From contig JBCCHV010000012.1 of assembly GCA_039028635.1 (NCBI GenBank), forward strand, positions 1-64,000: a stretch of DNA of 64,000 nt. The letters are read 5' to 3'. Shown here piece after piece: positions 1 to 64,000 of the stretch. The notes under the pieces were generated by a model. It was not told the DNA's origin. It worked only from the letters and a program-made list of their open reading frames with translations, and searched no databases. Both the position numbers and the translations under genes were made by a program. How positions within the stretch are numbered: the first letter of the stretch is position 1; each line of letters opens with the position of its first letter. Origin of the DNA: Acidobacteriota bacterium (lineage in GTDB: Bacteria > Acidobacteriota > Thermoanaerobaculia > Multivoradales > JBCCEF01).

Positions 1-58
1 CGGCTCGCGGAGGCCGGCGGTGGATCCGCTGGCTGAGCCGCACGAGCGACTGTGAGCT

Positions 59-544
59 TTATCCCGGCTGGTTGGGCGAGTCCTGCTGAAAGTCGACGCA
101 GGCGTTCTTGTAGCCCTGCTCGAAGATCTGCACCCAACCGGAACCGTAGCCCTGGAGCATCATCTCGGCGAGGTCGCCGAAGCCTTCCCAGTTGCTCTGG
201 GTCAGTACGACTTCGGTTTGTCCGGTCCCCTGGGCGGTGAAGCGCACCTCGACCAGACTGGCGGAGGTCGGCGGTAGGCCCATGTGGAAGTCCATTGCGA
301 CGTAGGAGAAGGGCTCGAAGGTACGAAAGGTGCCCCAGTGGTGCTCGCGCTCGTCATGGCCGATCTCGACGATGCGGCCGCCGAGTTTGGCCTCGACCTC
401 GAGGGCTTTGGAGGGCTGGCCGTCCTTCATCGACATCGAGCGCTTGTCCAGGGGCCACCATTGGCCCATGTCCTCGACGAAAATGCGGAAGGCCGTTTCC
501 TGGTTGCAGGGCACCTCGATGGTCTTGATCAGCGGCTCGATCAT
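59..544 (-). CDS. SRPBCC (AHSA1-like) domain protein
   Basis: This 161-residue protein looks like a small-ligand-binding START/AHSA1 fold protein. It opens with a typical strand (IKTIEVPCNQETAFRIFVE) followed by a paired-Trp 'MGQWWPL' segment, and has a central 'LGGRIVEIG' and a 'TEVVLTQSNW' strand as in activator-of-Hsp90-like proteins. It has no signal peptide or membrane segment, so it is probably cytoplasmic. It lies 3 bases downstream of an ArsR-type repressor on the same strand, a very common pairing in which the repressor controls both genes from the operator at 872-891. The ligand is unknown. The fold assignment is fairly firm; any specific function would be a guess. Confidence 0.85.
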   Translation of the reverse strand: MIEPLIKTIEVPCNQETAFRIFVEDMGQWWPLDKRSMSMKDGQPSKALEVEAKLGGRIVEIGHDEREHHWGTFRTFEPFSYVAMDFHMGLPPTSASLVEVRFTAQGTGQTEVVLTQSNWEGFGDLAEMMLQGYGSGWVQIFEQGYKNACVDFQQDSPNQPG

Positions 545-547
545 CTT

Positions 548-865
548 TCACTCCTCGGTTCGTCGGGTTCGGCGAGCGACCTCACTGCCGTAGGCCGAGA
601 GAACGTCGCTCCAGAACCCGTCCAGATAGTCACGAAGCTCCTCCAGACCTCGACGGCGCAAGGAGTAGAGGCGGCGATTCCCGCGCGGCTCGACCTCGAC
701 CAGCCGAGCTGCTTCCAGCACCTTGAGATGTTGCGACACGGCGGGTCGGCTCACCGGTTGATCGCGTGCCAGCTCACCGACCGACCGCGGCCGTTCGCGC
801 AGGGCTTCGAAGACGCGGCGACGGGTCGGATCGGCGAGGGCGGTCAGCACCTGTGCGTAAGCCAT
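548..865 (-). CDS. ArsR-family winged-helix transcriptional repressor
   Basis: A 105-residue protein of usual ArsR length. It begins with the typical 'LADPTRRRVFEAL' helix, followed by the helix-turn-helix ('SVGELARDQPVSRPAVSQHLKVL') and the wing ('LVEVEPRGNRRLYSL'). The canonical metal-binding CxC pair is absent, so this is probably not a metal sensor. It resembles the ArsR proteins paired with SRPBCC genes. It is the first gene of a two-gene operon, with the SRPBCC gene 3 bases downstream. A perfect 7-6-7 inverted repeat lies immediately upstream of its start, which fits autorepression. Confidence 0.93.
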   Translation of the reverse strand: MAYAQVLTALADPTRRRVFEALRERPRSVGELARDQPVSRPAVSQHLKVLEAARLVEVEPRGNRRLYSLRRRGLEELRDYLDGFWSDVLSAYGSEVARRTRRTEE

Positions 866-871
866 GACTTA

Positions 872-891
872 CCGTAAGTTGAAGCTTACGG
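872..891. promoter_or_regulatory. Probable ArsR operator, perfect inverted repeat
   Basis: CCGTAAG, a six-base spacer TTGAAG, and CTTACGG form a perfect 7-bp inverted repeat 6 bases upstream of the ArsR start codon. The position and dyad symmetry are those expected for a homodimeric winged-helix repressor acting on its own promoter. Binding itself is inferred. Confidence 0.7.
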
Positions 892-1001
892 AATGTCAAG
901 GCCCGGTGCACCATGGCCGGCCACCTGGCGGCTGCTTCGTCGCCCATGCCTGGCCGTGGTAGACATGACCTTCACTCGAAGGAGATCGAGGAACCGCCGA
1001 A

Positions 1002-3251
1002 ATGACCCCGCCGTCCACGGCCATGCGCCGCCTGATCGTGCTCTGGGCTCTGCTCTTGGGGCTGTGGCTGTTCTGGACCCTGCCCCTTGCCCTGGGTCAG
1101 CGCACGCTGTTCTTCCGCGACGTCTTCTCGAATCACTTCGTGCTCAAGGCCTACGGTGCCGAACGACTGGCGGCGGGGGAGATTCCGGCCTTCAACGATT
1201 CCTGGGGCCTGGGTCAGCCGTTTCGCGGCAATCCCAGCGCCCTGGCGTTCTATCCCGACAACCTGCTCTACCGCCTGCTGCCCTTCTGGAGTGCCTTCAA
1301 TCTGCACTTCGCTCTGCACTGGCTGCTCGCCGCGCTGACCCTCTTCGCGTTGGCCCGGGAGCTCGGACAGGGGTGGCGGGCGGCGACCTTGGCGTCGCTG
1401 ACCTATGGTGGCTCGGGCTGGGTTCTGTCGGGTCTTTCGTTCTACAACATCGTCACCGTGGCGGCCTGGTGGCCGTTGGTGATCGTGGGGGTCCTGCGCG
1501 GGGGCCGGCGGGGTTTGGCCTTGGGTGGTCTGGCGGTCGGCATGGCCCTGCTCGGTGGTGAGCCGGTGACCGCTCTGCTCGGCGGGCTGGTGGCGCTGGT
1601 CGCCGCCATCGAGCGGCACGGCGTGCGCCGCGGTCTGCTCGCTTCCTCGATGGTGGCCGCGATCGGCGGCCTGATCGCCTTGCCCCAACTGGTGGCGAGC
1701 CTGCGCATCGGAGGCTTCACCTTTCGCAGTGGGCACGGGCTGCTCGCCAGCCAGGCGGTCACCTACACCCTCGATCCGCGGCGCTACCTCGAGCTGTTGA
1801 TTCCCTTCCCCTTCGGCCGGCCGATCGATTTCGGTCCCAGTGGTTTCTGGGCCGCCGGGGTGGCTCCTCAGCTGCCCTTCTACCTCACCCTGTATGCCGG
1901 CATCGTCGGGCTCTGGTTAGCCCTCGAGGGGGCACCCCGTCACCGCCCTTGGGCGCTGCTGGCGGGCCTCGGTTTGCTGCTCTCCTGGCTCGCCGGCCTC
2001 GACGGCGAGCTGCTGGTGACGTTGACCTTCGGGATGTTCCGCTTTCCCGAGAAGTTCCTCTTCCTCTATGCGCTCGCCTTGCCGCTGCTCGCCGGCTGGG
2101 GATTGGAGCGGGTGATGGCCGAGGAGAGGCCGCGTTGGCGCCTGGCGGCGGTTGCCGGTGCCGGTGCCCTCGCCCTCGCCGGAGTCCTGTGGTCGGTGCG
2201 CGCCTCGCTGGTCGGGTTGGTGGAGGACGGGGCGGTGATCAATCCGCAACTGGTGTCGACCCAGATCGGTCTCTGGTTGCTGGCCCTGGGTCTCGGCGGC
2301 GCGCTGCTGCTGGCCGCCGTGGTCGCTCTCCGGCGCCGTTGGTTCACGGCGCTGGTGGCCCTGCAGCTCGTCGCCCTGCTCCAGCTCACGCCCCTCTTGC
2401 GCACCGAAGACACGGCACCCTACGGACAGCCCGGAGAGTGGGCGCAGCGGGTCGGCGCGGGCGCCTCCGTGTTCAGCTCGCATCTGATCTTCCCGCCCTG
2501 GCATCCCTCGCCGGTGTATCGCATCGAGGGCCGCTCGAAGGCCTTGCTCGAGCGCTTCGAGGCCGCCGATCTGGCGCCGGCGCCCAACCTGCTCTTCGGA
2601 CTGCGCTTTCCGCTCTATCCCGACATCGAGGGGCTGAGCTCGCAGTACTACTCGTTCCTGCTCTTCAACCTGGCGCGCATGGACTGGCAGCAGCGGGTGA
2701 ACTGGATGCGGACGCTGGGCGTCGAAGCGGCGGTGGTCTTCGAGCCCCCTGCGACCACCGGTTTGCGCACCCTCGACTCAGCGGTGCGCGGCGGCGTGCC
2801 GACGATCCTGGCGGCGGTCGACAACCCGGCCCCGGTGGCCTGGTGGCCGCGGCGGGTGGTGGCCACCGACGGTCCGCTCGACTCCCTGCGCCGGGTCGCC
2901 GAGCGGGCCGACCCGCTGAGCGTGGCCTTGGCGCCGCAAGCCATCGACCAGGGGGCCGGTCGCGTGTGGCTGGTGGCCTCCGGGCCCGACCGCCTCGAGC
3001 TCGAGGTCAGCGGCGAAGGCGGTCTGGTGGTGGTGCAGCGTTCCTTCCATCCGCTTTGGCAGGCCCGTTCCGGGGAGCAGCGCCTCGACACCCTGCCCGT
3101 CGACCTCACCTTGACCGGGGTGCGCGTTCCCGCCGGCGATCACCGGGTGGTTCTCGCAGTGTCTTCCGGGCCGGAGAAGGTCGCCGCCGTGCCGGCGGTG
3201 GCGACCCTCGCCGCCTGTCTGGGGTTGCTCCTGTGGCGGCGGCGGCCGTGA
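1002..3251 (+). CDS. YfhO-like multi-pass membrane protein, paralogue 1 of 3
   Basis: A 749-residue integral membrane protein with many hydrophobic segments in the N-terminal two thirds and a soluble C-terminal part ending in a last membrane helix before RRRP. The N-terminal signature (RDVFSNHFVLKAYG, then GQPFRGNPSALAFYPDNLLY, then HWLLAAL) resembles the first periplasmic loop of YfhO/GT-C-type glycosyltransferases, where an acidic residue contacts the lipid-linked sugar donor. The ATG at 1002 follows an AAGGAG motif about 20 bases upstream. It overlaps the next paralogue by four bases (GTGA). The family suggests transfer of a sugar to a lipid or cell-surface polymer, but the substrate cannot be read from the sequence. 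Confidence 0.75.
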   Translation: MTPPSTAMRRLIVLWALLLGLWLFWTLPLALGQRTLFFRDVFSNHFVLKAYGAERLAAGEIPAFNDSWGLGQPFRGNPSALAFYPDNLLYRLLPFWSAFNLHFALHWLLAALTLFALARELGQGWRAATLASLTYGGSGWVLSGLSFYNIVTVAAWWPLVIVGVLRGGRRGLALGGLAVGMALLGGEPVTALLGGLVALVAAIERHGVRRGLLASSMVAAIGGLIALPQLVASLRIGGFTFRSGHGLLASQAVTYTLDPRRYLELLIPFPFGRPIDFGPSGFWAAGVAPQLPFYLTLYAGIVGLWLALEGAPRHRPWALLAGLGLLLSWLAGLDGELLVTLTFGMFRFPEKFLFLYALALPLLAGWGLERVMAEERPRWRLAAVAGAGALALAGVLWSVRASLVGLVEDGAVINPQLVSTQIGLWLLALGLGGALLLAAVVALRRRWFTALVALQLVALLQLTPLLRTEDTAPYGQPGEWAQRVGAGASVFSSHLIFPPWHPSPVYRIEGRSKALLERFEAADLAPAPNLLFGLRFPLYPDIEGLSSQYYSFLLFNLARMDWQQRVNWMRTLGVEAAVVFEPPATTGLRTLDSAVRGGVPTILAAVDNPAPVAWWPRRVVATDGPLDSLRRVAERADPLSVALAPQAIDQGAGRVWLVASGPDRLELEVSGEGGLVVVQRSFHPLWQARSGEQRLDTLPVDLTLTGVRVPAGDHRVVLAVSSGPEKVAAVPAVATLAACLGLLLWRRRP

Positions 3252-5482
3252 GTCGGCCGGCCGAGTCCCCTCGGCTCCTGCTGGCGGTGGCGGTGCTGGC
3301 CTTGGCCGCCTGGCTGTGGGTGACGGTGCCGTTGGCGACCGGCGAGCGCACCTTCTACTACCGCGACGTCTTCACCGTCCACATGCCCCTCAAGGCCTTT
3401 GGCGCCGCCCAGCTCGCCGAGGGCCGCATACCGGCCTTCGAGAGCGGCCGGGCCCTCGGCCAACCGTTCCGCGGCAACCCGCAAGCGGCGGCCTTCTATC
3501 CCGGCAACGTGCTCTACGGTTTGCTGCCTTTTTGGAGTGCCTTCAACCTCCACTATGCGCTCCACTGGCTGCTGGCCTTCGCGGCGATGGCGCTCCTAGC
3601 CCGGCGCCTCGGCCTTGCTCCACCCGCCGTGCTGCTGGCCGCCCTCGCCTACGGCGGTGGCGGTTGGACCCTCACCGCCCTCGGCTTCCATCACATCATC
3701 GCCGTCACCGCCTGGTGGCCCCTGGTGCTGTGGGGGGCCGTGGTCGGCGACCGTCGCGGCCTCGGGATCGCCGGCCTCGCCCTCGGCTTCGCGCTCCTCG
3801 CCGGGGCTCCGGAGGTGGTCGCCCTCGGTCTCGTGCCCCTCGTCGGCGTCACGCTGTCAGCGCACCGCGGGCGGCGCCGGGCACTGCTTTCGGTGGCGGC
3901 GATCCTCGCCCTCGGGAGCTTGATCGCCTTGCCTCAGCTGGTCGCCTTCGGGCGCATTCTGCCGGACACCTTCCGCGCCGTCGCCGGTGCCGAAGGCGCC
4001 GCCGCAGGCCTCTACCGCCTGGCGCCCCTGCGCTTCCTCGAGCTCGTTCTGCCGCTGCCCTTCGGCTGGCCCGGAGACCTCGGCGATCACGGCTTCTGGT
4101 CGGCGGCGGCGATGCCGCGGGTGCCGTTGATCCTCAGCCTCTACGTCGGTTTGCCGGCCTTGGTGGCGGCCCTCTGCGGCCTGCGTCGGGCCTGGGGCTG
4201 GGGACTGCTCGCCGGTGCCGGCCTGGTCGCGGCCTGCTGGGGTGGACCGCTGCTGGCGGCGATCTCCGGGGGGCTCTTCCGCTATCCCGAGAAGCTGCTC
4301 TTCTGGCCGGCCTTGGCGCTGCCGCTGCTCGCCGGGTTCGGCCTCGAAGCGGCCCTTCGCCATGCCGCCCGGCTGCGCCTGGTGCTGCGCTTCGCCGGTC
4401 TCGGCGGTTTGCTCGCGGCGGCCTTCTTCATGCTGCGGGGTACTGCCTTCCTGGCGCCCTGGATCCGCCCCGGCCTGCCGCCGGAGACGGCCGCCGTGCA
4501 GGCCGAGCTGTGGGCCTGGAGCCTGCTCTTCGCGGCCGCCATCGCGCTGCTCCTGGGGGAGCTGGCGAGCCGGCGCATGGCGGCGTCCTGGACTCTCTGT
4601 CAGCTGGTGTCGGTGCTGTTGCTTTCGCCCTTGGTGATGACCGACGAGGCCGCCCCCTATCGCCAGCCTTCGCCGTGGCAGGCGACCCTCCCGGCCGGCG
4701 CCGCGCTGGTCAGCGCGGCGGCCGAGGATCCGTTCCGCAGTGGCTTCGGCTATCGCCCGGAAGACAGCGCGGTGGCGGCTCGGCTACGGCTCGGTGCGCG
4801 CGACCTGGATCGCGTGCCGGGGGTCGAGCGCGGTTTCCGCTATCCCCTGGCGGTGGACTTCGATGGCTTGGTCTCGCCGGACTCGACGCGCCTCTTGATC
4901 AACCTGCCGCAGCTTCCGGCGACCGCCCGGGAGGCCTGGTTGCGGCGCCTCGGGGTGGAGGCGGTGATCGCCGGCGGTCCGCCGCCGGCCTCGGGCTTGA
5001 CGGCGGTCGAGCGGTCGGGGGAGGTCAGCCTCTACCGGGTCGAGAGGCCGGCACCGGCGCTGTGGTGGCCGCAGCGGGTCGCGGTGGCGGCCGGGCCCCA
5101 GGCCCTGATCGCCGCCAGCCAGCGCCTCGATCCGCTCGCCGTCGTGACCGCTCCACGGCCGGTGGCGCACGGCTCCGGGCGGGTCGAGCTGGTCTCCCAG
5201 GCGGAAGATCGGTTGGTCTTCGAGGTCGAGGGAGAGGGCGGCCTGGTGGTACTGCGGCGCGCCTTCCAGCCCCTTTACCGAGCCCGCATCGCCGACCGTC
5301 CCCTGGCCACCGTGCCGGTCGACCTGCTGCTCCTCGGTGTCGAGGTGCCTGCCGGGCGCCATCGCGTCGAGGTCACGGTGTCGTCGCGGCCGGAGATGCT
5401 CGCCGCCGGCGCCTCCGTCGCGACGCTGCTGGGCATTCTGACCCTCGCCTGGCCCCTCGGTCATCGGAGGGCTGCCGGGTGA
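3248..5482 (+). CDS. YfhO-like multi-pass membrane protein, paralogue 2 of 3
   Basis: A 744-residue paralogue of the preceding gene. I chose GTG at 3248 because it overlaps the upstream stop as GTGA and places a hydrophobic helix (LLLAVAVLALAAWLWV) at residues 8-25, as in the neighbours; the open frame runs further upstream only because of high GC. It keeps the same N-terminal signature (YYRDVFTVHMPLKAFG, GQPFRGNPQAAAFYPGNVLY). The C-terminal domain has the same 'GEGGLVVLRRAFQPLYRA' strand block found in paralogue 1. The cytosine/guanine-rich coding and 4-base overlaps indicate one translationally coupled operon. Confidence 0.75.
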   Translation: MSRPAESPRLLLAVAVLALAAWLWVTVPLATGERTFYYRDVFTVHMPLKAFGAAQLAEGRIPAFESGRALGQPFRGNPQAAAFYPGNVLYGLLPFWSAFNLHYALHWLLAFAAMALLARRLGLAPPAVLLAALAYGGGGWTLTALGFHHIIAVTAWWPLVLWGAVVGDRRGLGIAGLALGFALLAGAPEVVALGLVPLVGVTLSAHRGRRRALLSVAAILALGSLIALPQLVAFGRILPDTFRAVAGAEGAAAGLYRLAPLRFLELVLPLPFGWPGDLGDHGFWSAAAMPRVPLILSLYVGLPALVAALCGLRRAWGWGLLAGAGLVAACWGGPLLAAISGGLFRYPEKLLFWPALALPLLAGFGLEAALRHAARLRLVLRFAGLGGLLAAAFFMLRGTAFLAPWIRPGLPPETAAVQAELWAWSLLFAAAIALLLGELASRRMAASWTLCQLVSVLLLSPLVMTDEAAPYRQPSPWQATLPAGAALVSAAAEDPFRSGFGYRPEDSAVAARLRLGARDLDRVPGVERGFRYPLAVDFDGLVSPDSTRLLINLPQLPATAREAWLRRLGVEAVIAGGPPPASGLTAVERSGEVSLYRVERPAPALWWPQRVAVAAGPQALIAASQRLDPLAVVTAPRPVAHGSGRVELVSQAEDRLVFEVEGEGGLVVLRRAFQPLYRARIADRPLATVPVDLLLLGVEVPAGRHRVEVTVSSRPEMLAAGASVATLLGILTLAWPLGHRRAAG

Positions 5483-7860
5483 AGCGCCACCTGTTCGCCT
5501 GGCCGGTGGTCGGCTTGCTCTTCCTCTGGGCTCTGCCGCTGATCTTGGGTAGCGAGACGCTCTTCCTGCGCGACGTCTTCAACACCCACCTGGAGATGAA
5601 GCAGGCCCAGGCGGAGGCGCTCTCCGAGGGGCGATTGCCGTGGCTCGATCCCTATCGCGCCGGTGGCCAGCCGCTGCTCGCCAACCCCAACGCCGTCGCC
5701 CTCTATCCGGACAACCTGCTGCTTCGCTGGACCCCGTTGCTGTGGGCCCACAATGCGCACTTCTGGCTTCACCTGCTGCTCGCCCCCTGGGCGATGGCCA
5801 GCCTCGGGCGAGCCGTCGGGCTGTCGCGCCGCGGCGCCTGGGTGGCGGCGGCCTGCTATGGCTTCTCCGGCTGGACCTTTTCTCTCCTCAACTTCTACAA
5901 CCTGGTGGCCTATGCGGCGTTGGCGCCGGCGTTGGCTTCGGCCGCCCTGCGGACCGTCCGGGGCAGCCGTGGGGCGCTCGTCGCCACCGCGCTGCTGTGG
6001 GCCCTGACGGTGGTGGCGGGGGATCCCGTGACCTCGCTCCTGACCGCCGCCCTGGCCTTGACGGCGGCGGCCACGGCGCTGCCCCGGTCGCCTTGGCAGC
6101 CCGCCCTCCGGCTGCTCGCCGCCTGTACCTGCGGCACGTTGCTGGCGCTTCCCCAGATCACCGAGCTGCTGCGCATCCTGCCGCTTTCCTACCGCGGCTA
6201 CTTCGGCTATCAGGAGCTTCTGCGCTCGGTGGCGAGCCTCGACCCGCGGCAGGTCTTCGAGTGGTTCTTGCCCTTCGCCTTCGGACGCCCGGACGTGGTC
6301 GGTGGCGGCACCTTCTGGGGCCACGCCTTCTATACCGACACGCCGGCCTTCTTCTTCACCCTCTATCCCGGGGCGCTCGCCTGGGCTCTGCTGTGGGCCG
6401 CCGGACGGCCGCGCCGCGCCAGGCCCACTTGGCGCGCCGAGCTGTGGGCCTGGGGGGTGGTGGCGGGCGGAGTCTTCTTCGCCCTCGGCCGCTTCAATCC
6501 GATCGCCGACGGGTTGCTCTCGCTGGGGCCCTCGAACGCCTTGCGCTATCCGATCAAGCTCTGGCTGGCGGTTGCTTTGGGGGCGTCCGTCCTCACCGGA
6601 TTCGGCTTCGAGCGTGCCTTCGGCGAGGCCGGACGGTGGCGTCGGGTGGTGTGGCCTTTGGGCCTCTTCGGTTTACTGGCCGGGGCACTGCTGCTGTGGC
6701 TCAACCTCGCCCCCGGGGCTGCCCTCGGCTTCCTCCGGGAGCTCATTCCGGCCGACTTTCCGGAGGTCTTCGTCGCCAACGAGCGAGATCGCTGGTCCGG
6801 CCTCAGCCTGCTGTCCTTGGCGGTGGCCGGGGCGCTCCTCGCCGCCGCCTGGCTCACCCGGCGACGGCCCTCGGCGGCACTCCTTCTGCTCGCCCTTCAC
6901 GGCACCTCCCAGCTGTTCTTCCTGGCGCCGGCGGTCCCCACCGACGACCCGGCCCCCTACCGCACGCCGCCGGCGATCCTGGCGGCGGTGCCGCCCGACG
7001 CCTTGTCCGTGCACGGCGCCTACGACAACCTCTTTGGGCCCGCTTCCTTGATCGACGGCGACTATCCGGACAGCCGCTCCCTGTGGTGGGAGCGCCGCGC
7101 TTTCGACGAGCTCTACCCCTTCACCGGTGCCCTGTGGGGGCGGCGCTTCGCCCTCAACGTGTCACCGGAAGGGCTCGACTCGATCTACACCCGCCTGGCC
7201 CAGGGGGCTGTCGAGCAAGCCGGGTCGGACCGCGAGCGGCTTCTGCTATTGACCGCCTGGGGGGTCGATCGCTTGCTCCTGCACCGACCCCTCGAAGGGC
7301 CTCACGACGATCTGGCCCGGCTGATCTATCACCGGCCGAGCTACGGCCGCGAGATCTTCGTCTACGCCCTCGATCGCGCCGCGCCTTCGGTCGTGCTGGC
7401 GACCACCGTCGAGCGCGCTCCGCACATGAACGCGGCCCTTTGGGCGCTACGCCGGGAGGGCTTCGATGCCGCTGAGCAGGCGGTGGTGGCGGGGGACGGC
7501 GGTAGTGATCGTCGAGCGGGGTCGGGAGCGGTGACGGTGATCTCGGAGCAGGCCACCGAGTTGGTGGCGCAGGTGACCTCGCCGGCCGGTGGCATGTTGG
7601 TCTGGCAGCGCGCCTACCTGCCGCTTTTCGAGGCCACCATCGACGGCGCGCCGGTTCCCACCGAGGTGGCGAATCTGCATCGCCTGGCGGTCGAGGTACC
7701 GGCCGGCGAGCACGTCGTCCGCCTGGCCCTCGACAAAGCCCCCTTCTTCCGGGCCCTCGGAGGGTCCGCCCTCGGGGCGCTGGGCCTGGTTCTGCTGTGG
7801 CTGCGCGCTCGGCGGCGGCCGTTGCCGGCCGAGCTCAAGCCAAAGCCAGGGGGCGATTGA
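5479..7860 (+). CDS. YfhO-like multi-pass membrane protein, paralogue 3 of 3
   Basis: A 793-residue third paralogue starting at GTG 5479, overlapping the stop of paralogue 2 as GTGA. The N-terminal signature (LFLRDVFNTHLEMKQAQ, GGQPLLANPNAVALYPDNLLL) is recognisable but more divergent than in copies 1 and 2. It has about ten or more hydrophobic segments, then a soluble region that includes 'GGMLVWQRAYLPLFEATIDG', and a final helix near residue 775. Its last 26 bases overlap the convergent unknown gene at 7835-9163. Role presumably as for its neighbours: GT-C-like envelope glycosyl transfer, unproven. Confidence 0.72.
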   Translation: MKRHLFAWPVVGLLFLWALPLILGSETLFLRDVFNTHLEMKQAQAEALSEGRLPWLDPYRAGGQPLLANPNAVALYPDNLLLRWTPLLWAHNAHFWLHLLLAPWAMASLGRAVGLSRRGAWVAAACYGFSGWTFSLLNFYNLVAYAALAPALASAALRTVRGSRGALVATALLWALTVVAGDPVTSLLTAALALTAAATALPRSPWQPALRLLAACTCGTLLALPQITELLRILPLSYRGYFGYQELLRSVASLDPRQVFEWFLPFAFGRPDVVGGGTFWGHAFYTDTPAFFFTLYPGALAWALLWAAGRPRRARPTWRAELWAWGVVAGGVFFALGRFNPIADGLLSLGPSNALRYPIKLWLAVALGASVLTGFGFERAFGEAGRWRRVVWPLGLFGLLAGALLLWLNLAPGAALGFLRELIPADFPEVFVANERDRWSGLSLLSLAVAGALLAAAWLTRRRPSAALLLLALHGTSQLFFLAPAVPTDDPAPYRTPPAILAAVPPDALSVHGAYDNLFGPASLIDGDYPDSRSLWWERRAFDELYPFTGALWGRRFALNVSPEGLDSIYTRLAQGAVEQAGSDRERLLLLTAWGVDRLLLHRPLEGPHDDLARLIYHRPSYGREIFVYALDRAAPSVVLATTVERAPHMNAALWALRREGFDAAEQAVVAGDGGSDRRAGSGAVTVISEQATELVAQVTSPAGGMLVWQRAYLPLFEATIDGAPVPTEVANLHRLAVEVPAGEHVVRLALDKAPFFRALGGSALGALGLVLLWLRARRRPLPAELKPKPGGD

Positions 7861-9163
7861 AGACGCGCTCGACCTGATCCGACAGGGCGGTGACGCCGCG
7901 CTTGCGGAGGTGGCGCCCCTTGGCGATCTCGTGCTTCAAGCGGTTGTACTGGGTGAGGTAGGACGGGGTCCCCTTGCGCTGCAGCAGGTTGCTGACCAGG
8001 GCCGTCGAACCGCTCGCGAAGAGGGCGGTGACGAGACCCACCAGATCGTCCCCCAGGGAGGTCCCGGCGCCTCCGATGGCCGAAGAAAGGGTCGGCAGGA
8101 GGTAGCGTCGAACCAGCCCCGGAGGCTCGCTGGGCACCGACTCGTACTCCAGTTTCTCGTACTCGCGAGCGAAGATGTCCTGCACCTCTTCGTCGACTTC
8201 GCCATGGGTCAGGGACTTCGCCGAAACGCCCCACAGGTGCTTTTTGAGCTCCTGGGTGGCGCCGAGCTTCTGCTCGCCGCGCCGAAACAGCTCGAGGGGC
8301 TCGCCCTTCTCGCGACAGCTCATCAAGAGGAGGAGGCCGACCGGCGGCAGCCGGAGGTCCTCGGCGAGGTTGCGAACCAGCAGGTGACGATCCGGCTGCG
8401 GCTGCTCGAGATCGCCCACCATCTCGCGCACCAGGTAGTCGACGAACAGCTTCATGTGCTCGCGAGTGAGGTTTTCGAAGGGCAGATCCGGACAGTAGGC
8501 GGCGCAGTCGTCGATGGCGAGCTGGTTGAGGTAGTTGAGGCGAAAGCGGTTGATCAGGGCGCTGACCAGCAGGCGGTCGTCGTGATCCGGACGGCGGAAC
8601 AGCTCCATCGCCTGGCCCACCAAGGTCGGCCCCGAAGCGGCGATGGCGGCGAAGCACTTGCCGCCGCGGAAGTTCACCTCGACGGCCTCCTGGGCGACTT
8701 CGGCGAGGCGCTCCTCGGGCTCTTTGCAGGCCCTCTCCAGCCAGCGGCGGAAGACCGTCGCCGCTTCCTCCGAGACCTGGCGGTCGATGTCGCGATCGAA
8801 GGAGAACTCCTGGATCAAGAGCCGCGACGAGCGCATCGCCTCGATGCCGCGATCGAGGATCTCGACGGCGTCCTTCTCGGAGGAGCGGTGGATTCGCAGC
8901 ACGCCCTTGCCGAGATGGTCGGCCATCCGGCCGCGAATCTCCTGCGCGTGCTCGACCGTCGAGTTCTTCGCCGTGCGGTCGAAGAGGACCTGGTTGGACA
9001 GGGCGTGAAGCTCGACCAGCCGCAGGACGCGCGCCAGATCGTCGAGGCCCATCGGCTGCCCGGGCTTTTCAGCGAGCAGCAGCTCGCCGGACTTCTCGAG
9101 CAGGCGAACGTTGATCAGGGCCGTGCCGTCGTAGCGCTGGACGGGGATTTCTTGGGTGACCAT
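7835..9163 (-). CDS. Conserved-looking hypothetical protein, all-helical
   Basis: A 442-residue protein that I do not recognise. ATG at 9163 (MVTQEIPVQRYDGT) gives a compact start; the frame stays open upstream but that part is Arg/Pro-rich, as expected of shadow translation. The protein appears predominantly helical and soluble, with a charged central region, a 'CAAYCPDLPFENLTREHMKLF' segment around residue 225 and a weakly hydrophobic stretch (LVGLVTALFASGSTALVSNL) near residue 390 that could be a single membrane helix. It is convergent with the YfhO-like operon, overlapping it by 26 bases. Codon use matches its neighbours, so it is a genuine gene. Confidence 0.7.
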   Translation of the reverse strand: MVTQEIPVQRYDGTALINVRLLEKSGELLLAEKPGQPMGLDDLARVLRLVELHALSNQVLFDRTAKNSTVEHAQEIRGRMADHLGKGVLRIHRSSEKDAVEILDRGIEAMRSSRLLIQEFSFDRDIDRQVSEEAATVFRRWLERACKEPEERLAEVAQEAVEVNFRGGKCFAAIAASGPTLVGQAMELFRRPDHDDRLLVSALINRFRLNYLNQLAIDDCAAYCPDLPFENLTREHMKLFVDYLVREMVGDLEQPQPDRHLLVRNLAEDLRLPPVGLLLLMSCREKGEPLELFRRGEQKLGATQELKKHLWGVSAKSLTHGEVDEEVQDIFAREYEKLEYESVPSEPPGLVRRYLLPTLSSAIGGAGTSLGDDLVGLVTALFASGSTALVSNLLQRKGTPSYLTQYNRLKHEIAKGRHLRKRGVTALSDQVERVFNRPLALA

Positions 9164-9306
9164 GATGGAAGTACGAATCGACAATACATGAAATTCGTTT
9201 TTTAGGGCGTTCCATCTCGTTGCATCGATCGCGCCGGCCCGGGGCGTAGAATCGATCACCGCTGCCGCGAAGAACGTTCCGAACCGACTGGCAAGGAGGC
9301 CATGCC

Positions 9307-10224
9307 GTGAGTCTGCGAAGCGCCCTTTCTCTCCTCCTCGGAGCCTTCCTGGCGGTTGCGGTCGCCGCCTCCGATGCACCTGCTCCGCCGGCCCCCTTGG
9401 ATGCCGACAAGATCTCGCGGGCCGCCGGGGTGCCGGCGACGGTCGCCGCCGATGGCGTGGTTCGCATTGGCTGGGCGCGCACCGATGTGGTGGTGCAGGT
9501 CGACGGCAGCCCGCTGCCGCCCTTCGCCGGACTCGGTTCCTGGGCGGCCTTCAAGGAGACTCCCGCGGGCGTCATGATGATGGGCGACGAGGTGGTGTTC
9601 CAGGACGAGGTTTCGCCCGCGATGGATGCCGCCTTCGCGGCCGGCCTCGAGGTGACGGCCCTTCACAACCACTTCTTCTTCGACGAGCCCAAGGTCTACT
9701 TCATGCACATCGGTGGGATGGGCGATGCGGAGCGCCTGGCCGCCGGGGTGAGGTCGGTCTGGGATGCGGTGAAACGGGTGCGTGCCGAGCGTCCGCGGCC
9801 GGCGCAGGGCTTTGGCGGCGGCACTCCCCAACACGGCGAGATCGATGCCCAGGCACTCGAGAAGATCATCGGCCACGGCAGCCGCACTCGCGACGGCGTG
9901 GTCAAGATCGTGATCGGCCGGCAGGGCGAGATGCACGGCGTCACGGTGGGGGGATCGATGGGCCTGGCGACCTGGGCGGCGTTCACCGGCAGCGACGCGC
10001 TGGCCTCGGTGGACGGCGACTTCATCATGACCGCCGAGGAAGTCCAGCCGGTCCTGCGGGCCCTGCGCCAGGGCGGCATCCACGTCGTCGCCCTGCACAA
10101 CCACATGATCGGCGACACGCCGCCGTTCTACTTCGTCCACTACTGGGGTAAAGGACCGGCCGCCGAGCTGGCGCGCACCCTCGCGCGTGCCCTCGCCGCC
10201 CAACGGCATGCCGGCGGCGGTTAG
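9307..10224 (+). CDS. DUF1259 (LppY/LpqO-like) secreted protein
   Basis: A 305-residue protein with an N-terminal signal peptide (SLLLGAFLAVAVAAS). The GTG start at 9307 follows a good AAGGAGG ribosome-binding site. The body holds two copies of a DUF1259-type module. Each copy has a strand of the form 'GLGSWAAFKET' or 'SMGLATWAAFTGS', a 'GDEV/GDFIMT' segment and a signature 'VTALHNHFFFDEPKVYFMHI' or 'VVALHNHMIGDTPPFYFVHY'. The paired HNH-like histidines suggest a metal or ligand site but no activity is established for the family. It acts in the periplasm or is exported. Confidence 0.85.
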   Translation: MSLRSALSLLLGAFLAVAVAASDAPAPPAPLDADKISRAAGVPATVAADGVVRIGWARTDVVVQVDGSPLPPFAGLGSWAAFKETPAGVMMMGDEVVFQDEVSPAMDAAFAAGLEVTALHNHFFFDEPKVYFMHIGGMGDAERLAAGVRSVWDAVKRVRAERPRPAQGFGGGTPQHGEIDAQALEKIIGHGSRTRDGVVKIVIGRQGEMHGVTVGGSMGLATWAAFTGSDALASVDGDFIMTAEEVQPVLRALRQGGIHVVALHNHMIGDTPPFYFVHYWGKGPAAELARTLARALAAQRHAGGG

Positions 10225-10322
10225 GCCGCCGGGTTTCTACGCCGCCTCGCGGCGAGTCGGTGAATGGAGAGCGGAAAGGCGGCGCTGAGGGCCGAACTCG
10301 TCCTGCTAAGATCCGCCCGCCC

Positions 10323-11852
10323 ATGAGTCCTGAAATTCGCCGCTTTCGTAAAGTCCTGATCGCCAATCGCGGTGAGATCGCGGTGCGCATCCTGCGCGGC
10401 CTCGCCGAGATGGGAATCCGCAGCGCCGTCATCTATTCCGAGCCGGATCGTGCCGGCCTGCCGGTGCTGCTGGCCGACGAGGCCTATCCGATCGGCCCGG
10501 CGCCGTCGCGCGAGAGCTACCTGCGGGCCGAGGCGATCGTCGAGCTGGCGGTCGAGATCGGTGCCGACGCCATCCACCCCGGCTACGGCTTTCTGTCCGA
10601 GCGGGTCGAGCTCGCCGAGCTCTGTCGCCAGCACGGGGTGACCTTCATCGGTCCGCCGCCGGAAGCGATTGCGTCGATGGGCTCGAAGACCGAGAGCCGG
10701 CGGCGGATGATCGCCGCCGGCGTGCCGGTAGTGCCGGGGGGCGACGAAGCCCTGCCGGACCTCGACAGCGCTCTCGCCTTCGCCGACCAGATCGGCTACC
10801 CGGTGATGCTCAAGGCGGCCGCCGGGGGCGGTGGCAAGGGCATGCGCCAGGTGCATGCGGCGGAGGATCTCCCGGCCGCCTACCGCGCTGCCCGCTCCGA
10901 GGCCGCGGCCAGCTTCGGCGACGACTCGGTCTACATCGAAAAGCTCATCCTCGAGCCGCGTCATATCGAGATCCAGGTGCTGGCCGATGGCCACGGCAAG
11001 GTGGTGTCCCTCGGCGAGCGCGAGTGCTCGCTGCAGCGGCGCCACCAGAAGGTGGTCGAGGAGGCGCCGTCGCTGGTGGTCGACGAAGATCTGCGACGGC
11101 GCATGGGAGAGGCGGCGGTGCTTGCCGCCAAGGCGGTCGACTACACCAACGCCGGCACCGTCGAGTTCCTGCTCGACCGCCAGGGTGACTTCTTCTTTCT
11201 GGAGATGAACACCCGCCTGCAGGTGGAGCACCCGGTGACCGAGATGGTCACCGGGGTCGATCTCGTCGAGGCCCAGATCCGCATCGCCGAGGGCGACCCG
11301 CTGCCGCCGGAGCTCGACGACATCCGGATTCGCGGCCACGCCATCGAGGTGCGTCTCTATGCCGAGGCGCCGTTCCGCAACTTCGCCCCCTCGCCGGGGA
11401 AGATCCGGCTGCTGCGCTGGCCGGAAGGGCTCGGCGTGCGCAACGACTGCGGCGTCTACGAGGGCTCCGAAGTCTCCATCCACTACGATCCGATGCTCGC
11501 CAAGATGATCGTCTGGGCGGCGGACCGACCGCGCGCCCTGGCGCGCTTGCGGCGCGCCCTCGGTGAGCTGCGCATCGAGGGCATCGAGACCACCGCGCCG
11601 CTGTTCTCGGCCCTGCTCGAAGACGAGGACTTCGTGACCGGCAATCTCGATATCGGCATGCTCGATCGCAAGCTGGCGGCCGGCGAGCTCGCCCCGCCGG
11701 CGCCGGAAGGTCTCGAAGACCTGCCGCTGGTGGCGGCGGCCCTGACCCACTACGGACGCGTCCAGAAGCTGTCGTCGGGGGAGGGCGGCCAACGTGATCG
11801 CTGGCGCCAGCAGAGTCGCCGCGAGGCCTTGGGGAGGTCCCTATGGAGTTGA
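10323..11852 (+). CDS. Biotin carboxylase subunit of an acyl-CoA/acetyl-CoA carboxylase
   Basis: A 509-residue ATP-grasp biotin carboxylase that uses ATP and bicarbonate to carboxylate biotin. Visible motifs are the N-terminal 'KVLIANRGEIAVRILR', 'GYGFLSE', the ATP-binding glycine-rich loop 'KAAAGGGGKGM', 'RHIEIQVLAD', 'ERECSLQRRHQKVVEEAPS' and the catalytic 'FLEMNTRLQVEHPVTE'. I chose ATG at 10323, since the frame upstream is not family-like. It overlaps the biotin-carrier gene by 10 bases, so the two polypeptides behave like a split alpha subunit of propionyl- or methylcrotonyl-CoA carboxylase. No carboxyltransferase subunit is in the window, so the acyl-CoA substrate is unknown. Confidence 0.95.
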   Translation: MSPEIRRFRKVLIANRGEIAVRILRGLAEMGIRSAVIYSEPDRAGLPVLLADEAYPIGPAPSRESYLRAEAIVELAVEIGADAIHPGYGFLSERVELAELCRQHGVTFIGPPPEAIASMGSKTESRRRMIAAGVPVVPGGDEALPDLDSALAFADQIGYPVMLKAAAGGGGKGMRQVHAAEDLPAAYRAARSEAAASFGDDSVYIEKLILEPRHIEIQVLADGHGKVVSLGERECSLQRRHQKVVEEAPSLVVDEDLRRRMGEAAVLAAKAVDYTNAGTVEFLLDRQGDFFFLEMNTRLQVEHPVTEMVTGVDLVEAQIRIAEGDPLPPELDDIRIRGHAIEVRLYAEAPFRNFAPSPGKIRLLRWPEGLGVRNDCGVYEGSEVSIHYDPMLAKMIVWAADRPRALARLRRALGELRIEGIETTAPLFSALLEDEDFVTGNLDIGMLDRKLAAGELAPPAPEGLEDLPLVAAALTHYGRVQKLSSGEGGQRDRWRQQSRREALGRSLWS

Positions 11853-12349
11853 TCGTGCGCAGCGGTGAGCGCGAGGAGTCGGTCACCATCGAGCGCCAGG
11901 GCGATGTCTTCGAAGTGCGCCTCGGCGAGCGCACCTACCGCATCGATGCGGTGGTGGCGGGTGCCAACGGCCTCTCCAGCCTGCGCACCGATGCCGGCCA
12001 GTACGAGGTCGCGGTGCATCGCGAGGGCGGCAGCCGCTACCGGGTTCACACCCGCCACGGCTCCGACGCCGTCGACGTGCTCGATCCTCTCTCGGCCCTC
12101 GCCGGCGACGGCTTCGGGGCCGGTGGAGGGCAGGGCAAGGGGGTGGTCGAGGCCTACATGCCCGGCCGGGTGGTGGCGGTGCTGGTCGAGGAGGGGGCCG
12201 AGGTCGAAGCCGGTCAAGGCATCGTGGTGCTCGAGGCGATGAAGATGGAGAACGAGATCCAGGCCGAAGCCGCCGGGGTGGTCAAGAAGCTCCACGTCGC
12301 CGCCGGCGATGCCGTCGATGGCGGCGACCCCCTCTTCGCCCTCGAGTAA
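11843..12349 (+). CDS. Biotin carboxyl carrier protein (biotin/lipoyl attachment domain)
   Basis: A 168-residue protein whose last 75 residues form a biotinyl domain with the attachment motif EAMKMENEI (the Lys is biotinylated) followed by 'AAGVVKKLHVAAGDAVDGGDPLFAL'. The first 90 residues are a strand-rich region resembling the BT linker domain of propionyl-CoA carboxylase alpha subunits, and a Gly-rich linker joins the two. It overlaps the biotin carboxylase gene by 10 bases and must be made with it. It is longer than a classical AccB biotin domain, which supports a catabolic acyl-CoA carboxylase rather than the fatty-acid-synthesis enzyme. Confidence 0.93.
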   Translation: MELIVRSGEREESVTIERQGDVFEVRLGERTYRIDAVVAGANGLSSLRTDAGQYEVAVHREGGSRYRVHTRHGSDAVDVLDPLSALAGDGFGAGGGQGKGVVEAYMPGRVVAVLVEEGAEVEAGQGIVVLEAMKMENEIQAEAAGVVKKLHVAAGDAVDGGDPLFALE

Positions 12350-13381
12350 TCAGCCCGGCGGCGCCTTCCACTCCGCCAGCCGGGATCCCAACCATTCCCA
12401 AAAGGCCGCTTCCGGTTCGGCTCGAATCGGCAGGTAGGCGAGGGGCAGTTCGAGGCGGCCGCGCAGCTTGACGGCGTCCTTCTCGGTGGTCAGGACGACG
12501 TCGGCTCGGTGCTTCTGGGCGGCGGCTCGGATCTTCCGCAGACTGACTTCGGGATAGGGGTGGTGATCCCCGAAGGTGAGGCGTTCGGCGAGGTGGAAGC
12601 CTTGGCCTTCGGCGGCTTCGTAGAAACGTCCCGGACCGGCGATGGCGGCGACGGCGACGACCGTCGACTGCGGGTCGAGGGGCGTGCCGTCGTCGCGGCG
12701 CACCGCGTCGAGACGGGTCGGGGCCGCGAACACCGGTCCGGTGAAGCCGAAGGGCGCGAGTCCCGCCGCCACCTCGGCGACGTTGTCGGCGGCGCCGGTG
12801 ACCAACCCGCCATGGGCGCGGCGCGCTGAAGCCAGCGGTTCCCGCAAGCGACCACTGGGCGGCAGACGACCGCCGGCGAAGGGATCCGCCGCGGGCAGCA
12901 CCAGCAGATCGAGGTCGCGAGCCAGGGCGAGATGGGAAAAACCGTCGTCGAGGAGGAACAGGTCCGGCGTCGGTTCGAGGCGCTCGAGGGCATAGAGGCC
13001 GGCGCGGTAGCGCTGCGCCTCGACCACCACGGCGACACCGGGTAGGGCGTCGGCGAGCAGCACCGGCTCGTCACCGGCGACGGACGGACCCAGCAGCGGG
13101 CCCTCGCCTCGGCTTACGACGCGTACTCCCTCGCCGCCGCCACCGTAGCCGCGCGACAGAATGCAGACTCGCTGCCCCTGGTCTCTCAGCCAGGCGGCGA
13201 GGCTGGCGGTGAGAGGCGTCTTGCCGGTACCCCCCCAGTGCAGGTTGCCGAGGCTGATCACCGGTCGTGGCAGGCGATCGGCGCGCCGGCGGTACCAGGC
13301 CTCGCGCCAGCGGTGGGCGGTACCGTAGAGACGCTGCCACGGCGAGGTCGGCGGCGTCGGAGTCAGGGAGTCCCGGCTCAT
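12350..13381 (-). CDS. lpxK: Tetraacyldisaccharide 4'-kinase (lipid A synthesis)
   Basis: A 343-residue protein of the usual LpxK length. LpxK phosphorylates the 4' position of the lipid A disaccharide at the cytoplasmic face of the inner membrane. The P-loop-like 'ISLGNLHWGGTGKTP' lies around residues 42-57, followed by 'ILSRGYGG', 'GDEPVLLA', the 'LLDDGFSHLALARDLDLL' motif and 'LTTEKDAVKL', all hallmarks of LpxK. The ATG at 13381 overlaps the waaA stop (ATGA), so the two are translationally coupled. It converges tail to tail with the biotin carrier gene with no spacer. Confidence 0.95.
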   Translation of the reverse strand: MSRDSLTPTPPTSPWQRLYGTAHRWREAWYRRRADRLPRPVISLGNLHWGGTGKTPLTASLAAWLRDQGQRVCILSRGYGGGGEGVRVVSRGEGPLLGPSVAGDEPVLLADALPGVAVVVEAQRYRAGLYALERLEPTPDLFLLDDGFSHLALARDLDLLVLPAADPFAGGRLPPSGRLREPLASARRAHGGLVTGAADNVAEVAAGLAPFGFTGPVFAAPTRLDAVRRDDGTPLDPQSTVVAVAAIAGPGRFYEAAEGQGFHLAERLTFGDHHPYPEVSLRKIRAAAQKHRADVVLTTEKDAVKLRGRLELPLAYLPIRAEPEAAFWEWLGSRLAEWKAPPG

Positions 13382-14652
13382 GATGGACGGTCCGAGGGCT
13401 GTCCCTTGCCGGGCGTCGGCGCCAGCACCGGCGCGATCCACTCGAGGGTCTTGGTGAGGGCTCCGCGGTTCGACTCCACCAGCGCGGCGGCGCGCTCTCC
13501 CAGGGCTCGGGCGCTCGCCCGGTCGGCGACCCAGTGGCGCCAGATCTCGCCCAGGTGGGCGGCGTCGGCGGCGCGCTGCCAGGCATCGGCGCGATCGAAG
13601 TCCTGGGCCATCTGGCGGAAGTTCTCCATCGAGGGCCCCACCACCGTGGCGGTGCCGAAGCGCGCCGGCTCGATGGGGTTGTGGCCGCCGGTGGGCACCA
13701 GGGTGCCACCGATGAAGGCGCCGAGGGCCAGCCGATAGAGAGCGGCGAGCTCGCCGAGGCTGTCGAGCAGGACGATGTCGCCGTCGGCGGTTCCGAGGCG
13801 ACTGCGCCGCACGAAGGGGCGGCCCCGCCGAGTCAGTAGCCGCTCGACCTCGTCCCAGCGTTCCGGGTGGCGCGGCGCGATGATCAGCAGGGCGTCGCCG
13901 GCAGCCTCGAAGGCGTCGAGCACCAGCTCGTCCTCCCCCTCCATGGTCGAGCCGGCGATCAGAATGGGACGTGCCTGGGCGAGCCCGAGGAGCGCTTCCT
14001 CGAGCTCCGGGAGGGCCGGTGGGATGGCGGTTTCGAACTTGAGGTTGCCGGTCACCCGAAGGCGCTCCGCCGGGACGCCGAGGTCGAGCAGCTTCTGCCG
14101 GTCGCCGGCGCTTTGGACGGCGAAGCGCTCGACGCGACCGAGGAGCGGTCCGAGGAGCGGGCGCAGGCGTCGCATGCGGGCGTAGCTGCGGTCGCCGACG
14201 CGACCGTTGATCACCGCGATCGGACGGCGGCGTCGCGCCACGGCACGCAGCACCAGGGGCCAGTAGTCGCCCTCCGTGAGGATCAGTGCCCGCGGCTCGA
14301 CGTGGCGCAGAAAGGGCTCGACGGCAAAGGCGAGATCGAAGGGCAGATAGCCGATGGCGGCGCGCCCGGCGAGCTGCTTGCGGGCTTGCCCTTGGCCGGT
14401 GGGAGTGATGGTGGTGAGGACCAGCGGGAGGTCGTCGTCGAGGGCGTCGATGAAGGTCTTCGCCACCCCCACTTCTCCGACCGAGACGGCGTGGATCCAG
14501 AGGGGGTCGCGATGCTTGTCGGCGAGATCCGGCAGAGACCGACCGAGGCGCCCCGCCAGGGTCGGCCCATAGTGGCGTCCGCGGCGCAGGTAGAGGAAGG
14601 GAAATGCCAGCAACAGCAGGAGGGCGAGGGCGACCTGGTAGAGGATCCACAT
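13378..14652 (-). CDS. waaA: 3-deoxy-D-manno-octulosonic acid (Kdo) transferase
   Basis: A 424-residue GT-B glycosyltransferase that adds Kdo to lipid IVA. It has an N-terminal membrane anchor (VALALLLLLAFPFLYL), the acceptor-domain motif 'WIHAVSVGEVGVAK' with its catalytic Glu, 'GNLKFE' at the domain junction, and the donor-binding signature 'GGTLVPTGGHNPIEPA' towards the C terminus. I set the start at ATG 14652, where the membrane helix begins. It is the first gene of the waaA-lpxK pair and is divergent from the sigma-factor gene at 14785. Confidence 0.95.
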   Translation of the reverse strand: MWILYQVALALLLLLAFPFLYLRRGRHYGPTLAGRLGRSLPDLADKHRDPLWIHAVSVGEVGVAKTFIDALDDDLPLVLTTITPTGQGQARKQLAGRAAIGYLPFDLAFAVEPFLRHVEPRALILTEGDYWPLVLRAVARRRRPIAVINGRVGDRSYARMRRLRPLLGPLLGRVERFAVQSAGDRQKLLDLGVPAERLRVTGNLKFETAIPPALPELEEALLGLAQARPILIAGSTMEGEDELVLDAFEAAGDALLIIAPRHPERWDEVERLLTRRGRPFVRRSRLGTADGDIVLLDSLGELAALYRLALGAFIGGTLVPTGGHNPIEPARFGTATVVGPSMENFRQMAQDFDRADAWQRAADAAHLGEIWRHWVADRASARALGERAAALVESNRGALTKTLEWIAPVLAPTPGKGQPSDRPS

Positions 14653-14784
14653 GACGGCGTCTCGGAAGGCGCGGGCAGTATAATGCGGGCGCTTCCTGGG
14701 GCCGGCCGAGGTCCTCGGCCGGTAGCCGGCTGAGGTGCTTGGACGATCTGGCCGAAGCCGTCGTATATAGGCACAGGAGCCTCG
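14653..14784 (+). promoter_or_regulatory. Divergent waaA / ECF-sigma intergenic region with hairpin and candidate promoter
   Basis: This 132-base region separates waaA (minus) from the sigma-factor gene (plus). A perfect 9-bp hairpin (CCGGCCGAG, 3-base loop, CTCGGCCGG) sits at 14702-14722. Downstream, TTGGAC at 14739-14744 and TATATA at 14764-14769 are a possible promoter with a long 19-base spacer. A clear ribosome-binding site AGGAGC lies at 14774-14779. The promoter call is weak. An ECF-type autoregulatory promoter is equally possible and would not look like this consensus. Confidence 0.3.
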
Positions 14785-15432
14785 ATGACCATGCCGCAAC
14801 TCGTCTATTCCGCCACTCGCCACCGCGCTTCCCTCGTGGAAGCCTCCGACCGTGACCTCTTGCACGCCCTCCGGCAGGACGACGAGACGGCCCTCGACGA
14901 GCTCATCGGGCGCAAGACCAAGCCCTTGGTCCAGCTTGTTTACCGCATTCTCGGGGACCGAGAAGAAGCCCGCGACGTGGTTCAGGTGACCTTCTTCAAG
15001 GTCTGGGAGAACCGCCTCAAGTTCGACGACAAGTGGAGCCCGAACACCTGGATCTACCGCATCGCGAGCAACTTGGCGATCGATCACCTGCGCTCCCGGC
15101 GCAGCCGCGAACGCACCGCCGAGCCGATGCAGCAGCACTTGCGTCAGGTGGCCGACGGCCAACGACCGAGCGCCGCTCGCGAGCTGCGCCAGGACGAGGT
15201 GATGGACATCTTCCGCAACCTCTCCGGTTCGCTGACCGAAAAACAACGGCTGGTCTTCGTCCTCCGCGAGGTCGAGGGTCTGTCGTCGCAGGAGGTGGCG
15301 CGCATCGCCGAGTGCCGTGAGTCGACGGTGCGCAATCACCTCTTCAATGCCCGCAAGATCCTGCGCCGCGAGTTGGTGCGGCGTTATCCCGAATATGCCC
15401 CGGTGAAGGGCTATCAGGAGGAGCGCGCATGA
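14785..15432 (+). CDS. ECF-type RNA polymerase sigma factor
   Basis: A 215-residue sigma-70-family factor of ECF type. Region 2 ('LVYRILGDREEARDVVQVTFFKVWENRLKF', then 'WIYRIASNLAIDHLR') and region 4 ('LTEKQRLVFVLREVEGLSSQEVARIAECRESTVRNHLFNARKIL') are both clear, joined by a linker with no region 3. The gene overlaps the downstream zinc-finger protein by four bases (ATGA), the usual layout for a sigma factor and its cognate anti-sigma factor. Its position directly before the secretion operon suggests that it directs transcription of that operon, which is inference. Confidence 0.93.
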   Translation: MTMPQLVYSATRHRASLVEASDRDLLHALRQDDETALDELIGRKTKPLVQLVYRILGDREEARDVVQVTFFKVWENRLKFDDKWSPNTWIYRIASNLAIDHLRSRRSRERTAEPMQQHLRQVADGQRPSAARELRQDEVMDIFRNLSGSLTEKQRLVFVLREVEGLSSQEVARIAECRESTVRNHLFNARKILRRELVRRYPEYAPVKGYQEERA

Positions 15433-16022
15433 GCTGTCCGAACTGGACGGAGCTGACGGAACAGCGTTTCGAGATGGTCGAAACGGAGGCCTCCGAGGCG
15501 GCTTGGCAGGAAGCCCTCGAGCACGCGGCGAGCTGTGCCGACTGCGATGGCCGGGCGGCCGCCGCCGATCCTCTGGCGATTCTCGCTCCGTTGAGCGACG
15601 ATCTGACGGATCTCGCAGACGCCTATGACATGCGCCGAGCGGTCACCGCCATGCGGCGTGGCGAGCGGGTGCGTCCGGAAGCGTCGGCCGCCGGTTGGCC
15701 GCGCTTCGCCGCCGCCGCCGGTCTGGCGGTTGCTTTGGTGACGCTCGGCTCCGGGACCCCCTCGGGTATCTCCCCGGCCGGCGAGATGGTGGCCAGCGAG
15801 ACCGGCCCCTGGGTGAGCGAGACCGCGCCGGTGATCTGGGAGCCGCCGATCTTGCCGACCGAACATTGGCTCGCCGTGCCGGGTAACGGACCGGCCGCTG
15901 AAGCGCTGGACGAGATGCCCGTGTTCGACGAGCTGCAGAGCCCGCAAGCGGCCAGCGTCTACCAGCTCGCCGGGGACGACCTGCACGTCGTGATGGTCGT
16001 TCACGAGACGCTGGACGTCTAG
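15429..16022 (+). CDS. Probable zinc-finger anti-sigma factor, membrane-anchored
   Basis: A 197-residue protein starting inside the sigma-factor stop codon. The first 40 residues carry HxxxCxxC ('EHAASCADC'), the zinc-binding core of ZAS anti-sigma domains, which clamp their sigma factor at the membrane. A single hydrophobic segment (FAAAAGLAVALVTLG) near residues 95-110 would place the C-terminal 85 residues in the periplasm, where a signal could be sensed. The C-terminal part has no recognisable domain. The context and motif make the role likely; the signal is unknown. Confidence 0.8.
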   Translation: MSCPNWTELTEQRFEMVETEASEAAWQEALEHAASCADCDGRAAAADPLAILAPLSDDLTDLADAYDMRRAVTAMRRGERVRPEASAAGWPRFAAAAGLAVALVTLGSGTPSGISPAGEMVASETGPWVSETAPVIWEPPILPTEHWLAVPGNGPAAEALDEMPVFDELQSPQAASVYQLAGDDLHVVMVVHETLDV

Positions 16023-16052
16023 ACCGGGCCTGGTTTCCTTCCGACGAGCTCT

Positions 16053-16799
16053 ATGTTGGTTCGACGCACTTTCCTCGTGATTCTGGCCGTGTGTCTGCTG
16101 GCGACGGCGAGCAGCGCACAGCAGCAGCGCCCATCGCGCATCAGTCCGGCGCCGGACGAAGGGCTGCCGGTGGGCGATGCGTTGCGGCTTCACGCCTTCA
16201 CCCTCGAGCACAAGCTGGCGAGCGAGGCCCTCGAGTTGGTGAAACCGCTGTTGTCGCCGCGCGGCTCGGTGGAGATTCAGCCCGGCGGCAACACCCTGGT
16301 GGTGCGCGACAGCCTGGCGGCCCTCGGCCAGATCATCCCGCGCCTGCGCAACTTCGACCATCCGGCGATGCCCCTCGAAGTCGAGGTGGTGGTGCTGCGA
16401 GCCTTCACCAAGACGCGGCCCGAAGGCACCAAGCAGCGCGAGGTGCCGGCGGCCCTCGAAGGGCGTCTGCGCCAGCTACTGCGCTACGAGACTTTTCAGC
16501 TGGTGGCGCGCTCGCGCTTGCAGACCTTCGAAGGGGAAGAGGTCACCTATGACCTCGGCCGCGGCTTCTCGGTGGTCTTCCACCTCGGCACCGTGCTCGG
16601 CAACCAACGCCTCAAGCTGCGCGACTTCAAGGTCGAGAAGACGGCCGATGGCAAGCCCCTCATCCACACCAATCTCAATCTCTTCCTGGGCAAGACCACG
16701 ATCCTCGGTCTGGCCGCCACGGAGACCAGCGAGAGCGCCCTGATGGTGGCCGTCACCGGCCGCATGCGCACGCCTTTGGCGCCGCTGGAGAAGGAGTAG
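16053..16799 (+). CDS. Secreted protein with secretin-type N domain, unknown role
   Basis: A 248-residue protein with a signal peptide (FLVILAVCLLATASSAQ). Residues 45-115 ('LASEALELVKPLLSPRGSVEIQPGGNTLVVRDSLAALGQIIPRLRNFDHPAMPLEVEVVVL') look like a secretin N1/NolW ring-building domain. The remaining half is strand-rich ('SRLQTFEGEEVTYDLGRGFSVVFHLG') and looks like the part of a secretin that follows this domain, but there is no pore-forming C-terminal module. It sits between the anti-sigma factor and the GspF-like gene, 3 bases before the latter. It could be a periplasmic accessory or pilotin-like partner of the secretin encoded at 22434. The domain call is by eye. Confidence 0.6.
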   Translation: MLVRRTFLVILAVCLLATASSAQQQRPSRISPAPDEGLPVGDALRLHAFTLEHKLASEALELVKPLLSPRGSVEIQPGGNTLVVRDSLAALGQIIPRLRNFDHPAMPLEVEVVVLRAFTKTRPEGTKQREVPAALEGRLRQLLRYETFQLVARSRLQTFEGEEVTYDLGRGFSVVFHLGTVLGNQRLKLRDFKVEKTADGKPLIHTNLNLFLGKTTILGLAATETSESALMVAVTGRMRTPLAPLEKE

Positions 16800-16802
16800 A
16801 CG

Positions 16803-18029
16803 GTGGAGTTCGTCTGCCGCGTCGGAACGGCCGAGGGCAAGATCCTCGAGCGTCCTTTCGAAGCCACCGACGAGACGGCTCTGCGGCAGGATCTCGAGCG
16901 CCGCGGCTTTCACGTCTTCGAGGTGCGGCGCAAGGGTCTGGAGCTCAACCTGCCCTTCATCGGCAAGGGGCCGAAGAAGATCCCGGCCAACAAGTTCCTG
17001 ATCTTCAACCAGGAGCTCGCGGCCCTGCTGAAGGCCGGTTTGCCGCTCCTCCAGGCCCTCGACCTGATGCTCGAGCGAATGGAGGATGCGGCTTTTCGTC
17101 CGGTGCTGGCGGAGGTTCGCGAGCGGGTGCGCTCGGGCGAGGATCTCTCGGAGATCTTCGCCGGCTACGGCGACCGTTTTCCGCGTCTCTATGCCCCGAC
17201 CCTGAAAGCCGGCGAGCGTAGCGGCGAGCTCGAAGCCGTCATCCGGCGGTTCATTCGCTACCAGACCCTGGTGCTCGAGGCGCGCCGGCGCACCGTTTCG
17301 GCGCTGGTCTATCCGGCGGTGCTGGTCGGCCTGTCGATCGTCATGATCCTGGTGGTGACGTTCTACGTCGTGCCGAAGTTCTCGACCTTCTTCGAGAGCA
17401 TGGACACGGAGCTGCCGTGGGTCACCCGGGCGCTGCTCGGCGCTTCTGGCTTTGCCGCCGAGAAACCGTTCCTGCTCCCCAACGGCACCTGGATGGTGCT
17501 GGCGGTGGTCGCCGGCTTCTGGGCCATCCGGCGCTGGTCGCGGCTGCCCTCCGGGGCCGAGGCGATCGATCGCTGGAAGCTTCGATTACCGCTCGTCGGC
17601 CAGGTCCTGCGTCTGTTCTCCCTCTCCGAGTTCTGCCGTTCCCTGGCCACCTTGCTGAGCGGCGGCATGCCGCTGGTTCCGGCCCTCGAGATCTCCGTCT
17701 CGGCGGTCGGCAATGCCAGCGTGCGGTCCGGTCTCGAGCCCAACATTCAAAAGGTGCGCGAGGGTGAGCCTTTCTATGCCGCCCTCGAAGCCAGCGGGGT
17801 CTTTCCTGCGATGGCCATCGACATGATCAAGGTGGGAGAATCGACCGGCTCCCTGGACGAGATGTTGACCAACGTATCGGATCTGTTCGATCAGCGGGTG
17901 GAGACGCGGCTGCAGCGCATCCTGACCCTCATCGAGCCCTTGATGTTGGTCTTCTTGGGAGTCATCATCGCCATCTTGCTCATCTCGATCTACCTGCCGC
18001 TCTTCGGAGCGATGGGATCGGTTACTTAG
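16803..18029 (+). CDS. Type II secretion / type IV pilus inner-membrane platform protein (GspF/PilC family)
   Basis: A 408-residue platform protein of normal length. It has two T2SSF domains, each with the family pattern ('FNQELAALLKAGLPLLQALDLM' and 'FCRSLATLLSGGMPLVPALEI'), with three membrane segments near residues 165-190, 225-245 and 375-400. 'MIKVGESTGSLDEML' is a further family signature. It recruits the cytoplasmic ATPase and couples it to the growing pseudopilus. The GTG start at 16803 lies directly after the preceding stop. Order F then E is the reverse of the classical gsp operon. Confidence 0.93.
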   Translation: MEFVCRVGTAEGKILERPFEATDETALRQDLERRGFHVFEVRRKGLELNLPFIGKGPKKIPANKFLIFNQELAALLKAGLPLLQALDLMLERMEDAAFRPVLAEVRERVRSGEDLSEIFAGYGDRFPRLYAPTLKAGERSGELEAVIRRFIRYQTLVLEARRRTVSALVYPAVLVGLSIVMILVVTFYVVPKFSTFFESMDTELPWVTRALLGASGFAAEKPFLLPNGTWMVLAVVAGFWAIRRWSRLPSGAEAIDRWKLRLPLVGQVLRLFSLSEFCRSLATLLSGGMPLVPALEISVSAVGNASVRSGLEPNIQKVREGEPFYAALEASGVFPAMAIDMIKVGESTGSLDEMLTNVSDLFDQRVETRLQRILTLIEPLMLVFLGVIIAILLISIYLPLFGAMGSVT

Positions 18030-18044
18030 AGGATTGTCGAGCCC

Positions 18045-19688
18045 ATGACTCTCGAGATCGACCAGAACCCGGCCCTGGCCCTGGAAGGCCAGGGAGGCCG
18101 TGCGCGGCTGGCGGAGGAGCGCCGTACCGCCATCGAGTTCGCCGAGCGCTACGGCCTCGAGTTCGTCGACATGGGCTCCTTCCGGATCGACACGGAGCTC
18201 TTCCGGCGGATCCCTTTCGACTTGATGCTGCGCTTCAGCTTCCTGCCCGAGGAGCAGCTCGACGGCCGTCTGTCGGTGATCATGGCGGACCCCTCGAACG
18301 TCTTCAAGCTCGATCAGCTCGAGATGCAGCTCGGTCAGCCGGTGGACGTCAAGGTCGGGGTGCGCTCGGCGGTGGAGGAGATCCTCCAGAAGTCGGAAAG
18401 CGCCCAGCGGGTGCTCGACGAAGCCACCGAAGGCTTCCGCATGCAGTTGGTGCAGGAGGACGAGCAGGGCGAGGAAGTGCTGTCCATCGACAGCATCACC
18501 TCCGACACCAGTCCGATCATCAAGCTCGTCGACTCGACTCTGTTCAACGCCATCCAGCGCCGCGCCAGCGATATCCACATCGAGACGCGGGACTCCGAGG
18601 TGGTGATCAAGTACCGCATCGACGGCGTCCTCTACCAGGCGATGGAGCCGATCGACAAGCGCCATCACCAGACCATCATCAGCCGCATCAAGGTGATGGC
18701 GGAGCTCGACATCGCCGAGAAGCGGATTCCGCAAGACGGCCGCTTCAAGCTGCGTCTGCGCGGCCGGACCATCGACTTCCGAGTCTCGATCATGCCCTCC
18801 GTTCATGGCGAGGATTGCGTCATCCGTATCCTCGACAAGGAGTCCATGAACGAGGAGTTCAAGAACCTGCGCCTCGACATCCTGGGTTTCGACGACGAGA
18901 CCATGGCGAAGCTGCGCAAGTTCATCCTCGAGCCCTACGGCATGGTGTTGGTCACCGGTCCCACCGGCTCCGGTAAGACCACCACCCTCTATGCCTGTCT
19001 CTCCGAGATCCAGTCGGCGGAAGACAAGATCATCACCATCGAGGATCCGGTCGAGTATCAGCTCAAGGGCATCACCCAGATTCCGGTGAACGAGAAGAAG
19101 GGGCTGACCTTCGCCCGCGGGCTGCGCTCCATCCTGCGCCACGACCCGGACAAGATCATGGTTGGCGAGATCCGGGACGAAGAGACGGCCCAGATCGCCA
19201 TCCAGTCGGCCCTCACCGGCCACTTGGTGTTCACCACCGTGCACGCCAACAACGTGGTCGATGTCCTGGGGCGGTTCCTCAACATGAACGTCGACCTCTA
19301 CAACTTCGTGTCGGCGCTCAACTGTGTGCTGGCTCAGCGGTTGGTGCGCAAGATCTGTCCCCACTGTCGACGGGCGACCAAAGCTACCCGCGAGCTGCTC
19401 GAGCAGAGCGGCCTCGACCCGCACGTCTACGGCGACTTCACCTTCTACGAGGGCAATGGCTGCCTGGAGTGCAACGGCACCGGCTTCCTGGGCCGGTTGG
19501 CCGTTTCCGAGCTCCTCAACCTGTCGGATCACATTCGCGAGCTCATCCTCGAGCGGCGGCCCGCCTCCGAAATCAAACGTACGGCCAAAGAAGAAGGCAT
19601 GACCTTCCTGCGCGAGTCGGCGCTCGAAAAGGCCCTGCAGGGAGTCACCACTCTCCGTGAAATCAATAAAGTTACCTTCGTGGACTAG
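18045..19688 (+). CDS. Secretion/pilus assembly ATPase (GspE/PilB family)
   Basis: A 547-residue hexameric ATPase that powers pseudopilus assembly. After an N-terminal MshEN/GspE-N-like region (residues 20-150) comes the catalytic core with Walker A 'GPTGSGKTTTLY' near residue 305, the Asp box, Walker B-like 'DKIMVGEIRDEETA' near 368 and a His box 'GHLVFTTVHANN'. A tetracysteine zinc site (CPHC near 437 and CLEC near 472) is present as in GspE and PilB. The gene overlaps the next one by 32 bases. All catalytic motifs are intact. Confidence 0.95.
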   Translation: MTLEIDQNPALALEGQGGRARLAEERRTAIEFAERYGLEFVDMGSFRIDTELFRRIPFDLMLRFSFLPEEQLDGRLSVIMADPSNVFKLDQLEMQLGQPVDVKVGVRSAVEEILQKSESAQRVLDEATEGFRMQLVQEDEQGEEVLSIDSITSDTSPIIKLVDSTLFNAIQRRASDIHIETRDSEVVIKYRIDGVLYQAMEPIDKRHHQTIISRIKVMAELDIAEKRIPQDGRFKLRLRGRTIDFRVSIMPSVHGEDCVIRILDKESMNEEFKNLRLDILGFDDETMAKLRKFILEPYGMVLVTGPTGSGKTTTLYACLSEIQSAEDKIITIEDPVEYQLKGITQIPVNEKKGLTFARGLRSILRHDPDKIMVGEIRDEETAQIAIQSALTGHLVFTTVHANNVVDVLGRFLNMNVDLYNFVSALNCVLAQRLVRKICPHCRRATKATRELLEQSGLDPHVYGDFTFYEGNGCLECNGTGFLGRLAVSELLNLSDHIRELILERRPASEIKRTAKEEGMTFLRESALEKALQGVTTLREINKVTFVD

Positions 19689-20622
19689 GAGCCTGCTGGG
19701 CTTCGACCCGGTCCCGGCTCCGCCCCACGCCTTCGCCGTCGATCGCACGCGGCTGGTGTACGGCGGATTCGTGCGCTCCGGCAAGGCCCTGCAGTTTCGC
19801 GAGTACCACAGCGAAGAGCTGCCGGCGGAGACCTTCCAAGACGGCCTGCTGGGCGGTTCTCTGACCGATGTCGGGGCCTTCGACGGCATCGTGCGGCGGC
19901 TCGTCGGGCGGGTTTCGGGGGCGGTCAAGGAGGCTTCCTTGACGGTGCCCGACGCCTGGTTGCGGGTCGCCTTCGCGGAGCTCGACGACCTGCCCCGGGG
20001 CGCCCGCGAGCGCGACGAGGTGCTGCGCTGGAAGCTCAAGCAGCAGGTGCCCTTCTCGCCCGATGACCTGCGCCTCGATGGCGTCTCCGTCTCCCCTTTG
20101 CCGGGCCAATCGGAGGCTTTCCGGGTACTGGTCGCCTTCGCCCTCGACTCGGTCCTGTCGCAGCTCGAGCTGGCTTTCACCAAGGCCGGCGTCAAGCTCG
20201 GTCGCATCACCAACTCGAGCCTGCCGGCCCTGTCGGCCCTCGGGCCCGGTGGCCAGGGTGGCGGCACGGTGCTCGCCTTCGTCGAGGAAGAAGGCTACTC
20301 GCTGGTCTTCGCCCATGACGGTGAGCCGGTGTTGCATCGCTTCAAGGCCGGCACCTCCGATGCCCGATTCGTGGTCCGCGACCTGCGCCTGACCCGGGAC
20401 TACCTGGACCGCAGCGTGCCGGGCTTTCCGATCGATCGCCTGGTGTTGTGTGCGCCGGCGAGCCTCGAGGGATCCTGGGTCGATTGGCTCTCGGAGGGCT
20501 TCGATCATCCTGCCGAAGCCTTTTCGGCGCGTCATCTGCCGGCCTCCGTCGGCCTCTCACCGGAGCTCTCCGGTCATGACATCGCGGCCCTCTACGGTGC
20601 CGCCCAGGAGGCGGTGGCATGA
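19657..20622 (+). CDS. PilM/GspL-like cytoplasmic assembly protein
   Basis: A 321-residue protein beginning at GTG 19657, inside the ATPase gene. It has an actin-like (PilM/GspL cytoplasmic domain) layout: 'FAVDRTRLVYGGFV', 'EASLTVPDAWLRVAF', 'WKLKQQVPFSPDDLRLDGV' and a later 'GTVLAFVEEEGYSLVF' strand pair. There is no membrane helix, which favours PilM, with the partner helix supplied by the PilN-like protein encoded next. It ends with a four-base overlap with that gene. ATP-binding residues are not obvious, so nucleotide binding is uncertain. Confidence 0.75.
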   Translation: MKSIKLPSWTRSLLGFDPVPAPPHAFAVDRTRLVYGGFVRSGKALQFREYHSEELPAETFQDGLLGGSLTDVGAFDGIVRRLVGRVSGAVKEASLTVPDAWLRVAFAELDDLPRGARERDEVLRWKLKQQVPFSPDDLRLDGVSVSPLPGQSEAFRVLVAFALDSVLSQLELAFTKAGVKLGRITNSSLPALSALGPGGQGGGTVLAFVEEEGYSLVFAHDGEPVLHRFKAGTSDARFVVRDLRLTRDYLDRSVPGFPIDRLVLCAPASLEGSWVDWLSEGFDHPAEAFSARHLPASVGLSPELSGHDIAALYGAAQEAVA

Positions 20623-21251
20623 TGCCCAATCTGGCCCGCGAGCCGTTCGTCAACGCTCGTCCGGTGGTGCGCATCACCTCGATTCTGTGGGTCCTCGGAG
20701 TGTCCCTGGCGCTGCTCGCTGCGGGGCTCTACTGGAGCTATTTCTCGGGCCGCGAGGATCAGCGCGAACGGTTGATCGAGCTCGAAGCTCAGATCGATCA
20801 GGAGAAGGAGCGCATCGCCGCCCTGCAGGAAGAGCTCGGACTGGTCGACCTCGAGAACCAGAACGAGTCCATCGATTACCTCAACGAGCGAATTTCCGAG
20901 CGTACCTTCGGCTGGAGCCTGCTGTTCGATCGCCTGTCGGATATCTTGCCGGCGGACGTTCGACTGCTCAGCCTCAACCCGGCCGTCGAGCGCCAACAGC
21001 GGCGTTCCAACCGGCGTCGCCAGCCGGCGCGGGACAGCGAGAAGGTGGTGCTCCGAATCCAGGCCATCGGTCGCTCCGACGGTGCCATGGAGCAGCTCAT
21101 CGACCGCCTGTTCAGCGATCTCGCCTTCGAGAACCCGAATCCCTACTCGGAGTCGCGCGACGCCGGCCAGTCCTACTTCTCGCTCGACGTCGTCTACCTG
21201 CCGCGGGTGGCGGCGGAACAGCTCGAGCAGGTCGCGGAGAGTAGCTCGTGA
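20619..21251 (+). CDS. PilN-like bitopic membrane assembly protein
   Basis: A 210-residue protein starting 'MMPNLAREPFVNARPV', which matches the conserved PilN N terminus (N-L-x-x-x-P-F) that docks into PilM. One membrane helix covers residues 20-40, followed by a coiled coil (residues 45-85, 'LIELEAQIDQEKERIAALQEEL') and a ferredoxin-like periplasmic domain. A basic insertion (RQQRRSNRRRQPARD) near residue 125 interrupts it. Start and stop overlap its neighbours by four bases each. Confidence 0.8.
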   Translation: MMPNLAREPFVNARPVVRITSILWVLGVSLALLAAGLYWSYFSGREDQRERLIELEAQIDQEKERIAALQEELGLVDLENQNESIDYLNERISERTFGWSLLFDRLSDILPADVRLLSLNPAVERQQRRSNRRRQPARDSEKVVLRIQAIGRSDGAMEQLIDRLFSDLAFENPNPYSESRDAGQSYFSLDVVYLPRVAAEQLEQVAESSS

Positions 21252-21874
21252 GCGCCTCGAGAGATCTCTGGCGATCGCGGCTGCTGCTCTGGCTGCCGCC
21301 CCTGATCCTGCTGCTGGTGGCGCTGGTGGCGCTGGGCATCTATCGCGGCCGCTATGCCGACCAGGCGGAGGGTGGTGCGCGCTCCCTCGACCGCGCCACG
21401 CAGGTCCTCAGCGAGGTGCAGCGGCAGAGCTCCACCCTCGACCGCAGCGTTCGCCAGATCCGCACCGCGCGGCACAACCTCGACGAGTTCCACGGCGACC
21501 GCCTGTCGACCGAGAACCTGCGCCTCACCAAGCTGATCGCCGAGGTCAAGGATCTCGCCGAGACCTGTGGCTTGGATCCGCGATCGATCAGCTACCCCAA
21601 TCAGGTGATCGAGGACTTCGGACTGCGCAAGCGTTCCTTCGTGTTCAGCGTTCAGGGCTCCTACGCCAGCCTGCGGCGGTTGATCAATCTGCTCGAGCTA
21701 TCGGACTCGTTCCTCACCCTCGAGCAGGTCACCTTGCAGGGTTCGGATCAAGCGCTGCTCAATATCGACCTCAAGATCTCGACCCTGTTTTCGACTCTCG
21801 AGATCGAGCCGGTCGATCCGGTGCCGGTGGCCGAAAACGCTCCGGTGGAGAATCCGGAGGAGGTGGAGGGATGA
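21248..21874 (+). CDS. PilO/GspM-like bitopic membrane assembly protein
   Basis: A 208-residue protein from GTG 21248, overlapping the pilN-like stop (GTGA). It has one membrane helix (LLLWLPPLILLLVALVALGIY, residues 10-31), then a coiled coil and a ferredoxin-like periplasmic domain with 'FSVQGSYASLRRLINLLELSDSFLTLEQVTL', the typical PilO motif. With the PilN-like protein it should form the alignment heterodimer between the inner-membrane platform and the secretin. It overlaps the next gene by ATGA. Confidence 0.8.
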   Translation: MSASRDLWRSRLLLWLPPLILLLVALVALGIYRGRYADQAEGGARSLDRATQVLSEVQRQSSTLDRSVRQIRTARHNLDEFHGDRLSTENLRLTKLIAEVKDLAETCGLDPRSISYPNQVIEDFGLRKRSFVFSVQGSYASLRRLINLLELSDSFLTLEQVTLQGSDQALLNIDLKISTLFSTLEIEPVDPVPVAENAPVENPEEVEG

Positions 21875-22437
21875 GGGAAGAACAGCAACGAAAGGTCCTG
21901 GTCGGCCTGCTGGTTTTCCTCGTCCTGGTCGTCGCCTGGCGCTACGGTGGCGGTTGGTTGAGTGGCTCCGGAGGCCCGCGTCCGCTCGATTTCTCGAGCG
22001 GACTGGAGGAGATCACCGGCGCCGATCGCATCGCCACCCTCTCCATCGAGGAGCTCACCGCCGAGGCGCGCGACTATTCGCCCGGGCGTGACCCGTTCCG
22101 CTATTACGATCCGCCGCCTCCGCCCCCGCCGCCGCGGCCGGCGATCGAGCGGCCGACGACGCCGGTGCGCCGGCCGGAGCCGCGGGTCGTCGACACCAGC
22201 CCGCGACCGCCGGCCATCCCCTATCAGTTCTTGGGTAGCTTCGGGCCTTCGGGGCGCAAGATCGCGGTGCTCGCCGAGGGCGACGAGATCATCAATGCCC
22301 TCGAGGGCGACGTGCTCGAGCAACAGTTCGTCATCGACGCGATCGGCCTGGAATCCGTAGACATCAAGTACATTGACTTCCCCGACGAACCGGCCAAGCG
22401 GCTGGCGGCGGGCGCTGAGACCACCTTCGGGAGATGA
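21871..22437 (+). CDS. PilP/GspC-like linker protein to the secretin
   Basis: A 188-residue protein whose ATG at 21871 overlaps the upstream stop. One membrane helix (VLVGLLVFLVLVVAWRY) at residues 9-25 is followed by a linker with a run of eight prolines near residue 82. The C-terminal domain, 'PYQFLGSFGPSGRKIAVLAEGDEII', has the beta-sandwich look of PilP/GspC homology-region domains that touch the secretin N0 domain. Unlike PilP it appears to be membrane-spanning rather than a lipoprotein, so it is intermediate between PilP and GspC. The stop overlaps the secretin start. Confidence 0.72.
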   Translation: MREEQQRKVLVGLLVFLVLVVAWRYGGGWLSGSGGPRPLDFSSGLEEITGADRIATLSIEELTAEARDYSPGRDPFRYYDPPPPPPPPRPAIERPTTPVRRPEPRVVDTSPRPPAIPYQFLGSFGPSGRKIAVLAEGDEIINALEGDVLEQQFVIDAIGLESVDIKYIDFPDEPAKRLAAGAETTFGR

Positions 22438-24947
22438 GCATGAACCGTTCCCGCTGTTTGATTTCCATGGGGCTGTTATTGGCTCTCACCCTGGGCGGCT
22501 GCACCAGCCACCGCAGCTCGCGGTCGGCGGAGATCGCCTCCGAGGTCGGCGACTGGGACGAGGCCGTGGTGCAGTACATGCGGGCCGTCGAGGAAGACCC
22601 CGGCAACATCCGCCACCGCTCGGCGCTGCTGCGCGCCAAGATCAAGGCCTCCCAGATGCACTTCGAGCGCGCCAAGAAGTACCAGGACGCGGAGGTCTGG
22701 GAGCGCGCCCTGGTGGAGCTGCAGGAGGCGGTGGCCCTCGATCCCACCAATCAGTACGCCGAGGCCGAGCTGCTCAACGTGCGCGAGATCTTGGAGGCCG
22801 CGGCGGCCGGCCGCGGGCCGCAGTCGTTGGCCGCCCTGAAGCGCAAGAACAGCGGCAGCCGGCCTCAGCCGCCGGTGCTCGATCCACGCTCCGACGAGCC
22901 GATCTCCCTCAACTTCCCGGACCCGACGTCGATCTTCAAGATCTATCGCGCCCTCGGCAAGGCCTTCGGCATCAACGTGCTGTTCGACCCCAACCTCAAG
23001 GACACGGAGATCCCCATCGAGCTCGAGGAGGTAACCGCCCAGAGCGCCCTCGAAACTCTGATGCGGGCCGCCGGTCACTTCTACAAGGTGCAGGACGAGC
23101 ACACCATCATCATCGCCGCCGACACGCCGCAGAACCGGCGCACCTACGAGGATCTCGTCATCCAGACCTTCTTCCTCTCGAACTCCGAGGTGAAGGACAT
23201 GATGACCATCCTGCGTAGCCTGGTGGACGCCAAGAAGATCGCCACCAACGAACAGCTCAACGCCATCATCCTGCGCGACACGGCGGACAAGGTGAAGGTC
23301 GCCGAGCGCATCATCGAGGCCAATGACAAGGCCAAGGCGGAAGTGGTGATCGATGTCGAGCTGATGCAGCTCGACACCACCTCGCTGCGCGATCTCGGAG
23401 TCTCCCTCGATCCCTACTCGATCACCCAGAGTCTCGATACCGGCACCGAGAACAACGTGCTGCGCTTCTCGGACATCGAGTTCCTCAACCAGAACAACTG
23501 GACCCTCAACATCCCGAGCATCATCTACCGCTTCATCAAGCAGAGCTCGAGCGCCCAGCTTCTCGCCCGGCCCCAGCTCCGCATCACCGAAGGGGAGAAG
23601 GCTCGGCTGGTGATCGGTGATCGGGTGCCGGTGCCGGTGACGACCTTCAATACCGCCAACACGGTGGGTGGCAACATCGTGCCGATCACCTCCTTCCAGT
23701 ACCAGGAGGTCGGCATCACCATCGAGATCGAGCCGCGGGTGCACCACAACAAGGAGGTCACCCTCAAGGTGCGGGTCGAGGTGAGCAACATCAACGGCTT
23801 CATCGAGGGCTCCGGCGGCCAGCAGCAGCCGCGTATCGGGACCCGTACCATCGATTCGGTGATTCGCTTGCAGGACGGCGAAACCAACTTCCTCGCCGGG
23901 CTGCTGCGCACCGACGAGAGCTCGAACGAGTCCGGCGTGCCGGGGCTGTCGGACATCCCGGTGCTCGGCCAGCTATTCAAGAGTCGCCGTGCCGACCGCA
24001 ATCGCACCGACGTCATCTTGACCTTGACGCCGCACATCGTGCGCAACGCCGAGATCACCGAGGACGACCTGCTGCCGATCTGGGTCGGAACCGAGTCCAA
24101 CATCACCTTCCGCGGCGGCAGTCCGCGGGTCGAGTCGAACGTCGATGGACCCTTCGACGACGGCAGCACGCCGGAGGAGCTCCAGGAGATGATGCGGCGC
24201 CGCATTCAGCGTCTGCCGCGCGGTCTGCGCGAGGGCCAGCAGCCGGAGACCAAGGAGCCGCTGCCGCAGGGCATCGACCTGGTGCCGTCGCCGGGCTTCC
24301 CGGGCCAGAACCCGGTGGACGACGAAGAGGAAGAGGACGGCCCGGTGCCCTTCCGGCCGGAGATCGATCCCTTCCGCGGTCAGGCCAACCTGCTCGACGG
24401 CTCCGCCGAGGTGGTGACGACGTCGATGCTGGCGGAGGCCTCCGACAGCGCTAGCGGCAACGCCGCCAGCGGTGCGTCGGAGGTCCGCCTCTGGCTGGCG
24501 CCGCGCTGGCTGACGGTGTTGCCGGGCGACGTCTTCGAGGTGCGGGTGCAGGCCGAGGCGGCGCGCCCGATCTCACACCTGCCCCTCGCCCTGTCCTTCG
24601 ACTCGGAAGTGCTCGCCCTCGAGAAGATCGAGGCCGGTGACTTCCTCGGCGGAGCCAGCGAGGCGGAGGTGCTGGCCGACTCCTCGCAGGCCGGTCGGGT
24701 GGTGATCGGGGCCAGTCGGCTGGGCGCCGTTCCGGGCGTCGAAGGCCAGGGCACGGTGGCTCGCCTGACCTTCCGCGCGCTCGGCGAGGGTCCCGCCTGG
24801 GTGGACTTTCTCGATGCCGAGGCGATGGACCCGCAGCTCGCTCCGCTGGCGACCCGGGTGACCGGCAAGGCGCGTATCGATGTCGACGCCGAGGCCGAGG
24901 TACCGCCGCGCCGCGATCCGGAATTTCGCGAACGGCCGCGCCCTTGA
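22434..24947 (+). CDS. Outer-membrane secretin lipoprotein with TPR N terminus and C-terminal cohesin domain
   Basis: An 837-residue secretin. A lipoprotein signal ends in the lipobox LGGC (Cys about residue 23). Residues 30-125 form a TPR-like helical region, 155-235 an N0/STN domain, 240-305 an N1/NolW domain and 370-540 the secretin pore domain ('LLARPQLRITEGEKARLVIGDRVPVP', 'VGITIEIEPRVH', 'GVPGLSDIPVLGQLF', 'LTPHIVR'). Residues 545-680 are a Pro/Glu-rich linker. Residues 682-820 form a beta-sandwich resembling a cohesin module ('LTVLPGDVFEVRVQAEAARPISHLPLALSFD', 'GTVARLTFRALGEG'). It forms the outer-membrane gate of this system; the cohesin would project at one end of it. Two in-frame ATGs lie at 22434 and 22440. 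Confidence 0.92.
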   Translation: MSMNRSRCLISMGLLLALTLGGCTSHRSSRSAEIASEVGDWDEAVVQYMRAVEEDPGNIRHRSALLRAKIKASQMHFERAKKYQDAEVWERALVELQEAVALDPTNQYAEAELLNVREILEAAAAGRGPQSLAALKRKNSGSRPQPPVLDPRSDEPISLNFPDPTSIFKIYRALGKAFGINVLFDPNLKDTEIPIELEEVTAQSALETLMRAAGHFYKVQDEHTIIIAADTPQNRRTYEDLVIQTFFLSNSEVKDMMTILRSLVDAKKIATNEQLNAIILRDTADKVKVAERIIEANDKAKAEVVIDVELMQLDTTSLRDLGVSLDPYSITQSLDTGTENNVLRFSDIEFLNQNNWTLNIPSIIYRFIKQSSSAQLLARPQLRITEGEKARLVIGDRVPVPVTTFNTANTVGGNIVPITSFQYQEVGITIEIEPRVHHNKEVTLKVRVEVSNINGFIEGSGGQQQPRIGTRTIDSVIRLQDGETNFLAGLLRTDESSNESGVPGLSDIPVLGQLFKSRRADRNRTDVILTLTPHIVRNAEITEDDLLPIWVGTESNITFRGGSPRVESNVDGPFDDGSTPEELQEMMRRRIQRLPRGLREGQQPETKEPLPQGIDLVPSPGFPGQNPVDDEEEEDGPVPFRPEIDPFRGQANLLDGSAEVVTTSMLAEASDSASGNAASGASEVRLWLAPRWLTVLPGDVFEVRVQAEAARPISHLPLALSFDSEVLALEKIEAGDFLGGASEAEVLADSSQAGRVVIGASRLGAVPGVEGQGTVARLTFRALGEGPAWVDFLDAEAMDPQLAPLATRVTGKARIDVDAEAEVPPRRDPEFRERPRP

Positions 24948-24962
24948 GAATGAGGTAGGACG

Positions 24963-25427
24963 ATGCGACAGCGGCGGCAGGCGAGCGGTTTCTCCTTCGT
25001 GGAGCTGATCATCGTGGTAGCGCTGATGGCGATTCTCGCCAGCGTCACCCTGCCGACGGTCAAGTTCACCGAAAAGCGCCTCAAGGAGATGGAGCTGCGC
25101 GGTCACCTGCGCGAGATGCGGGGTGCCATCGACGAGTACAAGCGCTACAGCGACAGCGGCTTCATTCCCATCGACCTGGGGACGGACGGCTATCCCAAGG
25201 AGCTCGAGGTGCTCATCGAGGGCATCGAGATCGTCGGCCAGATCGACACCCAGATCCGCTTCCTGCGCCGCATTCCGATCGACCCCATGACCGGCGAAGA
25301 GGAGTGGGGCCTACGCAGCTATCAGGACGACGTCGACGCCTCTTCGTGGGGCGGCGAGAACGTCTACGACGTCTACTCCTTGTCCGAAGGGGTCGGCTTG
25401 AACGGCATTCCCTACAGCGAGTGGTAG
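24963..25427 (+). CDS. Type II secretion pseudopilin, first of three
   Basis: A 154-residue type IV pilin-like protein. The prepilin cleavage site is G|FSFVELIIVVALMAILA, with Glu at +5 and a full hydrophobic helix. The C-terminal globular part ('LGTDGYPKELEVLIEG', 'IPIDPMTGEEEWGLRSY') has the GspG-like pattern of the major pseudopilin. The last residues 'GIPYSEW' recur in the next pseudopilin. Processing needs a prepilin peptidase encoded outside the window. Confidence 0.9.
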   Translation: MRQRRQASGFSFVELIIVVALMAILASVTLPTVKFTEKRLKEMELRGHLREMRGAIDEYKRYSDSGFIPIDLGTDGYPKELEVLIEGIEIVGQIDTQIRFLRRIPIDPMTGEEEWGLRSYQDDVDASSWGGENVYDVYSLSEGVGLNGIPYSEW

Positions 25428-25452
25428 GGCGTCGGCGAGGAGAGAAGGCATC

Positions 25453-25908
25453 ATGAGACGGGCACACGGACGAGTTCGCACGGTGGCGGCGGGAAGCCGC
25501 TCACAGCGGGGCTTCACCCTGCTCGAGTTGATCATCGTGGTGGCGATCATCGGGATTCTGGCGGCGATCGCCATGCCCGCTCTGCGCGACACGCCGCGCA
25601 AGGCCAACGAGGCGGTGTTGCGCACCAATCTGCACAGCATTCGGGATGTGCTCGACCAGTACCGCGGCGACAAGGGCTACTTTCCTTCGACCCTCGAAGT
25701 GCTGGTCGAAGACGGCTACTTCCGGGAAGTGCCGACCGATCCGATCACCAAGAGCGTCGAGACCTGGGAGCTGCTCTACGAAGAGGCCGATCCCGACTTC
25801 GAGCCGGCCGAAACGGAGGTCGGTGAGGACGGCGGCCCGGGAATCTACGACGTGCGCTCGGGCTCCACCGAGATCGCCCTCGATGGGACGCCCTACAACG
25901 AATGGTGA
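25453..25908 (+). CDS. Type II secretion pseudopilin, GspG-like, second of three
   Basis: A 151-residue pseudopilin with a textbook N terminus, QRG|FTLLELIIVVAIIGILAAIAMP, preceded by a 21-residue basic leader that is unusually long. The globular part ('YRGDKGYFPSTLEVLVEDGYFREVPTDPIT') matches the GspG major pseudopilin. The C terminus 'DGTPYNEW' parallels the previous gene. The stop codon overlaps the start region of the third pseudopilin. Confidence 0.92.
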   Translation: MRRAHGRVRTVAAGSRSQRGFTLLELIIVVAIIGILAAIAMPALRDTPRKANEAVLRTNLHSIRDVLDQYRGDKGYFPSTLEVLVEDGYFREVPTDPITKSVETWELLYEEADPDFEPAETEVGEDGGPGIYDVRSGSTEIALDGTPYNEW

Positions 25909-27017
25909 TGCGCGGCCGCCTGGCCCGCCGCCGGGGAACCGGCCTCGACCGCCGCTGGCGCGGCCAGAGGGGCTACAACCTGGCCCTGCTGGTGGTCGCC
26001 GTGACGGTGCTCAACATCCTGCTGGCGGCGGCGCTGCCGCAGTGGAGCTACCGCATCAAGAAGGACAAGGAAGAGGAGCTGCGCAGCCGCGGCTTGCAGT
26101 ATGCCGAGGCGATTCGAATCTTCCGCATGCGCTACTCGCGCGAGCCCACGGCCCTCAAGGAGCTGGTCGAGATCAAGCCGCGCTCGATCCGCCAGCTATG
26201 GAAGGATCCGATGACCGAAGGGGGCGAGTGGGGATTGATCTTCTCCCGCGGCGGTGGTGGCCAGGTGGTCGCCGGCGAGGGCAACGCTCCCGCCTTGGTG
26301 CCCAATCCTTCCGTCCCTGGGCAGACCAGCCCGACGGCGGGTTTCGGCAGCGAGAGCAACGATCCGCGGACGAAGCAGGTCACCGTGGGCCCGATTCTGG
26401 GGGTCTACAGCCTGAGTGAGGACGAAGCTCTGTCGAGCTTCTTCGGCAAGACCCGCTACAAGGAATGGCAGTTCACCGCCGACCTGATGCAGCGACAAGG
26501 GTTGGCCGGAAATACCGCCGGCGGCAACGCCGGCCAGACCCTACCGCGACTCGAGATTCGGACCCTCGGCCGTCCCTTCATCCCGGAGCTGCAGAGCCAG
26601 ATGATGCTGCCGCCGATGAATATCGCGCCAAATGTCGGCGGCCAACCGGGCCAGCCGGGGCAACCCGGTCAGCCGGGCCAGGGGATCCTTCCCGGAGGCA
26701 ATGCCGGTAACCCTCGTCCGGGCCTCAATCCCGGCGGTAACGTCGGCGGTAATCCCGGCGGCAATCCCGGCTTCGTTCCCGGTGGCAATCCCGGTGGTCC
26801 GCGACCCGGGTTCAATCCCGGCGGCAATCCTTCGGGGCCGCGTCCGATTCAGCCGCGGCCGGGCAACCCCACGCCGGGCAACCCTGAAACCGGCAATCCC
26901 AACACCGGCGGCAATCCCGGCGGTCAGCCGGGCGGCAACCCGTCCGGCCCGGGTTTCGACCCGACGGTGCCGCAGAACCTGTCGCGCTCCGTCTTCCGGC
27001 CACCACCGACATCGTGA
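25902..27017 (+). CDS. Atypical pseudopilin with long Gly/Asn/Pro-rich C-terminal tail
   Basis: A 371-residue protein with a pilin-like N terminus, QRG|YNLALLVVAVTVLNILLAAALP, where position +5 is Leu rather than the usual Glu. Glu5 is also missing in GspK, the pseudopilus tip, so a tip role is possible. Residues 50-190 are a globular domain with 'DPMTEGGEWGLIFSRGGGG', a pattern shared with the GspG-like neighbours. Residues 250-350 are a repetitive tail of NPGG/GNPG and Q-P-G units. Start is ATG 25902 or 25908, both overlapping the previous stop. The stop overlaps the dut start (GTGA). Confidence 0.82.
   Translation: MVMRGRLARRRGTGLDRRWRGQRGYNLALLVVAVTVLNILLAAALPQWSYRIKKDKEEELRSRGLQYAEAIRIFRMRYSREPTALKELVEIKPRSIRQLWKDPMTEGGEWGLIFSRGGGGQVVAGEGNAPALVPNPSVPGQTSPTAGFGSESNDPRTKQVTVGPILGVYSLSEDEALSSFFGKTRYKEWQFTADLMQRQGLAGNTAGGNAGQTLPRLEIRTLGRPFIPELQSQMMLPPMNIAPNVGGQPGQPGQPGQPGQGILPGGNAGNPRPGLNPGGNVGGNPGGNPGFVPGGNPGGPRPGFNPGGNPSGPRPIQPRPGNPTPGNPETGNPNTGGNPGGQPGGNPSGPGFDPTVPQNLSRSVFRPPPTS
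26640..26950 (+). repeat. Short tandem coding repeats (GGN-P units) in the atypical pseudopilin
   Basis: Near-tandem units reading GGCAATCCCGG or GGTAACGTCGG, plus CAGCCGGG units at the 5' end, encode the Gly/Asn/Pro-rich tail. The units are short and imperfect, so length variation by slippage is plausible. Confidence 0.75.
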
Positions 27018-27448
27018 CCGCGCCGCTGACAGTTCGCGTCGTCACCCTCGGCGGTCAGCCGGTGCCGGAGCGAGCCTCCGCCGGCGCCGCCGGATTCGAT
27101 CTGCGGGCTGCCGAGGACGTCACCCTCGCGCCAGGAGAGCGCCGGCTCGTACCCACCGGCATTCGCCTCGAGATTCCTCCGGGCTGGGAGGCGCAGGTGC
27201 GACCGCGCAGCGGCCTGGCCTGGAAGCAAGGGCTGACGGTGCTCAATGGGCCGGGGACGATCGATAGTGACTTTCGGGGTGAGGTCGGGGTGATCCTGAT
27301 CCACCTCGGTGCGTCCGTCGTCACCTTGAAAGCCGGCGATCGCATTGCTCAACTGGTCTTCGCGGCGGTGCCGGAGGTCGACTGGCGAGTGGTCGACGAG
27401 CTCGAGAACAGCGATCGCGGCCGCGGCGGATTCGGCTCCACCGGCTAG
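27014..27448 (+). CDS. dut: Deoxyuridine 5'-triphosphate nucleotidohydrolase (dUTPase)
   Basis: A 144-residue trimeric dUTPase that hydrolyses dUTP to dUMP and pyrophosphate. All five family motifs are present: 'AGAAGFDLRA' (1), 'RPRSGLA' (2), 'GTIDSDFRGEVGV' (3) with the catalytic Asp region, 'GDRIAQLV' (4) and the Gly-rich C terminus 'RGRGGFGSTG' (5). The GTG start overlaps the pseudopilin stop, so this housekeeping gene is translated with the secretion operon. Its stop codon abuts the repeat element at 27447. Confidence 0.96.
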   Translation: MTAPLTVRVVTLGGQPVPERASAGAAGFDLRAAEDVTLAPGERRLVPTGIRLEIPPGWEAQVRPRSGLAWKQGLTVLNGPGTIDSDFRGEVGVILIHLGASVVTLKAGDRIAQLVFAAVPEVDWRVVDELENSDRGRGGFGSTG

Positions 27449-27685
27449 CAGGCTGCTGAAAAGTCCGCTTCGCGACTTTTCCAGCGCTGCTACCTGTTTA
27501 TTTCGAGAGGGGCTACGCGCCCCTGACTGCGCGTCCCGGGCTGAGCGCCCCTGACTGCGCGTCCCGCTCCGGCCCAAGAAGCTTGGTTCTTGGGCCTCCT
27601 CTCCTGTCGCGGCGGTTTACCGCCGCCGGGCCCTTCCGGGCCCGGAAGCAGGTTGCCGACGAGTTTTTCAGCAACCTGCTGCTAG
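27447..27685. repeat. Hairpin-rich intergenic repeat element with inverted ends (MITE-like)
   Basis: The left end (CTAGCAGGCTGCTGAAAAG) and the reverse complement of the right end (CTAGCAGCAGGTTGCTGAAAA) match, giving imperfect terminal inverted repeats. Inside are at least five hairpins: 27447-27490 around GAAAAGTC/GACTTTTC; GGCCCAAGAA with TTCTTGGGCC at 27571-27596; GGCGG with CCGCC near 27611-27626; CCGGGCCC with GGGCCCGG near 27627-27646; and GCAGGTTGC with GCAACCTGC at 27648-27683. A 21-base direct repeat occurs at 27517-27537 and 27545-27565. There is no coding frame of note. It is most likely a non-autonomous mobile or REP-like repeat; a structured RNA or terminator array is the alternative. 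Confidence 0.6.
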
Positions 27686-27760
27686 GAGTTTCCGGTCCGC
27701 GGCGCTCTGCCGCCGAATTTCTCCCACGTTGCTTACTTCCTCCTGAAGGCCGCCGCAGCC

Positions 27761-27789
27761 TTGGCGGTGCCGGTTTGGCGCGGTATCAT
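27761..27789 (+). promoter_or_regulatory. Sigma-70-like promoter of the DUF4097-like gene
   Basis: TTGGCG at 27761-27766 and TATCAT at 27784-27789 are separated by exactly 17 bases. Transcription would start near 27796, and a GGAGGA ribosome-binding site follows at 27810-27815, before the ATG at 27824. The stretch 27686-27760 between the repeat element and this promoter holds nothing else I recognise. Confidence 0.55.
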
Positions 27790-27823
27790 AGGGCCGTCGG
27801 TTAATTTACGGAGGACCAGCGGT

Positions 27824-28753
27824 ATGACTCGCGCTCGTAGTGTGAATCGCGTTCGTAACCCCTATTGTCTGATTTTTCTGGCCCTGGTTGCCGGACTGAT
27901 GCTGGCTTCGGTCGCGCACGGAATGGAAGCGTCGATCGTCGACTTCGCGCCGCGGGCCACCGAGACCGAAGTCTTCGAGTTCTCGGCCGATGCGACGCCC
28001 CGACTCGAGGTGCGCCTCGACCAAGGTGTGGTGCGGGTCGAGCGCGGCGAGACCGGTCGGGTGGTGGTGCGCGCCAATGCTCCCTTGGGAGAGACGGTGC
28101 TCGGCTCGACGGTGAAGATCGAGCGTCACGGCGACACCCTGATGATCCTTCCCCGCAAGAGAGCGGTCGGCGGTGAGAGCGGTTCGCAGGCGGAGATCGA
28201 CCTCGAGGTCGAGTTTCCGGCTCGCGGCGAGCTCGACCTGCGCAGCCATCTCGGGGACTTCGAGGTCTATGACATCGACGGCGAGATCGATATGCGCTCG
28301 GATCGCGGCAGTCTCGTGCTGGAAGGCTCTTCCGGCACCCTGCTGCTGCAGACCGGCAGTGGCAGCATCGACCTGATCGATCTCGGTCAATCGGTCGTCC
28401 GCGCCACCACCGATAGCGGCGCGGTCCGCTACCGCGGTGGATCGCTGACGGATGGTCGCTACTCTTTCACCACCGCCAGCGGTCCGATCGAGATCGAGCA
28501 TCACCGCGAGGCCCATTACACGATCGTCGGGCGCACCCTTTCCGGCGATGTCTCCAACCAGGTCGACGGAGTGATCTCCGACGACTCGCGCTGGGGGCCG
28601 GTCAAGCACCTCCACGGTGAGTATGGCCTCGATCACCAGGCGGCCTCGACGGTCCAGGTGATCTCCGCCAGCGGTGACATCTCCCTCGCCCTCAGTCCGC
28701 AGCCGGGCGACTTCGCCGTCGCGGCCAGCGACCAGCCCTCTGAGCCAGAGTAG
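27824..28753 (+). CDS. Secreted DUF4097-like beta-helix protein
   Basis: A 309-residue exported protein. The ATG at 27824 follows GGAGGA by 8 bases, and a signal peptide (YCLIFLALVAGLMLASVAHG) fills residues 12-32. The rest is a regular strand repeat ('GELDLRSHLGDFEVYDIDGEIDMRSDRGSLVLEGSSGTLLLQTGSGSIDLIDLG') typical of DUF4097/putative adhesin proteins, which stack as beta-solenoids. The function of the family is not established; related genes often sit with anti-sigma factors or envelope-stress genes. It has its own promoter, separate from dut. Confidence 0.78.
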   Translation: MTRARSVNRVRNPYCLIFLALVAGLMLASVAHGMEASIVDFAPRATETEVFEFSADATPRLEVRLDQGVVRVERGETGRVVVRANAPLGETVLGSTVKIERHGDTLMILPRKRAVGGESGSQAEIDLEVEFPARGELDLRSHLGDFEVYDIDGEIDMRSDRGSLVLEGSSGTLLLQTGSGSIDLIDLGQSVVRATTDSGAVRYRGGSLTDGRYSFTTASGPIEIEHHREAHYTIVGRTLSGDVSNQVDGVISDDSRWGPVKHLHGEYGLDHQAASTVQVISASGDISLALSPQPGDFAVAASDQPSEPE

Positions 28754-28813
28754 TCGCTAGACTCCCGGCCGCCGCCCGTTGGGTGGCGGTCGGCCGCCGT
28801 CGTACGTCCCTCC

Positions 28814-29611
28814 ATGGGCGAGACTCTCTACCAGGTCGACGCATTCACTCGCCGTCCCTTCGCCGGCAATCCGGCGGCCGTGTGCGTGCTGGAAACTGCC
28901 GCGCCGGAGCCCTGGATGCAGGCCGTGGCGCGCGAGATGAACCTCGCCGAAACGGCCTTTCTGGTGCCGCGAGCCGATGACGCCTTCGATCTGCGCTGGT
29001 TCACGCCGCGGGTGGAGGTCGAGCTCTGCGGTCACGCCACCCTCGCCTCGGCCCACGTTCTCTGGCAGACGGAGCGTCTTGCGCGGTCGTCGCCGGCGCG
29101 CTTCCATACCCGTAGCGGTTGGCTGACGGCCCGTTGCCTGGAGGTCGGGATCGAGATGGATTTCCCGAGCAATCCCCCGCGACCGACGCGCCACGGAGTC
29201 GCGCTCCAGGAGGCCTTGGGAACCGCCGCGGTGGAGGTCGCCGAGTACGGCAGCGACGGCCTGGCGGTACTCGCCGACGCCGCGGCGGTGCGCCAGCTCT
29301 CACCGAATCTCGCGGCGATCGCCGCGCTGCCCTTCCGCGGGGTGACCGTGACCGCTCCCGGAGACCAGGACTTCGACTGCGTGTCTCGCTTCTTCGGTCC
29401 CCGGGTCGGCGTGCCGGAGGATGCCGTGACGGGGTCCGCTCACTGCGGACTGGCTCCCTACTGGAGCGCTCGCCTCGGGAAGACCGAGCTGCGTGCCCAT
29501 CAGGCGTCGGAGCGCGGCGGCGAGCTCGAGCTCCGCTTGGCAGGTGAGCGGGTCTTCCTGCGAGGTGAGGCGGTGACCGTGCTGCGGGCGGAGTTGCTGG
29601 TCACCGAGTGA
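28814..29611 (+). CDS. PhzF-family isomerase/epimerase
   Basis: A 265-residue PhzF-fold protein (diaminopimelate epimerase-like double domain). Family motifs are 'YQVDAFTRRPFAGNPAAVCVL' at the N terminus, 'MNLAETAFLV' with the catalytic Glu near residue 45, 'ELCGHATLASAHVL' and 'EDAVTGSAHCGLAPYW'. Most members of this family outside phenazine clusters have unknown substrates, and no phenazine genes are nearby. It is probably cytoplasmic. It follows the DUF4097-like gene in the same direction with a 60-base gap. Confidence 0.92.
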   Translation: MGETLYQVDAFTRRPFAGNPAAVCVLETAAPEPWMQAVAREMNLAETAFLVPRADDAFDLRWFTPRVEVELCGHATLASAHVLWQTERLARSSPARFHTRSGWLTARCLEVGIEMDFPSNPPRPTRHGVALQEALGTAAVEVAEYGSDGLAVLADAAAVRQLSPNLAAIAALPFRGVTVTAPGDQDFDCVSRFFGPRVGVPEDAVTGSAHCGLAPYWSARLGKTELRAHQASERGGELELRLAGERVFLRGEAVTVLRAELLVTE

Positions 29612-29655
29612 GTCGGGATTCGCCGCCGCCAATGGCTGCGAACATTCGACGGCCT

Positions 29656-29673
29656 CCCACCCTGTCGGGTGGG
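29656..29673. other. Perfect 7-bp hairpin between phzF-like and histidine-kinase genes
   Basis: CCCACCC, loop TGTC, GGGTGGG. No T-run follows on either strand, so it is not a standard intrinsic terminator. It may still mark the 3' end of the upstream transcript. Confidence 0.4.
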
Positions 29674-29709
29674 CCGACTGCAGCGGCGTGCTAGCCTGCC
29701 GCGATCGTC

Positions 29710-31140
29710 ATGAACCGCAGCCGCGATCCCGAGTCCTGGGAGAGTCCGGAGTTCCCCCTCCAGCGTTGGCGCTGGGCCGCGATCGCTGCGCCCCTCCTGC
29801 TGACCGCCGTGCTGATGGCCCTCCTCTGGGCTTTCGCCGAACCGGCGCCCTGGGCGCCCTGGGCGCTCGCTGCCATCGCCTTGGTGGCGGTGATTTTCTA
29901 CGCCGTCGTCTTCTCTCGCCTCGAGGGCTACCGACGGCGCCTCGAGCGCCGCAATCAAGAGCTCGAGCTGTTGCGTCGTGCGGCCTTGAACGTCGGTTCG
30001 GAGCTCAGCCTCGAAGTGGTTCTGGAGCGTTTGGTCGAACAGGCGACGCAGCTTCTTGGAACCCGCTACGGGGCCCTCTCGGTGCTCGGCGAGGACGATG
30101 CCATCAAGACCTTCGTCACCGTGGGAATCGGTCGGGCGGCGGCCGATCAGATCGGCTCGCCGCCGGTCGGCCGAGGCCTGCTGGGAATTTCACTCCACCG
30201 CGGGGAAACGCTGCGTTTGGGCGACCTGACGCTCGACCCGCGAGCCTGCGGCTTTCCCGACCATCATCCGCGGATGTCCACCCTACTGGCGGTGCCGCTG
30301 GCCTGTCAGTCGCCCTATCGCGGCAATCTCTACCTGAGCGAGAAGATCGACGGCAGGAGCTTCGATCGGGAAGACGAAGAGACTCTCATCCGCTTCGCCG
30401 CCCAGGCCGCCATGGCGGTGGACAACGCCCATCTGCACTCGCAGGTGGGTTCGGTGGCGGTGGCCGAAGAGCGGCTGCGCTTGGCTCATGAGCTGCATGA
30501 TGGCCAAGCCCAGGTGCTCGCCTTCGTCAATGCCAAGGCTCAGGCGGTGCGGGAGTTTCTGCGCAGCGAGAGCTACCAGGAGGCGAGGCGTCAGCTCGAT
30601 CAGCTCGCCGAAGCCGCCCGCGGCATCCTGGCCGACGTCCGCGAGGGCATTCTCGGCCTGCGTTCGGTCGGCGCCTCGGGACCCCTTTTGGACAACCTGC
30701 GCCAGTACCTCGAGCTCTGGCAAGAACAGGCTCGTATCGAGGTCGAGGCGCGCCTCGAGCCGATCCCGGAGCTTCCGCCCGGGGTCGAGCTGCAGATTCT
30801 CAGAATTCTGCAGGAAGCGCTGACCAACGTACGCAAGCACGCCGGCACGGACCGGGTGCGGGTCGCCCTCGAGCCCTGGGGACGCGGGCTGCGCCTCGAG
30901 ATCGATGACCGGGGTCGCGGCTTCACCGCCGGCGCCAGCGGCCCTGTCGGCATCCCCCGCTTCGGCCTCGCCACCATGCGCGAGCGCGCCCAGGCGATCT
31001 CCGCCCAGCTCGATGTGACCTCCGAGCCCGGCCGGGGGACGCGGGTTCGCCTGCAGTACGAACCGGATCCGACCACCTCCAATGACGGTCTGCTCTTGGC
31101 GGGCCTCGATTCCAGCGACCGCGAAGGAGAATCCGCTTGA
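29710..31140 (+). CDS. GAF-domain sensor histidine kinase (NarL/DegS type)
   Basis: A 476-residue kinase. Two membrane helices occupy residues 18-60, followed by a short coiled coil, a GAF domain (about 95-240, 'LGTRYGALSVLGEDD', 'VPLACQSPYRGNLYL'), a HisKA_3 dimerisation domain with the phosphoacceptor in 'LAHELHDGQAQ' near residue 262, and a HATPase domain ('EALTNVRKHAG', 'DDRGRGF', 'GLATMRERA', 'GRGTRVRL'). The stop overlaps the start of the response regulator gene (TTGA), so the two form a cognate pair. The GAF domain may bind a small ligand, haem or an Fe-S cluster; I see no clear cysteine cluster. Confidence 0.93.
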   Translation: MNRSRDPESWESPEFPLQRWRWAAIAAPLLLTAVLMALLWAFAEPAPWAPWALAAIALVAVIFYAVVFSRLEGYRRRLERRNQELELLRRAALNVGSELSLEVVLERLVEQATQLLGTRYGALSVLGEDDAIKTFVTVGIGRAAADQIGSPPVGRGLLGISLHRGETLRLGDLTLDPRACGFPDHHPRMSTLLAVPLACQSPYRGNLYLSEKIDGRSFDREDEETLIRFAAQAAMAVDNAHLHSQVGSVAVAEERLRLAHELHDGQAQVLAFVNAKAQAVREFLRSESYQEARRQLDQLAEAARGILADVREGILGLRSVGASGPLLDNLRQYLELWQEQARIEVEARLEPIPELPPGVELQILRILQEALTNVRKHAGTDRVRVALEPWGRGLRLEIDDRGRGFTAGASGPVGIPRFGLATMRERAQAISAQLDVTSEPGRGTRVRLQYEPDPTTSNDGLLLAGLDSSDREGESA

Positions 31141-31796
31141 GAATCCTGATAGCCGACGATCATGCCCTGTTCCGCGATGGTCTCAAGAGCCTCCTCCGCG
31201 GCCACGGTCTCGAGGTGGTGGGCGAGGCGGCCAACGGCCGTGAAGCGATCGAGCTCACCCGCACCTTGCAGCCCGACATCGTGCTGATGGATCTCGCAAT
31301 GCCCGAGATCGACGGCCTCGCGGCCACCCGTGCGTTGGCCCACGCAGATCTACCCTCCAAGATCGTCGTCCTGACGGCGTCGAGCGACGACGGCAACCTC
31401 TTCGAGGCGATCAAAGCGGGGGCGGAGGGCTACTTGCTCAAGGATCTCGAGGCGGAGTCCTTCTTCGCCCTGCTCGCAGGAGTGGCGCGAGGCGAGCCGG
31501 CTTTGACGCCTGGATTGGCTCGCAAGGTGCTGCAGGAGTTCGCGCGCCCACAGGCGACGCCCAGCAAGGACCACGACCCCGATGCCCTCACTGCCCGCGA
31601 GCAAGAAGTCCTCGAGATCATGGTCGAGGGAGTGACCACCAATCGCGGCCTGGCGGAAGCGCTGGGAGTGAGCGAGAACACGGTCAAGTTCCACGTCCGC
31701 AACATCCTCGACAAGCTCCACCTCAACAACCGTGCCCAGGCGGTTGGATACGCCTTGCGGCACGGCCTGGTCGAAGGCGTCGACGAAGCCAAGTAG
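31137..31796 (+). CDS. LuxR/NarL-family response regulator
   Basis: A 219-residue regulator with a receiver domain ('ILIADDHALFRDGLKSLL', phosphoacceptor Asp in 'DIVLMDLAMP' near residue 54, Lys in the 'LLKDLEAESF' region) and a C-terminal LuxR helix-turn-helix ('LTAREQEVLEIMVEGVTTNRGLAEALGVSENTVKFHVRNILDKLHLNNRAQAVGYA'). TTG at 31137 is the only start that overlaps the kinase stop and keeps the conserved N terminus. It lies upstream of the respiratory operon in the same orientation and may regulate it. Confidence 0.93.
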   Translation: MRILIADDHALFRDGLKSLLRGHGLEVVGEAANGREAIELTRTLQPDIVLMDLAMPEIDGLAATRALAHADLPSKIVVLTASSDDGNLFEAIKAGAEGYLLKDLEAESFFALLAGVARGEPALTPGLARKVLQEFARPQATPSKDHDPDALTAREQEVLEIMVEGVTTNRGLAEALGVSENTVKFHVRNILDKLHLNNRAQAVGYALRHGLVEGVDEAK

Positions 31797-32077
31797 GCTG
31801 CCGCCGAAGAGCTCCTCCATCCCGCGCTGCCCGAGCCCGCCCGGCTCGGCGGCGACCGGTCCGACCGCGACCTCGGCATCCAGCAGGCGTCAAGGCCCGC
31901 GCGCTCTGGACCTGCGACGATCGGCCGCTCCCGGCGGCATGAACCGGCCCCGCCGCCTGCTCTGCGGCGAAGCGCGCCCACCCGCTCGGGTGGCTCCACA
32001 AAACCGCCCTCATGGACGTGGTTCGCCGCGCCTCGGACCGGCATGATCTCAGGGTTCCACCGAGGAGGAGTCCCACC

Positions 32078-32617
32078 ATGTCCGCAGAACCGACGGATCG
32101 TCCCGACGATCCGACGACAACGCCGGAGCGGCGCACCTTTCTGAAGCGACTGGCCTCGCTGCTGGTCGGCGGCGGTCTGGTGGCTGCCTACGGCACCCTG
32201 GCGGGATTCTTCGCGCGCTTCCTCTACCCCGCCCGGGGCGATCGCGGGAGCTGGATGTTCGTGCGCCAGATCAGCGGCGTAGGGGTTGGGGACTCGGTGG
32301 CCTATCGCTTGCCCAACGGCTTGCCGATCAGCATCACGCGCCGGGGTGATTCCGGCCAGGCGAAGGATTTCGTGGCCTTCTCCAGTACTTGCCCTCACCT
32401 CGGTTGCCGGGTCCATTGGGAGTCCCACAACCAGCGCTACTTCTGTCCTTGCCACAACGGCGTCTTCAGTCCTGACGGTCGCGCCATCGCCGGACCGCCG
32501 GCAGATGCCGGTCAGTCCTTGGAGCCCTACCCCCTGGAGGTGCGGGACGGCTTGCTCTTCATCCAGGTTTCTCTCGACCAGGTGGCTGCCAAGGGCCGGT
32601 CGACGAACCGCGCATGA
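32078..32617 (+). CDS. Rieske iron-sulfur protein of a cytochrome b complex
   Basis: A 179-residue Rieske protein. The N-terminal ERRTFLKR followed by a hydrophobic helix resembles the twin-arginine signal-anchor used by such proteins. The [2Fe-2S] ligands are the box CPHLGC near residue 105 and the box CPCHNG near residue 123, each with its His; 'GPPADAGQSLEPYPL' is the Pro loop. It takes electrons from quinol at the periplasmic face. ATG 32078 follows GAGGAGG. The 281-base gap before it (31797-32077) has two short hairpins (31829-31846, and CCACCCG with CGGGTGG near 31979) but no clear promoter. It overlaps the cytochrome b gene by four bases. Confidence 0.94.
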   Translation: MSAEPTDRPDDPTTTPERRTFLKRLASLLVGGGLVAAYGTLAGFFARFLYPARGDRGSWMFVRQISGVGVGDSVAYRLPNGLPISITRRGDSGQAKDFVAFSSTCPHLGCRVHWESHNQRYFCPCHNGVFSPDGRAIAGPPADAGQSLEPYPLEVRDGLLFIQVSLDQVAAKGRSTNRA

Positions 32618-33657
32618 GGGCTTTGACGCAGTGGTGGACGGAGCGTTTTCCGGTTTCCGCCGACGATCTGCGGACGCTAACCAACGAGCCCGTCCCGGAG
32701 CATCTCAAGCGCTGGTGGTTCGCCCTCGGAGGCACTCCCGCCTACCTCTTCGTAATTCAGATCGTCACCGGAATCGGGCTCGCTTTCTACTACCAGCCGA
32801 CCACCCTGGGAGCCTACGAGTCGGTGCGCTACATCACCGAGGAGGCGGCCTTCGGGTGGTACATCCGCGGTCTCCACAAGTGGGGCGCGACGCTGATGAT
32901 CGCGGCCGTCGTGTTGCACCAGATGCGGGTCTTCTTCACCGGCGCCTATCGCCGTCCGCGGGAGCTCAACTGGGTGGTCGGCATGACCATTCTGGTCGCC
33001 ACCCTGATGCTGGGTTTCACCGGCTACAGCCTGGTCTACGAACAGCTCTCCTATTGGGGTGCCACCGTCGGAGCCAACATGGCGGCCGGCGTTCCGGTGG
33101 TCGGAGATCTGCTGCAACAAATGCTCCTCGGCGGCGAGGCCTACAACGCCCATACGCTGTCCCGCTTCTATGTGCTGCACGCGGCGGTACTGCCGATGTT
33201 CCTGGTGCTGCTGATCGCTCTCCACATCGTGATCATTCGGCTGCACGGCATCGCCCCCCTCGAGCCCGAGGGCGGCAAGCCCGGCCGCACCTTCGACTTC
33301 TTCCCCGATCACATCCTGACGGAGCTCATCATCGGCCTCGGTCTGATGATCGTTCTGTCGGCCTTGGCGACCCTTCTGCCGGCCAGCCTGGGACCGCCCG
33401 CCGATCCCCTCACCACCCCCGAGGTGATCAAGCCGGAGTGGTTCTTCTATGTCGCCTTCCGCTGGCTCAAGCTGTTCTCCGGCACCTTCGCCTTGCTGTC
33501 GATCGGGTTCATCGTTTTCACCATGTTCGCCTGGCCCTGGATCGATGGCTGGATTCGGCGCCGCAGCCGCTTCAAGGAGGCCAGCATCTGGATCGGCATC
33601 GCGGCGGCTCTGGCGATCATCACCCTCACCGTTTGGGAAGGACTGGTAGCCCACTGA
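32614..33657 (+). CDS. Cytochrome b of a Rieske/cytochrome b complex
   Basis: A 347-residue membrane protein combining the b6-like and subunit-IV-like halves. The two haem-ligand His pairs are visible: 'GLHKW' with 'VLHQM' 14 residues later, and 'VLHAAV' with 'ALHIV' 15 residues later. The quinol-site motif reads PEWFF where PEWY is usual. It would oxidise quinol together with the Rieske protein. No cytochrome c1 or cytochrome f gene follows; an octaheme cytochrome c gene occupies that place, 40 bases downstream. Confidence 0.93.
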   Translation: MRALTQWWTERFPVSADDLRTLTNEPVPEHLKRWWFALGGTPAYLFVIQIVTGIGLAFYYQPTTLGAYESVRYITEEAAFGWYIRGLHKWGATLMIAAVVLHQMRVFFTGAYRRPRELNWVVGMTILVATLMLGFTGYSLVYEQLSYWGATVGANMAAGVPVVGDLLQQMLLGGEAYNAHTLSRFYVLHAAVLPMFLVLLIALHIVIIRLHGIAPLEPEGGKPGRTFDFFPDHILTELIIGLGLMIVLSALATLLPASLGPPADPLTTPEVIKPEWFFYVAFRWLKLFSGTFALLSIGFIVFTMFAWPWIDGWIRRRSRFKEASIWIGIAAALAIITLTVWEGLVAH

Positions 33658-33697
33658 TCGGCTCGCCCCGGCACTGCTCGAGGCCCTTCTCTATGGG

Positions 33698-35353
33698 ATG
33701 GAGGTGTTCCCGGTGGATTTGAAACAGAAACGCTGGATCATCATCGGACTGGCTTTCCTCTTCTTGCTGTCGCTGCTCCTGGTGCAGTGGCGCGAGGTGG
33801 CGCGTCGTCACGAGGAGCTCGGCATGACGGCGCCGAGCTTTGCGGTACCGGCGACCTCCCAATCGTGCATGGACTGCCATGTGGAAACCACCCCGGGCAT
33901 CGTCGATCACTGGGCGGGCAGCAAACATGCCATCACCGGCGTCGGTTGCTACGACTGTCACCGCGCCGAAGAGGGCGACGTCGATGGCTTCGATCACTAC
34001 GGCCTGCGGGTGGCGTCGGTGGTCACGCCCCTCGACTGTGGTCGCTGCCATGCCGAGGTGGCGGAGGAATTTCAGGGCAGTCATCACTCCGCCGCCGGCA
34101 ACATTTTGGCTTCCCTCGACAACTTCCTCGCCGAGACGGTGGAGGGTGGCCCGCCGCTGTTCAATCCTCACTCGCCGACGCCGGGCAAGATGGTGGAGTC
34201 GGTCAACGGCCACGCCAGCGCCTTCCTGGGGTGTCAACAGTGCCACGGCAGCAAAGTGGCCTTCCGGACCGTCGACGGTGGTCGCGTCACGGTGGATGAC
34301 CTGAAGCCGGACAAGGCCGGCCATCCAACCAATGCCCAGGCGGTGGCGCGAATCCTGCGCGATCCCAGTGGCAAGCCGATCTTCGACGCCGGGACCTGGC
34401 CCAATACCGGCATCGGCCGGCTCAATCTCGATGGCTCGCGGGGCTCTTGCTCCGCTTGCCACAGCCGTCACGATTTCTCGCCCCGGCGGGCCCGCCAGCC
34501 GGAGAACTGCGGCAAGTGCCACCTCGGTCCGGATCATCCGCAGAAGGAGATCTTCGAAGAGTCCAAGCACGGCGTCGCCTACCGCGACCTCAAGGACGAG
34601 ATGAACCTGGCGGGCGAGTCCTGGGTGCTGGGCGAGGACTACAGCCAGGCGCCGACCTGCGCCACGTGCCACATGTCCGGCCATTCGCGCAACGGTGGCC
34701 GGGTGACCCATGACCCCGGCGAGCGCATCTCCTGGACCAATCGGCCACCGGTCAGCCTGGTGCTCGACACCGACGCCGAGGGACACGTCGTCAAGGCCAC
34801 CGATCCGGTGGAGCGCCAAGCGCTGATCGCCGACTCGGCGGAATCGAAGCGCAACCGCATGAAAGCGGTTTGCTCCCATTGCCACACGCCGAGCTACATA
34901 GATGCCTTCTACCAGCAGTACGACGACCTGGTGATCCTCTACAACGAGAAGTTCGCCAAGCCCGGCCAGGCGATCATGGCGGCGCTGCTCGACCAGGGGT
35001 TGAGGTCCGAGACCGCCTTTGACGAAGAGATCGAGTGGACCTGGTTCTACCTCTGGCACCACGAGGGGCGGCGAGCCCGCCACGGCGCCTCCATGATGGC
35101 GCCCGACTACACCCACTGGCACGGCATGTACGAGGTCGCCGAGCGCTTCTACATGGAGCTCATCCCTCAGGCGCGGGAGCTCACCGAGGAGGGACGCGGT
35201 CACGGTAAGGGCGCCGGTGCCGCCGTCGTCGAGGGACTGATCAGCGACATCCTCGAACGGCCCGAGCACGCCTGGTTCGAGGAGGGTGCCGAAGACGACA
35301 TGCGACGCATTCGCGAGGCGATGGAGGAACGCTATGGACAGGGCGAAAGCTGA
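33698..35353 (+). CDS. Membrane-anchored octaheme cytochrome c, hydroxylamine oxidoreductase-like
   Basis: A 551-residue multihaem cytochrome. One N-terminal hydrophobic helix (IIIGLAFLFLLSLLLVQW) anchors it facing the periplasm. Eight CxxCH sites occur near residues 57, 84, 113, 179, 251, 271, 321 and 392 (CMDCH, CYDCH, CGRCH, CQQCH, CSACH, CGKCH, CATCH, CSHCH). Number, spacing and total length fit the octaheme HAO/nitrite-reductase superfamily. The segment 'MMAPDYTHWHGMYEV' near residue 470 resembles the region that carries the haem-crosslinking Tyr in true HAO, which I cannot confirm. The gene overlaps the next by 20 bases. It is likely the electron acceptor of the Rieske/b pair; catalysis on N or S compounds is possible. 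Confidence 0.88.
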   Translation: MEVFPVDLKQKRWIIIGLAFLFLLSLLLVQWREVARRHEELGMTAPSFAVPATSQSCMDCHVETTPGIVDHWAGSKHAITGVGCYDCHRAEEGDVDGFDHYGLRVASVVTPLDCGRCHAEVAEEFQGSHHSAAGNILASLDNFLAETVEGGPPLFNPHSPTPGKMVESVNGHASAFLGCQQCHGSKVAFRTVDGGRVTVDDLKPDKAGHPTNAQAVARILRDPSGKPIFDAGTWPNTGIGRLNLDGSRGSCSACHSRHDFSPRRARQPENCGKCHLGPDHPQKEIFEESKHGVAYRDLKDEMNLAGESWVLGEDYSQAPTCATCHMSGHSRNGGRVTHDPGERISWTNRPPVSLVLDTDAEGHVVKATDPVERQALIADSAESKRNRMKAVCSHCHTPSYIDAFYQQYDDLVILYNEKFAKPGQAIMAALLDQGLRSETAFDEEIEWTWFYLWHHEGRRARHGASMMAPDYTHWHGMYEVAERFYMELIPQARELTEEGRGHGKGAGAAVVEGLISDILERPEHAWFEEGAEDDMRRIREAMEERYGQGES

Positions 35354-35519
35354 GTCGGTACCGCGCCTGCGGGAGGACCTCGAGATCGATCTCGAGGCGC
35401 GGGTCGGGCATCCCAAGGGAACGCTACTGATCGTCGGTCTCTACGGCGCCCTCTTCGCCCTTGGCTGGCTGGCGCTGTTCTTCCTCGAGTTCTTGCCGCG
35501 GGGAGCGCCCCAGCCATGA
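35334..35519 (+). CDS. Small single-helix subunit, cytochrome c oxidase subunit IIa-like
   Basis: A 61-residue protein starting at ATG 35334 inside the octaheme gene and ending four bases into the next. After a charged N-terminal 27 residues comes 'HPKGTLLIVGLYGALFALGWLALFFLEFLPRG', one membrane helix. The PKGTL motif before the helix is what small subunit IIa proteins of ba3-type oxidases show, and its place directly before subunits II and I agrees. In those enzymes the helix replaces the missing first helix of subunit II, although here subunit II also has its own. Confidence 0.8.
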   Translation: MDRAKAESVPRLREDLEIDLEARVGHPKGTLLIVGLYGALFALGWLALFFLEFLPRGAPQP

Positions 35520-35995
35520 GCGCCATGAAAGTCGATCTCTACGAGCGTCTCTGGCTGTGGGGAGCGAGCCTGATGATCGCCGCCTTCCTGACCGCCATCG
35601 TGGTGGGGGCGCGGCTGCATGCGGTCCATCCTCCGAGTCACGTCGAGACCATCGATCCCTTGCGGGTCCGCACCGATTCGGAGTTCGCCCAGCCGGGCGT
35701 GCGCACCGCACCGGATGGTTCGGTCCTGGTGGTGGCGGTGGCCGAGATGTATCGCTTCCGACCCCAGCTCATCCGCGTGCCGGCGGGACAGCCGATCCGC
35801 TTTCGCATGACCAGCCCGGACGTGCTGCACGGCTTCCAGGTGGTCGGCACCAATGCCAACGTGATGGTGGCACCGGGCTACGTCAGCGATTTCACCGTCA
35901 CCTTTCCCCATCCCGGCGAGTACCTGGTGCTGTGCAATGAGTACTGTGGCTTGGCGCACCACCAGATGGCCTCGCGGTTGATCGTCGAGCCATGA
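35516..35995 (+). CDS. ba3-type cytochrome c oxidase subunit II (CuA)
   Basis: A 159-residue subunit II with one N-terminal membrane helix (ASLMIAAFLTAIVVGA) and a cupredoxin domain. The binuclear CuA ligands are in CNEYCGLAHHQM near the C terminus, with the extra His in 'SPDVLHGF'. The short length matches the ba3 (B-type) family rather than aa3. It receives electrons from a cytochrome c, here most plausibly the octaheme protein encoded just upstream. Start and stop overlap the neighbours by four bases. Confidence 0.95.
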   Translation: MSAMKVDLYERLWLWGASLMIAAFLTAIVVGARLHAVHPPSHVETIDPLRVRTDSEFAQPGVRTAPDGSVLVVAVAEMYRFRPQLIRVPAGQPIRFRMTSPDVLHGFQVVGTNANVMVAPGYVSDFTVTFPHPGEYLVLCNEYCGLAHHQMASRLIVEP

Positions 35996-37626
35996 CCGCG
36001 CAGTCTATGGTGGCTCGTGACCGCCTGGCCCTGTCGAATCTCGCCGTCTCGCTGGTGGCCTTCGCTCTCGGCGCCGTGATGGCGGTGATGCAATCCCTCT
36101 CCCGGGCCGATCTGGACGTGGTGTTCCGTTCGCCCAAGGTCTACTACCTGTCGGTCACCGCCCACGGGGTGCTGATGGGATTGGTCTTCACCACCTTCTT
36201 CATCATGGCCCTGGGCATCGTGTTCGTTCGCCAGTGCCTGGGTCGCTGGGTCGACGACCGTTGGGGTTGGGTGGCCTTCGGTGTCGCCCTTTTCGGAACC
36301 CTGATGACCACCGCGGCGATCCTCTCCGGCACCAGCTCGGTGCTCTACACCTTCTATCCACCGATGCAGGCCCATCCCACCTTCTACATCGGCGCGACGC
36401 TGCTGGTGGTCGGGTCGTGGGTTTGGTGCGGCTGCATGATCGCTTCGGTGCGAGTCTGGCAGCGGCAGCACCGCGGCAAGCCGCTGCCCTTGCCGGTGCA
36501 CGGTTTACTGGCGACGGTGATCGTCTGGCTATTGGCCACCAGCGGCCTGGCGATCGAAGCTCTCGGCATGCTGATCCCCTGGTCCCTCGGTTGGGTCGAG
36601 ACCATCGACCCCATCCTCGCCCGGACCTATACCTGGTGGTTTGGTCATCCGCTGACCTATTTTTGGCTGCTGCCGGCCTATGTCGTCTGGTACACGGTGC
36701 TGCCGCGGGTGGCCGGCGGGCGACTCTTCAGCGAGCCCTTGACGCGCCTGGTCTTCATGCTCTTCGTGCTGTTCTCGACCCCGGTCGGCTTGCATCACCA
36801 GCTCTCCGATCCGGGGATCTCGAGCGACTGGAAGCTGGTCCACACCTTCAGCACCTACGTCATCCTGTTCCCCAGCCTGGTGACCGCCTTCACGGTCATC
36901 GCCTCTCTCGAGACCGCCGGCCGTCTGCGCGGTCGCAAGGGCTGGCTCGACTGGCTGAAAGACCTGCCTTGGAAGGACCCTTTGCTGGTGAGCGTCGTCT
37001 TGGCGATGTTGACCTTCGCCCTCGGCGGCTTCGGCGGCGCCGTCAACGCCGCCTACGCGATGAACAACATGGTCCACAACACCGCCTGGATCATGGGTCA
37101 CTTTCACCTCACCGTCGGAACCGCCGTCGCCCTCACCTTCATGGGCGCCACCTACTGGCTGCTACCGCGCTTGACGGACCGCCCCCTGGCGTTGCCGGGC
37201 TGGGCGTTGGCGCAGGCCTACCTGTGGTTTGTCGGCATGATCCTGTTCGGGGTCGTCAACCACATCACCGGCATCCTGGGGATGCCGCGTCGGGTCTACA
37301 GTGCCGAGTACTTCGGTGCCGAGCAGGCGGCCCGCTGGCAGTCCTGGACGCTCGCTTCCGCCGTTGGCGGTGTGCTGCTGTTCGTCAGCTCGTTGATCTT
37401 TCTGGTTGTGGTGGTGGCCACCTTCCTGCAGTCCCGCCGTCAGGCGCCGCTGGCGATGGAGTTCGCCCGTCCGCTGGCTCCACCGGCCACCCGCCGCGGA
37501 CTGTGGGATCGCTTCCTGCTGTGGTCCGCCGTGGCGGTGGTGTTGGTGGTGGTGGGCTACTACCAGCCGATCACCCACCTGCTCGCCCTCGAACGCTACG
37601 GCTCGCTGCCCTTCAAGCCCTTCTAG
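35992..37626 (+). CDS. ba3-type cytochrome c oxidase subunit I
   Basis: A 544-residue haem-copper oxidase subunit of the B family, closely patterned on the Thermus ba3 enzyme. The low-spin haem His lies in 'TAHGVLMGLVFT'. CuB ligands are in 'WWFGHPLTYFWLLPAY' (His and the crosslinked Tyr four residues on) and 'PVGLHHQ'. The haem His pair is in 'MVHNTAWIMGHFHL'. It has 13 or so membrane helices. It reduces O2 to water and pumps protons; B-family oxidases generally have high O2 affinity. Its stop codon overlaps the convergent GCS2-CBS stop. Confidence 0.96.
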   Translation: MTAQSMVARDRLALSNLAVSLVAFALGAVMAVMQSLSRADLDVVFRSPKVYYLSVTAHGVLMGLVFTTFFIMALGIVFVRQCLGRWVDDRWGWVAFGVALFGTLMTTAAILSGTSSVLYTFYPPMQAHPTFYIGATLLVVGSWVWCGCMIASVRVWQRQHRGKPLPLPVHGLLATVIVWLLATSGLAIEALGMLIPWSLGWVETIDPILARTYTWWFGHPLTYFWLLPAYVVWYTVLPRVAGGRLFSEPLTRLVFMLFVLFSTPVGLHHQLSDPGISSDWKLVHTFSTYVILFPSLVTAFTVIASLETAGRLRGRKGWLDWLKDLPWKDPLLVSVVLAMLTFALGGFGGAVNAAYAMNNMVHNTAWIMGHFHLTVGTAVALTFMGATYWLLPRLTDRPLALPGWALAQAYLWFVGMILFGVVNHITGILGMPRRVYSAEYFGAEQAARWQSWTLASAVGGVLLFVSSLIFLVVVVATFLQSRRQAPLAMEFARPLAPPATRRGLWDRFLLWSAVAVVLVVVGYYQPITHLLALERYGSLPFKPF

Positions 37627-39467
37627 GCGACCCAGCCGAGGAGGGCTTTCAGCAGGTCGTGCTCGGTGGCGATTCCGATCAGGTGCTGGTTGTCATCGAC
37701 CACCAGGAGGCAGCCGCGACGCTGGTCGAGCAGCAGGCGGATGGCCTCGAGCAAGGCCAGGTCCGGCGGCACGCGGAGCGGCTCCGGGTCCATGATCTCC
37801 TCGGCGGCGATGGCACCATCGGTCCGCCCCTTGCGGCCTAGCTCGAGCAGGGCGCGATGGGAGAGCAGGCCCACCAGCCGGCCATCGGACGCTTCCACCG
37901 GAACGTGGCGGAAGTGCTTCCAGGTCATCATCGAGGTGGCGAGATCGGCGATGTCCTTCGGCTTGACGGTGAAGACGTCCTGGGTCATCACGTCGGCGAT
38001 GCAGAGCGACCGCCGCGGTGGCTGCTCCGCTGTCGGTGCCGGCCAGCGATGGATCGGTTCGCCCGACGATTGATGCTGCTCGAGCCGCCGACAGAGGGCC
38101 GGAGCCGAAGCCCCCGGCTGCGAAAAGGCTTCCATCAACCAGCGAGCGCCGGTGCGGTCCTGGAGTAGCCGCTGCTCGATCGTTCCAAGGTAGCGCTGGC
38201 GCTCCTCAGCCGGTACGCCGATCTCTTCGAGGCCGGCATCGGCTGCCGGCAAGAGCTCGTCGAGCAACAGCTCGCGGGCCGAACATCGTTGGCCATCGAG
38301 CCAGACCAGCTCGGCGGTTGGCCCGAGGCGAGCCGCCTTGATGAAGTTGCCGCGAGCGTCGTCGAAGGCGAGGCGGGACGGAATCTCCCGGGCGGTGCCT
38401 TGAAAAGCCTTCATCAGGCCGTAGAAGAGGGCGGCGTTGGCGACCTCGTCGAGGACCGTCGGTCCGGCCGGCAGGACGCGGTTTTCGATTCGCAGATGAG
38501 CCACCCCGTCGGCAACGCCGTAGCAGATGCGGTTCCAGCGCCAGACGGTGCCGTTGTGCAAATTGAGGGCCGCCAGCGCCGGCGGCCCGTCCGACTGTTT
38601 GGGATCACAGGCCAGGATCACCGGGAAGCGGGCCACCGTGTCGCGGAACAGCTCGAGGGCCGATTGGTGGAGCCAGTCGCTGCCGAAGGTCACCCGCGGG
38701 TGTTTGCCGCGTTTCCTTTCCGCCCGGCTGCGGGCGTCGACGGCGCTCTCGAAGAGGGCGACGCGGGACTCGTGCCACAGGCGGCGCCCGAAGAGGACCG
38801 GTGAGTTGACGGCGGCGGCCAGTAGCGGTGCGGTGATCGCCTGTGCCAGGTTGTACTGGTGTGGAATCTCGTCGGCCGACGACTGCAGGTGGAGCTGGAG
38901 GCTGGTGTTGGCGGCCTCGAACATGACGTGCTCGACGCGCAGCTCGAGCAGATCACGACCCCGGATGTAGACCGAGAAGTCGCCTCCTCGGCTGGCCGCG
39001 AGGGCGTCGTTGAGCTGGCGGTAGCGCGGCAGCGGCGTCATGTTGTGGAGACCGAGATCGTCGAGCCGAAGGCTGGGCAGGATGCCGGTCAACAGCGGGC
39101 GTACTCCCTGCGCTTCGCCCGCCGTCGCGATCATCGCCAGGATCGCCGTCAGCTCGTCCTCGAGCTCGCGCAAGAAGCTGCCGCCGAGAGCCTTGGGAGG
39201 CAGATTGGCTTCGAGGTTGAAGCGCGCCAGCTCGGTGGTCAGGCGTGGGTCATCGACCGCTGCGAGGAGCTCGGGGCCGCAAGGTGCCGGGCGGCCGTTC
39301 CGGTCGATCAGGAAGAGCTCCTGTTCCAGCCCCATGCGCTCGACCCCGGACTCGATGGCCCCTTGTCGGATCAGCTCGTCCAGCGCTTCGAGATCTTTCA
39401 AGAGCTCACCGGTGAAGCTCTGGATGCGGCGTTCGTCGAGGGTCTCTTCGACCTTGTGCTGGCCCAT
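37623..39467 (-). CDS. GCS2-family glutamate-cysteine ligase-like protein with C-terminal CBS pair
   Basis: A 614-residue fusion. Residues 20-400 look like the GCS2 (YbdK-type) carboxylate-amine ligase fold: 'GLEQELFLIDRNGRPAPCGPELL', 'RFNLEANLPPKALGGSFLRELEDEL', 'RGRDLLELRVEHVMFEAANTSLQLHLQ', 'HLRIENRVLPAGPTVLDEVANAALFYGL'. Residues 490-612 are two CBS motifs ('IADVMTQDVFTVKPKDIADLATSMMTWKHFRHVPVEASDGRLVGLLSHRAL' and 'AAEEIMDPEPLRVPPDLALLEAIRLLLDQRRGCLLVVDDN'), which usually bind adenosyl nucleotides and regulate. ATG 39467 follows AAGGAG. It may make gamma-glutamyl compounds under energy-state control. The family is convincing, the substrate is not known. Confidence 0.85.
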   Translation of the reverse strand: MGQHKVEETLDERRIQSFTGELLKDLEALDELIRQGAIESGVERMGLEQELFLIDRNGRPAPCGPELLAAVDDPRLTTELARFNLEANLPPKALGGSFLRELEDELTAILAMIATAGEAQGVRPLLTGILPSLRLDDLGLHNMTPLPRYRQLNDALAASRGGDFSVYIRGRDLLELRVEHVMFEAANTSLQLHLQSSADEIPHQYNLAQAITAPLLAAAVNSPVLFGRRLWHESRVALFESAVDARSRAERKRGKHPRVTFGSDWLHQSALELFRDTVARFPVILACDPKQSDGPPALAALNLHNGTVWRWNRICYGVADGVAHLRIENRVLPAGPTVLDEVANAALFYGLMKAFQGTAREIPSRLAFDDARGNFIKAARLGPTAELVWLDGQRCSARELLLDELLPAADAGLEEIGVPAEERQRYLGTIEQRLLQDRTGARWLMEAFSQPGASAPALCRRLEQHQSSGEPIHRWPAPTAEQPPRRSLCIADVMTQDVFTVKPKDIADLATSMMTWKHFRHVPVEASDGRLVGLLSHRALLELGRKGRTDGAIAAEEIMDPEPLRVPPDLALLEAIRLLLDQRRGCLLVVDDNQHLIGIATEHDLLKALLGWVA

Positions 39468-39576
39468 GGCGCTCCTTGGAAAGTGCTTTCGCCCATCATG
39501 CCGCTCGTCGGTGCCTGGCGGCGATACCCGGCGGGATGGGGAAGGCGACCCCCGGGCTACCTTCTGGGGTAGGGGC

Positions 39577-39615
39577 AAAAAAATAGGGCCCGCTCCGCCC
39601 TCCGGAAACGAGCCC
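39577..39615 (-). terminator. Possible intrinsic terminator (minus strand), distal
   Basis: Read on the minus strand, GGGCTCG pairs with CGGGCCC (one G-U) around a 16-base loop and is followed by a TATTTTTTT tract. It lies about 190 bases past the lamin-tail nuclease stop, after a stronger terminator at 39734. Confidence 0.5.
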
Positions 39616-39623
39616 TCGAAAGG

Positions 39624-39651
39624 AGGAGCACGGCGTGGGGTCCGTGCTCCT
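39624..39651. other. Perfect 10-bp hairpin in the 39468-39801 gap
   Basis: AGGAGCACGG, an 8-base loop, and CCGTGCTCCT. It has no strong T-run. With the flanking terminators it makes the gap between the GCS2-CBS gene and the nuclease gene (39468-39801) hairpin-rich. I see no coding frame of note in this gap. Confidence 0.5.
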
Positions 39652-39733
39652 TATCGACGGTTGAGGATGTACTTTTCCTTGCGAGCAGGCGACGCTGTCG
39701 CGGAAATCTCGCGGTCGGTCTCCCCTGCAGATG

Positions 39734-39760
39734 AAAAAAGGGAGCCCCGGAGGGCTCCCT
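39734..39760 (-). terminator. Intrinsic terminator of the lamin-tail nuclease gene
   Basis: On the minus strand an 8-bp stem (AGGGAGCC with GGCTCCCT, 6-base loop) is followed directly by TTTTTT. It starts 42 bases after the stop of the nuclease gene, the expected position. Confidence 0.8.
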
Positions 39761-39801
39761 GAGATCGAGCCGGGATTCCCGGCCCGCGGGGCTGGCGACG
39801 A

Positions 39802-42800
39802 CTACTGGGCGACGTAGTAGACCCAGTACTTCATCAGGAAGAGCGAGCAGCCATAACGGCGCTGCAGGCGCTCGAACCAACTCGGCACCTGGATCGACTC
39901 GATGATCTGCTCGCAGGAGCAGCCGCCGGTCTCGGCGAGGGTGAAGTTGTGCCACGGGCTGGGTCCGATGCCGTGGCCGGGGCGATAGGTGTCGAAGGTG
40001 CCGTCGCCGTCGACCAGGGCAAAGCGCCAAGGCAGCAGGCGGCGTGTTGGCACGTCCTCGGGAATCACCGTCCCCGGGCAGAGGTCGGCGCCGTCCTCGA
40101 TGCCATCGAAGTCGGAGTCGAGCTCGGCCATGACATACAGCACCAGGCCGTCGTGATCCGACGAGCGCAGTGCCGTGGTGCCGTCGTCGATCAAGATGCG
40201 CGCCGCATCGGCGTTGCCGCGACCGAATTCCATGCCGGTCACCCGCGCCGCCAGGGACTGCGAGGTCAAGGCGTGGTCGATGGCCTGGGCGCTCCCCCGG
40301 AAGATGAAGGAGTAGCGATCCATCGCCGGCACCGTGAAGGTCTCCTTGACCAGGTTCGGATTCACCAGGTCGGGACCGGAACGCTCATTGTCGGCGGGGT
40401 TGAAGTCGCCGGCCATCTGGCCGACCACGTCGACGTAGCCGTCGGTGAACTCGTAGGCGTTGAAGTCACCCACCACCGCCAGGTTGATGGCCGGATCGGT
40501 GGTCTGCAGGTCCTGCACCATCTGGGCGATGGACTGGGCCTGCTCGAGGCGCTTCTGACGCACCCGGTTGCCGTTGGCGCCGGTGTCGTCGATGCCCGAC
40601 AGGGAGCGCGAGTGGACCGCCAGCACCGAGATCGGCAGCGGGCTGCCACTGCCGACATAGCTGCCCTCGAGGAGCAGCGGCGGCCGGTCGTGGAGCGGCG
40701 AGCCGTCCACCGACAGGGTTTCGCTGGCGCCCATCTGGATGATGGCATCGACGGTCACCGAGTCACGCACCATGAAGCCGACGTCGATACCGCCGACGTC
40801 GTTGCCTTCGACCAGGAACGAGGTGTAGTTGACCGTCGGGTCGTTGGTCGCGATCACCGCCGCCAGATCCTCGAGAGCGCCGAGCTTCTCGACCTCGGAG
40901 GTGGCCAGGATGTCCGGCGCGTCGAGCACGTCCACGATGTAGAGGGCGAGCTTGCCGAGGCGGCGGTCATAGTCGACGGTGGCGAGCACCGTACCGTCGT
41001 CCTCACTGCCCGGATCGTCGATGTCGTCGAACAACCGGAACATGTTGAGGGCGCCGATGGTCATCTCGCCGGGCTGACGCGGGCTGACGGCGCGCGGAAC
41101 GATCGCTTCGTTGACGGTGAGCTGAGTCGGCCAGATCTCGTAACCGCCGAACTCGAAGCCCAGCACGCCGACCGCATCGAAGGTCGAGCCGGCGGGAATC
41201 GCCAGGTTGGGCAGGCCGAGCTTGTCCGGATCGAGCTCGAAGATCTCCGGGTTGCCGTCGAACACCGGCAGCCCCGGCAGACCCGGGAAGGTGATGCCCG
41301 GCTCGCGGAAGGCGCGGTTCGGGCCGGCGACGATATTGACCTCCGCCAGCGGATCGGAGCCGAAGCTCTGGTTCGGGCCGGTGACGCTACCGCCGGTGAC
41401 CTCCACCAGCATGCCCTCGAAGCGCTCGAGCTCGGTGACCGCCTGCGGCGGCACCGGCGACGGCGTCGCGCCGTCGAGTACCACCGTGGCCGGCAGCGGG
41501 TTGCCGGAGCTGGTGACGGTGACCACCGGTAGGCGGATCTCCGTCAGGTCGAAGAACTCGACCACCTCGCCGGTGACGTCGACGAGATCGCCGACGGCGA
41601 CCGTCGGAGCCACCGAAGTGAAGACGAAGATGCCGTTCGAGGTCTCGACGTCGGCATCGGCGCGCGCTTCCGGCGTTTGGATGAAGAAGCCGTCGAGGCC
41701 GAGGGCGGTGACCACGTTGTCGACCGTCGTCACCGTTTGGGTGGCGAAGGGCGAGGCCAGGCCGTTGCCCTGGATCTCGAAGATCTCGAGGATCTGGGGC
41801 GGCACGTTGCTGGCTCCCGGGGTCGGTGCCTGGGCGACGTAGGTGGAGGTGTCGAAGGGCGTTCCGCCGTCCGGCACCCGCGAGTTGGAGTCGCCGGTCT
41901 GGTTGCCGTTGGCACCTTCGTTGACCTGCGCCTGACCCGGCGTGAGCGCGGCCAGCAGGCCGGTATCGTCGGAGTCGTTGGTGTCGTAGACGACGGCGTC
42001 CACCAAGTTGGCGGCGGTCACCGCGGTGCCATTCGGGAAGTCGCTGGCGTCGCCTTCGTAGACGGCGACGGCGTCGGCACCGTTCTGCAGCGAGTTGTTC
42101 GCGAACACCAGGCCGACGTTGGCGACGGCGGCGTTGCCGAGCACGAAGAAGCCCGCGCCGTTGGTGCTCAGGCCGTCGAGGTCGAAGGCGTTGTAGGAGG
42201 TGTCGCTCGAACCGTTGAAGAACACCACCACCAGGCCATCGAGGGGCGCGTTCGGCGGTCCGAGGAGCTCGACGAACTCACCCGTGTCGGTGCTCACCTG
42301 GTCGGCATCGACCTCGTTGATCACCACTGCCGTCGGGCCCGGCACGTTGCTGATTCCCGGGGTCGGTGCCTGTTGCACGTAGGTCGAAGTGTCGAGCGCC
42401 GTGCCGCCATCCGGGAAGCGCGAGTTGGAGTCGCCGGTCTGGTTGCCGTTGCCGCCCTCGTCGACCTGTGCCTGGCCCGGCGTGAGTACCGCCAGCAGGC
42501 CAGCATCGTCGGCGTCGCCGGTACCGTAGACCACGGCGTCGATCAAGTTGCTGGCGGTCACCGCGGTGCCGTTGGGGAAGTCGCTGGCATTGCCGACGTA
42601 GATCGCCACCGCGTCGGCGCCGTTCTGCAGTCCATTGCTGCCGAAGACGATGTCGACGTTGGGCACGGCGGCGTTGCCGAGGACGAAGAAGCCGTCGGCG
42701 TCGAGGCTGAAGCCATCGAGGTCGAAGGCGCTGTAGGAGGCGTCGCCGGAGCCGTTGTAGAACACCACCACCAGGCCGTCGAGGGCGGCTCCGCCGGTGC

Positions 42801-44043
42801 CGAAGAGCTCGACGAACTCACCCATGTCGGTGCCCGACTGGTCGGCGTCGACTTCGTTGATCACCACGTCCGGTGCCACCACCGGGCCGTTGTTGGTGGC
42901 TCCCGGGGTCGGCGCCTGCTGGACGTAGGTGGAGGTGTCGAGGGGTGCGCCGCCGTCCGGCACCCGCGAGTTGGACTCGCCGGTCTGGTCGCCGTTGCCG
43001 CCCTCGTTGAGCTGCGCCTGGCCGGGGGTGAGCACCGCCAATAGGCCGGCGTCGTCGGAGTCGTTGGTGTCGTAAACCAGGGCGTCCACCAGGTTGGCGG
43101 CGGTCACCGCGGTGCCGTTCGGGAAGTCAGTGGCGTCGCCTTCATAGACGGCGACGGCGTCGGCGCCGTTCTGCAGCGAGTTGTCCGCGAACACCAGGCC
43201 GACGTTGGCGACGGCGGCGTTGCCGAGTACGAAGTAGCCGCCGGCGCTCAAGGAGAAGCCGTCGAGGTCGAAGGCGGCGTAGGAGGTGTCGCTCGAGCCG
43301 TTGTAGAACACGACCACCAGGCCGTCGAGGGGCGCCCCGCCGGCGCCGAAGAGCTCGACGAACTCACCCATGTCGGTGCTCACCTGGTCGGCGTCGACCT
43401 CGTTGATCACCACCGCTGTCGGGCCCGGCACGTTGCTCACGCCGGGGGTCGGCGCTTGATGCACGTAGGTCGAGGTGTCGAGGGGCGTGCCACCGTCCGG
43501 CAAGCGCGAGTTGGAGTCGCCGGTCTGGTTGCCGTTGCCGCCCTCGTTGAGCTGCGCCTGGCCCGGGGTGAGCACGGTCAGCAGGCCGGTGTCGTCGGAA
43601 TCGTTGGTGTCGTAGACGACGGCGTCCACCAGGTTGGTGGCGGTCACCGCGGTGCCATTGGGGAAGTCGCTGGCGTCGCCGGTGTAGAGAGCGACGGCAT
43701 CGGCGCCGTTCTGCAGGCCATTGCTGGCGAAGACGATGCTGACATTCGGCACCGCGGCGTTGCCGAGGACGAAGAAGCCGTCGCCGTCGAGGGTAAAGCC
43801 GTCGAGGTCGTAGGCGGCGTAGGAAGTGTCGTTCGAGCCATTGTAGAAAACGACCACATAGCCATCGAGCACCGCGTTGGGATCGCCGAAGAGCTCGACG
43901 AATTCACCCATGTCAGTGCCCGCCTGATCGGCGTCGACTTCGTTGATCACCGGCTGCGCCAGGGCGAGCGATGGCAGCAGCAGGGCGAGGGCGAGGACGG
44001 CGAAGAGCCGGCCGGCCCGGTGAGTCAGGGTCCTTGGCAACAT
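39802..44043 (-). CDS. Secreted nuclease with four lamin-tail domains, OB-fold and endonuclease/exonuclease/phosphatase domain
   Basis: A 1413-residue exported protein. Signal peptide to residue 29 (LALLLPSLALAQ). Four lamin-tail domains of about 181 residues follow, each opening 'INEVDADQ' and closing 'STYVxQAPTPG'. Next is an OB-like domain (about 757-870, 'GFFIQTPEARADADVETSNGIFVF'), as in YhcR/ExeM-type nucleases, then an EEP nuclease domain (about 985-1300) with GDFNAYE near 1195, 'DHAL' and the catalytic SDHD near 1294. A thrombospondin type 3-like calcium stretch (DSDFDGIEDGADLCPG) precedes a Cys-containing tail. ATG 44043 follows GGAGGG. Probably an extracellular DNase. Confidence 0.9.
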   Translation of the reverse strand: MLPRTLTHRAGRLFAVLALALLLPSLALAQPVINEVDADQAGTDMGEFVELFGDPNAVLDGYVVVFYNGSNDTSYAAYDLDGFTLDGDGFFVLGNAAVPNVSIVFASNGLQNGADAVALYTGDASDFPNGTAVTATNLVDAVVYDTNDSDDTGLLTVLTPGQAQLNEGGNGNQTGDSNSRLPDGGTPLDTSTYVHQAPTPGVSNVPGPTAVVINEVDADQVSTDMGEFVELFGAGGAPLDGLVVVFYNGSSDTSYAAFDLDGFSLSAGGYFVLGNAAVANVGLVFADNSLQNGADAVAVYEGDATDFPNGTAVTAANLVDALVYDTNDSDDAGLLAVLTPGQAQLNEGGNGDQTGESNSRVPDGGAPLDTSTYVQQAPTPGATNNGPVVAPDVVINEVDADQSGTDMGEFVELFGTGGAALDGLVVVFYNGSGDASYSAFDLDGFSLDADGFFVLGNAAVPNVDIVFGSNGLQNGADAVAIYVGNASDFPNGTAVTASNLIDAVVYGTGDADDAGLLAVLTPGQAQVDEGGNGNQTGDSNSRFPDGGTALDTSTYVQQAPTPGISNVPGPTAVVINEVDADQVSTDTGEFVELLGPPNAPLDGLVVVFFNGSSDTSYNAFDLDGLSTNGAGFFVLGNAAVANVGLVFANNSLQNGADAVAVYEGDASDFPNGTAVTAANLVDAVVYDTNDSDDTGLLAALTPGQAQVNEGANGNQTGDSNSRVPDGGTPFDTSTYVAQAPTPGASNVPPQILEIFEIQGNGLASPFATQTVTTVDNVVTALGLDGFFIQTPEARADADVETSNGIFVFTSVAPTVAVGDLVDVTGEVVEFFDLTEIRLPVVTVTSSGNPLPATVVLDGATPSPVPPQAVTELERFEGMLVEVTGGSVTGPNQSFGSDPLAEVNIVAGPNRAFREPGITFPGLPGLPVFDGNPEIFELDPDKLGLPNLAIPAGSTFDAVGVLGFEFGGYEIWPTQLTVNEAIVPRAVSPRQPGEMTIGALNMFRLFDDIDDPGSEDDGTVLATVDYDRRLGKLALYIVDVLDAPDILATSEVEKLGALEDLAAVIATNDPTVNYTSFLVEGNDVGGIDVGFMVRDSVTVDAIIQMGASETLSVDGSPLHDRPPLLLEGSYVGSGSPLPISVLAVHSRSLSGIDDTGANGNRVRQKRLEQAQSIAQMVQDLQTTDPAINLAVVGDFNAYEFTDGYVDVVGQMAGDFNPADNERSGPDLVNPNLVKETFTVPAMDRYSFIFRGSAQAIDHALTSQSLAARVTGMEFGRGNADAARILIDDGTTALRSSDHDGLVLYVMAELDSDFDGIEDGADLCPGTVIPEDVPTRRLLPWRFALVDGDGTFDTYRPGHGIGPSPWHNFTLAETGGCSCEQIIESIQVPSWFERLQRRYGCSLFLMKYWVYYVAQ
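41800..43955 (-). repeat. Four tandem ~540-bp coding repeats (lamin-tail units)
   Basis: Units start at about 43950, 43411, 42865 and 42325 on the minus strand, giving a period near 542 bases. Nucleotide similarity is high; for example the motif encoding VINEVDADQ differs only at third positions among units. Units 2 and 4 share 'VSTD', units 1 and 3 share 'GTDM' or 'AGTD', which suggests a two-unit duplication. Confidence 0.85.
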
Positions 44044-44302
44044 TTCATTCCCTCCGAGCGATGGTTTGCGGGATCTCTACCGCGGTGAGCGGATGCCGAG
44101 AGAGGATGCCGAGCGCGGCTCAACTCGGGGTCAAGATCCGGTAACCGGTATGTAACGATAGGCGAGGATCGAGCCTCGGGAGGCGCGATCCAGGAAATCG
44201 TGCGGACTGCGATTGAGAAAAGATGATATCACCGGCAGGCGCAAGGACGGATGTGAAGAGGTGGTGACGAAAGGGCTCTACTGAGCGCCGGGAAAACCAG
44301 CC

Positions 44303-44974
44303 ATGGGACGCGTAGAGAAAGCTGCCAAGATCCTCGCGATTCTCGATCACCTCTACCCCGAGGTGCCGATTCCCCTCGACCATACGGACTCCTACACGCT
44401 GCTGATCGCGGTGCTTTTGTCGGCCCAGACCACCGACAAGAAGGTCAACGAGGTGACCCCCGATCTCTTCGCCCGGGCGGCGACACCGGCGGTGATGGCG
44501 GCGGTCCCGGTGGAGGAGATCCACCACCTCATCCGGCAGATCGGTCTGGCCAACAACAAGGCCAAGAATATTCGGCGACTGAGCGAGATCCTGGTCGCCG
44601 AGCACGATGGCGAGGTGCCCGAGAGCTTCGAGGCCCTGGAGGCTCTTCCCGGGGTCGGCCACAAGACCGCCTCGGTGGTGATGTCCCAGGCCTTCGGCGT
44701 TCCCGCCTTTCCGGTGGACACTCACATCCATCGTCTGGCGGCCCGCTGGGGGTTGTCCAACGGCAAGAACGTCGTCAAGACCGAGGAAGACCTCAAGAAA
44801 GCCTTCCCGCGGCAGAGCTGGAACCGGGCTCACCTGCAGATCATCTACTTCGGCCGCGAGCACTGCCCGGCGCGCTTTCACGATCTCGACGGCTGCTTGA
44901 TTTGCTCCTGGGCGGCGACCAAGAAGCGCAAGGCCGAAGAGCACGCCAGGCTGCCGGCCAAGCGCCGGCGCTGA
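44303..44974 (+). CDS. nth: Endonuclease III-like DNA glycosylase/AP lyase
   Basis: A 223-residue base-excision repair enzyme. 'LIAVLLSAQTTDKKVNEVTPDLF' is the N-terminal signature, the catalytic Lys sits in the helix-hairpin-helix 'ALPGVGHKTASVVM', and the catalytic Asp is in 'FPVDTHIHRLAARWGL'. The C-terminal iron-sulfur loop normally has four cysteines (C-x6-C-x2-C-x5-C); here only three are seen, in 'GREHCPARFHDLDGCLIC', spaced C-x9-C-x2-C, with none after. The cluster may be lost or altered. The C terminus is very basic (KRRR). Confidence 0.93.
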   Translation: MGRVEKAAKILAILDHLYPEVPIPLDHTDSYTLLIAVLLSAQTTDKKVNEVTPDLFARAATPAVMAAVPVEEIHHLIRQIGLANNKAKNIRRLSEILVAEHDGEVPESFEALEALPGVGHKTASVVMSQAFGVPAFPVDTHIHRLAARWGLSNGKNVVKTEEDLKKAFPRQSWNRAHLQIIYFGREHCPARFHDLDGCLICSWAATKKRKAEEHARLPAKRRR

Positions 44975-44980
44975 AGCGCC

Positions 44981-45692
44981 TCAGTCGCTGCGCCGCGCCG
45001 GGACGTCGACGTACTGCCAGCGCACCCGGCCGCCGAGGCGTCGTACCAGATGGATCACCTGGGGCGGCAGAATCCGGTCCTCACCGGGAGTGCGATTGAG
45101 CAGGATCGACAGCCTGCCGCCGACGGCCAAGCGTGGCCGCAGATCCTCGAAGAAGTCGCGCCAGGCCGCGAAAGCCCCAAGGGGTCTCGAGGCGGAAGTA
45201 GTGGAACGAGGCCTGGTTGGCGGTGATCAGGTCGTAGGGGCCGGCAAGGGTTGCCGGGAGCGGTTGGCGCGGCAGGATGCGGTGGAATACCCGCTCGAGC
45301 TCGAAGGCGGCGATGAGCTCCGCGTACAGGCGATGAGTGCGCTGATCCTCGGCCGGCTCGTCGGCCGTCGGCGGCAGGTCGAGGCCGACGGCATGATGGC
45401 CGAAGTGCTCGCAAACCCTCAGGAAGTAGCCGGCGCCGCTGCCGAGGTCGAGAATGCGGCGCCGTGGCCCGCGATGCAGGCCGAGGCCGATGGCGCGGCT
45501 CAGGCTGCGGCGCAGGTAGGCATTCCGTTTGGTGAGGTACTTGGCCTTGCCGAGGGTCTCACCGGACTGGAGAAAGGTCGCCTCGATGCGCTCGAGCCGA
45601 TCCGCCGGCATGGCCTCGACCAGCGCCCGGTAGTCGCCGGCGACGCGGCTCAGGCGCGAGGCCGAGATGGCGCGCAAGACCAGGCGAATCAA
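44981..45692 (-). pseudogene. Class I SAM-dependent methyltransferase, frameshifted near its C terminus
   Basis: The frame from about 45692 gives a methyltransferase: 'RRRILDLGSGAGYFLRVCEHFGHHAVGLDLPP' is the SAM-binding motif and 'GPYDLITANQASFHYFRLETPWGFR' motif IV. Just after this, near 45164-45170, the reading frame needs a one-base shift: the other frame then continues AWRDFFEDLRP, 'LAVGGRLSILLNRTPG', 'LVRRLGGRVRWQYVDVP' to a stop at 44981. The extra base is in a GCGGCC context. Total length would be about 236 residues. The start is uncertain (TTG 45692, or an ATG about 25 codons on). It is a genuine disruption, a sequencing error, or slippage. Confidence 0.7.
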
Positions 45693-45745
45693 AGCCCCCT
45701 GAGCGCGCTTGCCGGGTCCGCCTTCGAACCCCGTAGCGGGGTGCG

Positions 45746-46081
45746 TCAGCTCAACACCGCGAAGGTCACCGCAGCCTTGGCGACCAGCTTGTCGTCCTGA
45801 TAGACCTCGCCTTCGGTGAAGGCCATGGTGCGGCCTCGCTTGAGGACCTTGCCGCGGCCCACCAGGGTGCCTGGAGCGGCGCGCCGCATCAGGCTGAGGT
45901 TGACGTTGACCGGCACCACGCCGGCGGCAACGGCCTGGGCTGCCGAGACTTCGGCGAGGGTGGCGAGGACGGCGAAGTGGATGGTGCCGGGAGCGACCTG
46001 GTGCTCCGGGCGGGTGGCGAGGACGACCGACGTTCCGTCGTCCCCTGGGCGTAGTCCGAGGGCGGAGTTGAAGCTTTCCAT
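45746..46081 (-). CDS. PaaI-type hotdog-fold thioesterase
   Basis: A 111-residue protein with a single hotdog domain: 'FNSALGLRPGDDGTSVVLAT', 'GTIHFAVLATLAEVSAAQAV' (the central helix and likely active site), then 'PVNVNLSLMRRAAPGTLVGRGKVLKRGRTMAFTEGEVYQDDKLVAKAAVTFAVL'. It probably hydrolyses an acyl-CoA in the cytoplasm; the substrate is unknown. It lies 54 bases upstream of the methyltransferase on the same strand and may share its transcript. Confidence 0.85.
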   Translation of the reverse strand: MESFNSALGLRPGDDGTSVVLATRPEHQVAPGTIHFAVLATLAEVSAAQAVAAGVVPVNVNLSLMRRAAPGTLVGRGKVLKRGRTMAFTEGEVYQDDKLVAKAAVTFAVLS

Positions 46082-46207
46082 GGGGCGATTCTAAGGTCGG
46101 GCGCCGGCCGTTGGCGGTGGATCCCGCGGGATGGTTGTGATATTCACCTTCGGCGAATTTCGAAACCGCCGCGAGCCCGCCCGCGAACACTCCGGAGACT
46201 CCGACGC

Positions 46208-47077
46208 ATGCGCTTTTTGATTCCTGCGATTCTGACCGTTCTCTCGGTGGGTTGTGCCAGCATTCCAGGCTTGGGGGGCGGCAAGACGGCGCCTGCAGAG
46301 CCCTTGCCGGCACCGGTGTCCGGGGAATCCGGCGAGGAGCCGGCGCCTCAGCCGGCCACGCCTGATCCGGCCACGCCTCAGCCGGCCGCGCCTGATCCGG
46401 CCGCGTCTCAGCCAGCCGCATCCGAGGAGGCCGCCGAGCCCTTTCCGCCGCTCGAGGACTCGGTGCACTGGGTGCGCAACTCGGCCGAGTACCGGGCCCT
46501 CGTGCTGCAGACCTTTCGCCTCGCCCTCGAGCGCGTCGAAGAGCTCGCCGCCGGCCGGGATGCCGGCACCTGGGCCGTTGCGCTCGATGGCGACGAGTCG
46601 GTGATCAGCAACGCGCAGTACGAGAAAGAGATCGGCGCAGATGGCCATGGCCCCGCTGCTTGGGATGCCTGGGTTCGCCGGCGGGAGGCCACGCCGCTGC
46701 CGGGAGCCCTCGAGTTTCTGCAGACGGTGCGGCGCCTCGGCGGGCGCATCGCCATCGTCACCAATCGGCGGGAGGTGCACTGCCCCGACACCCGCGCCAA
46801 CTTCGTGGCGCAACAGATTCCCTTCGACGTCATTTTGTGTCGCGTCGATTCCGGCGAGAAGGAGCCGCGCTGGGAGCAGGTGGTGGCCGGAACGGCCACT
46901 CCCGGCCTGGCGCCGGCGGAGATCCTGGTGTGGGTGGGGGATGCGATCACCGACTTCCCGGACCTCGACCAGGAATCCCGCTTCGCCGGCGACGAGGCCT
47001 TTGCCGCCTTCGGGGATCGCTTCTTCATCATGCCCAATCCGATGTACGGCAGCTGGACCCGCAATCCGCGCCAGTGA
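46208..47077 (+). CDS. HAD-superfamily acid phosphatase (class B/C type) lipoprotein
   Basis: A 289-residue lipoprotein with lipobox LSVGC at residues 12-16. A Pro/Ala-rich linker with tandem PATP/PAAP/DPA units covers residues 28-75. The rest matches the HAD IIIB acid phosphatases such as lipoprotein e(P4): the nucleophile motif is 'VALDGDESVISN' (DxDE as in the family), followed by 'WVRRREATPLPGALEFLQTVRRLGGRIAIVTNR' and 'VGDAITDFPDL'. It should act in the periplasm or on the cell surface on phosphomonoesters such as nucleotides. Confidence 0.87.
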   Translation: MRFLIPAILTVLSVGCASIPGLGGGKTAPAEPLPAPVSGESGEEPAPQPATPDPATPQPAAPDPAASQPAASEEAAEPFPPLEDSVHWVRNSAEYRALVLQTFRLALERVEELAAGRDAGTWAVALDGDESVISNAQYEKEIGADGHGPAAWDAWVRRREATPLPGALEFLQTVRRLGGRIAIVTNRREVHCPDTRANFVAQQIPFDVILCRVDSGEKEPRWEQVVAGTATPGLAPAEILVWVGDAITDFPDLDQESRFAGDEAFAAFGDRFFIMPNPMYGSWTRNPRQ

Positions 47078-47102
47078 AGGGCGCTGGACGGCGAGCTCGA
47101 CC

Positions 47103-48275
47103 TCAGCCTTCCAGTGCTGTGAGATCGAGCTCGCGCACCAAGCTGTCGGCCACCGCCAGACCCTCGAGGGTGGCGCAGAAGGCATCCGGTCGGCGCTGTA
47201 CCAAGCCGCGGTCCTGCCAGGCGGCGATGCGGGCTGTGTTGGGCTGCTCGAAGTCGAAGCCGTAGCGCTGCCGAAAGGCCTCGTAGCTCATTCCATCGAC
47301 GGTCCGTAGGCCGAGCATCAAGGCCTCAAGGGCGAGGTCTCGCGGTTCGAGGTCTTCGTGCTCGGCGACCGGCGACTCGCCGCGATCGAGGCGGGCCCTC
47401 CAGGGGCCGAGGCGGCGTTGGTTCCACCAGCGGCGACGACCGTCGAAGGAGTGGGCCGACGGCCCCAGGCCGAGGTAGGGCGTGTGATTCCAGTACTTCT
47501 GGTTGTGGGCCGACCGGCTGGCCTCGCCGCGGGCGAAGTTCGACACCTCGTAGGCTTCGAGGCCGGCCTCCGCCAGGCGCCGGTGGGTGAGCAGAAAGAG
47601 CTCTCCTTGGGCCGGCTCCGGCATCTCCTCGAGCTCGCCGCGCTGCTGGCGGTGGGCGAAGGGAGTGCCTTCGTGGATGGTGAGCTGATAGCAGGAGACG
47701 TGGCTCGGAGCCAGCGCCACGATTTCGTCGAGATCCCTCGCGAAGCGCTCTGGGGTCTGCTCCGGTAGGCCGAAGATGAGGTCGGCGGAGACCGTATCGA
47801 AACCGCTGCCGAGGGCGAGGGCGAGGGCCCGGCGGGCATCCTGGCGGGAATGCCTGCGGCCGAGGAAGGTCAGGTACTCGTTGTCGAAGGTCTGAACGCC
47901 GAGGCTCAGGAAGTCCACCCCGAGGTCGCGCCAGGCGGCCAGGCTCTGCGAGTTGACGTCTTCAGGATTGGCCTCGAAGTGCCAGCGGGCGTTCGGTGCC
48001 AGGTCGAAGCTGCGACGGAGGGTGGCGAAGAGGTGCGCCAGATCGTCGGCGGCGAGGGCCGATGGAGTGCCGCCGCCGAAGTAGACGGTGTCGAAGCGCC
48101 AGCCGTCGTCGGCGTACCGCGCAATCTCCCGTTCGAGGGCGTCGACGAAGCGCCGATAGCTCGGCGCACCGCCGGTGGTGACGGCGAAATCGCAGTAGGG
48201 GCAGACGGCCGAGCAGAAGGGCACGTGGACGTAGAGCCCGGCTGCGGACGGTGTTTGGCTCCCCATCGGCTTCAT
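47103..48275 (-). CDS. hemW: Radical SAM haem chaperone HemW
   Basis: A 390-residue radical SAM protein. The cluster motif 'YVHVPFCSAVCPYCDFAV' has C-x3-C-x2-C, followed by 'DTVYFGGGTPSAL', 'FEANPEDVN', 'FLSLGVQTFDNEYL' and 'VSADLIFGLPEQT', as in HemW/coproporphyrinogen dehydrogenase-like proteins. HemW lacks the extra N-terminal part of HemN and delivers haem to respiratory proteins. ATG 48275 is my choice; ATG 48266 is also possible. A haem-handling protein fits a genome with multihaem cytochromes. Confidence 0.9.
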   Translation of the reverse strand: MKPMGSQTPSAAGLYVHVPFCSAVCPYCDFAVTTGGAPSYRRFVDALEREIARYADDGWRFDTVYFGGGTPSALAADDLAHLFATLRRSFDLAPNARWHFEANPEDVNSQSLAAWRDLGVDFLSLGVQTFDNEYLTFLGRRHSRQDARRALALALGSGFDTVSADLIFGLPEQTPERFARDLDEIVALAPSHVSCYQLTIHEGTPFAHRQQRGELEEMPEPAQGELFLLTHRRLAEAGLEAYEVSNFARGEASRSAHNQKYWNHTPYLGLGPSAHSFDGRRRWWNQRRLGPWRARLDRGESPVAEHEDLEPRDLALEALMLGLRTVDGMSYEAFRQRYGFDFEQPNTARIAAWQDRGLVQRRPDAFCATLEGLAVADSLVRELDLTALEG

Positions 48276-48497
48276 TCTACCGCCGCCTATGGCTCGAGGA
48301 GCGACGGCCTGGAGGCCTGAGACTGCGAGTCCGGTGGAGGCTTGCGGGGCGTCCGAATCGTCGCTTTTCACCGGGTCCGGTTTCGATCAGCCAATCTCAA
48401 GAGGTCCCGCCATAGGCAGTGAGGTTCAACCCTCCTATCTTTGCCTTCCAGCGCGAGTGGTCGATTCCAGTTGACAAGGCGAAAGGAGGACGCACTG

Positions 48498-49727
48498 ATG
48501 TTCCGGCGAACGAAAGGAATTCTGTCTGATAAGACCGATCCCAAGAAGGACTCCGATTGCATCGTGACGGCGATGGCTTTGGGATTGTTCCGGCAGGAGT
48601 ACGTGGGGCGCCGGAGAGAGCTGATTCTCGGCTACGATCCGGCCAAGGCCGAGCCGGTTGACAAGGAGACGCGAGAGAAGCACAGGAAGAACGGGGAGAA
48701 GGGCCGCCGGGCCTTGGAGAAACTCATGCGGCCCAAGGGCCTCAAGGGTGTCGTCGAGGGTCTCAATGCGACGCTTGCAGTCTCGGGAGTGCGCAATATT
48801 CCTCCAATCAAGGTCAAGAGCCTGCGCGCTTGGCAGAAAGAGGAATACATCACCGGTCGAAATCGAGGCGCTGGGCTCCCCTTCTCCCTGCTCCGGAAGT
48901 CCGGATCGATCGCGAGTGAAACCAGGAGCGAGGTCGCGGATGCTCCCGAAACCTCTGGATCTCCCGATGGCTACAAAGGCCGAGGCGCCTACACGGGTGT
49001 CCATGCATTGGAAAGTGATCGGTCCGACGACGGCTTCGACGTCCGATACGTTGGCAGTACCTTCCGCCACTACATCGATCCTGCGCGGGTTGATCGATGG
49101 ATTCCCCGTGATCCCGAGGCCAGGCCTTGGGGGCTTATCGGTGGCCAGAGATCACTTCCGGGAATGAAGGAGCTGGCGCCGGATGGAGAGAGCGAAGATC
49201 TGGTGGGTTACACCCACGGAATGATCCAGGCCATCTACAGTGCCGCTTGCGATGGCTTCAAGGGTGACACCATCGAGGTCGCCGTCGGAGATGAGACGAC
49301 GAAGTTGGCCTCGTGCCTCGCGTGTACGACCTTCATGGCGGCTTCGGGCCGCCCGCCCGATGGCATTCACTTGGGCCGGGGCGAATCTTGGTCGCCGATC
49401 TATGCCGAAACCAAAGCGTGCGAGACGCTTTGTTCCAGGCGCTGGCATGAAACCAAGCAAGGTGACATGAACCGTGCGGTTTCCTATGTCAACAGGAAGT
49501 GGTTCAAGAAGTGTGCAGAGTGGCTCTATTGGGGTACCCAGATCAGCAGTGATTGCATCAAGAAAAGCCGGAGGAATTCCTGGCGGGCTCTCGAGCGATT
49601 CGCCAGGGACAACCATGGCGAAGTCGGACCGTCGGCCCACTTGTTCCTCGATGCGCTGACGATTTCTGAGAAGGATGAAGATCGTATCTCCAGAACGTTG
49701 AAGGGTTGCTCGAGCTCGAAGGAGTAG
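48498..49727 (+). CDS. Orphan protein of unknown function, lower GC
   Basis: A 409-residue protein that I do not recognise. ATG 48498 follows a strong AAAGGAGGA site by 7 bases. No signal peptide or membrane helix is seen. The N-terminal half is charged. The C-terminal half holds a compact motif: 'GYTHGMIQAIYSAACDG', then 'KLASCLACTTFMAASGRPP' and 'GIHLGRGESWSPIY', which is reminiscent of the CxxC zinc pair and following strand of deaminase-fold proteins, but the usual H-x-E is not evident. Several further cysteines follow. Base composition is visibly less GC-rich than both neighbours, which suggests recent acquisition. The 222-base gap upstream (48276-48497) holds nothing I can name. Confidence 0.65.
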   Translation: MFRRTKGILSDKTDPKKDSDCIVTAMALGLFRQEYVGRRRELILGYDPAKAEPVDKETREKHRKNGEKGRRALEKLMRPKGLKGVVEGLNATLAVSGVRNIPPIKVKSLRAWQKEEYITGRNRGAGLPFSLLRKSGSIASETRSEVADAPETSGSPDGYKGRGAYTGVHALESDRSDDGFDVRYVGSTFRHYIDPARVDRWIPRDPEARPWGLIGGQRSLPGMKELAPDGESEDLVGYTHGMIQAIYSAACDGFKGDTIEVAVGDETTKLASCLACTTFMAASGRPPDGIHLGRGESWSPIYAETKACETLCSRRWHETKQGDMNRAVSYVNRKWFKKCAEWLYWGTQISSDCIKKSRRNSWRALERFARDNHGEVGPSAHLFLDALTISEKDEDRISRTLKGCSSSKE

Positions 49728-49818
49728 GAGCGGGCTTCGGTGAGACCGCGCACCATGGCTGGCGGCGGCCTCTCACCGGTGGGTTCTGTGCCCTCTGCCG
49801 GGCGGATACACTCCGCCG

Positions 49819-50721
49819 ATGCCTATTGCCCACGCCGGCGAGCTCGCCGCCCTCGCCACCGCCTCTTGCTGGGTGGCGACGGCCCTGGCCTTCGAGGCCG
49901 CCGGGCGGCGGATCGGCTCTCTGACGGTCAACCTGCTGCGTTTGCTGATCGCCATCGCCCTGGGAGCGCTGGCCGCCTGGTGGCTGCGCGGGCAGGTGCT
50001 GCCCCTCGACGCCACCGCCCACGCCTGGGGGTGGCTTGCCCTCTCGGGGCTGGTGGGTTTCACCTTCGGCGACCTCTGTCTGTTTCGCGCCTTCGTGGTG
50101 CTGGGGCCGCGCCTGTCGACGCTGATGATGGCTCTCGCGCCGCCCTTGACGGTGGTGGTCGGTTGGTCGGTTTTGGGCGAGACCATGTCGGGACGGGATC
50201 TGCTCGGCATGACCCTGACGGTGGTCGGCGTCGCCTGGGCGATTCTCGATCGCGGCGCCGCGACCCCGGCGGCGAAGGAAGCTCCGAGAACGACCCTCTG
50301 GGGAGTTGCCCTGGGCTTCGGCGGAGCCTTGGGCCAGGCCGTCGGCTTGGTGCTCAGCAAGCTCGGGATGGGCGACTACGACCCTTTTGCCGCCACCCAG
50401 ATCCGGGTGCTGGCAGGCACCGTCGGTTATGTCGTGCTGTTCACCCTGCTGCGTCGCTGGCGCCAGGTCGGTCGATCCCTGGGTGATCGCCGAGCTCTCG
50501 CCTTCACCTCCGTCGGCGCCTTCTTCGGGCCCTTCCTCGGCGTTTCCCTCTCCCTGGTGGCGATTCGCTACACCACCACCGGCGTCGCCGCCAGCCTGAT
50601 GGCGACCACCCCGATTCTGATCATCCCGGTGGTGGTGCTCCTCGGTCGAGAGCGGGTGCGCCTGGGCGGCTGGCTCGGCGCCGTGGTGGCCGTGGCCGGA
50701 GTGGTGCTGCTGTTCGGCTGA
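49819..50721 (+). CDS. EamA-family (DMT superfamily) transporter
   Basis: A 300-residue inner-membrane protein with ten hydrophobic segments arranged as two EamA repeats of five ('LAALATASCWVATALAFEAA...' and 'GVALGFGGALGQAVGLVLS...'). Each repeat ends with 'LLGMTLTVVGVAWAIL' or 'WLGAVVAVAGVVLLF'. It is a drug/metabolite exporter or importer of unknown substrate. A small inverted repeat (GGCGGA with TCCGCC) lies at 49801-49817 immediately before the ATG and could fold in the leader. Confidence 0.92.
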   Translation: MPIAHAGELAALATASCWVATALAFEAAGRRIGSLTVNLLRLLIAIALGALAAWWLRGQVLPLDATAHAWGWLALSGLVGFTFGDLCLFRAFVVLGPRLSTLMMALAPPLTVVVGWSVLGETMSGRDLLGMTLTVVGVAWAILDRGAATPAAKEAPRTTLWGVALGFGGALGQAVGLVLSKLGMGDYDPFAATQIRVLAGTVGYVVLFTLLRRWRQVGRSLGDRRALAFTSVGAFFGPFLGVSLSLVAIRYTTTGVAASLMATTPILIIPVVVLLGRERVRLGGWLGAVVAVAGVVLLFG

Positions 50722-50801
50722 AGTGAAGCCCTCAGCTCGACCTGCTAGCCTGAGACCTTGAGCCAGTCTGGGTGGAGAACCCGGACCCTCGAGGAGGCGT
50801 C

Positions 50802-51308
50802 ATGACCAAGGATGACGATTTCCTGCGCGCCATGCGCGGTGTCGAGAAGCTGCCGCAAGGGGTAGATCGGGTGACACCGGCGAAGCCCAAGCGTTCGCCC
50901 GAGGGTGACCGGAGGCCGGTGCCGCGGTTCGACGTCCGCACCTTCGGCGAACAGGTCGAAGGCCTCGCCCCGGGGGTCGATTCCCGTCGCTTGCGGATTC
51001 TGCGGTCCTCCTCCGGGTCGGTGCGGGTCGACCTCCATGGCATGTCCGAGGCGCCGGCGCGGCAGGCCACGCTGGCGGCCCTCGAGCGCGCCCGCGACCA
51101 CGAAGAGCGCACCGCCTTGATCATTCACGGGCGAGGCCGTCACTCGGACGGCCAGCCAGTGCTCAAATCGGCCGTCGTCGAGTGGCTGACCTCCGCTCCG
51201 GCCGGCCGCTGGGTGGTCTGTTTCTGCTCGGCGCCGCCGTCCGCCGGCGGGGCCGGTGCCACTCTGGTTCTCCTCCGTCCTCACCGCGCCCGTCGCTCTC
51301 GGCGTTAG
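50802..51308 (+). CDS. Smr-domain protein
   Basis: A 168-residue protein. ATG 50802 follows GAGGAGG. A charged N-terminal 75 residues precede a C-terminal Smr domain with its two hallmark motifs, 'VDLHGMSEAPA' and 'IIHGRGRHSDG', as in MutS2 C-terminal domains and stand-alone SmrA/SmrB nucleases. It probably cleaves RNA or branched nucleic acid in the cytoplasm. The C terminus ends in a very basic stretch (RARRSRR). Confidence 0.9.
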   Translation: MTKDDDFLRAMRGVEKLPQGVDRVTPAKPKRSPEGDRRPVPRFDVRTFGEQVEGLAPGVDSRRLRILRSSSGSVRVDLHGMSEAPARQATLAALERARDHEERTALIIHGRGRHSDGQPVLKSAVVEWLTSAPAGRWVVCFCSAPPSAGGAGATLVLLRPHRARRSRR

Positions 51309-51336
51309 CTCGAGCACGGATCTTCTTCCGCAGCTC

Positions 51337-53220
51337 CTAGGGCTCCGGGAAGGGCGGCTGGCCGCCGGCGATTTCTTCGGCGGTCAGGCTGAGGGCGTGA
51401 AGCTCGAGGCCGGTGAGGTGGCCGATGAAAGGCCGGTCGCCCTGCGCGTCGTTGCCGAGGTAGAGGCGGGACCGGCTGGCGCGCACTCGCCGGGCGCCGT
51501 CGTGGCTCTCCACCTGCAACTCACCATCGAGGTAGAGACGGTAGCTGGTCGGCGACTGCGACCAGCCGTGAAAGGTCACCGCCACTCGCGCGGCGATCCC
51601 GGGTTGCAAGGACCGTCGACTGGACAGCTCGCTGACTCGGTCCTGCTCGTCCCTCACCCGCAGGCGCAGGCGGCCATCGGCCTCGAGGGTCAGCTCCCAA
51701 CCGTCGCCACGCTGCATCAGCACCCGGTCCTCGCCGAGGATCTCTGGCGTCACCGTGACCAGGGCAGTGAAGCTGCCATCGGCGATGTCGAGCTGCGGAT
51801 GGTCGGCGATCGCCACGGCACCGCCGGTGAGCTCGAAACCGCCCGCTGTGGCCTCGCTGTCACCGGTCAGCGAGTCGACCTGCCAGGGAATCCGCCCCAC
51901 CTGGCGATGCCAGGCCCAATAGCGATCCCACAGCTCGCGGGCCTTGGCGCTGGTGCCGAGATCGTTCTCGGTTCGCTCTTGGGGGGCGTCCGGGCGGAGG
52001 TCGAAGAACTGCACCCGATCACCAAAGAAGAGCAGCTTCGAGCGGCCTTGGCGGACCGCGAACTGGTCCTCGATGCCGCTTGCCGGCCGCCAGCGTTTGC
52101 CCTGTCCTTTGGCGGTCCAGAACAAGGCCTCGGGGCGCTCCCGGTGGCGGTCGCGGGTCAGCACCTCGAGGAAGCTCCGGCCGTCCCCCGGGCTGGTGGG
52201 AGCGCCGGTAGCGGTCGCCACCGAGGCAGGCTCCGTGAGGTCGTCGAGGGTGGGCAGGAGGTCGAAGGCCAGCACCACCGAGTCGTTGACCCGGCCGGCG
52301 GGAATGCGCCCCGGCCAGCGGGCCAGGAACGGGACTCGGATGCCGCCTTCGTAGAGCTGGCCTTTGAAGCCGGTCAACGGACCGTTGCCTTGCGGGTGGG
52401 CGCCGCCGCCGGCGCCGCCGTTGTCGCTGGCGATCATCACCAGCGTGTCGTCGGCGATTCCGGCTCGCTCGAGATGGTCGAGCAGGCGGCCGAGCTGGTG
52501 GTCGAGCTGGCTCACCATGGCGCCGTAGCGGCCGGCGGCATCGTCGGGATAGGCCGCCAGCCAGGGCTCGTCGGCCTCCCAGGGCTCGTGGGGAGCGTAG
52601 TGCCACAAAGTGAGGAAGAAGCGTTCGTCGGTCGCCACCCAGCGGTTGATCATCGCGGTGGCGGCGTCGGTGAGCACCTGGCTCGAGTGGCCGCGCTGGG
52701 AAGTCGCCTCGGCGGCGCCGTCCCAGGTCAGGGGCAGATCGAAGTGACCGTCGGGGTTGGTCGGCAGCCGCGCGCTGCGCTCATAGCCCCAGGCCGCCGG
52801 CAGATACTCCGGTCGGCTGTCGCCAAGATGCCACTTGCCGACATGGCCGGTTCGGTAGCCGCGCTGGCGGAGCAGCCGCGGCAAGGAAGGGCTGGTCGGC
52901 AGGCCGCGCTGGGAGCGAGCGCCGATCACCCGCAGCAAGCCGTAGCGCTGGGGATAGCGACCGGTGAGCAGGGCGGCGCGGGTCGGCGAGCAGACGGCGG
53001 CGTTGGCGTAGTACGAGCTCAATGCCATGCCCTGGCCGGCGAAGCGGCGGAGCCGCGGTGTGTCGATGGCGGTGCCGTCGAGGTCGCCGTAGCCAAGGTC
53101 GTCGAGCAGCACCAAGACGATGTTCGGCGGCGGTCCCCAGCGGTCCCGGCTCGAAGCGCAAGTGGCGAGCAGGACGCCGAGGATGGCGACGGCGGCGAGG
53201 CGGAGGGCGGACTGGGTCAT
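51337..53220 (-). CDS. Sulfatase lipoprotein with C-terminal LamG-like domain
   Basis: A 627-residue formylglycine-dependent sulfatase. The lipoprotein signal ends in VLLATC near residue 21. The alkaline-phosphatase-fold core starts 'NIVLVLLDDLGYGDLDG'. The active-site box is CSPTRAALLTGRYP near residue 76, where Cys is converted to formylglycine. Other motifs are 'YRTGHVGKWHLG' and 'MIASDNGG'. Residues 450-620 form a strand-rich LamG/concanavalin-like domain. It probably desulfates a sugar or other ester at the surface. ATG 53220 is chosen for the signal. A formylglycine-generating enzyme is not in the window. Confidence 0.9.
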   Translation of the reverse strand: MTQSALRLAAVAILGVLLATCASSRDRWGPPPNIVLVLLDDLGYGDLDGTAIDTPRLRRFAGQGMALSSYYANAAVCSPTRAALLTGRYPQRYGLLRVIGARSQRGLPTSPSLPRLLRQRGYRTGHVGKWHLGDSRPEYLPAAWGYERSARLPTNPDGHFDLPLTWDGAAEATSQRGHSSQVLTDAATAMINRWVATDERFFLTLWHYAPHEPWEADEPWLAAYPDDAAGRYGAMVSQLDHQLGRLLDHLERAGIADDTLVMIASDNGGAGGGAHPQGNGPLTGFKGQLYEGGIRVPFLARWPGRIPAGRVNDSVVLAFDLLPTLDDLTEPASVATATGAPTSPGDGRSFLEVLTRDRHRERPEALFWTAKGQGKRWRPASGIEDQFAVRQGRSKLLFFGDRVQFFDLRPDAPQERTENDLGTSAKARELWDRYWAWHRQVGRIPWQVDSLTGDSEATAGGFELTGGAVAIADHPQLDIADGSFTALVTVTPEILGEDRVLMQRGDGWELTLEADGRLRLRVRDEQDRVSELSSRRSLQPGIAARVAVTFHGWSQSPTSYRLYLDGELQVESHDGARRVRASRSRLYLGNDAQGDRPFIGHLTGLELHALSLTAEEIAGGQPPFPEP

Positions 53221-53351
53221 GGCGGTGCTGGCGGCAACTATGACTACTCTATCGTCGGGTTTGGGGACTCCGAGGCGTTGTCTCGGAGGAGCGGTCGCAG
53301 AGGTGGGGGCGGCGGCATCTCCGACCACTACTTCTGTGAAAAACTCCGTCC

Positions 53352-53891
53352 ATGACGACCCGTGCCTCGAGTGTCTTCCTGTGCGGTGATCTCGCCCCCG
53401 GTTCGCTGGCCGCCGTGCTCGCGCCTTGGGGGCTCGAGCTGGTGACATTGCCCGCGGGTGCGGATCTTCCCGGCAGCTTTTGGGGCGCGCCGGAGGCGGG
53501 TATTCGGGGTGAGCAGGTCTTCGTGCGCGCCGACACGCCGGTCCATTCGGCCCTTCACGAGGCTTGTCATCTGGTGCTCGCCACCCTCGAAGGCCGCGGT
53601 CCGATCGACACCGATGCCGGGGGCGACTATGCCGAGGAAGATGCCGTCTGCCTGCTTCAGGTGCTGCTCGCAGGCCGGTTGCCGGAGGTTGGTGAGGAGC
53701 GCCTGATGGCCGACATGGACGCCTGGGGCTACAGCTTCCGCGAGGGTTCGACGGCGGCCTGGTTCGCGGGTGACGCCGACGACGCTCGTCAGTGGCTCAA
53801 CCGTCGCGGTCTCCTCGATCCGGACGGCAAGCCGGTGCCGCGGTCGGTGTTTGCTGGCGTGGGGGTTCTCTCCCGCGCTGGCCTCGTCTAG
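53352..53891 (+). CDS. Hypothetical protein with an HExxH zinc-site motif
   Basis: A 179-residue cytoplasmic-looking protein. Around residue 70 it has 'HSALHEACHLV', an HExxH motif in a hydrophobic helix, followed 30 residues on by 'DYAEEDAVCLLQVLLAG', whose Glu could be a third zinc ligand as in gluzincins. This layout suggests a small metallopeptidase-like protein, but most of the chain is unrecognised. It is divergent from the sulfatase (131-base gap) and lies 120 bases before the glutamate dehydrogenase gene. Confidence 0.7.
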   Translation: MTTRASSVFLCGDLAPGSLAAVLAPWGLELVTLPAGADLPGSFWGAPEAGIRGEQVFVRADTPVHSALHEACHLVLATLEGRGPIDTDAGGDYAEEDAVCLLQVLLAGRLPEVGEERLMADMDAWGYSFREGSTAAWFAGDADDARQWLNRRGLLDPDGKPVPRSVFAGVGVLSRAGLV

Positions 53892-54011
53892 AATCCAGTC
53901 CCGATTGGCGCGGCGCTTTGCCGCGGGTATCGAAATCGGCGAAATTCCTGGCGTTTCCTACCACCTCACCTCCCACCACGAGGCTTCCTCCCCGCCTCCC
54001 GAGGGTCCCCC

Positions 54012-57000
54012 ATGAGTCCAGCCAAGGATCGTAAAGGACAACGAATTCGCGAGCTGATCGAGCTCTTGCAGCAACGCTTGCCGGCCTCGGAGGCCACCAA
54101 GGCGGCTCACTTCGTGGAGCGCTACTTCGCGTCCGTGGCGCCGGAGGATGTGCTGGCGGTGGCGGTGGACGCCCAGCTCGCCTCGGTCACCTCACTCTGG
54201 CGCTTCGGCAAGGTGCGGCAGGTCGGCGAGGCCAAGATCCGGGTCTTCAATCCCGAGCTCGCCGAGCACGGCTGGCAGAGCGAGCACACGGTGGTCGAGA
54301 TCGTCAACGACGACATGCCCTTCCTGGTGTCGTCGGTGACCGGCGCCCTCAACCGGCGCGGGAGGGCCCTGCACCTGGTCGGCCACCCGATCGTTCGCAC
54401 CCGCCGGGATGACCAGGGGCGGCGCATCGAGTGGTTCGACGACGATGCCGAGGAGGGGCTCGCCGAGTCGTACATTCACGTCGAGTTCGATCAGCTCACC
54501 AACGCCGCCACCCTCGACCAGATCGCCCGTGAGCTCGAGCGCGTGCTGGCCGATGTGCGCTCGGCGGTCGACGATTTCGATGCCATGGCGGGCAAGGTCG
54601 ACGAGGCCCTGATCGAGCTGGCGCAGAGCTCGCAGATCTTCTCCCCTTCGGAGGCCGAGGAGGCGACCAGTTTCCTCACTTGGTTGAAGCAGCACTTCCT
54701 GTTCCTCGGCTATCGCGAGTACGACCTCGTGGAGGAGGACGGCGAGACCTACCAGCGGCTCGACCTGGAAAGTGGATTGGGCATCCTGAAGACGGTGAGC
54801 GAAGCCTCCCTCGAGCGCTCGCGACGGCCCCTGTCGCCGGACGCTGCGGCACATGCCCGCGAGCCCGTGCCGCTGTTCCTCACCAAGACCTACAATCGTT
54901 CGAAGGTCCATCGCCAGGTGCACATGGACTACATCGGCGTACGGCGCTTCGACGAGGCCGGAAGGGTCTATCGCGAGCGCCGCTTCATCGGCCTGTTCAC
55001 CTCCGAGGTCTATGACGAAGGGGTGCGACGCATCCCGCTGGTGAGCCATCGCGTGGCGCGGGTGGCGGAGCGCGCCGGCTTCAGTCCCGGGAGCCACGAC
55101 TCGCGGGTTCTGCACCACATCTTCGAGGCCTTGCCGCGGGACGAGATGTTCCAGATGACCGACGACGAGCTCTACGAGCTGAGCGTCGGCATTCTCCATC
55201 TCCAGGAGCGCCAGCGCCTCGCCCTGTTCGTGCGCCGCGATCCCTTCGAGCGCTTCGTGTCGTGCCTGGTCTATGTGCCGCGGGATCGCTACAACACGGA
55301 GCTGCGGGAAGAGATGGCGCAGTGCCTTGCGGGTGCCTTCAACGGCCGTCTGCGGGCCTTCGACGTGCGCAGTGGCGATCTGCCCCTGGCGCGCGTGCTG
55401 TTCACCATTCGCACCCAGCCCGGCAAGGTGCCGGAATGCGACGTCGAGGCCCTGCAGAAGGAGCTCGAAGGGGCCTCTCTGACATGGCAAGACCGCCTGC
55501 GCAGCCACCTCGTCGAAACCCACGGCGAAGAGGAAGGCCTGACCCTCTTCGCACGCTGCGGAAGCTCCTTCCCGGCCGCCTACCGCGATCGCTTCGACGC
55601 CGACACGGCGCGCCAGGACCTCGATCACCTGGAGCAAGTGCTGGCTTCCGGCGAGTTGCGCATGAGCCTCTATCGCCTGCCCGCGATGGCGGCCAACGAG
55701 ATGCGGTTCAAGATCTACGCCGCCGGCCGCTGGTTGCTCTCGGACATCCTGCCGATGTTCGAGAACATGGGCCTCAAGGTGGTCGCCGAGGAACCCTACG
55801 AAATACGCCTCAGCGGCGAAGAGAGCTCCGTCTGGCTGCTCGACTTCGAGCTCGTCACCGCCGATGGCTTCGAAGTCGACCTCGAGGCCGATGGCGGACG
55901 TTTCCGCGAAGCCTTCGCTCGCCTGTGGAACGGCGAGGTCGAGAACGACGGTTTCAACCGCCTGGTGCTCGCTGCCGGCCTCGGCTGGCGCGACATCATC
56001 GTGTTGCGCGCCTATTGCAAGTACCTGCGACAGATTCGCATTCCTTTCTCGCAGCAGTACATGGAGGAGACGCTGGTTCGCAACCCGGAGCCCACCCGGC
56101 TTCTGGTGGACCTCTTCCATGCCCGCTTCGATCCTGCTCGCGGTGCCCTCGGCAAGGAGCAGGCGGTGGAGCTGCGGGGTCGCTTGCGGCGCGCCCTCGG
56201 TCGGGTGACGGTGCTCGACCAAGATCGCATCCTGCGGCGCTTCGTCAACCTCATCCGGTCGACTCTGCGCACCAACTTCTTCCAGCTCGGCGACGACGGC
56301 GAGGCCAAGGACTACCTCGCCCTCAAGCTCGATTCGCGGTCGGTTCTCAAGCTCCAGGAGCCGCGGCCGGCCTTTGAGATCTTCGTCTACTCGCCGTCCG
56401 TCGAGGCGGTGCACCTGCGTGGTGGCCGGGTGGCCCGCGGCGGCGTGCGCTGGTCCGATCGGCGGGAAGACTTCCGCACCGAGATCCTCGGCCTGGTGAA
56501 GGCTCAGCTGGTCAAGAACGCGGTGATCGTGCCGGTGGGCGCCAAGGGTGGATTCGTGGTCAAGGGATCCAACGAGCCGACCCCGGAGGACGGTGTCGAG
56601 GCCTACCGCACCATGATCCGGGCGCTGCTCGACGTCACCGACAACTTGGTCCAGGGAGAGGTGGTGCCGCCGTCCCAGGTGGTGCGCCACGACGGCGATG
56701 ATCCCTACCTGGTGGTGGCGGCGGACAAGGGCACGGCGCGCTTTTCGGACGTCGCCAACGGCATCGCCCTGGAGCGCGGCTTCTGGCTCGGCGATGCCTT
56801 CGCCTCGGGCGGCTCGGCAGGCTACGACCACAAGGCGATGGGGATCACCGCGCGCGGCGCTTGGGAGTCCGTCAAGCGCCATTTCCGCGAGCTCGGCCGG
56901 GATATTCAGAGCGAGGACTTCACCGTCGTCGGGGTCGGGGACATGTCCGGCGACGTCTTCGGCAACGGCATGTTGCTGTCGCGCCACATCCGCCTTCAGG

Positions 57001-58799
57001 GAGCCTTCAACCACCTTCACATCTTCGTCGACCCGTCCCCCGATGCGGCGACTTCGTTTGCTGAGCGTCAGCGTCTCTTCGCCCTCCCGCGGAGCTCCTG
57101 GGGCGACTACGATCGGGCCTTGCTGTCGCCCGGCGGCGCCATCTACGAGCGCTCCGCCAAGAGCGTCGAGCTGACGCCGGAAATTCGTTCCCTGGTGGGA
57201 CTCGAACGTTCGTCGGTGACTCCCGACGAGCTCATCCAGGCCTTGCTCCGCTGTGCCGCCGACCTGCTCTGGTTCGGTGGGATCGGCACCTACGTCAAGG
57301 CCCAGGGAGAGACCCACGGCGCGGCCGACGACCGGGTCAACGATGGCCTTCGAATCAACGCTTCCGAGGTTCGCTGTCAGGTGGTCGGCGAGGGTGCCAA
57401 CCTCGGCTTGACGCAGCGCGCCCGCATCGAGCTCGGTGCCGCCGGGGTGCGCCTCAACACCGACGCCATCGACAACTCCGCCGGCGTCGGGACCTCCGAT
57501 CACGAGGTCAACATCAAGATCCTACTCGCCGACGTGGCCACCCGCGGCGACCTCGACGGCGAGCAGCGCAACGCCCTGCTCGAAGCCATGACCGAGGAGG
57601 TGGCCGACCTCGTCCTGCGCGACAACTATCTGCAAAGCCAGGCGATCACCGTCGAGCAGGCGCGGGGTCCGCGGGCCCTCGAGGCTCAGGAGGGGGCGCT
57701 GCGCCAGCTCGAGCAGGTGGGCCTTCTCGACCGCGAGATCGAGCTCTTGCCGGACGACGCCGAGCTCGACCGTCGGCGGGCCGCGGGCGAGGCGCTCACT
57801 CGGCCCGAGCTGGCCGTCTTGCTGGCCTACGCCAAGATCTTTCTCTATCGCGAGGTCTTGCTTTCCGAGCTGCCCGACGATCCGGCGATGGCGGCGGATC
57901 TCGCGGACTACTTCCCGCGGCCCCTACGCGAGCCTTATGGCGACGAAATTCAGAGCCACCGATTGCGCCGCGAGATCATCGCCACCGATCTCGCCAATAG
58001 CCTGGTCAATCGCGTCGGTCCGACCTTCGTCAGCCGCATGATGTCGGAAACCGGCGCCAGCGCTCCGGAGGTTGCCAAAGCCTTCGTGGTGGTGCGCGAT
58101 GCCTTCGATCTGCGCTCCCTGTGGAGCGCCATCGAAGCGCTCGATCTGGCGGTCCCGGCGGCGGTCCAGCTAGCCCGTTTGCGCGAGGTCGGGGCCCTCC
58201 TCGAGAGCACCGTGCTGTGGCTGCTGCGGCGAAATCCGCACGGCCTCGGAGCCCTCGCCGGTCGCATCGACGAGATCCGTCCGCAGGCCGCCGAGCTGCT
58301 CGGAGCGGGCAGCGACCTGTTGCCTCCGGCCTTGCGCGAGGGCGCCGACGAGCGTTGTCGCGAGCTGGTGGCGGAAGGTCTGCCCGAGCCTCTGGCGCAG
58401 CGCATCGCCGGGTTGCGGGTGGTGGCGGCGGCCTGTGAGCTGGTGGCGATCGCCAGCGACGCCGAAGTGCCGATCCTGGAGGCCGGCCGGGCCTACTTCG
58501 AGCTCGGCGCTCGCCTCGGTCTCGACTGGCTGCGTCGGCGTGCCGCCGCCCTCGGCGAGGAAGATCCCTGGCAAAAGGCCGCCGCCGAGGCTCTGGTCCA
58601 GGACCTCCAGGCGCATCAGGGCATGATCACCCGCCGAATCCTGACCACCGGTGCGGATGGCGAGACCTGGCTCGCCGAGCGTCGGCCCCAAGTACGGCGC
58701 TTCGACGAGCTCCTCGGCCGCCTGCGCGAGGCCCCCGAGGTCGAGGCCGCGATGATGACCGTCGCCAGCCACCACCTGCGCCTGCTCGCCGAGAGCTGA
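54012..58799 (+). CDS. gdhB: NAD-specific glutamate dehydrogenase, large (about 180 kDa) type
   Basis: A 1595-residue enzyme, the usual length for the 180-kDa GDH family, which converts glutamate to 2-oxoglutarate and ammonia with NAD. The N-terminal 700 residues carry ACT-like regulatory modules ('DMPFLVSSVTGALNRRG', 'DYIGVRRFDEAGRVYRERRFIGLFT'). The catalytic core has 'ARGGVRWSDRREDFRTEILGLVKAQLVKNAVIVPVGAKGGFV', 'VAADKGTARFSDVANGIA', 'GGSAGYDHKAMGITARGAWESVKRHF', 'VGVGDMSGDVFGNGML' and 'VGEGANLGLTQRARIE'. The enzyme is intact. It sits alone, convergent with the aldolase-family gene 11 bases downstream. Confidence 0.96.
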   Translation: MSPAKDRKGQRIRELIELLQQRLPASEATKAAHFVERYFASVAPEDVLAVAVDAQLASVTSLWRFGKVRQVGEAKIRVFNPELAEHGWQSEHTVVEIVNDDMPFLVSSVTGALNRRGRALHLVGHPIVRTRRDDQGRRIEWFDDDAEEGLAESYIHVEFDQLTNAATLDQIARELERVLADVRSAVDDFDAMAGKVDEALIELAQSSQIFSPSEAEEATSFLTWLKQHFLFLGYREYDLVEEDGETYQRLDLESGLGILKTVSEASLERSRRPLSPDAAAHAREPVPLFLTKTYNRSKVHRQVHMDYIGVRRFDEAGRVYRERRFIGLFTSEVYDEGVRRIPLVSHRVARVAERAGFSPGSHDSRVLHHIFEALPRDEMFQMTDDELYELSVGILHLQERQRLALFVRRDPFERFVSCLVYVPRDRYNTELREEMAQCLAGAFNGRLRAFDVRSGDLPLARVLFTIRTQPGKVPECDVEALQKELEGASLTWQDRLRSHLVETHGEEEGLTLFARCGSSFPAAYRDRFDADTARQDLDHLEQVLASGELRMSLYRLPAMAANEMRFKIYAAGRWLLSDILPMFENMGLKVVAEEPYEIRLSGEESSVWLLDFELVTADGFEVDLEADGGRFREAFARLWNGEVENDGFNRLVLAAGLGWRDIIVLRAYCKYLRQIRIPFSQQYMEETLVRNPEPTRLLVDLFHARFDPARGALGKEQAVELRGRLRRALGRVTVLDQDRILRRFVNLIRSTLRTNFFQLGDDGEAKDYLALKLDSRSVLKLQEPRPAFEIFVYSPSVEAVHLRGGRVARGGVRWSDRREDFRTEILGLVKAQLVKNAVIVPVGAKGGFVVKGSNEPTPEDGVEAYRTMIRALLDVTDNLVQGEVVPPSQVVRHDGDDPYLVVAADKGTARFSDVANGIALERGFWLGDAFASGGSAGYDHKAMGITARGAWESVKRHFRELGRDIQSEDFTVVGVGDMSGDVFGNGMLLSRHIRLQGAFNHLHIFVDPSPDAATSFAERQRLFALPRSSWGDYDRALLSPGGAIYERSAKSVELTPEIRSLVGLERSSVTPDELIQALLRCAADLLWFGGIGTYVKAQGETHGAADDRVNDGLRINASEVRCQVVGEGANLGLTQRARIELGAAGVRLNTDAIDNSAGVGTSDHEVNIKILLADVATRGDLDGEQRNALLEAMTEEVADLVLRDNYLQSQAITVEQARGPRALEAQEGALRQLEQVGLLDREIELLPDDAELDRRRAAGEALTRPELAVLLAYAKIFLYREVLLSELPDDPAMAADLADYFPRPLREPYGDEIQSHRLRREIIATDLANSLVNRVGPTFVSRMMSETGASAPEVAKAFVVVRDAFDLRSLWSAIEALDLAVPAAVQLARLREVGALLESTVLWLLRRNPHGLGALAGRIDEIRPQAAELLGAGSDLLPPALREGADERCRELVAEGLPEPLAQRIAGLRVVAAACELVAIASDAEVPILEAGRAYFELGARLGLDWLRRRAAALGEEDPWQKAAAEALVQDLQAHQGMITRRILTTGADGETWLAERRPQVRRFDELLGRLREAPEVEAAMMTVASHHLRLLAES

Positions 58800-58810
58800 A
58801 GGGTCGGGGG

Positions 58811-59437
58811 CTACTCTCGGCTGTCTTGCCAGGCCTTGGCGAGAGCGGTGACGAAATGGCCGCCGGCCTCCTCGGCGGTGGCGCCGTAGGCCAGGACGCC
58901 GTCTTCATGGCCGGCCATGATGATCAGGCCGCTGTTGCCAAAGGCCGGCTCTTCGGCCAGGGCTCGAGCCAACTCGACGGTGCCGTTGAGGGCGTCTTCG
59001 GGGGTCGCCGGCAGGCCTTGGGTAAGGCCCGAGCGCCAAATCTCCGGCGAGTGACCGTGGAAGACGGCGCCGATGGCGGGGTCGCGCTGGTAGAGGGCGC
59101 CGTGACTCAGGCTCTCGCTGGAGGGCAGCGACGGACCTTGACTGGTGAGTCGATTGGCGGCCAAGTCCCAGCCATCGACCACCACCAGGTCCGACTCCGA
59201 AGCGGCTTCGAGATGAGACGTTTGGGAGGCGGTCACCAGGAAGCTCTCTGAGCCCAGGCGCAGGCTGAGATTGCCGTAGGCGAGGCCCTCGTAGCGCTCC
59301 GGTTGGCGGCCGATCAGGCCGAGCCTCTGGAGGACGCGCCGCCAGGCGAGCAGCGGTGCCACCGCCGCCATCGCTTCCTTGTCGAGGGGGCGCTGGCGGT
59401 GGTCGGCGCGAAACTGGAGGACCCCTTCACCAGGCAT
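58811..59437 (-). CDS. Class II aldolase/adducin-family protein
   Basis: A 208-residue protein with the class II aldolase fold: 'YGNLSLRLGSESFLVTASQTSHL' is the phosphate-binding loop, 'SSESLSHGALYQRDPAIGAVFHGHSPEIW' includes the His pair that binds zinc, and 'GHEDGVLAYGATAEEAG' the third His. Such enzymes cleave or epimerise sugar phosphates such as fuculose- or ribulose-phosphate. The substrate cannot be told from the sequence. ATG 59437 has only a weak ribosome-binding site. Confidence 0.85.
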   Translation of the reverse strand: MPGEGVLQFRADHRQRPLDKEAMAAVAPLLAWRRVLQRLGLIGRQPERYEGLAYGNLSLRLGSESFLVTASQTSHLEAASESDLVVVDGWDLAANRLTSQGPSLPSSESLSHGALYQRDPAIGAVFHGHSPEIWRSGLTQGLPATPEDALNGTVELARALAEEPAFGNSGLIIMAGHEDGVLAYGATAEEAGGHFVTALAKAWQDSRE

Positions 59438-59477
59438 GGCCTGGCAGTCTACTTCCTCTCTCAGCTTCGGAGGCCGG

Positions 59478-59921
59478 CTAGTCTTCGGGATCGCCGTTGT
59501 CGCGGGAGTCGTCCATGCTGTGGTGCATGAAGCGCATCAAGCGGTGGAAGCCGCGTAGCATCTCGAGGAAGGCCTGCTCCTGTTCCGGGGGCAGGAGGCG
59601 GTCGACGCTCAGGATGCGGTAGACATCGAGGGAGGGTTCGCCGAAGACGTCGCCGGAGGGACCGGCGCCGCGGCGCGCCATGCCGGCGTAGGGCTTGCGC
59701 TCGGTGACGATTAGCAGGGCATCGTGGAGGTCCGCGAGGTCGACGCCGAGGGCCTCCATGATCTTCTCCAGGGTCTCGAGCGAGGGTTTCTGCTTGCCGG
59801 TTTCGTAGGCCGACAGCATCGCCTTGGTGATGCTCGCCGATTCCGCCACCTGGTACTGGCGTTTGTCTTGCTTGGCGCGGAGCCAGCGCAGGGCTTTTCC
59901 GAGTCCATCGAAAACGGGCAT
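59478..59921 (-). CDS. XRE-family transcriptional regulator, paralogue A
   Basis: A 147-residue protein with an N-terminal Cro/C1 helix-turn-helix ('LGKALRWLRAKQDKRQYQVAESASITKAMLSAYETGKQKPSLETLEKIMEALGV'). The C-terminal 80 residues have 'VDRLLPPEQEQAFLEMLRGFHRLMRFM', a block also found in the paralogue at 60211 ('EDLPPDLEQGFAEMIHGFRQISRYM'). So the two are duplicates with a shared, probably dimerising or sensing, tail. Its promoter (59928-59956) puts the transcript start at the ATG. Confidence 0.9.
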   Translation of the reverse strand: MPVFDGLGKALRWLRAKQDKRQYQVAESASITKAMLSAYETGKQKPSLETLEKIMEALGVDLADLHDALLIVTERKPYAGMARRGAGPSGDVFGEPSLDVYRILSVDRLLPPEQEQAFLEMLRGFHRLMRFMHHSMDDSRDNGDPED

Positions 59922-59927
59922 GGCTGC

Positions 59928-59956
59928 AATCTACTTGCTAACCGCCTTCGTGGCAA
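59928..59956 (-). promoter_or_regulatory. Promoter of XRE paralogue A, likely leaderless
   Basis: On the minus strand, TTGCCA (59951-59956), a 17-base spacer and TAGATT (59928-59933) precede the ATG by only six bases. An inverted repeat CTTGC...GCAAG (59934-59957) overlaps the promoter and could be the operator for autorepression. Confidence 0.5.
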
Positions 59957-60170
59957 GATAAACCCTTTTAGATCAGAGACTTACAGTCTCGACAAATGTT
60001 CCCCTTGGAAATAACAAGGTACCGCCTCCTCGCGACAAAAGGTGCGCTGCGTTGTCGAGGGTCGCGCACAATTTTCGACAGGACGGATATGCCGAGGATT
60101 ATCCGCAGGCGCGAAAATCTGTCCGCCCGTTGAGCGGCGGGGTAATCCGCAGGGTGAGAGCCTTGGGCGC

Positions 60171-60195
60171 GATGCCGATGTTTGGCATCGGCATC
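60171..60195. other. Perfect 10-bp hairpin downstream of XRE paralogue B
   Basis: GATGCCGATG, loop TTTGG, CATCGGCATC. It begins 16 bases past the stop of the XRE gene at 60211 on the minus strand, the position of a terminator, but no T-run follows. The rest of the 59957-60170 gap shows no gene. Confidence 0.55.
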
Positions 60196-60210
60196 ACCGT
60201 TGAGAGGCGG

Positions 60211-60639
60211 TCAGGGCAGGCCGCGGCCGGTGCGAATGGCGGTGCGGTACATGTAGCGGGAGATCTGGCGAAAGCCGTGGATCATTTCCGCGAAGCCCTG
60301 CTCGAGGTCCGGCGGCAAGTCTTCTTCGACGCCGATGAAGGATTTGACGTCGACCCCCATCGCCTGCCCCGGGGCGGGATTGGCGGCGTACCCGAACTGC
60401 TGGGAGCGCAGGGGACGGTCGTTGACGACGTCGAGAGCGTCGTCGAATTTGCCGAGATGCAAGTCCAGTGCTTCGATGATCTTGCCGAGGCTGTCGAGGG
60501 AAGGCTTCTTCTCGCCGGTCTCGTAATTGCTCAGCATGGCGCTGGTGATCCCGGCGGCGAGGGCGAGCTCCTTCTGGCTCTTGCCTTTCTTCTCGCGCAA
60601 GAGGCGCAGAGCTTTACCGATGTTCTCGAAGCGCGTCAT
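60211..60639 (-). CDS. XRE-family transcriptional regulator, paralogue B
   Basis: A 142-residue regulator with an N-terminal HTH ('IGKALRLLREKKGKSQKELALAAGITSAMLSNYETGEKKPSLDSLGKIIEALDL') and the same C-terminal block as paralogue A ('LPPDLEQGFAEMIHGFRQISRYMY'). ATG 60639 is chosen because a promoter sits 7 bases upstream (60647-60675); longer forms of the frame would start inside that promoter. It shares no operon with paralogue A: each has its own promoter and there are 290 bases between them. Confidence 0.9.
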   Translation of the reverse strand: MTRFENIGKALRLLREKKGKSQKELALAAGITSAMLSNYETGEKKPSLDSLGKIIEALDLHLGKFDDALDVVNDRPLRSQQFGYAANPAPGQAMGVDVKSFIGVEEDLPPDLEQGFAEMIHGFRQISRYMYRTAIRTGRGLP

Positions 60640-60646
60640 GTACACC

Positions 60647-60675
60647 AATGTAGCGACAATCATCGCCAGAAGCAA
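60647..60675 (-). promoter_or_regulatory. Promoter of XRE paralogue B, likely leaderless
   Basis: On the minus strand, TTGCTT (60670-60675), a 17-base spacer and TACATT (60647-60652) precede the ATG by seven bases, so the transcript would begin at the start codon. The spacer holds GCGA...TCGC, a small inverted repeat that may be an operator. Confidence 0.45.
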
Positions 60676-61039
60676 CCGTAAGCCTCGTGGTTTCAGAGGG
60701 TTAGAGCCTTAGTTCGTGTGACTTACGGGGAAAAAATTTTTTGGCAAGGGATAAATTTATCCTCGAATGGTATGAGGGCGTGATGGTCGTTTTCCAGGTA
60801 AGAAATTGCGGAAGGCGAGAACAAGGGGAGCTCGTATTCTCCGATTCGGAGTGGTCGTCGAGTCAAGAAATCGCCGGTGCTGGGGGAGCAGGGCCGCCTG
60901 GCGTAGACCGTTCGTCTCGGAAGAGGTTCCGGGACTCGCGCCACACTTCACCTCTATAATCTTGACGAATTTTATGGATAAATAGGTATTCTGTCCGTCT
61001 TTTCGGATAGGCAAATGACGAAAGCTCTCGGTGAGGTCT
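60676..61039. other. AT-richer divergent intergenic region with palindromes
   Basis: This gap before the DUF3857 gene is far less GC-rich than the rest of the window. It holds the palindrome AAAAAATTTTTT at 60731-60742 and a perfect 14-base palindrome GGATAAATTTATCC at 60749-60762, a good candidate regulator site. No convincing gene is present; the short open frames on both strands look non-coding. Confidence 0.5.
60962..60992 (+). promoter_or_regulatory. Candidate promoter of the DUF3857 pair
   Basis: TTGACG at 60962-60967 and TATTCT at 60987-60992, with a rather long 19-base spacer. A separate TATAAT lies at 60955-60960 but has no matching -35 element. Either could drive the gene starting at 61040. 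Confidence 0.35.
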
Positions 61040-62992
61040 ATGAGACTGACCACTCTCAGGGTTGACCGGAAGTGGGCCGCCCTCGTTCTCGGGGTTTTTC
61101 TGCTCCTCATGCCGGGGGACTCCTCGGCTGCGCGGGAATTTGCTCCCGTAACTGCAGCCGAGCGAGCCTTGGAATCGGTTGCTGGCTTCCCTTCGGCGCC
61201 TGGAGTCGTGCTCTTCGAACGGGGCTATTGCCGATTTCGAGACGATTCCCGACACAAGACGTCGCGGCTCGAGGTCGAGGTGCGGATCAAGATCCTTGAT
61301 CCGAGGGGCGTCGAAATCCTCGGAGAAGTCGAGATCGAGCATGACAGGAGCCGGCGTCTGAGCGAGCTTGAGGCGCGAGCGGTGCACCCCGACGGTCTGG
61401 TCGACATGCTCGGTCCAGAGTCCATCTTCGAGGAAGCGAGATCTCAGCTTGCGGGTCGGTACGTGACGAAGATTGCTTTTCCAGGCCTCCGGGTGGGGTC
61501 GATCATCGATTACCGATACACCCTTCAGTGGAACAGTTCATGGTGGCTTGAACCATGGATATTCGGTCGCGAGATTCCGACTTTACGGTCTGAAATCACC
61601 TATGCAGTACCGGAGGATCTGGGCGTCAAGCCATGGCCACGGGTAGTGCCTGGGGTGTTCGTGAACGGAGCGAAGGACAGAACGCCCGAGGGGCGGATTC
61701 TTCGCTTCTGGGTTGAGAATTTGCCTCCGATTCCCGAAGAGCCGCTGTCGCCTCCGGCGGTCGACGTTTCCACCCATGTTGTCCTGCTACCGACCGAAGT
61801 CGCTGCGACCGGCGGACCGCTTCCCTTGATGGGTAGCTGGGAAAGCTCGTTGGCCATGCTGCGTCGTAGCCACAAGGTGGCGCAGAGGGACAACAGAAAG
61901 GTCCGCCGTCAGAGCAAGAAGATGGTGCGTGAGCTGTCCGGTACTCGGGAGCGTGTCCAGGCCCTTTGGCGATTCGTTCGGGACGAAGTTGACACCTCCG
62001 GTAGCTGGGGAGTATTCGCCGGCGAGCCGACACTGGACGAAGTTTTCGAGAACAAGGGAGGGCCGGCCGCCCACAAGGCTCTCCTGTTACATGAAATGCT
62101 GGAAGCGATCGATGTCCCGAGCAAACTCGTCCTGGTGGCGAACCGGAGACTTGGTGAGATCAATCGAGAGATGCCGAACCCGTTTCAGTTTCTGCACGTG
62201 CTGGTCTTGGTCTCGCTCGAGGACCAACCACTGTTTCTCGATCCCGTGAACCGGTTTGTGGACTTCGGAGAGATTCAGGCAGGGTTCGAGGGCACTCCCG
62301 GTCTGGTTCTCCCTAATCGAGAACCGAAGTTTGTGGAGCTGCCGAGGTCGTCGGCCGAGGACAGTGAACGGTTTGCTCGGACTCGGTGGAGTATCGATAC
62401 TGCCGGCGGGGTTTCGGGAGTTGGTGAGCTGCTTCTTACGGGTCACGAAGCTGCAGCGCAACGATTGCTCGACCTTTTCGGAGATTCAGAGGAGCGCTGG
62501 TCCGAAGTCTTGAGTGAGAATCTTCCGCGCTTCGAGGTCTTCGAGATTTCGGTCTCGGAGACCTCGCTCAAGGGTTATCAGGTGAGCTGGAGGGTCCGTC
62601 TGCGGGACGAGGAGATCTTGGGCGATGAAGTTCGATTGCAGCCAAGTAGGCCCCTTGGGCTGACCATCCAACCTTTTGTCCTGCCGCCTCACGAAAGGCG
62701 CACGGCGGTGAGGCTCGACTTCGCTCGCACCGAGAGGCTCGAATCGACGATCACCTGGCCTGAGGGCTGGTCGATGACGGCGATTCCGGAAGACCACTTT
62801 TCGGCGAGCCGAGTTGGCAGGTCGAGCCAAAGTGTCGAGCTCGACCGGGTCGGGCGCCAAGCCACCTGGGTCCGTGTCGTGGAGATCAGGCAGCCCGAGG
62901 TCGATCCGGGAGGCCCGTATGCCGCGCTTCGGCAGCTCTATGAGGCCACGGTGCAGGGAGATGCTCAGGCTTTTGTTCTCTTGGCGCAGTAG
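61040..62992 (+). CDS. Secreted DUF3857/transglutaminase-like protein
   Basis: A 650-residue exported protein. The signal peptide is AALVLGVFLLLMPGDSSAAR, residues 12-32. A DUF3857 domain covers about 45-240 ('LEVEVRIKILDPRGVEILGEVEIEHD', 'YVTKIAFPGLRVGSIIDYRYTLQW'). A transglutaminase-like core follows ('RERVQALWRFVRDEVDTSGSWGVFAGEPTLDEVFENKGGPAAHKALLLHEMLEAIDVPSKLVLV'). At the place of the catalytic Cys (normally G-D-C-x-D) it reads GGPAAHKA, so the enzyme is probably inactive. It overlaps the next gene by 32 bases, which encodes a related protein with an intact Cys. Confidence 0.82.
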   Translation: MRLTTLRVDRKWAALVLGVFLLLMPGDSSAAREFAPVTAAERALESVAGFPSAPGVVLFERGYCRFRDDSRHKTSRLEVEVRIKILDPRGVEILGEVEIEHDRSRRLSELEARAVHPDGLVDMLGPESIFEEARSQLAGRYVTKIAFPGLRVGSIIDYRYTLQWNSSWWLEPWIFGREIPTLRSEITYAVPEDLGVKPWPRVVPGVFVNGAKDRTPEGRILRFWVENLPPIPEEPLSPPAVDVSTHVVLLPTEVAATGGPLPLMGSWESSLAMLRRSHKVAQRDNRKVRRQSKKMVRELSGTRERVQALWRFVRDEVDTSGSWGVFAGEPTLDEVFENKGGPAAHKALLLHEMLEAIDVPSKLVLVANRRLGEINREMPNPFQFLHVLVLVSLEDQPLFLDPVNRFVDFGEIQAGFEGTPGLVLPNREPKFVELPRSSAEDSERFARTRWSIDTAGGVSGVGELLLTGHEAAAQRLLDLFGDSEERWSEVLSENLPRFEVFEISVSETSLKGYQVSWRVRLRDEEILGDEVRLQPSRPLGLTIQPFVLPPHERRTAVRLDFARTERLESTITWPEGWSMTAIPEDHFSASRVGRSSQSVELDRVGRQATWVRVVEIRQPEVDPGGPYAALRQLYEATVQGDAQAFVLLAQ

Positions 62993-64000
62993 TTTCTGGA
63001 TCGTCGCCCTGATAGCGCTCGGCTGGTCGGTGCACGGTGCCACTGTTGTCGAGCGGTCCGTTGCCATCGAGATCAGGGGTGACGGCAAGGTCAGGGAGCA
63101 CGAGAGTCTTCGAGTGCGGATCGAAGACCGGCGAGACTTGGCTCTCTGGCGCCAGCACAGGGTCTACCTCGACGATCACCGGAAACTGGTCTCTGCCCGA
63201 GGCTTGCTCCGGATGCCCGATGGCGAGGTTCGACGAGGGCGTCGCAAGAACCAGGATCGGGTCAAGCTTCCGAGTGGAAACTTCCACGACTCGAGCCAAC
63301 TTCTGATCATGAGTTTTCCGGAGGCCGTAGTCGGTTCTGTTCTGGAAGTGAGGACCGAGGTCGAGATAGAGCCCTACTATCCGGTCGAGTCGGTGCTGCT
63401 GTCCGGGGAGTTGCCAGTGGAGAACCTAACAGTTCGCCTCGATGGTGGAGGCCCCTCTTTATACTGGAAAATCGAGGGAGATGCTGATCCCTTCGATGTC
63501 CAAACCCTCGAGAACGGCGGGCTTGAAATCTCGACAACCGGGCTGAAGCCGGCTGCGGATGGGCCCTCGGTGTTGCGATATAGCTGGGCCAGTGATCCGA
63601 CCTGGGAGCGAGTTGGGCAATGGTATCGAGAGCTGCTTTCAGGCGTCCCTGAAGGTGGCCCTGAAGTTGCGCGACAAGCCAGAAGCCTGCTGTCAGACAG
63701 TCCACGGTCAACCCTCGAGGAGCTCACCCGATTCGTCCAGCAGAGCGTGCGGTATGTCGCAGTCGAGGTCGGAATCGGTGGGTTTCAGCCGTCGCCGCCG
63801 AGGCTGGTTCTGAAGCGTCGTTGGGGGGACTGCAAAGACAAGTCGATGCTGCTCATGGAAATGTTGCGAGCGGTCGGAATCGACGCCTTTCCAGCACTGG
63901 TTCGCGCTCGCCAAGATGCCGTCGACGAGGACTTTCCGTCCCCGACACAGTTCAACCACTTGATTCTCGCGGTGCCGGCTCGGCAGCTGGCGACAGCCTC
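62961..64000 (+). CDS. Secreted DUF3857/transglutaminase-like protein, 3' end cut by window
   Basis: This gene begins at ATG 62961, inside the previous gene and after a CAGGGAG site, and stays open to the window edge (346 codons seen). The product starts MLRLLFSWRSSFWIVALIALG, a signal peptide. A DUF3857 region follows ('VREHESLRVRIEDRRDLALW', 'LLIMSFPEAVVGSVLEVRTEVEIE'). The transglutaminase core starts 'LEELTRFVQQSVRYVAVEVG', with 'RRWGDCKDKSMLLMEMLRAVGIDAFPALVR', where the catalytic Cys is present, and then 'FNHLILAVPA', which holds the next His. It is probably translated together with the upstream gene. Confidence 0.85.
   Translation, partial: MLRLLFSWRSSFWIVALIALGWSVHGATVVERSVAIEIRGDGKVREHESLRVRIEDRRDLALWRQHRVYLDDHRKLVSARGLLRMPDGEVRRGRRKNQDRVKLPSGNFHDSSQLLIMSFPEAVVGSVLEVRTEVEIEPYYPVESVLLSGELPVENLTVRLDGGGPSLYWKIEGDADPFDVQTLENGGLEISTTGLKPAADGPSVLRYSWASDPTWERVGQWYRELLSGVPEGGPEVARQARSLLSDSPRSTLEELTRFVQQSVRYVAVEVGIGGFQPSPPRLVLKRRWGDCKDKSMLLMEMLRAVGIDAFPALVRARQDAVDEDFPSPTQFNHLILAVPARQLATA

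Follow-up and report, generated by a model that had tools for sequence, protein, structure and literature searches.

Several described systems join a Rieske protein and a cytochrome b to something other than a conventional cytochrome c1. Cabys_2558-2556 of Caldithrix abyssi encode a Rieske protein, a cytochrome b and an epsilon-Hao beside Nap (PMC5317091). The authors of that work placed the main electron route through NapM and already listed transfer from the Rieske protein to the octaheme cytochrome as one option (PMC5317091). Kuenenia stuttgartiensis has Rieske/b complexes (Kuste4569-4574 and Kustd1480-1485) in which multiheme cytochromes replace c1/f, and one of the two includes an HAO-like octaheme cytochrome c (OCC) (PMC12954380). 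The actinobacterial bcc-aa3 supercomplex couples cytochrome bc to an oxidase without an intervening soluble cytochrome c (PMC4505504). We describe here an operon that joins a Rieske/b-OCC cassette to a ba3-type oxidase.

The window, the whole stretch of DNA analyzed, spans 64,000 nucleotides of a genome that belongs to the Acidobacteriota; an anammox or planctomycete origin was accordingly rejected. Its forward strand carries six consecutive genes at 32078-37626, encoding in order a Rieske protein, cytochrome b, the OCC, subunit IIa, the CuA-bearing subunit II and ba3 subunit I. The features of the region are as follows.

29710-31140, forward strand: GAF-HisKA_3 histidine kinase (PF01590, PF07730, PF02518), directly upstream, a possible regulator
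31137-31796, forward strand: NarL/LuxR-type response regulator (PF00072, PF00196)
32078-32617, forward strand: Rieske iron-sulfur protein, 179 aa, PF00355, with a TAT-type N terminus
32614-33657, forward strand: cytochrome b, 347 aa, PF00033 and PF00032, a single chain combining the b6 and subunit IV parts
33713-35353, forward strand: membrane-anchored OCC of the HAO family, eight CxxCH, PF13447; open reading frame open from 33698
33728-33796, forward strand: N-terminal membrane anchor of the OCC with its K11, L26, E33 signature, from a comparison of linked and unlinked OCCs and an AF2 model
34532-34537, forward strand: OCC D279-H280, by alignment the counterpart of HAO active-site D267-H268
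35117-35119, forward strand: OCC W474, at the position of the HAO cross-link Tyr467 in the sequence alignment
35334-35519, forward strand: subunit IIa-like single-helix protein of about 61 aa, an open reading frame kept beside CoxII in relatives
35516-35995, forward strand: oxidase subunit II with CuA site (H..CNEYCGLAHHQM) and N-terminal helix, PF00116, alignment of 21 relatives
35992-37626, forward strand: subunit I of a ba3-type (B-type) oxidase, active-site Tyr in HPLTY, PF00115, match to 1xme

An earlier, sequence-only reading of this DNA held that the six genes overlap or nearly touch, and the coordinates, junctions and Pfam matches bear this out. The Rieske/b, IIa/II and II/I junctions each overlap by 4 bases, and the OCC and IIa genes by about 20. 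Cytochrome b and the OCC are separated by 55 bases, measured to a GTG start at 33713 that is preceded by GGAGG and matches orthologue starts in the alignment; the ATG at 33698 is a less likely start. Pfam recognizes Rieske (PF00355), Cytochrome_B (PF00033/PF00032), Multi-haem_cyto (PF13447), COX2 (PF00116) and COX1 (PF00115), while subunit IIa is without any Pfam match. The response regulator gene overlaps the kinase gene and lies 281 bases ahead of the Rieske gene. Another genome of the genus has the six genes in the same order, with proteins 62-83% identical, indicating that the arrangement is not due to chance. Across the entire window, the OCC alone among open reading frames of at least 70 aa carries any CxxCH, and thus no c1 or small cytochrome c gene lies nearby. 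The same reading had claimed as much, and a separate c1 or cytochrome c close by, which would have counted against it, was looked for and is absent from the window. Within the operon, no c1 or f subunit was found, and the OCC itself has no c1 or f match.

The Rieske protein carries both cluster motifs (CxHxGC and CxCH) as CPHLGC and CPCHNGVF; a motif census finds mostly CPCHNGxF among relatives. Ser and Tyr near the Rieske cluster raise its potential (PMC12954380), and since the cluster surroundings here hold neither, the protein is expected from its sequence to be low-potential. Cytochrome b has two His pairs (four heme-ligand His) and a PEWY-type motif, PEWF, and in alignment to b6 of the solved b6f it shows Ala at the position of the heme c(n) Cys. 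It is the only Cytochrome_B match in the genome, just as the OCC is the only match to PF13447.

The N terminus of the OCC ties it to this complex. An AF2 model predicts a helix at residues 8-40, and we discovered a K11/L26/E33 anchor signature that separates Rieske/b-linked OCCs (83/83) from unlinked ones (0/37), which mostly have signal peptides instead of the anchor. On the tree, anchor and linkage give 8 independent contrasts, all concordant (p 0.0078). Because the signature tracks linkage, the OCC is very probably one of the subunits of the Rieske/b complex, in agreement with the earlier proposal that the two belong together.

The OCC has exactly eight CxxCH motifs, the conserved distal His, and both the PF13447 match and sequence matches to HAO structures expected of the HAO fold; its nearest solved relatives are 4qo5, 6h5l and 1fgj. 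A structure model (pLDDT 74) points the same way, as its nine best structural matches all belong to the HAO family (Z 7.4-10.3; next 6.1). The active-site Asp-His is kept in 123/123 OCCs, and D279-H280 and further residues nearby are invariant in ba3-only cassettes too. The cross-link Tyr is absent from all OCCs examined, with W474 or H/Q473 in place; its column holds Trp in 118 of 119 sequences and a gap in the other, and the register of W474 agrees with the ends of the modeled structural alignments to 1fgj, 4fas and 4n4n. Absence of the Tyr with retention of Asp-His is the pattern that marks epsilon-Hao/Onr, and it is because of this pattern that the OCC looks like a reductase.

Rieske-b-OCC is a cassette widespread across many phyla, often followed by genes for the periplasmic nitrate reductase NapAB. 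NapA (called by NF010055 above cut-off; NapB by PF03892) is its commonest recognizable partner, present at 35/123 OCC loci vs 9 with ba3. A nearby porin was not counted as part of the system, as it occurs at only 22/123 loci (one query). An oxidase lies beside 9/83 Rieske/b-OCC cassettes, most having none, and the locus census finds no A-type oxidase beside any OCC. Among the Acidobacteriota genomes searched that have both a close ba3 (at least 60%) and a close OCC, the two are linked in 9 and unlinked in 1 (G359; G numbers are our handles for genomes). Locus L105 also joins ba3 and cassette. Gene-neighborhood comparison, which the earlier reading had proposed as a check, shows that the linkage is retained through several rearrangements.

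Rieske-b-OCC-IIa-II-I: the window and G238
Cassette and ba3 divergent: G152
IIa-II-I-Rieske-b-OCC-NapA-NapB: G107, G191 and G358, and G347 over two contigs
Rieske-b-OCC-NapA-NapB-IIa-II-I: G314 and G315

That ba3 is linked to the cassette in multiple gene orders and Acidobacteriota families, with Nap sharing the operon in some cases, is new, and we found no account of it in the open-access literature. Oxidase linkage and Nap linkage were compared on the tree, a comparison with few independent contrasts. In G334 the same ba3 adjoins a different Rieske/b complex with a hexaheme c, and hence the oxidase pairs with Rieske/b-multiheme complexes as such. Several genomes (G330, G334, G340) have ba3 without a close OCC, so it can also draw electrons from other sources.

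The assignment of the oxidase itself proved correct: subunit I is nearest to Thermus ba3 (1xme, E 7e-119, with A-type matches at E 1e-13 or weaker) and retains the active-site Tyr. Subunit II has an intact CuA site, and its CuA domain shows no obvious difference between OCC-linked and unlinked ba3 among 21 sequences.

All parts of an electron-transfer chain are thus present, together with the association of anchor and Rieske/b, the conserved active site and the repeated ba3 linkage. We favor, with some confidence, an operon encoding a Rieske/b quinol oxidase with an octaheme hub and a ba3 that drains the hub. Oxidation of menaquinol at cytochrome b and the Rieske protein would separate charge, and the Rieske head would pass one electron to the OCC in the role of cytochrome c1. 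The OCC would be the high-potential heme subunit, with its own N-terminal helix keeping it in the complex. From this hub, electrons could flow to CuA of ba3 and on to O2, to NapB/NapA where relatives encode these, or to the OCC's own HAO-type heme site, where nitrite or another N-oxide would probably be reduced. Each of these transfer steps, the substrate and the direct OCC-CuA contact are what we infer from the genes. The operon may then form a second, low-oxygen branch alongside a separate alternative complex III/caa3 branch. Contig C30 carries, beside an oxidase, NrfD, a small cytochrome c and a cytochrome c-bearing CoxII.

The stricter version, a c1-less supercomplex with a catalytic HAO-type OCC between Rieske and CuA that reduces an N-oxide and wires quinol to O2, can be put forward only tentatively. 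Since family searches locate small cytochromes c elsewhere in the genome, outside the window, electrons may instead pass from OCC to CuA by way of a diffusible carrier. Adjacent genes may also reflect only co-regulation. It is conceivable, though somewhat unlikely, that the OCC is a terminal nitrite (N-oxide) reductase and ba3 a separate, co-regulated low-oxygen outlet that draws on a diffusible cytochrome c or on the other quinol oxidase. The active site kept in every OCC, the small cytochromes c encoded elsewhere in the genome, the preponderance of NapA over ba3, the pairing of gammaproteobacterial OCCs with a NapC-type tetraheme protein and the interpretation of the Caldithrix cluster as nitrite reduction (PMC5317091) all suit such a division. 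However, four gene orders all preserve the ba3 linkage, the oxidase of the window has no cytochrome c gene alongside it and none is seen within the ba3-linked operons of relatives, and the window's genome, in which NapA was not found, retains both cassette and ba3.

The simplest reading offered earlier, in which the OCC is a noncatalytic c1 replacement and pure electron wire, fits its operon position, its anchoring in the complex and the missing c1. Its role as heme subunit of the Rieske/b complex holds up, but a wire would not be expected to keep D279-H280 and their neighbors invariant even in ba3-only cassettes, which makes this improbable. Because Asp-His is universal and NapA/NapB the commonest recognizable partner, the OCC is probably more than a c1 stand-in; judged by its sequence, an enzyme of nitrite-reductase type with an added relay function is likelier. 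The further suggestion that the OCC oxidizes an N or S compound and feeds CuA has its HAO family membership in its favor but is very improbable: none of the OCCs examined has the hallmark Tyr of oxidative HAO members, which makes a feed from hydroxylamine unlikely. Least probable of all is a chain in which the OCC converts nitrite to NO and ba3 works chiefly as an NO-tolerant oxidase or an NO reductase, since B-type oxidases do reduce NO in vitro but this subunit I is close to Thermus ba3 and keeps the HPLTY Tyr of O2 reductases.

If the favored reading is true, a catalytic multiheme enzyme can stand in for c1/f in the Rieske/b complexes of several phyla, and a single membrane hub would be common to oxygen and nitrogen-oxide respiration. 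The supercomplex, if real, would by its construction allow switching between aerobic respiration and respiration of nitrogen oxides (nitrate too in relatives). The K11/L26/E33 anchor is a simple sequence marker for complex-bound vs soluble octaheme proteins; annotations tend to label both kinds hydroxylamine oxidoreductase, so the marker matters for genome-based inference of nitrification or anammox. Multiheme cytochromes as early Rieske partners, a proposal of Dibrova and others as cited in PMC5317091, would become testable.

As in Caldithrix, Rieske and b genes adjoin a Tyr-less octaheme cytochrome and, in relatives, Nap, and a monoheme c is absent nearby; the Caldithrix cluster differs in having no oxidase, and the anchor signature is not described there. 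The Kuenenia complexes differ in having b6 and a separate subunit IV, an NAD(P) reductase subunit, an extra hexa- or octaheme protein and a high-potential Rieske protein (Ser present, Tyr in one), and in being anaerobic (PMC12954380). A Kuste4569-4574-type NAD(P) reductase subunit and a separate subunit IV are absent from our operon, where cytochrome b is one chain. Nitrosomonas HAO (1fgj) and the reducing HAO-like protein of Kuenenia (6h5l) share with the OCC eight hemes, His ligands and Asp-His; unlike either, the OCC has an N-terminal membrane anchor, and unlike HAO it has no cross-link Tyr. The oxidase resembles Thermus thermophilus ba3 (1xme) in its subunits IIa, II with CuA, and I and in its active-site Tyr. 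The Thermus enzyme receives electrons from cytochrome c552, whereas here ba3 is linked to Rieske/b-OCC. Finally, the bcc-aa3 supercomplex has a diheme c1-type subunit and an A-type oxidase, in contrast to the octaheme HAO-type subunit and B-type oxidase known here from their genes.

The operon in the window comprises six genes, all confirmed:

32078-37626, + strand: Rieske protein, cytochrome b, an octaheme cytochrome c of the HAO family (OCC), then subunits IIa, II (CoxII) and I (CoxI) of a ba3 oxidase

This is the order that the sequence-only reading had described, and its claim that no cytochrome c1 or small cytochrome c lies nearby also held: among ORFs of at least 70 aa across the 64 kb, only the OCC gene encodes CxxCH. 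Since Rieske/b, IIa/II and II/I overlap by 4 bases each and OCC/IIa by about 20, the six genes form a probable single transcription unit. The OCC start is most likely GTG 33713, which is preceded by GGAGG and agrees with orthologue starts. The genes immediately before the operon encode a GAF-type histidine kinase and a NarL/LuxR-type regulator, and two genes follow on the opposite strand:

37623-39578, - strand: CBS-domain gene, convergent with the subunit I gene, their 3' ends overlapping by 4 bases
39802-44043, - strand: protein of 1413 aa that contains about four imperfect repeats starting VINEVDADQ, lamin-tail-like by eye

The best-supported reading is that OCC serves as an electron hub between Rieske/b and several outlets. 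Electrons would pass from menaquinol through Rieske/b to OCC, and from OCC to CuA and O2, to periplasmic nitrate reductase (Nap) in genomes having it, or to OCC's own active site. The cytochrome b most resembles b6; a single chain combines b6 and subunit IV, and the heme c(n) Cys is lacking. In the Rieske protein the cluster loop reads CPCHNGVF (CPCHNGxF in most relatives). Neither the Ser nor the Tyr that raises the potential (PMC12954380) is present, which suggests a low-potential, menaquinol-type complex. Subunit I matches Thermus ba3 (E 7e-119) and keeps the active-site Tyr. Because the CuA site of subunit II is complete, the expected electron donor of the oxidase is a haem or copper protein and not quinol.

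The N-terminus of OCC suggests that it is physically associated with the Rieske/b complex, very probably as one of its subunits. Rieske/b-linked OCCs carry an uncleaved-looking N-terminal helix with K11, L26 and E33, whereas unlinked OCCs lack this motif and mostly have ordinary signal peptides. Excluding three loci broken by contig ends, motif and linkage match perfectly in 120 loci, of which 83 have both and 37 neither, and all eight independent contrasts agree (p 0.0078; quick tree, N-terminus left out). Six OCCs from Anaeromyxobacter and others (L046, L047, L048, L120, L121, L126), 59-69% identical to the window's, form one branch that has lost both anchor and Rieske/b; they are secondary, probably soluble versions.

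Few genomes of the class (14 of 149) have a close ba3, and wherever a close OCC is also present the two are neighbours, with G359 the sole exception. Four gene orders occur among the linked loci, two of them being IIa-II-I-R-b-OCC-NapA-NapB and R-b-OCC-NapA-NapB-IIa-II-I (R, Rieske; b, cytochrome b). The second genome of the genus, G238, has two Rieske/b-OCC cassettes, one with ba3 (L033, contig C27; OCC identity 82%) and one with NapA (L034, C46; 73%), the latter on a different OCC branch and so not a recent duplicate. In G334 (L179, C10, 3045-8968) the same ba3 adjoins a different Rieske/b complex, in which a hexaheme protein with class-I cytochrome c domains serves as the haem subunit. At another locus (L166, G237:C6, 8095-10260), CoxII and a CoxI ending at about residue 315 precede only the last part of OCC; this may be what a deletion has left of a IIa-II-I-Rieske-b-OCC operon, or else a misassembly. 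Such repeated linkage makes a functional link between ba3 and the cassette likely. Linkage does not prove direct transfer, and in the main rival explanation OCC ends a branch of its own while a diffusible carrier feeds ba3.

The solved structures nearest OCC are Ignicoccus 4qo5, the Kuenenia reducing HAO-like protein 6h5l and HAO, and the nine best structural matches of its AF2 model (pLDDT 74) are all HAO-family chains. Residues were mapped onto HAO of Nitrosomonas, the sequence of which had been compared with 4fas letter by letter. D279-H280, invariant in 123 OCCs, corresponds to HAO D267-H268; the HAO Tyr467 column holds W474, adjoining H/Q473, and none of the aligned OCCs has Tyr there. 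Structural alignments of the model to 1fgj, 4fas and 4n4n (the last in precursor numbering) end in the same register as the sequence alignment; Y471, three residues from W474, is an invariant Tyr, so the register merits a structural check. With D279-H280 kept and no Tyr in the Tyr467 column, OCC appears to be one of the Tyr-less, reductive members of the family, its substrate being inferred from context. An OCC that only wires Rieske/b to CuA in place of c1, as first proposed, is less likely than the hub, as is its alternative, an oxidative OCC acting on an N or S compound.

The assembly, from a member of the Acidobacteriota (6.28 Mb, 95% complete), has one cytochrome b gene, that of the operon, and one PF13447 octaheme protein, OCC. 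It encodes three haem-copper oxidases, one of them (contig C59) A-type. Contig C30 carries genes for an NrfD-type membrane protein, for a small cytochrome c and for a CoxII fused to cytochrome c, which we infer to be alternative complex III (ACIII) plus caa3; NapA is absent at E 1e-60. The hub would here form a low-oxygen branch alongside the ACIII/caa3 branch.

OCC matches occur in 82 of the 297 genomes of the phylum. A GTDB genome scan confirmed at least 577 relatives, the best 80 of which come from Planctomycetota, Acidobacteriota, Gemmatimonadota, Myxococcota, Bacteroidota, KSB1 and others. In a neighbourhood census of 123 non-redundant OCC loci, cytochrome b lies directly upstream at 83, NapA adjoins at 35 and ba3 is present at 9. 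A NapC-type tetra- or pentahaem quinol oxidase is the OCC partner instead of Rieske/b at another 9 (L057-L060, L140, L145, L148, L152, L156), the tetraheme type in Shewanella, Grimontia, Photobacterium and Neiella. An Opr-family-like porin gene is often near the cassette (L043, 5995-7323; 22 of 123 loci), and a KSB1 locus (L157) packs several multihaem cytochromes, with as many as 13 haems, and a Rieske/b pair within about 19 kb.

We found no report in the searchable literature of Rieske/b-OCC joined to ba3, or to Nap and ba3 together, and so far as that literature shows these two arrangements are new. The core of Rieske/b and an HAO-like octaheme protein is already known, given the widespread cassette and its precedent in Caldithrix abyssi, where a core like the window's adjoins Nap and the cluster has been interpreted as serving nitrite reduction, one of the options being that Rieske passes electrons to the octaheme protein (PMC5317091).
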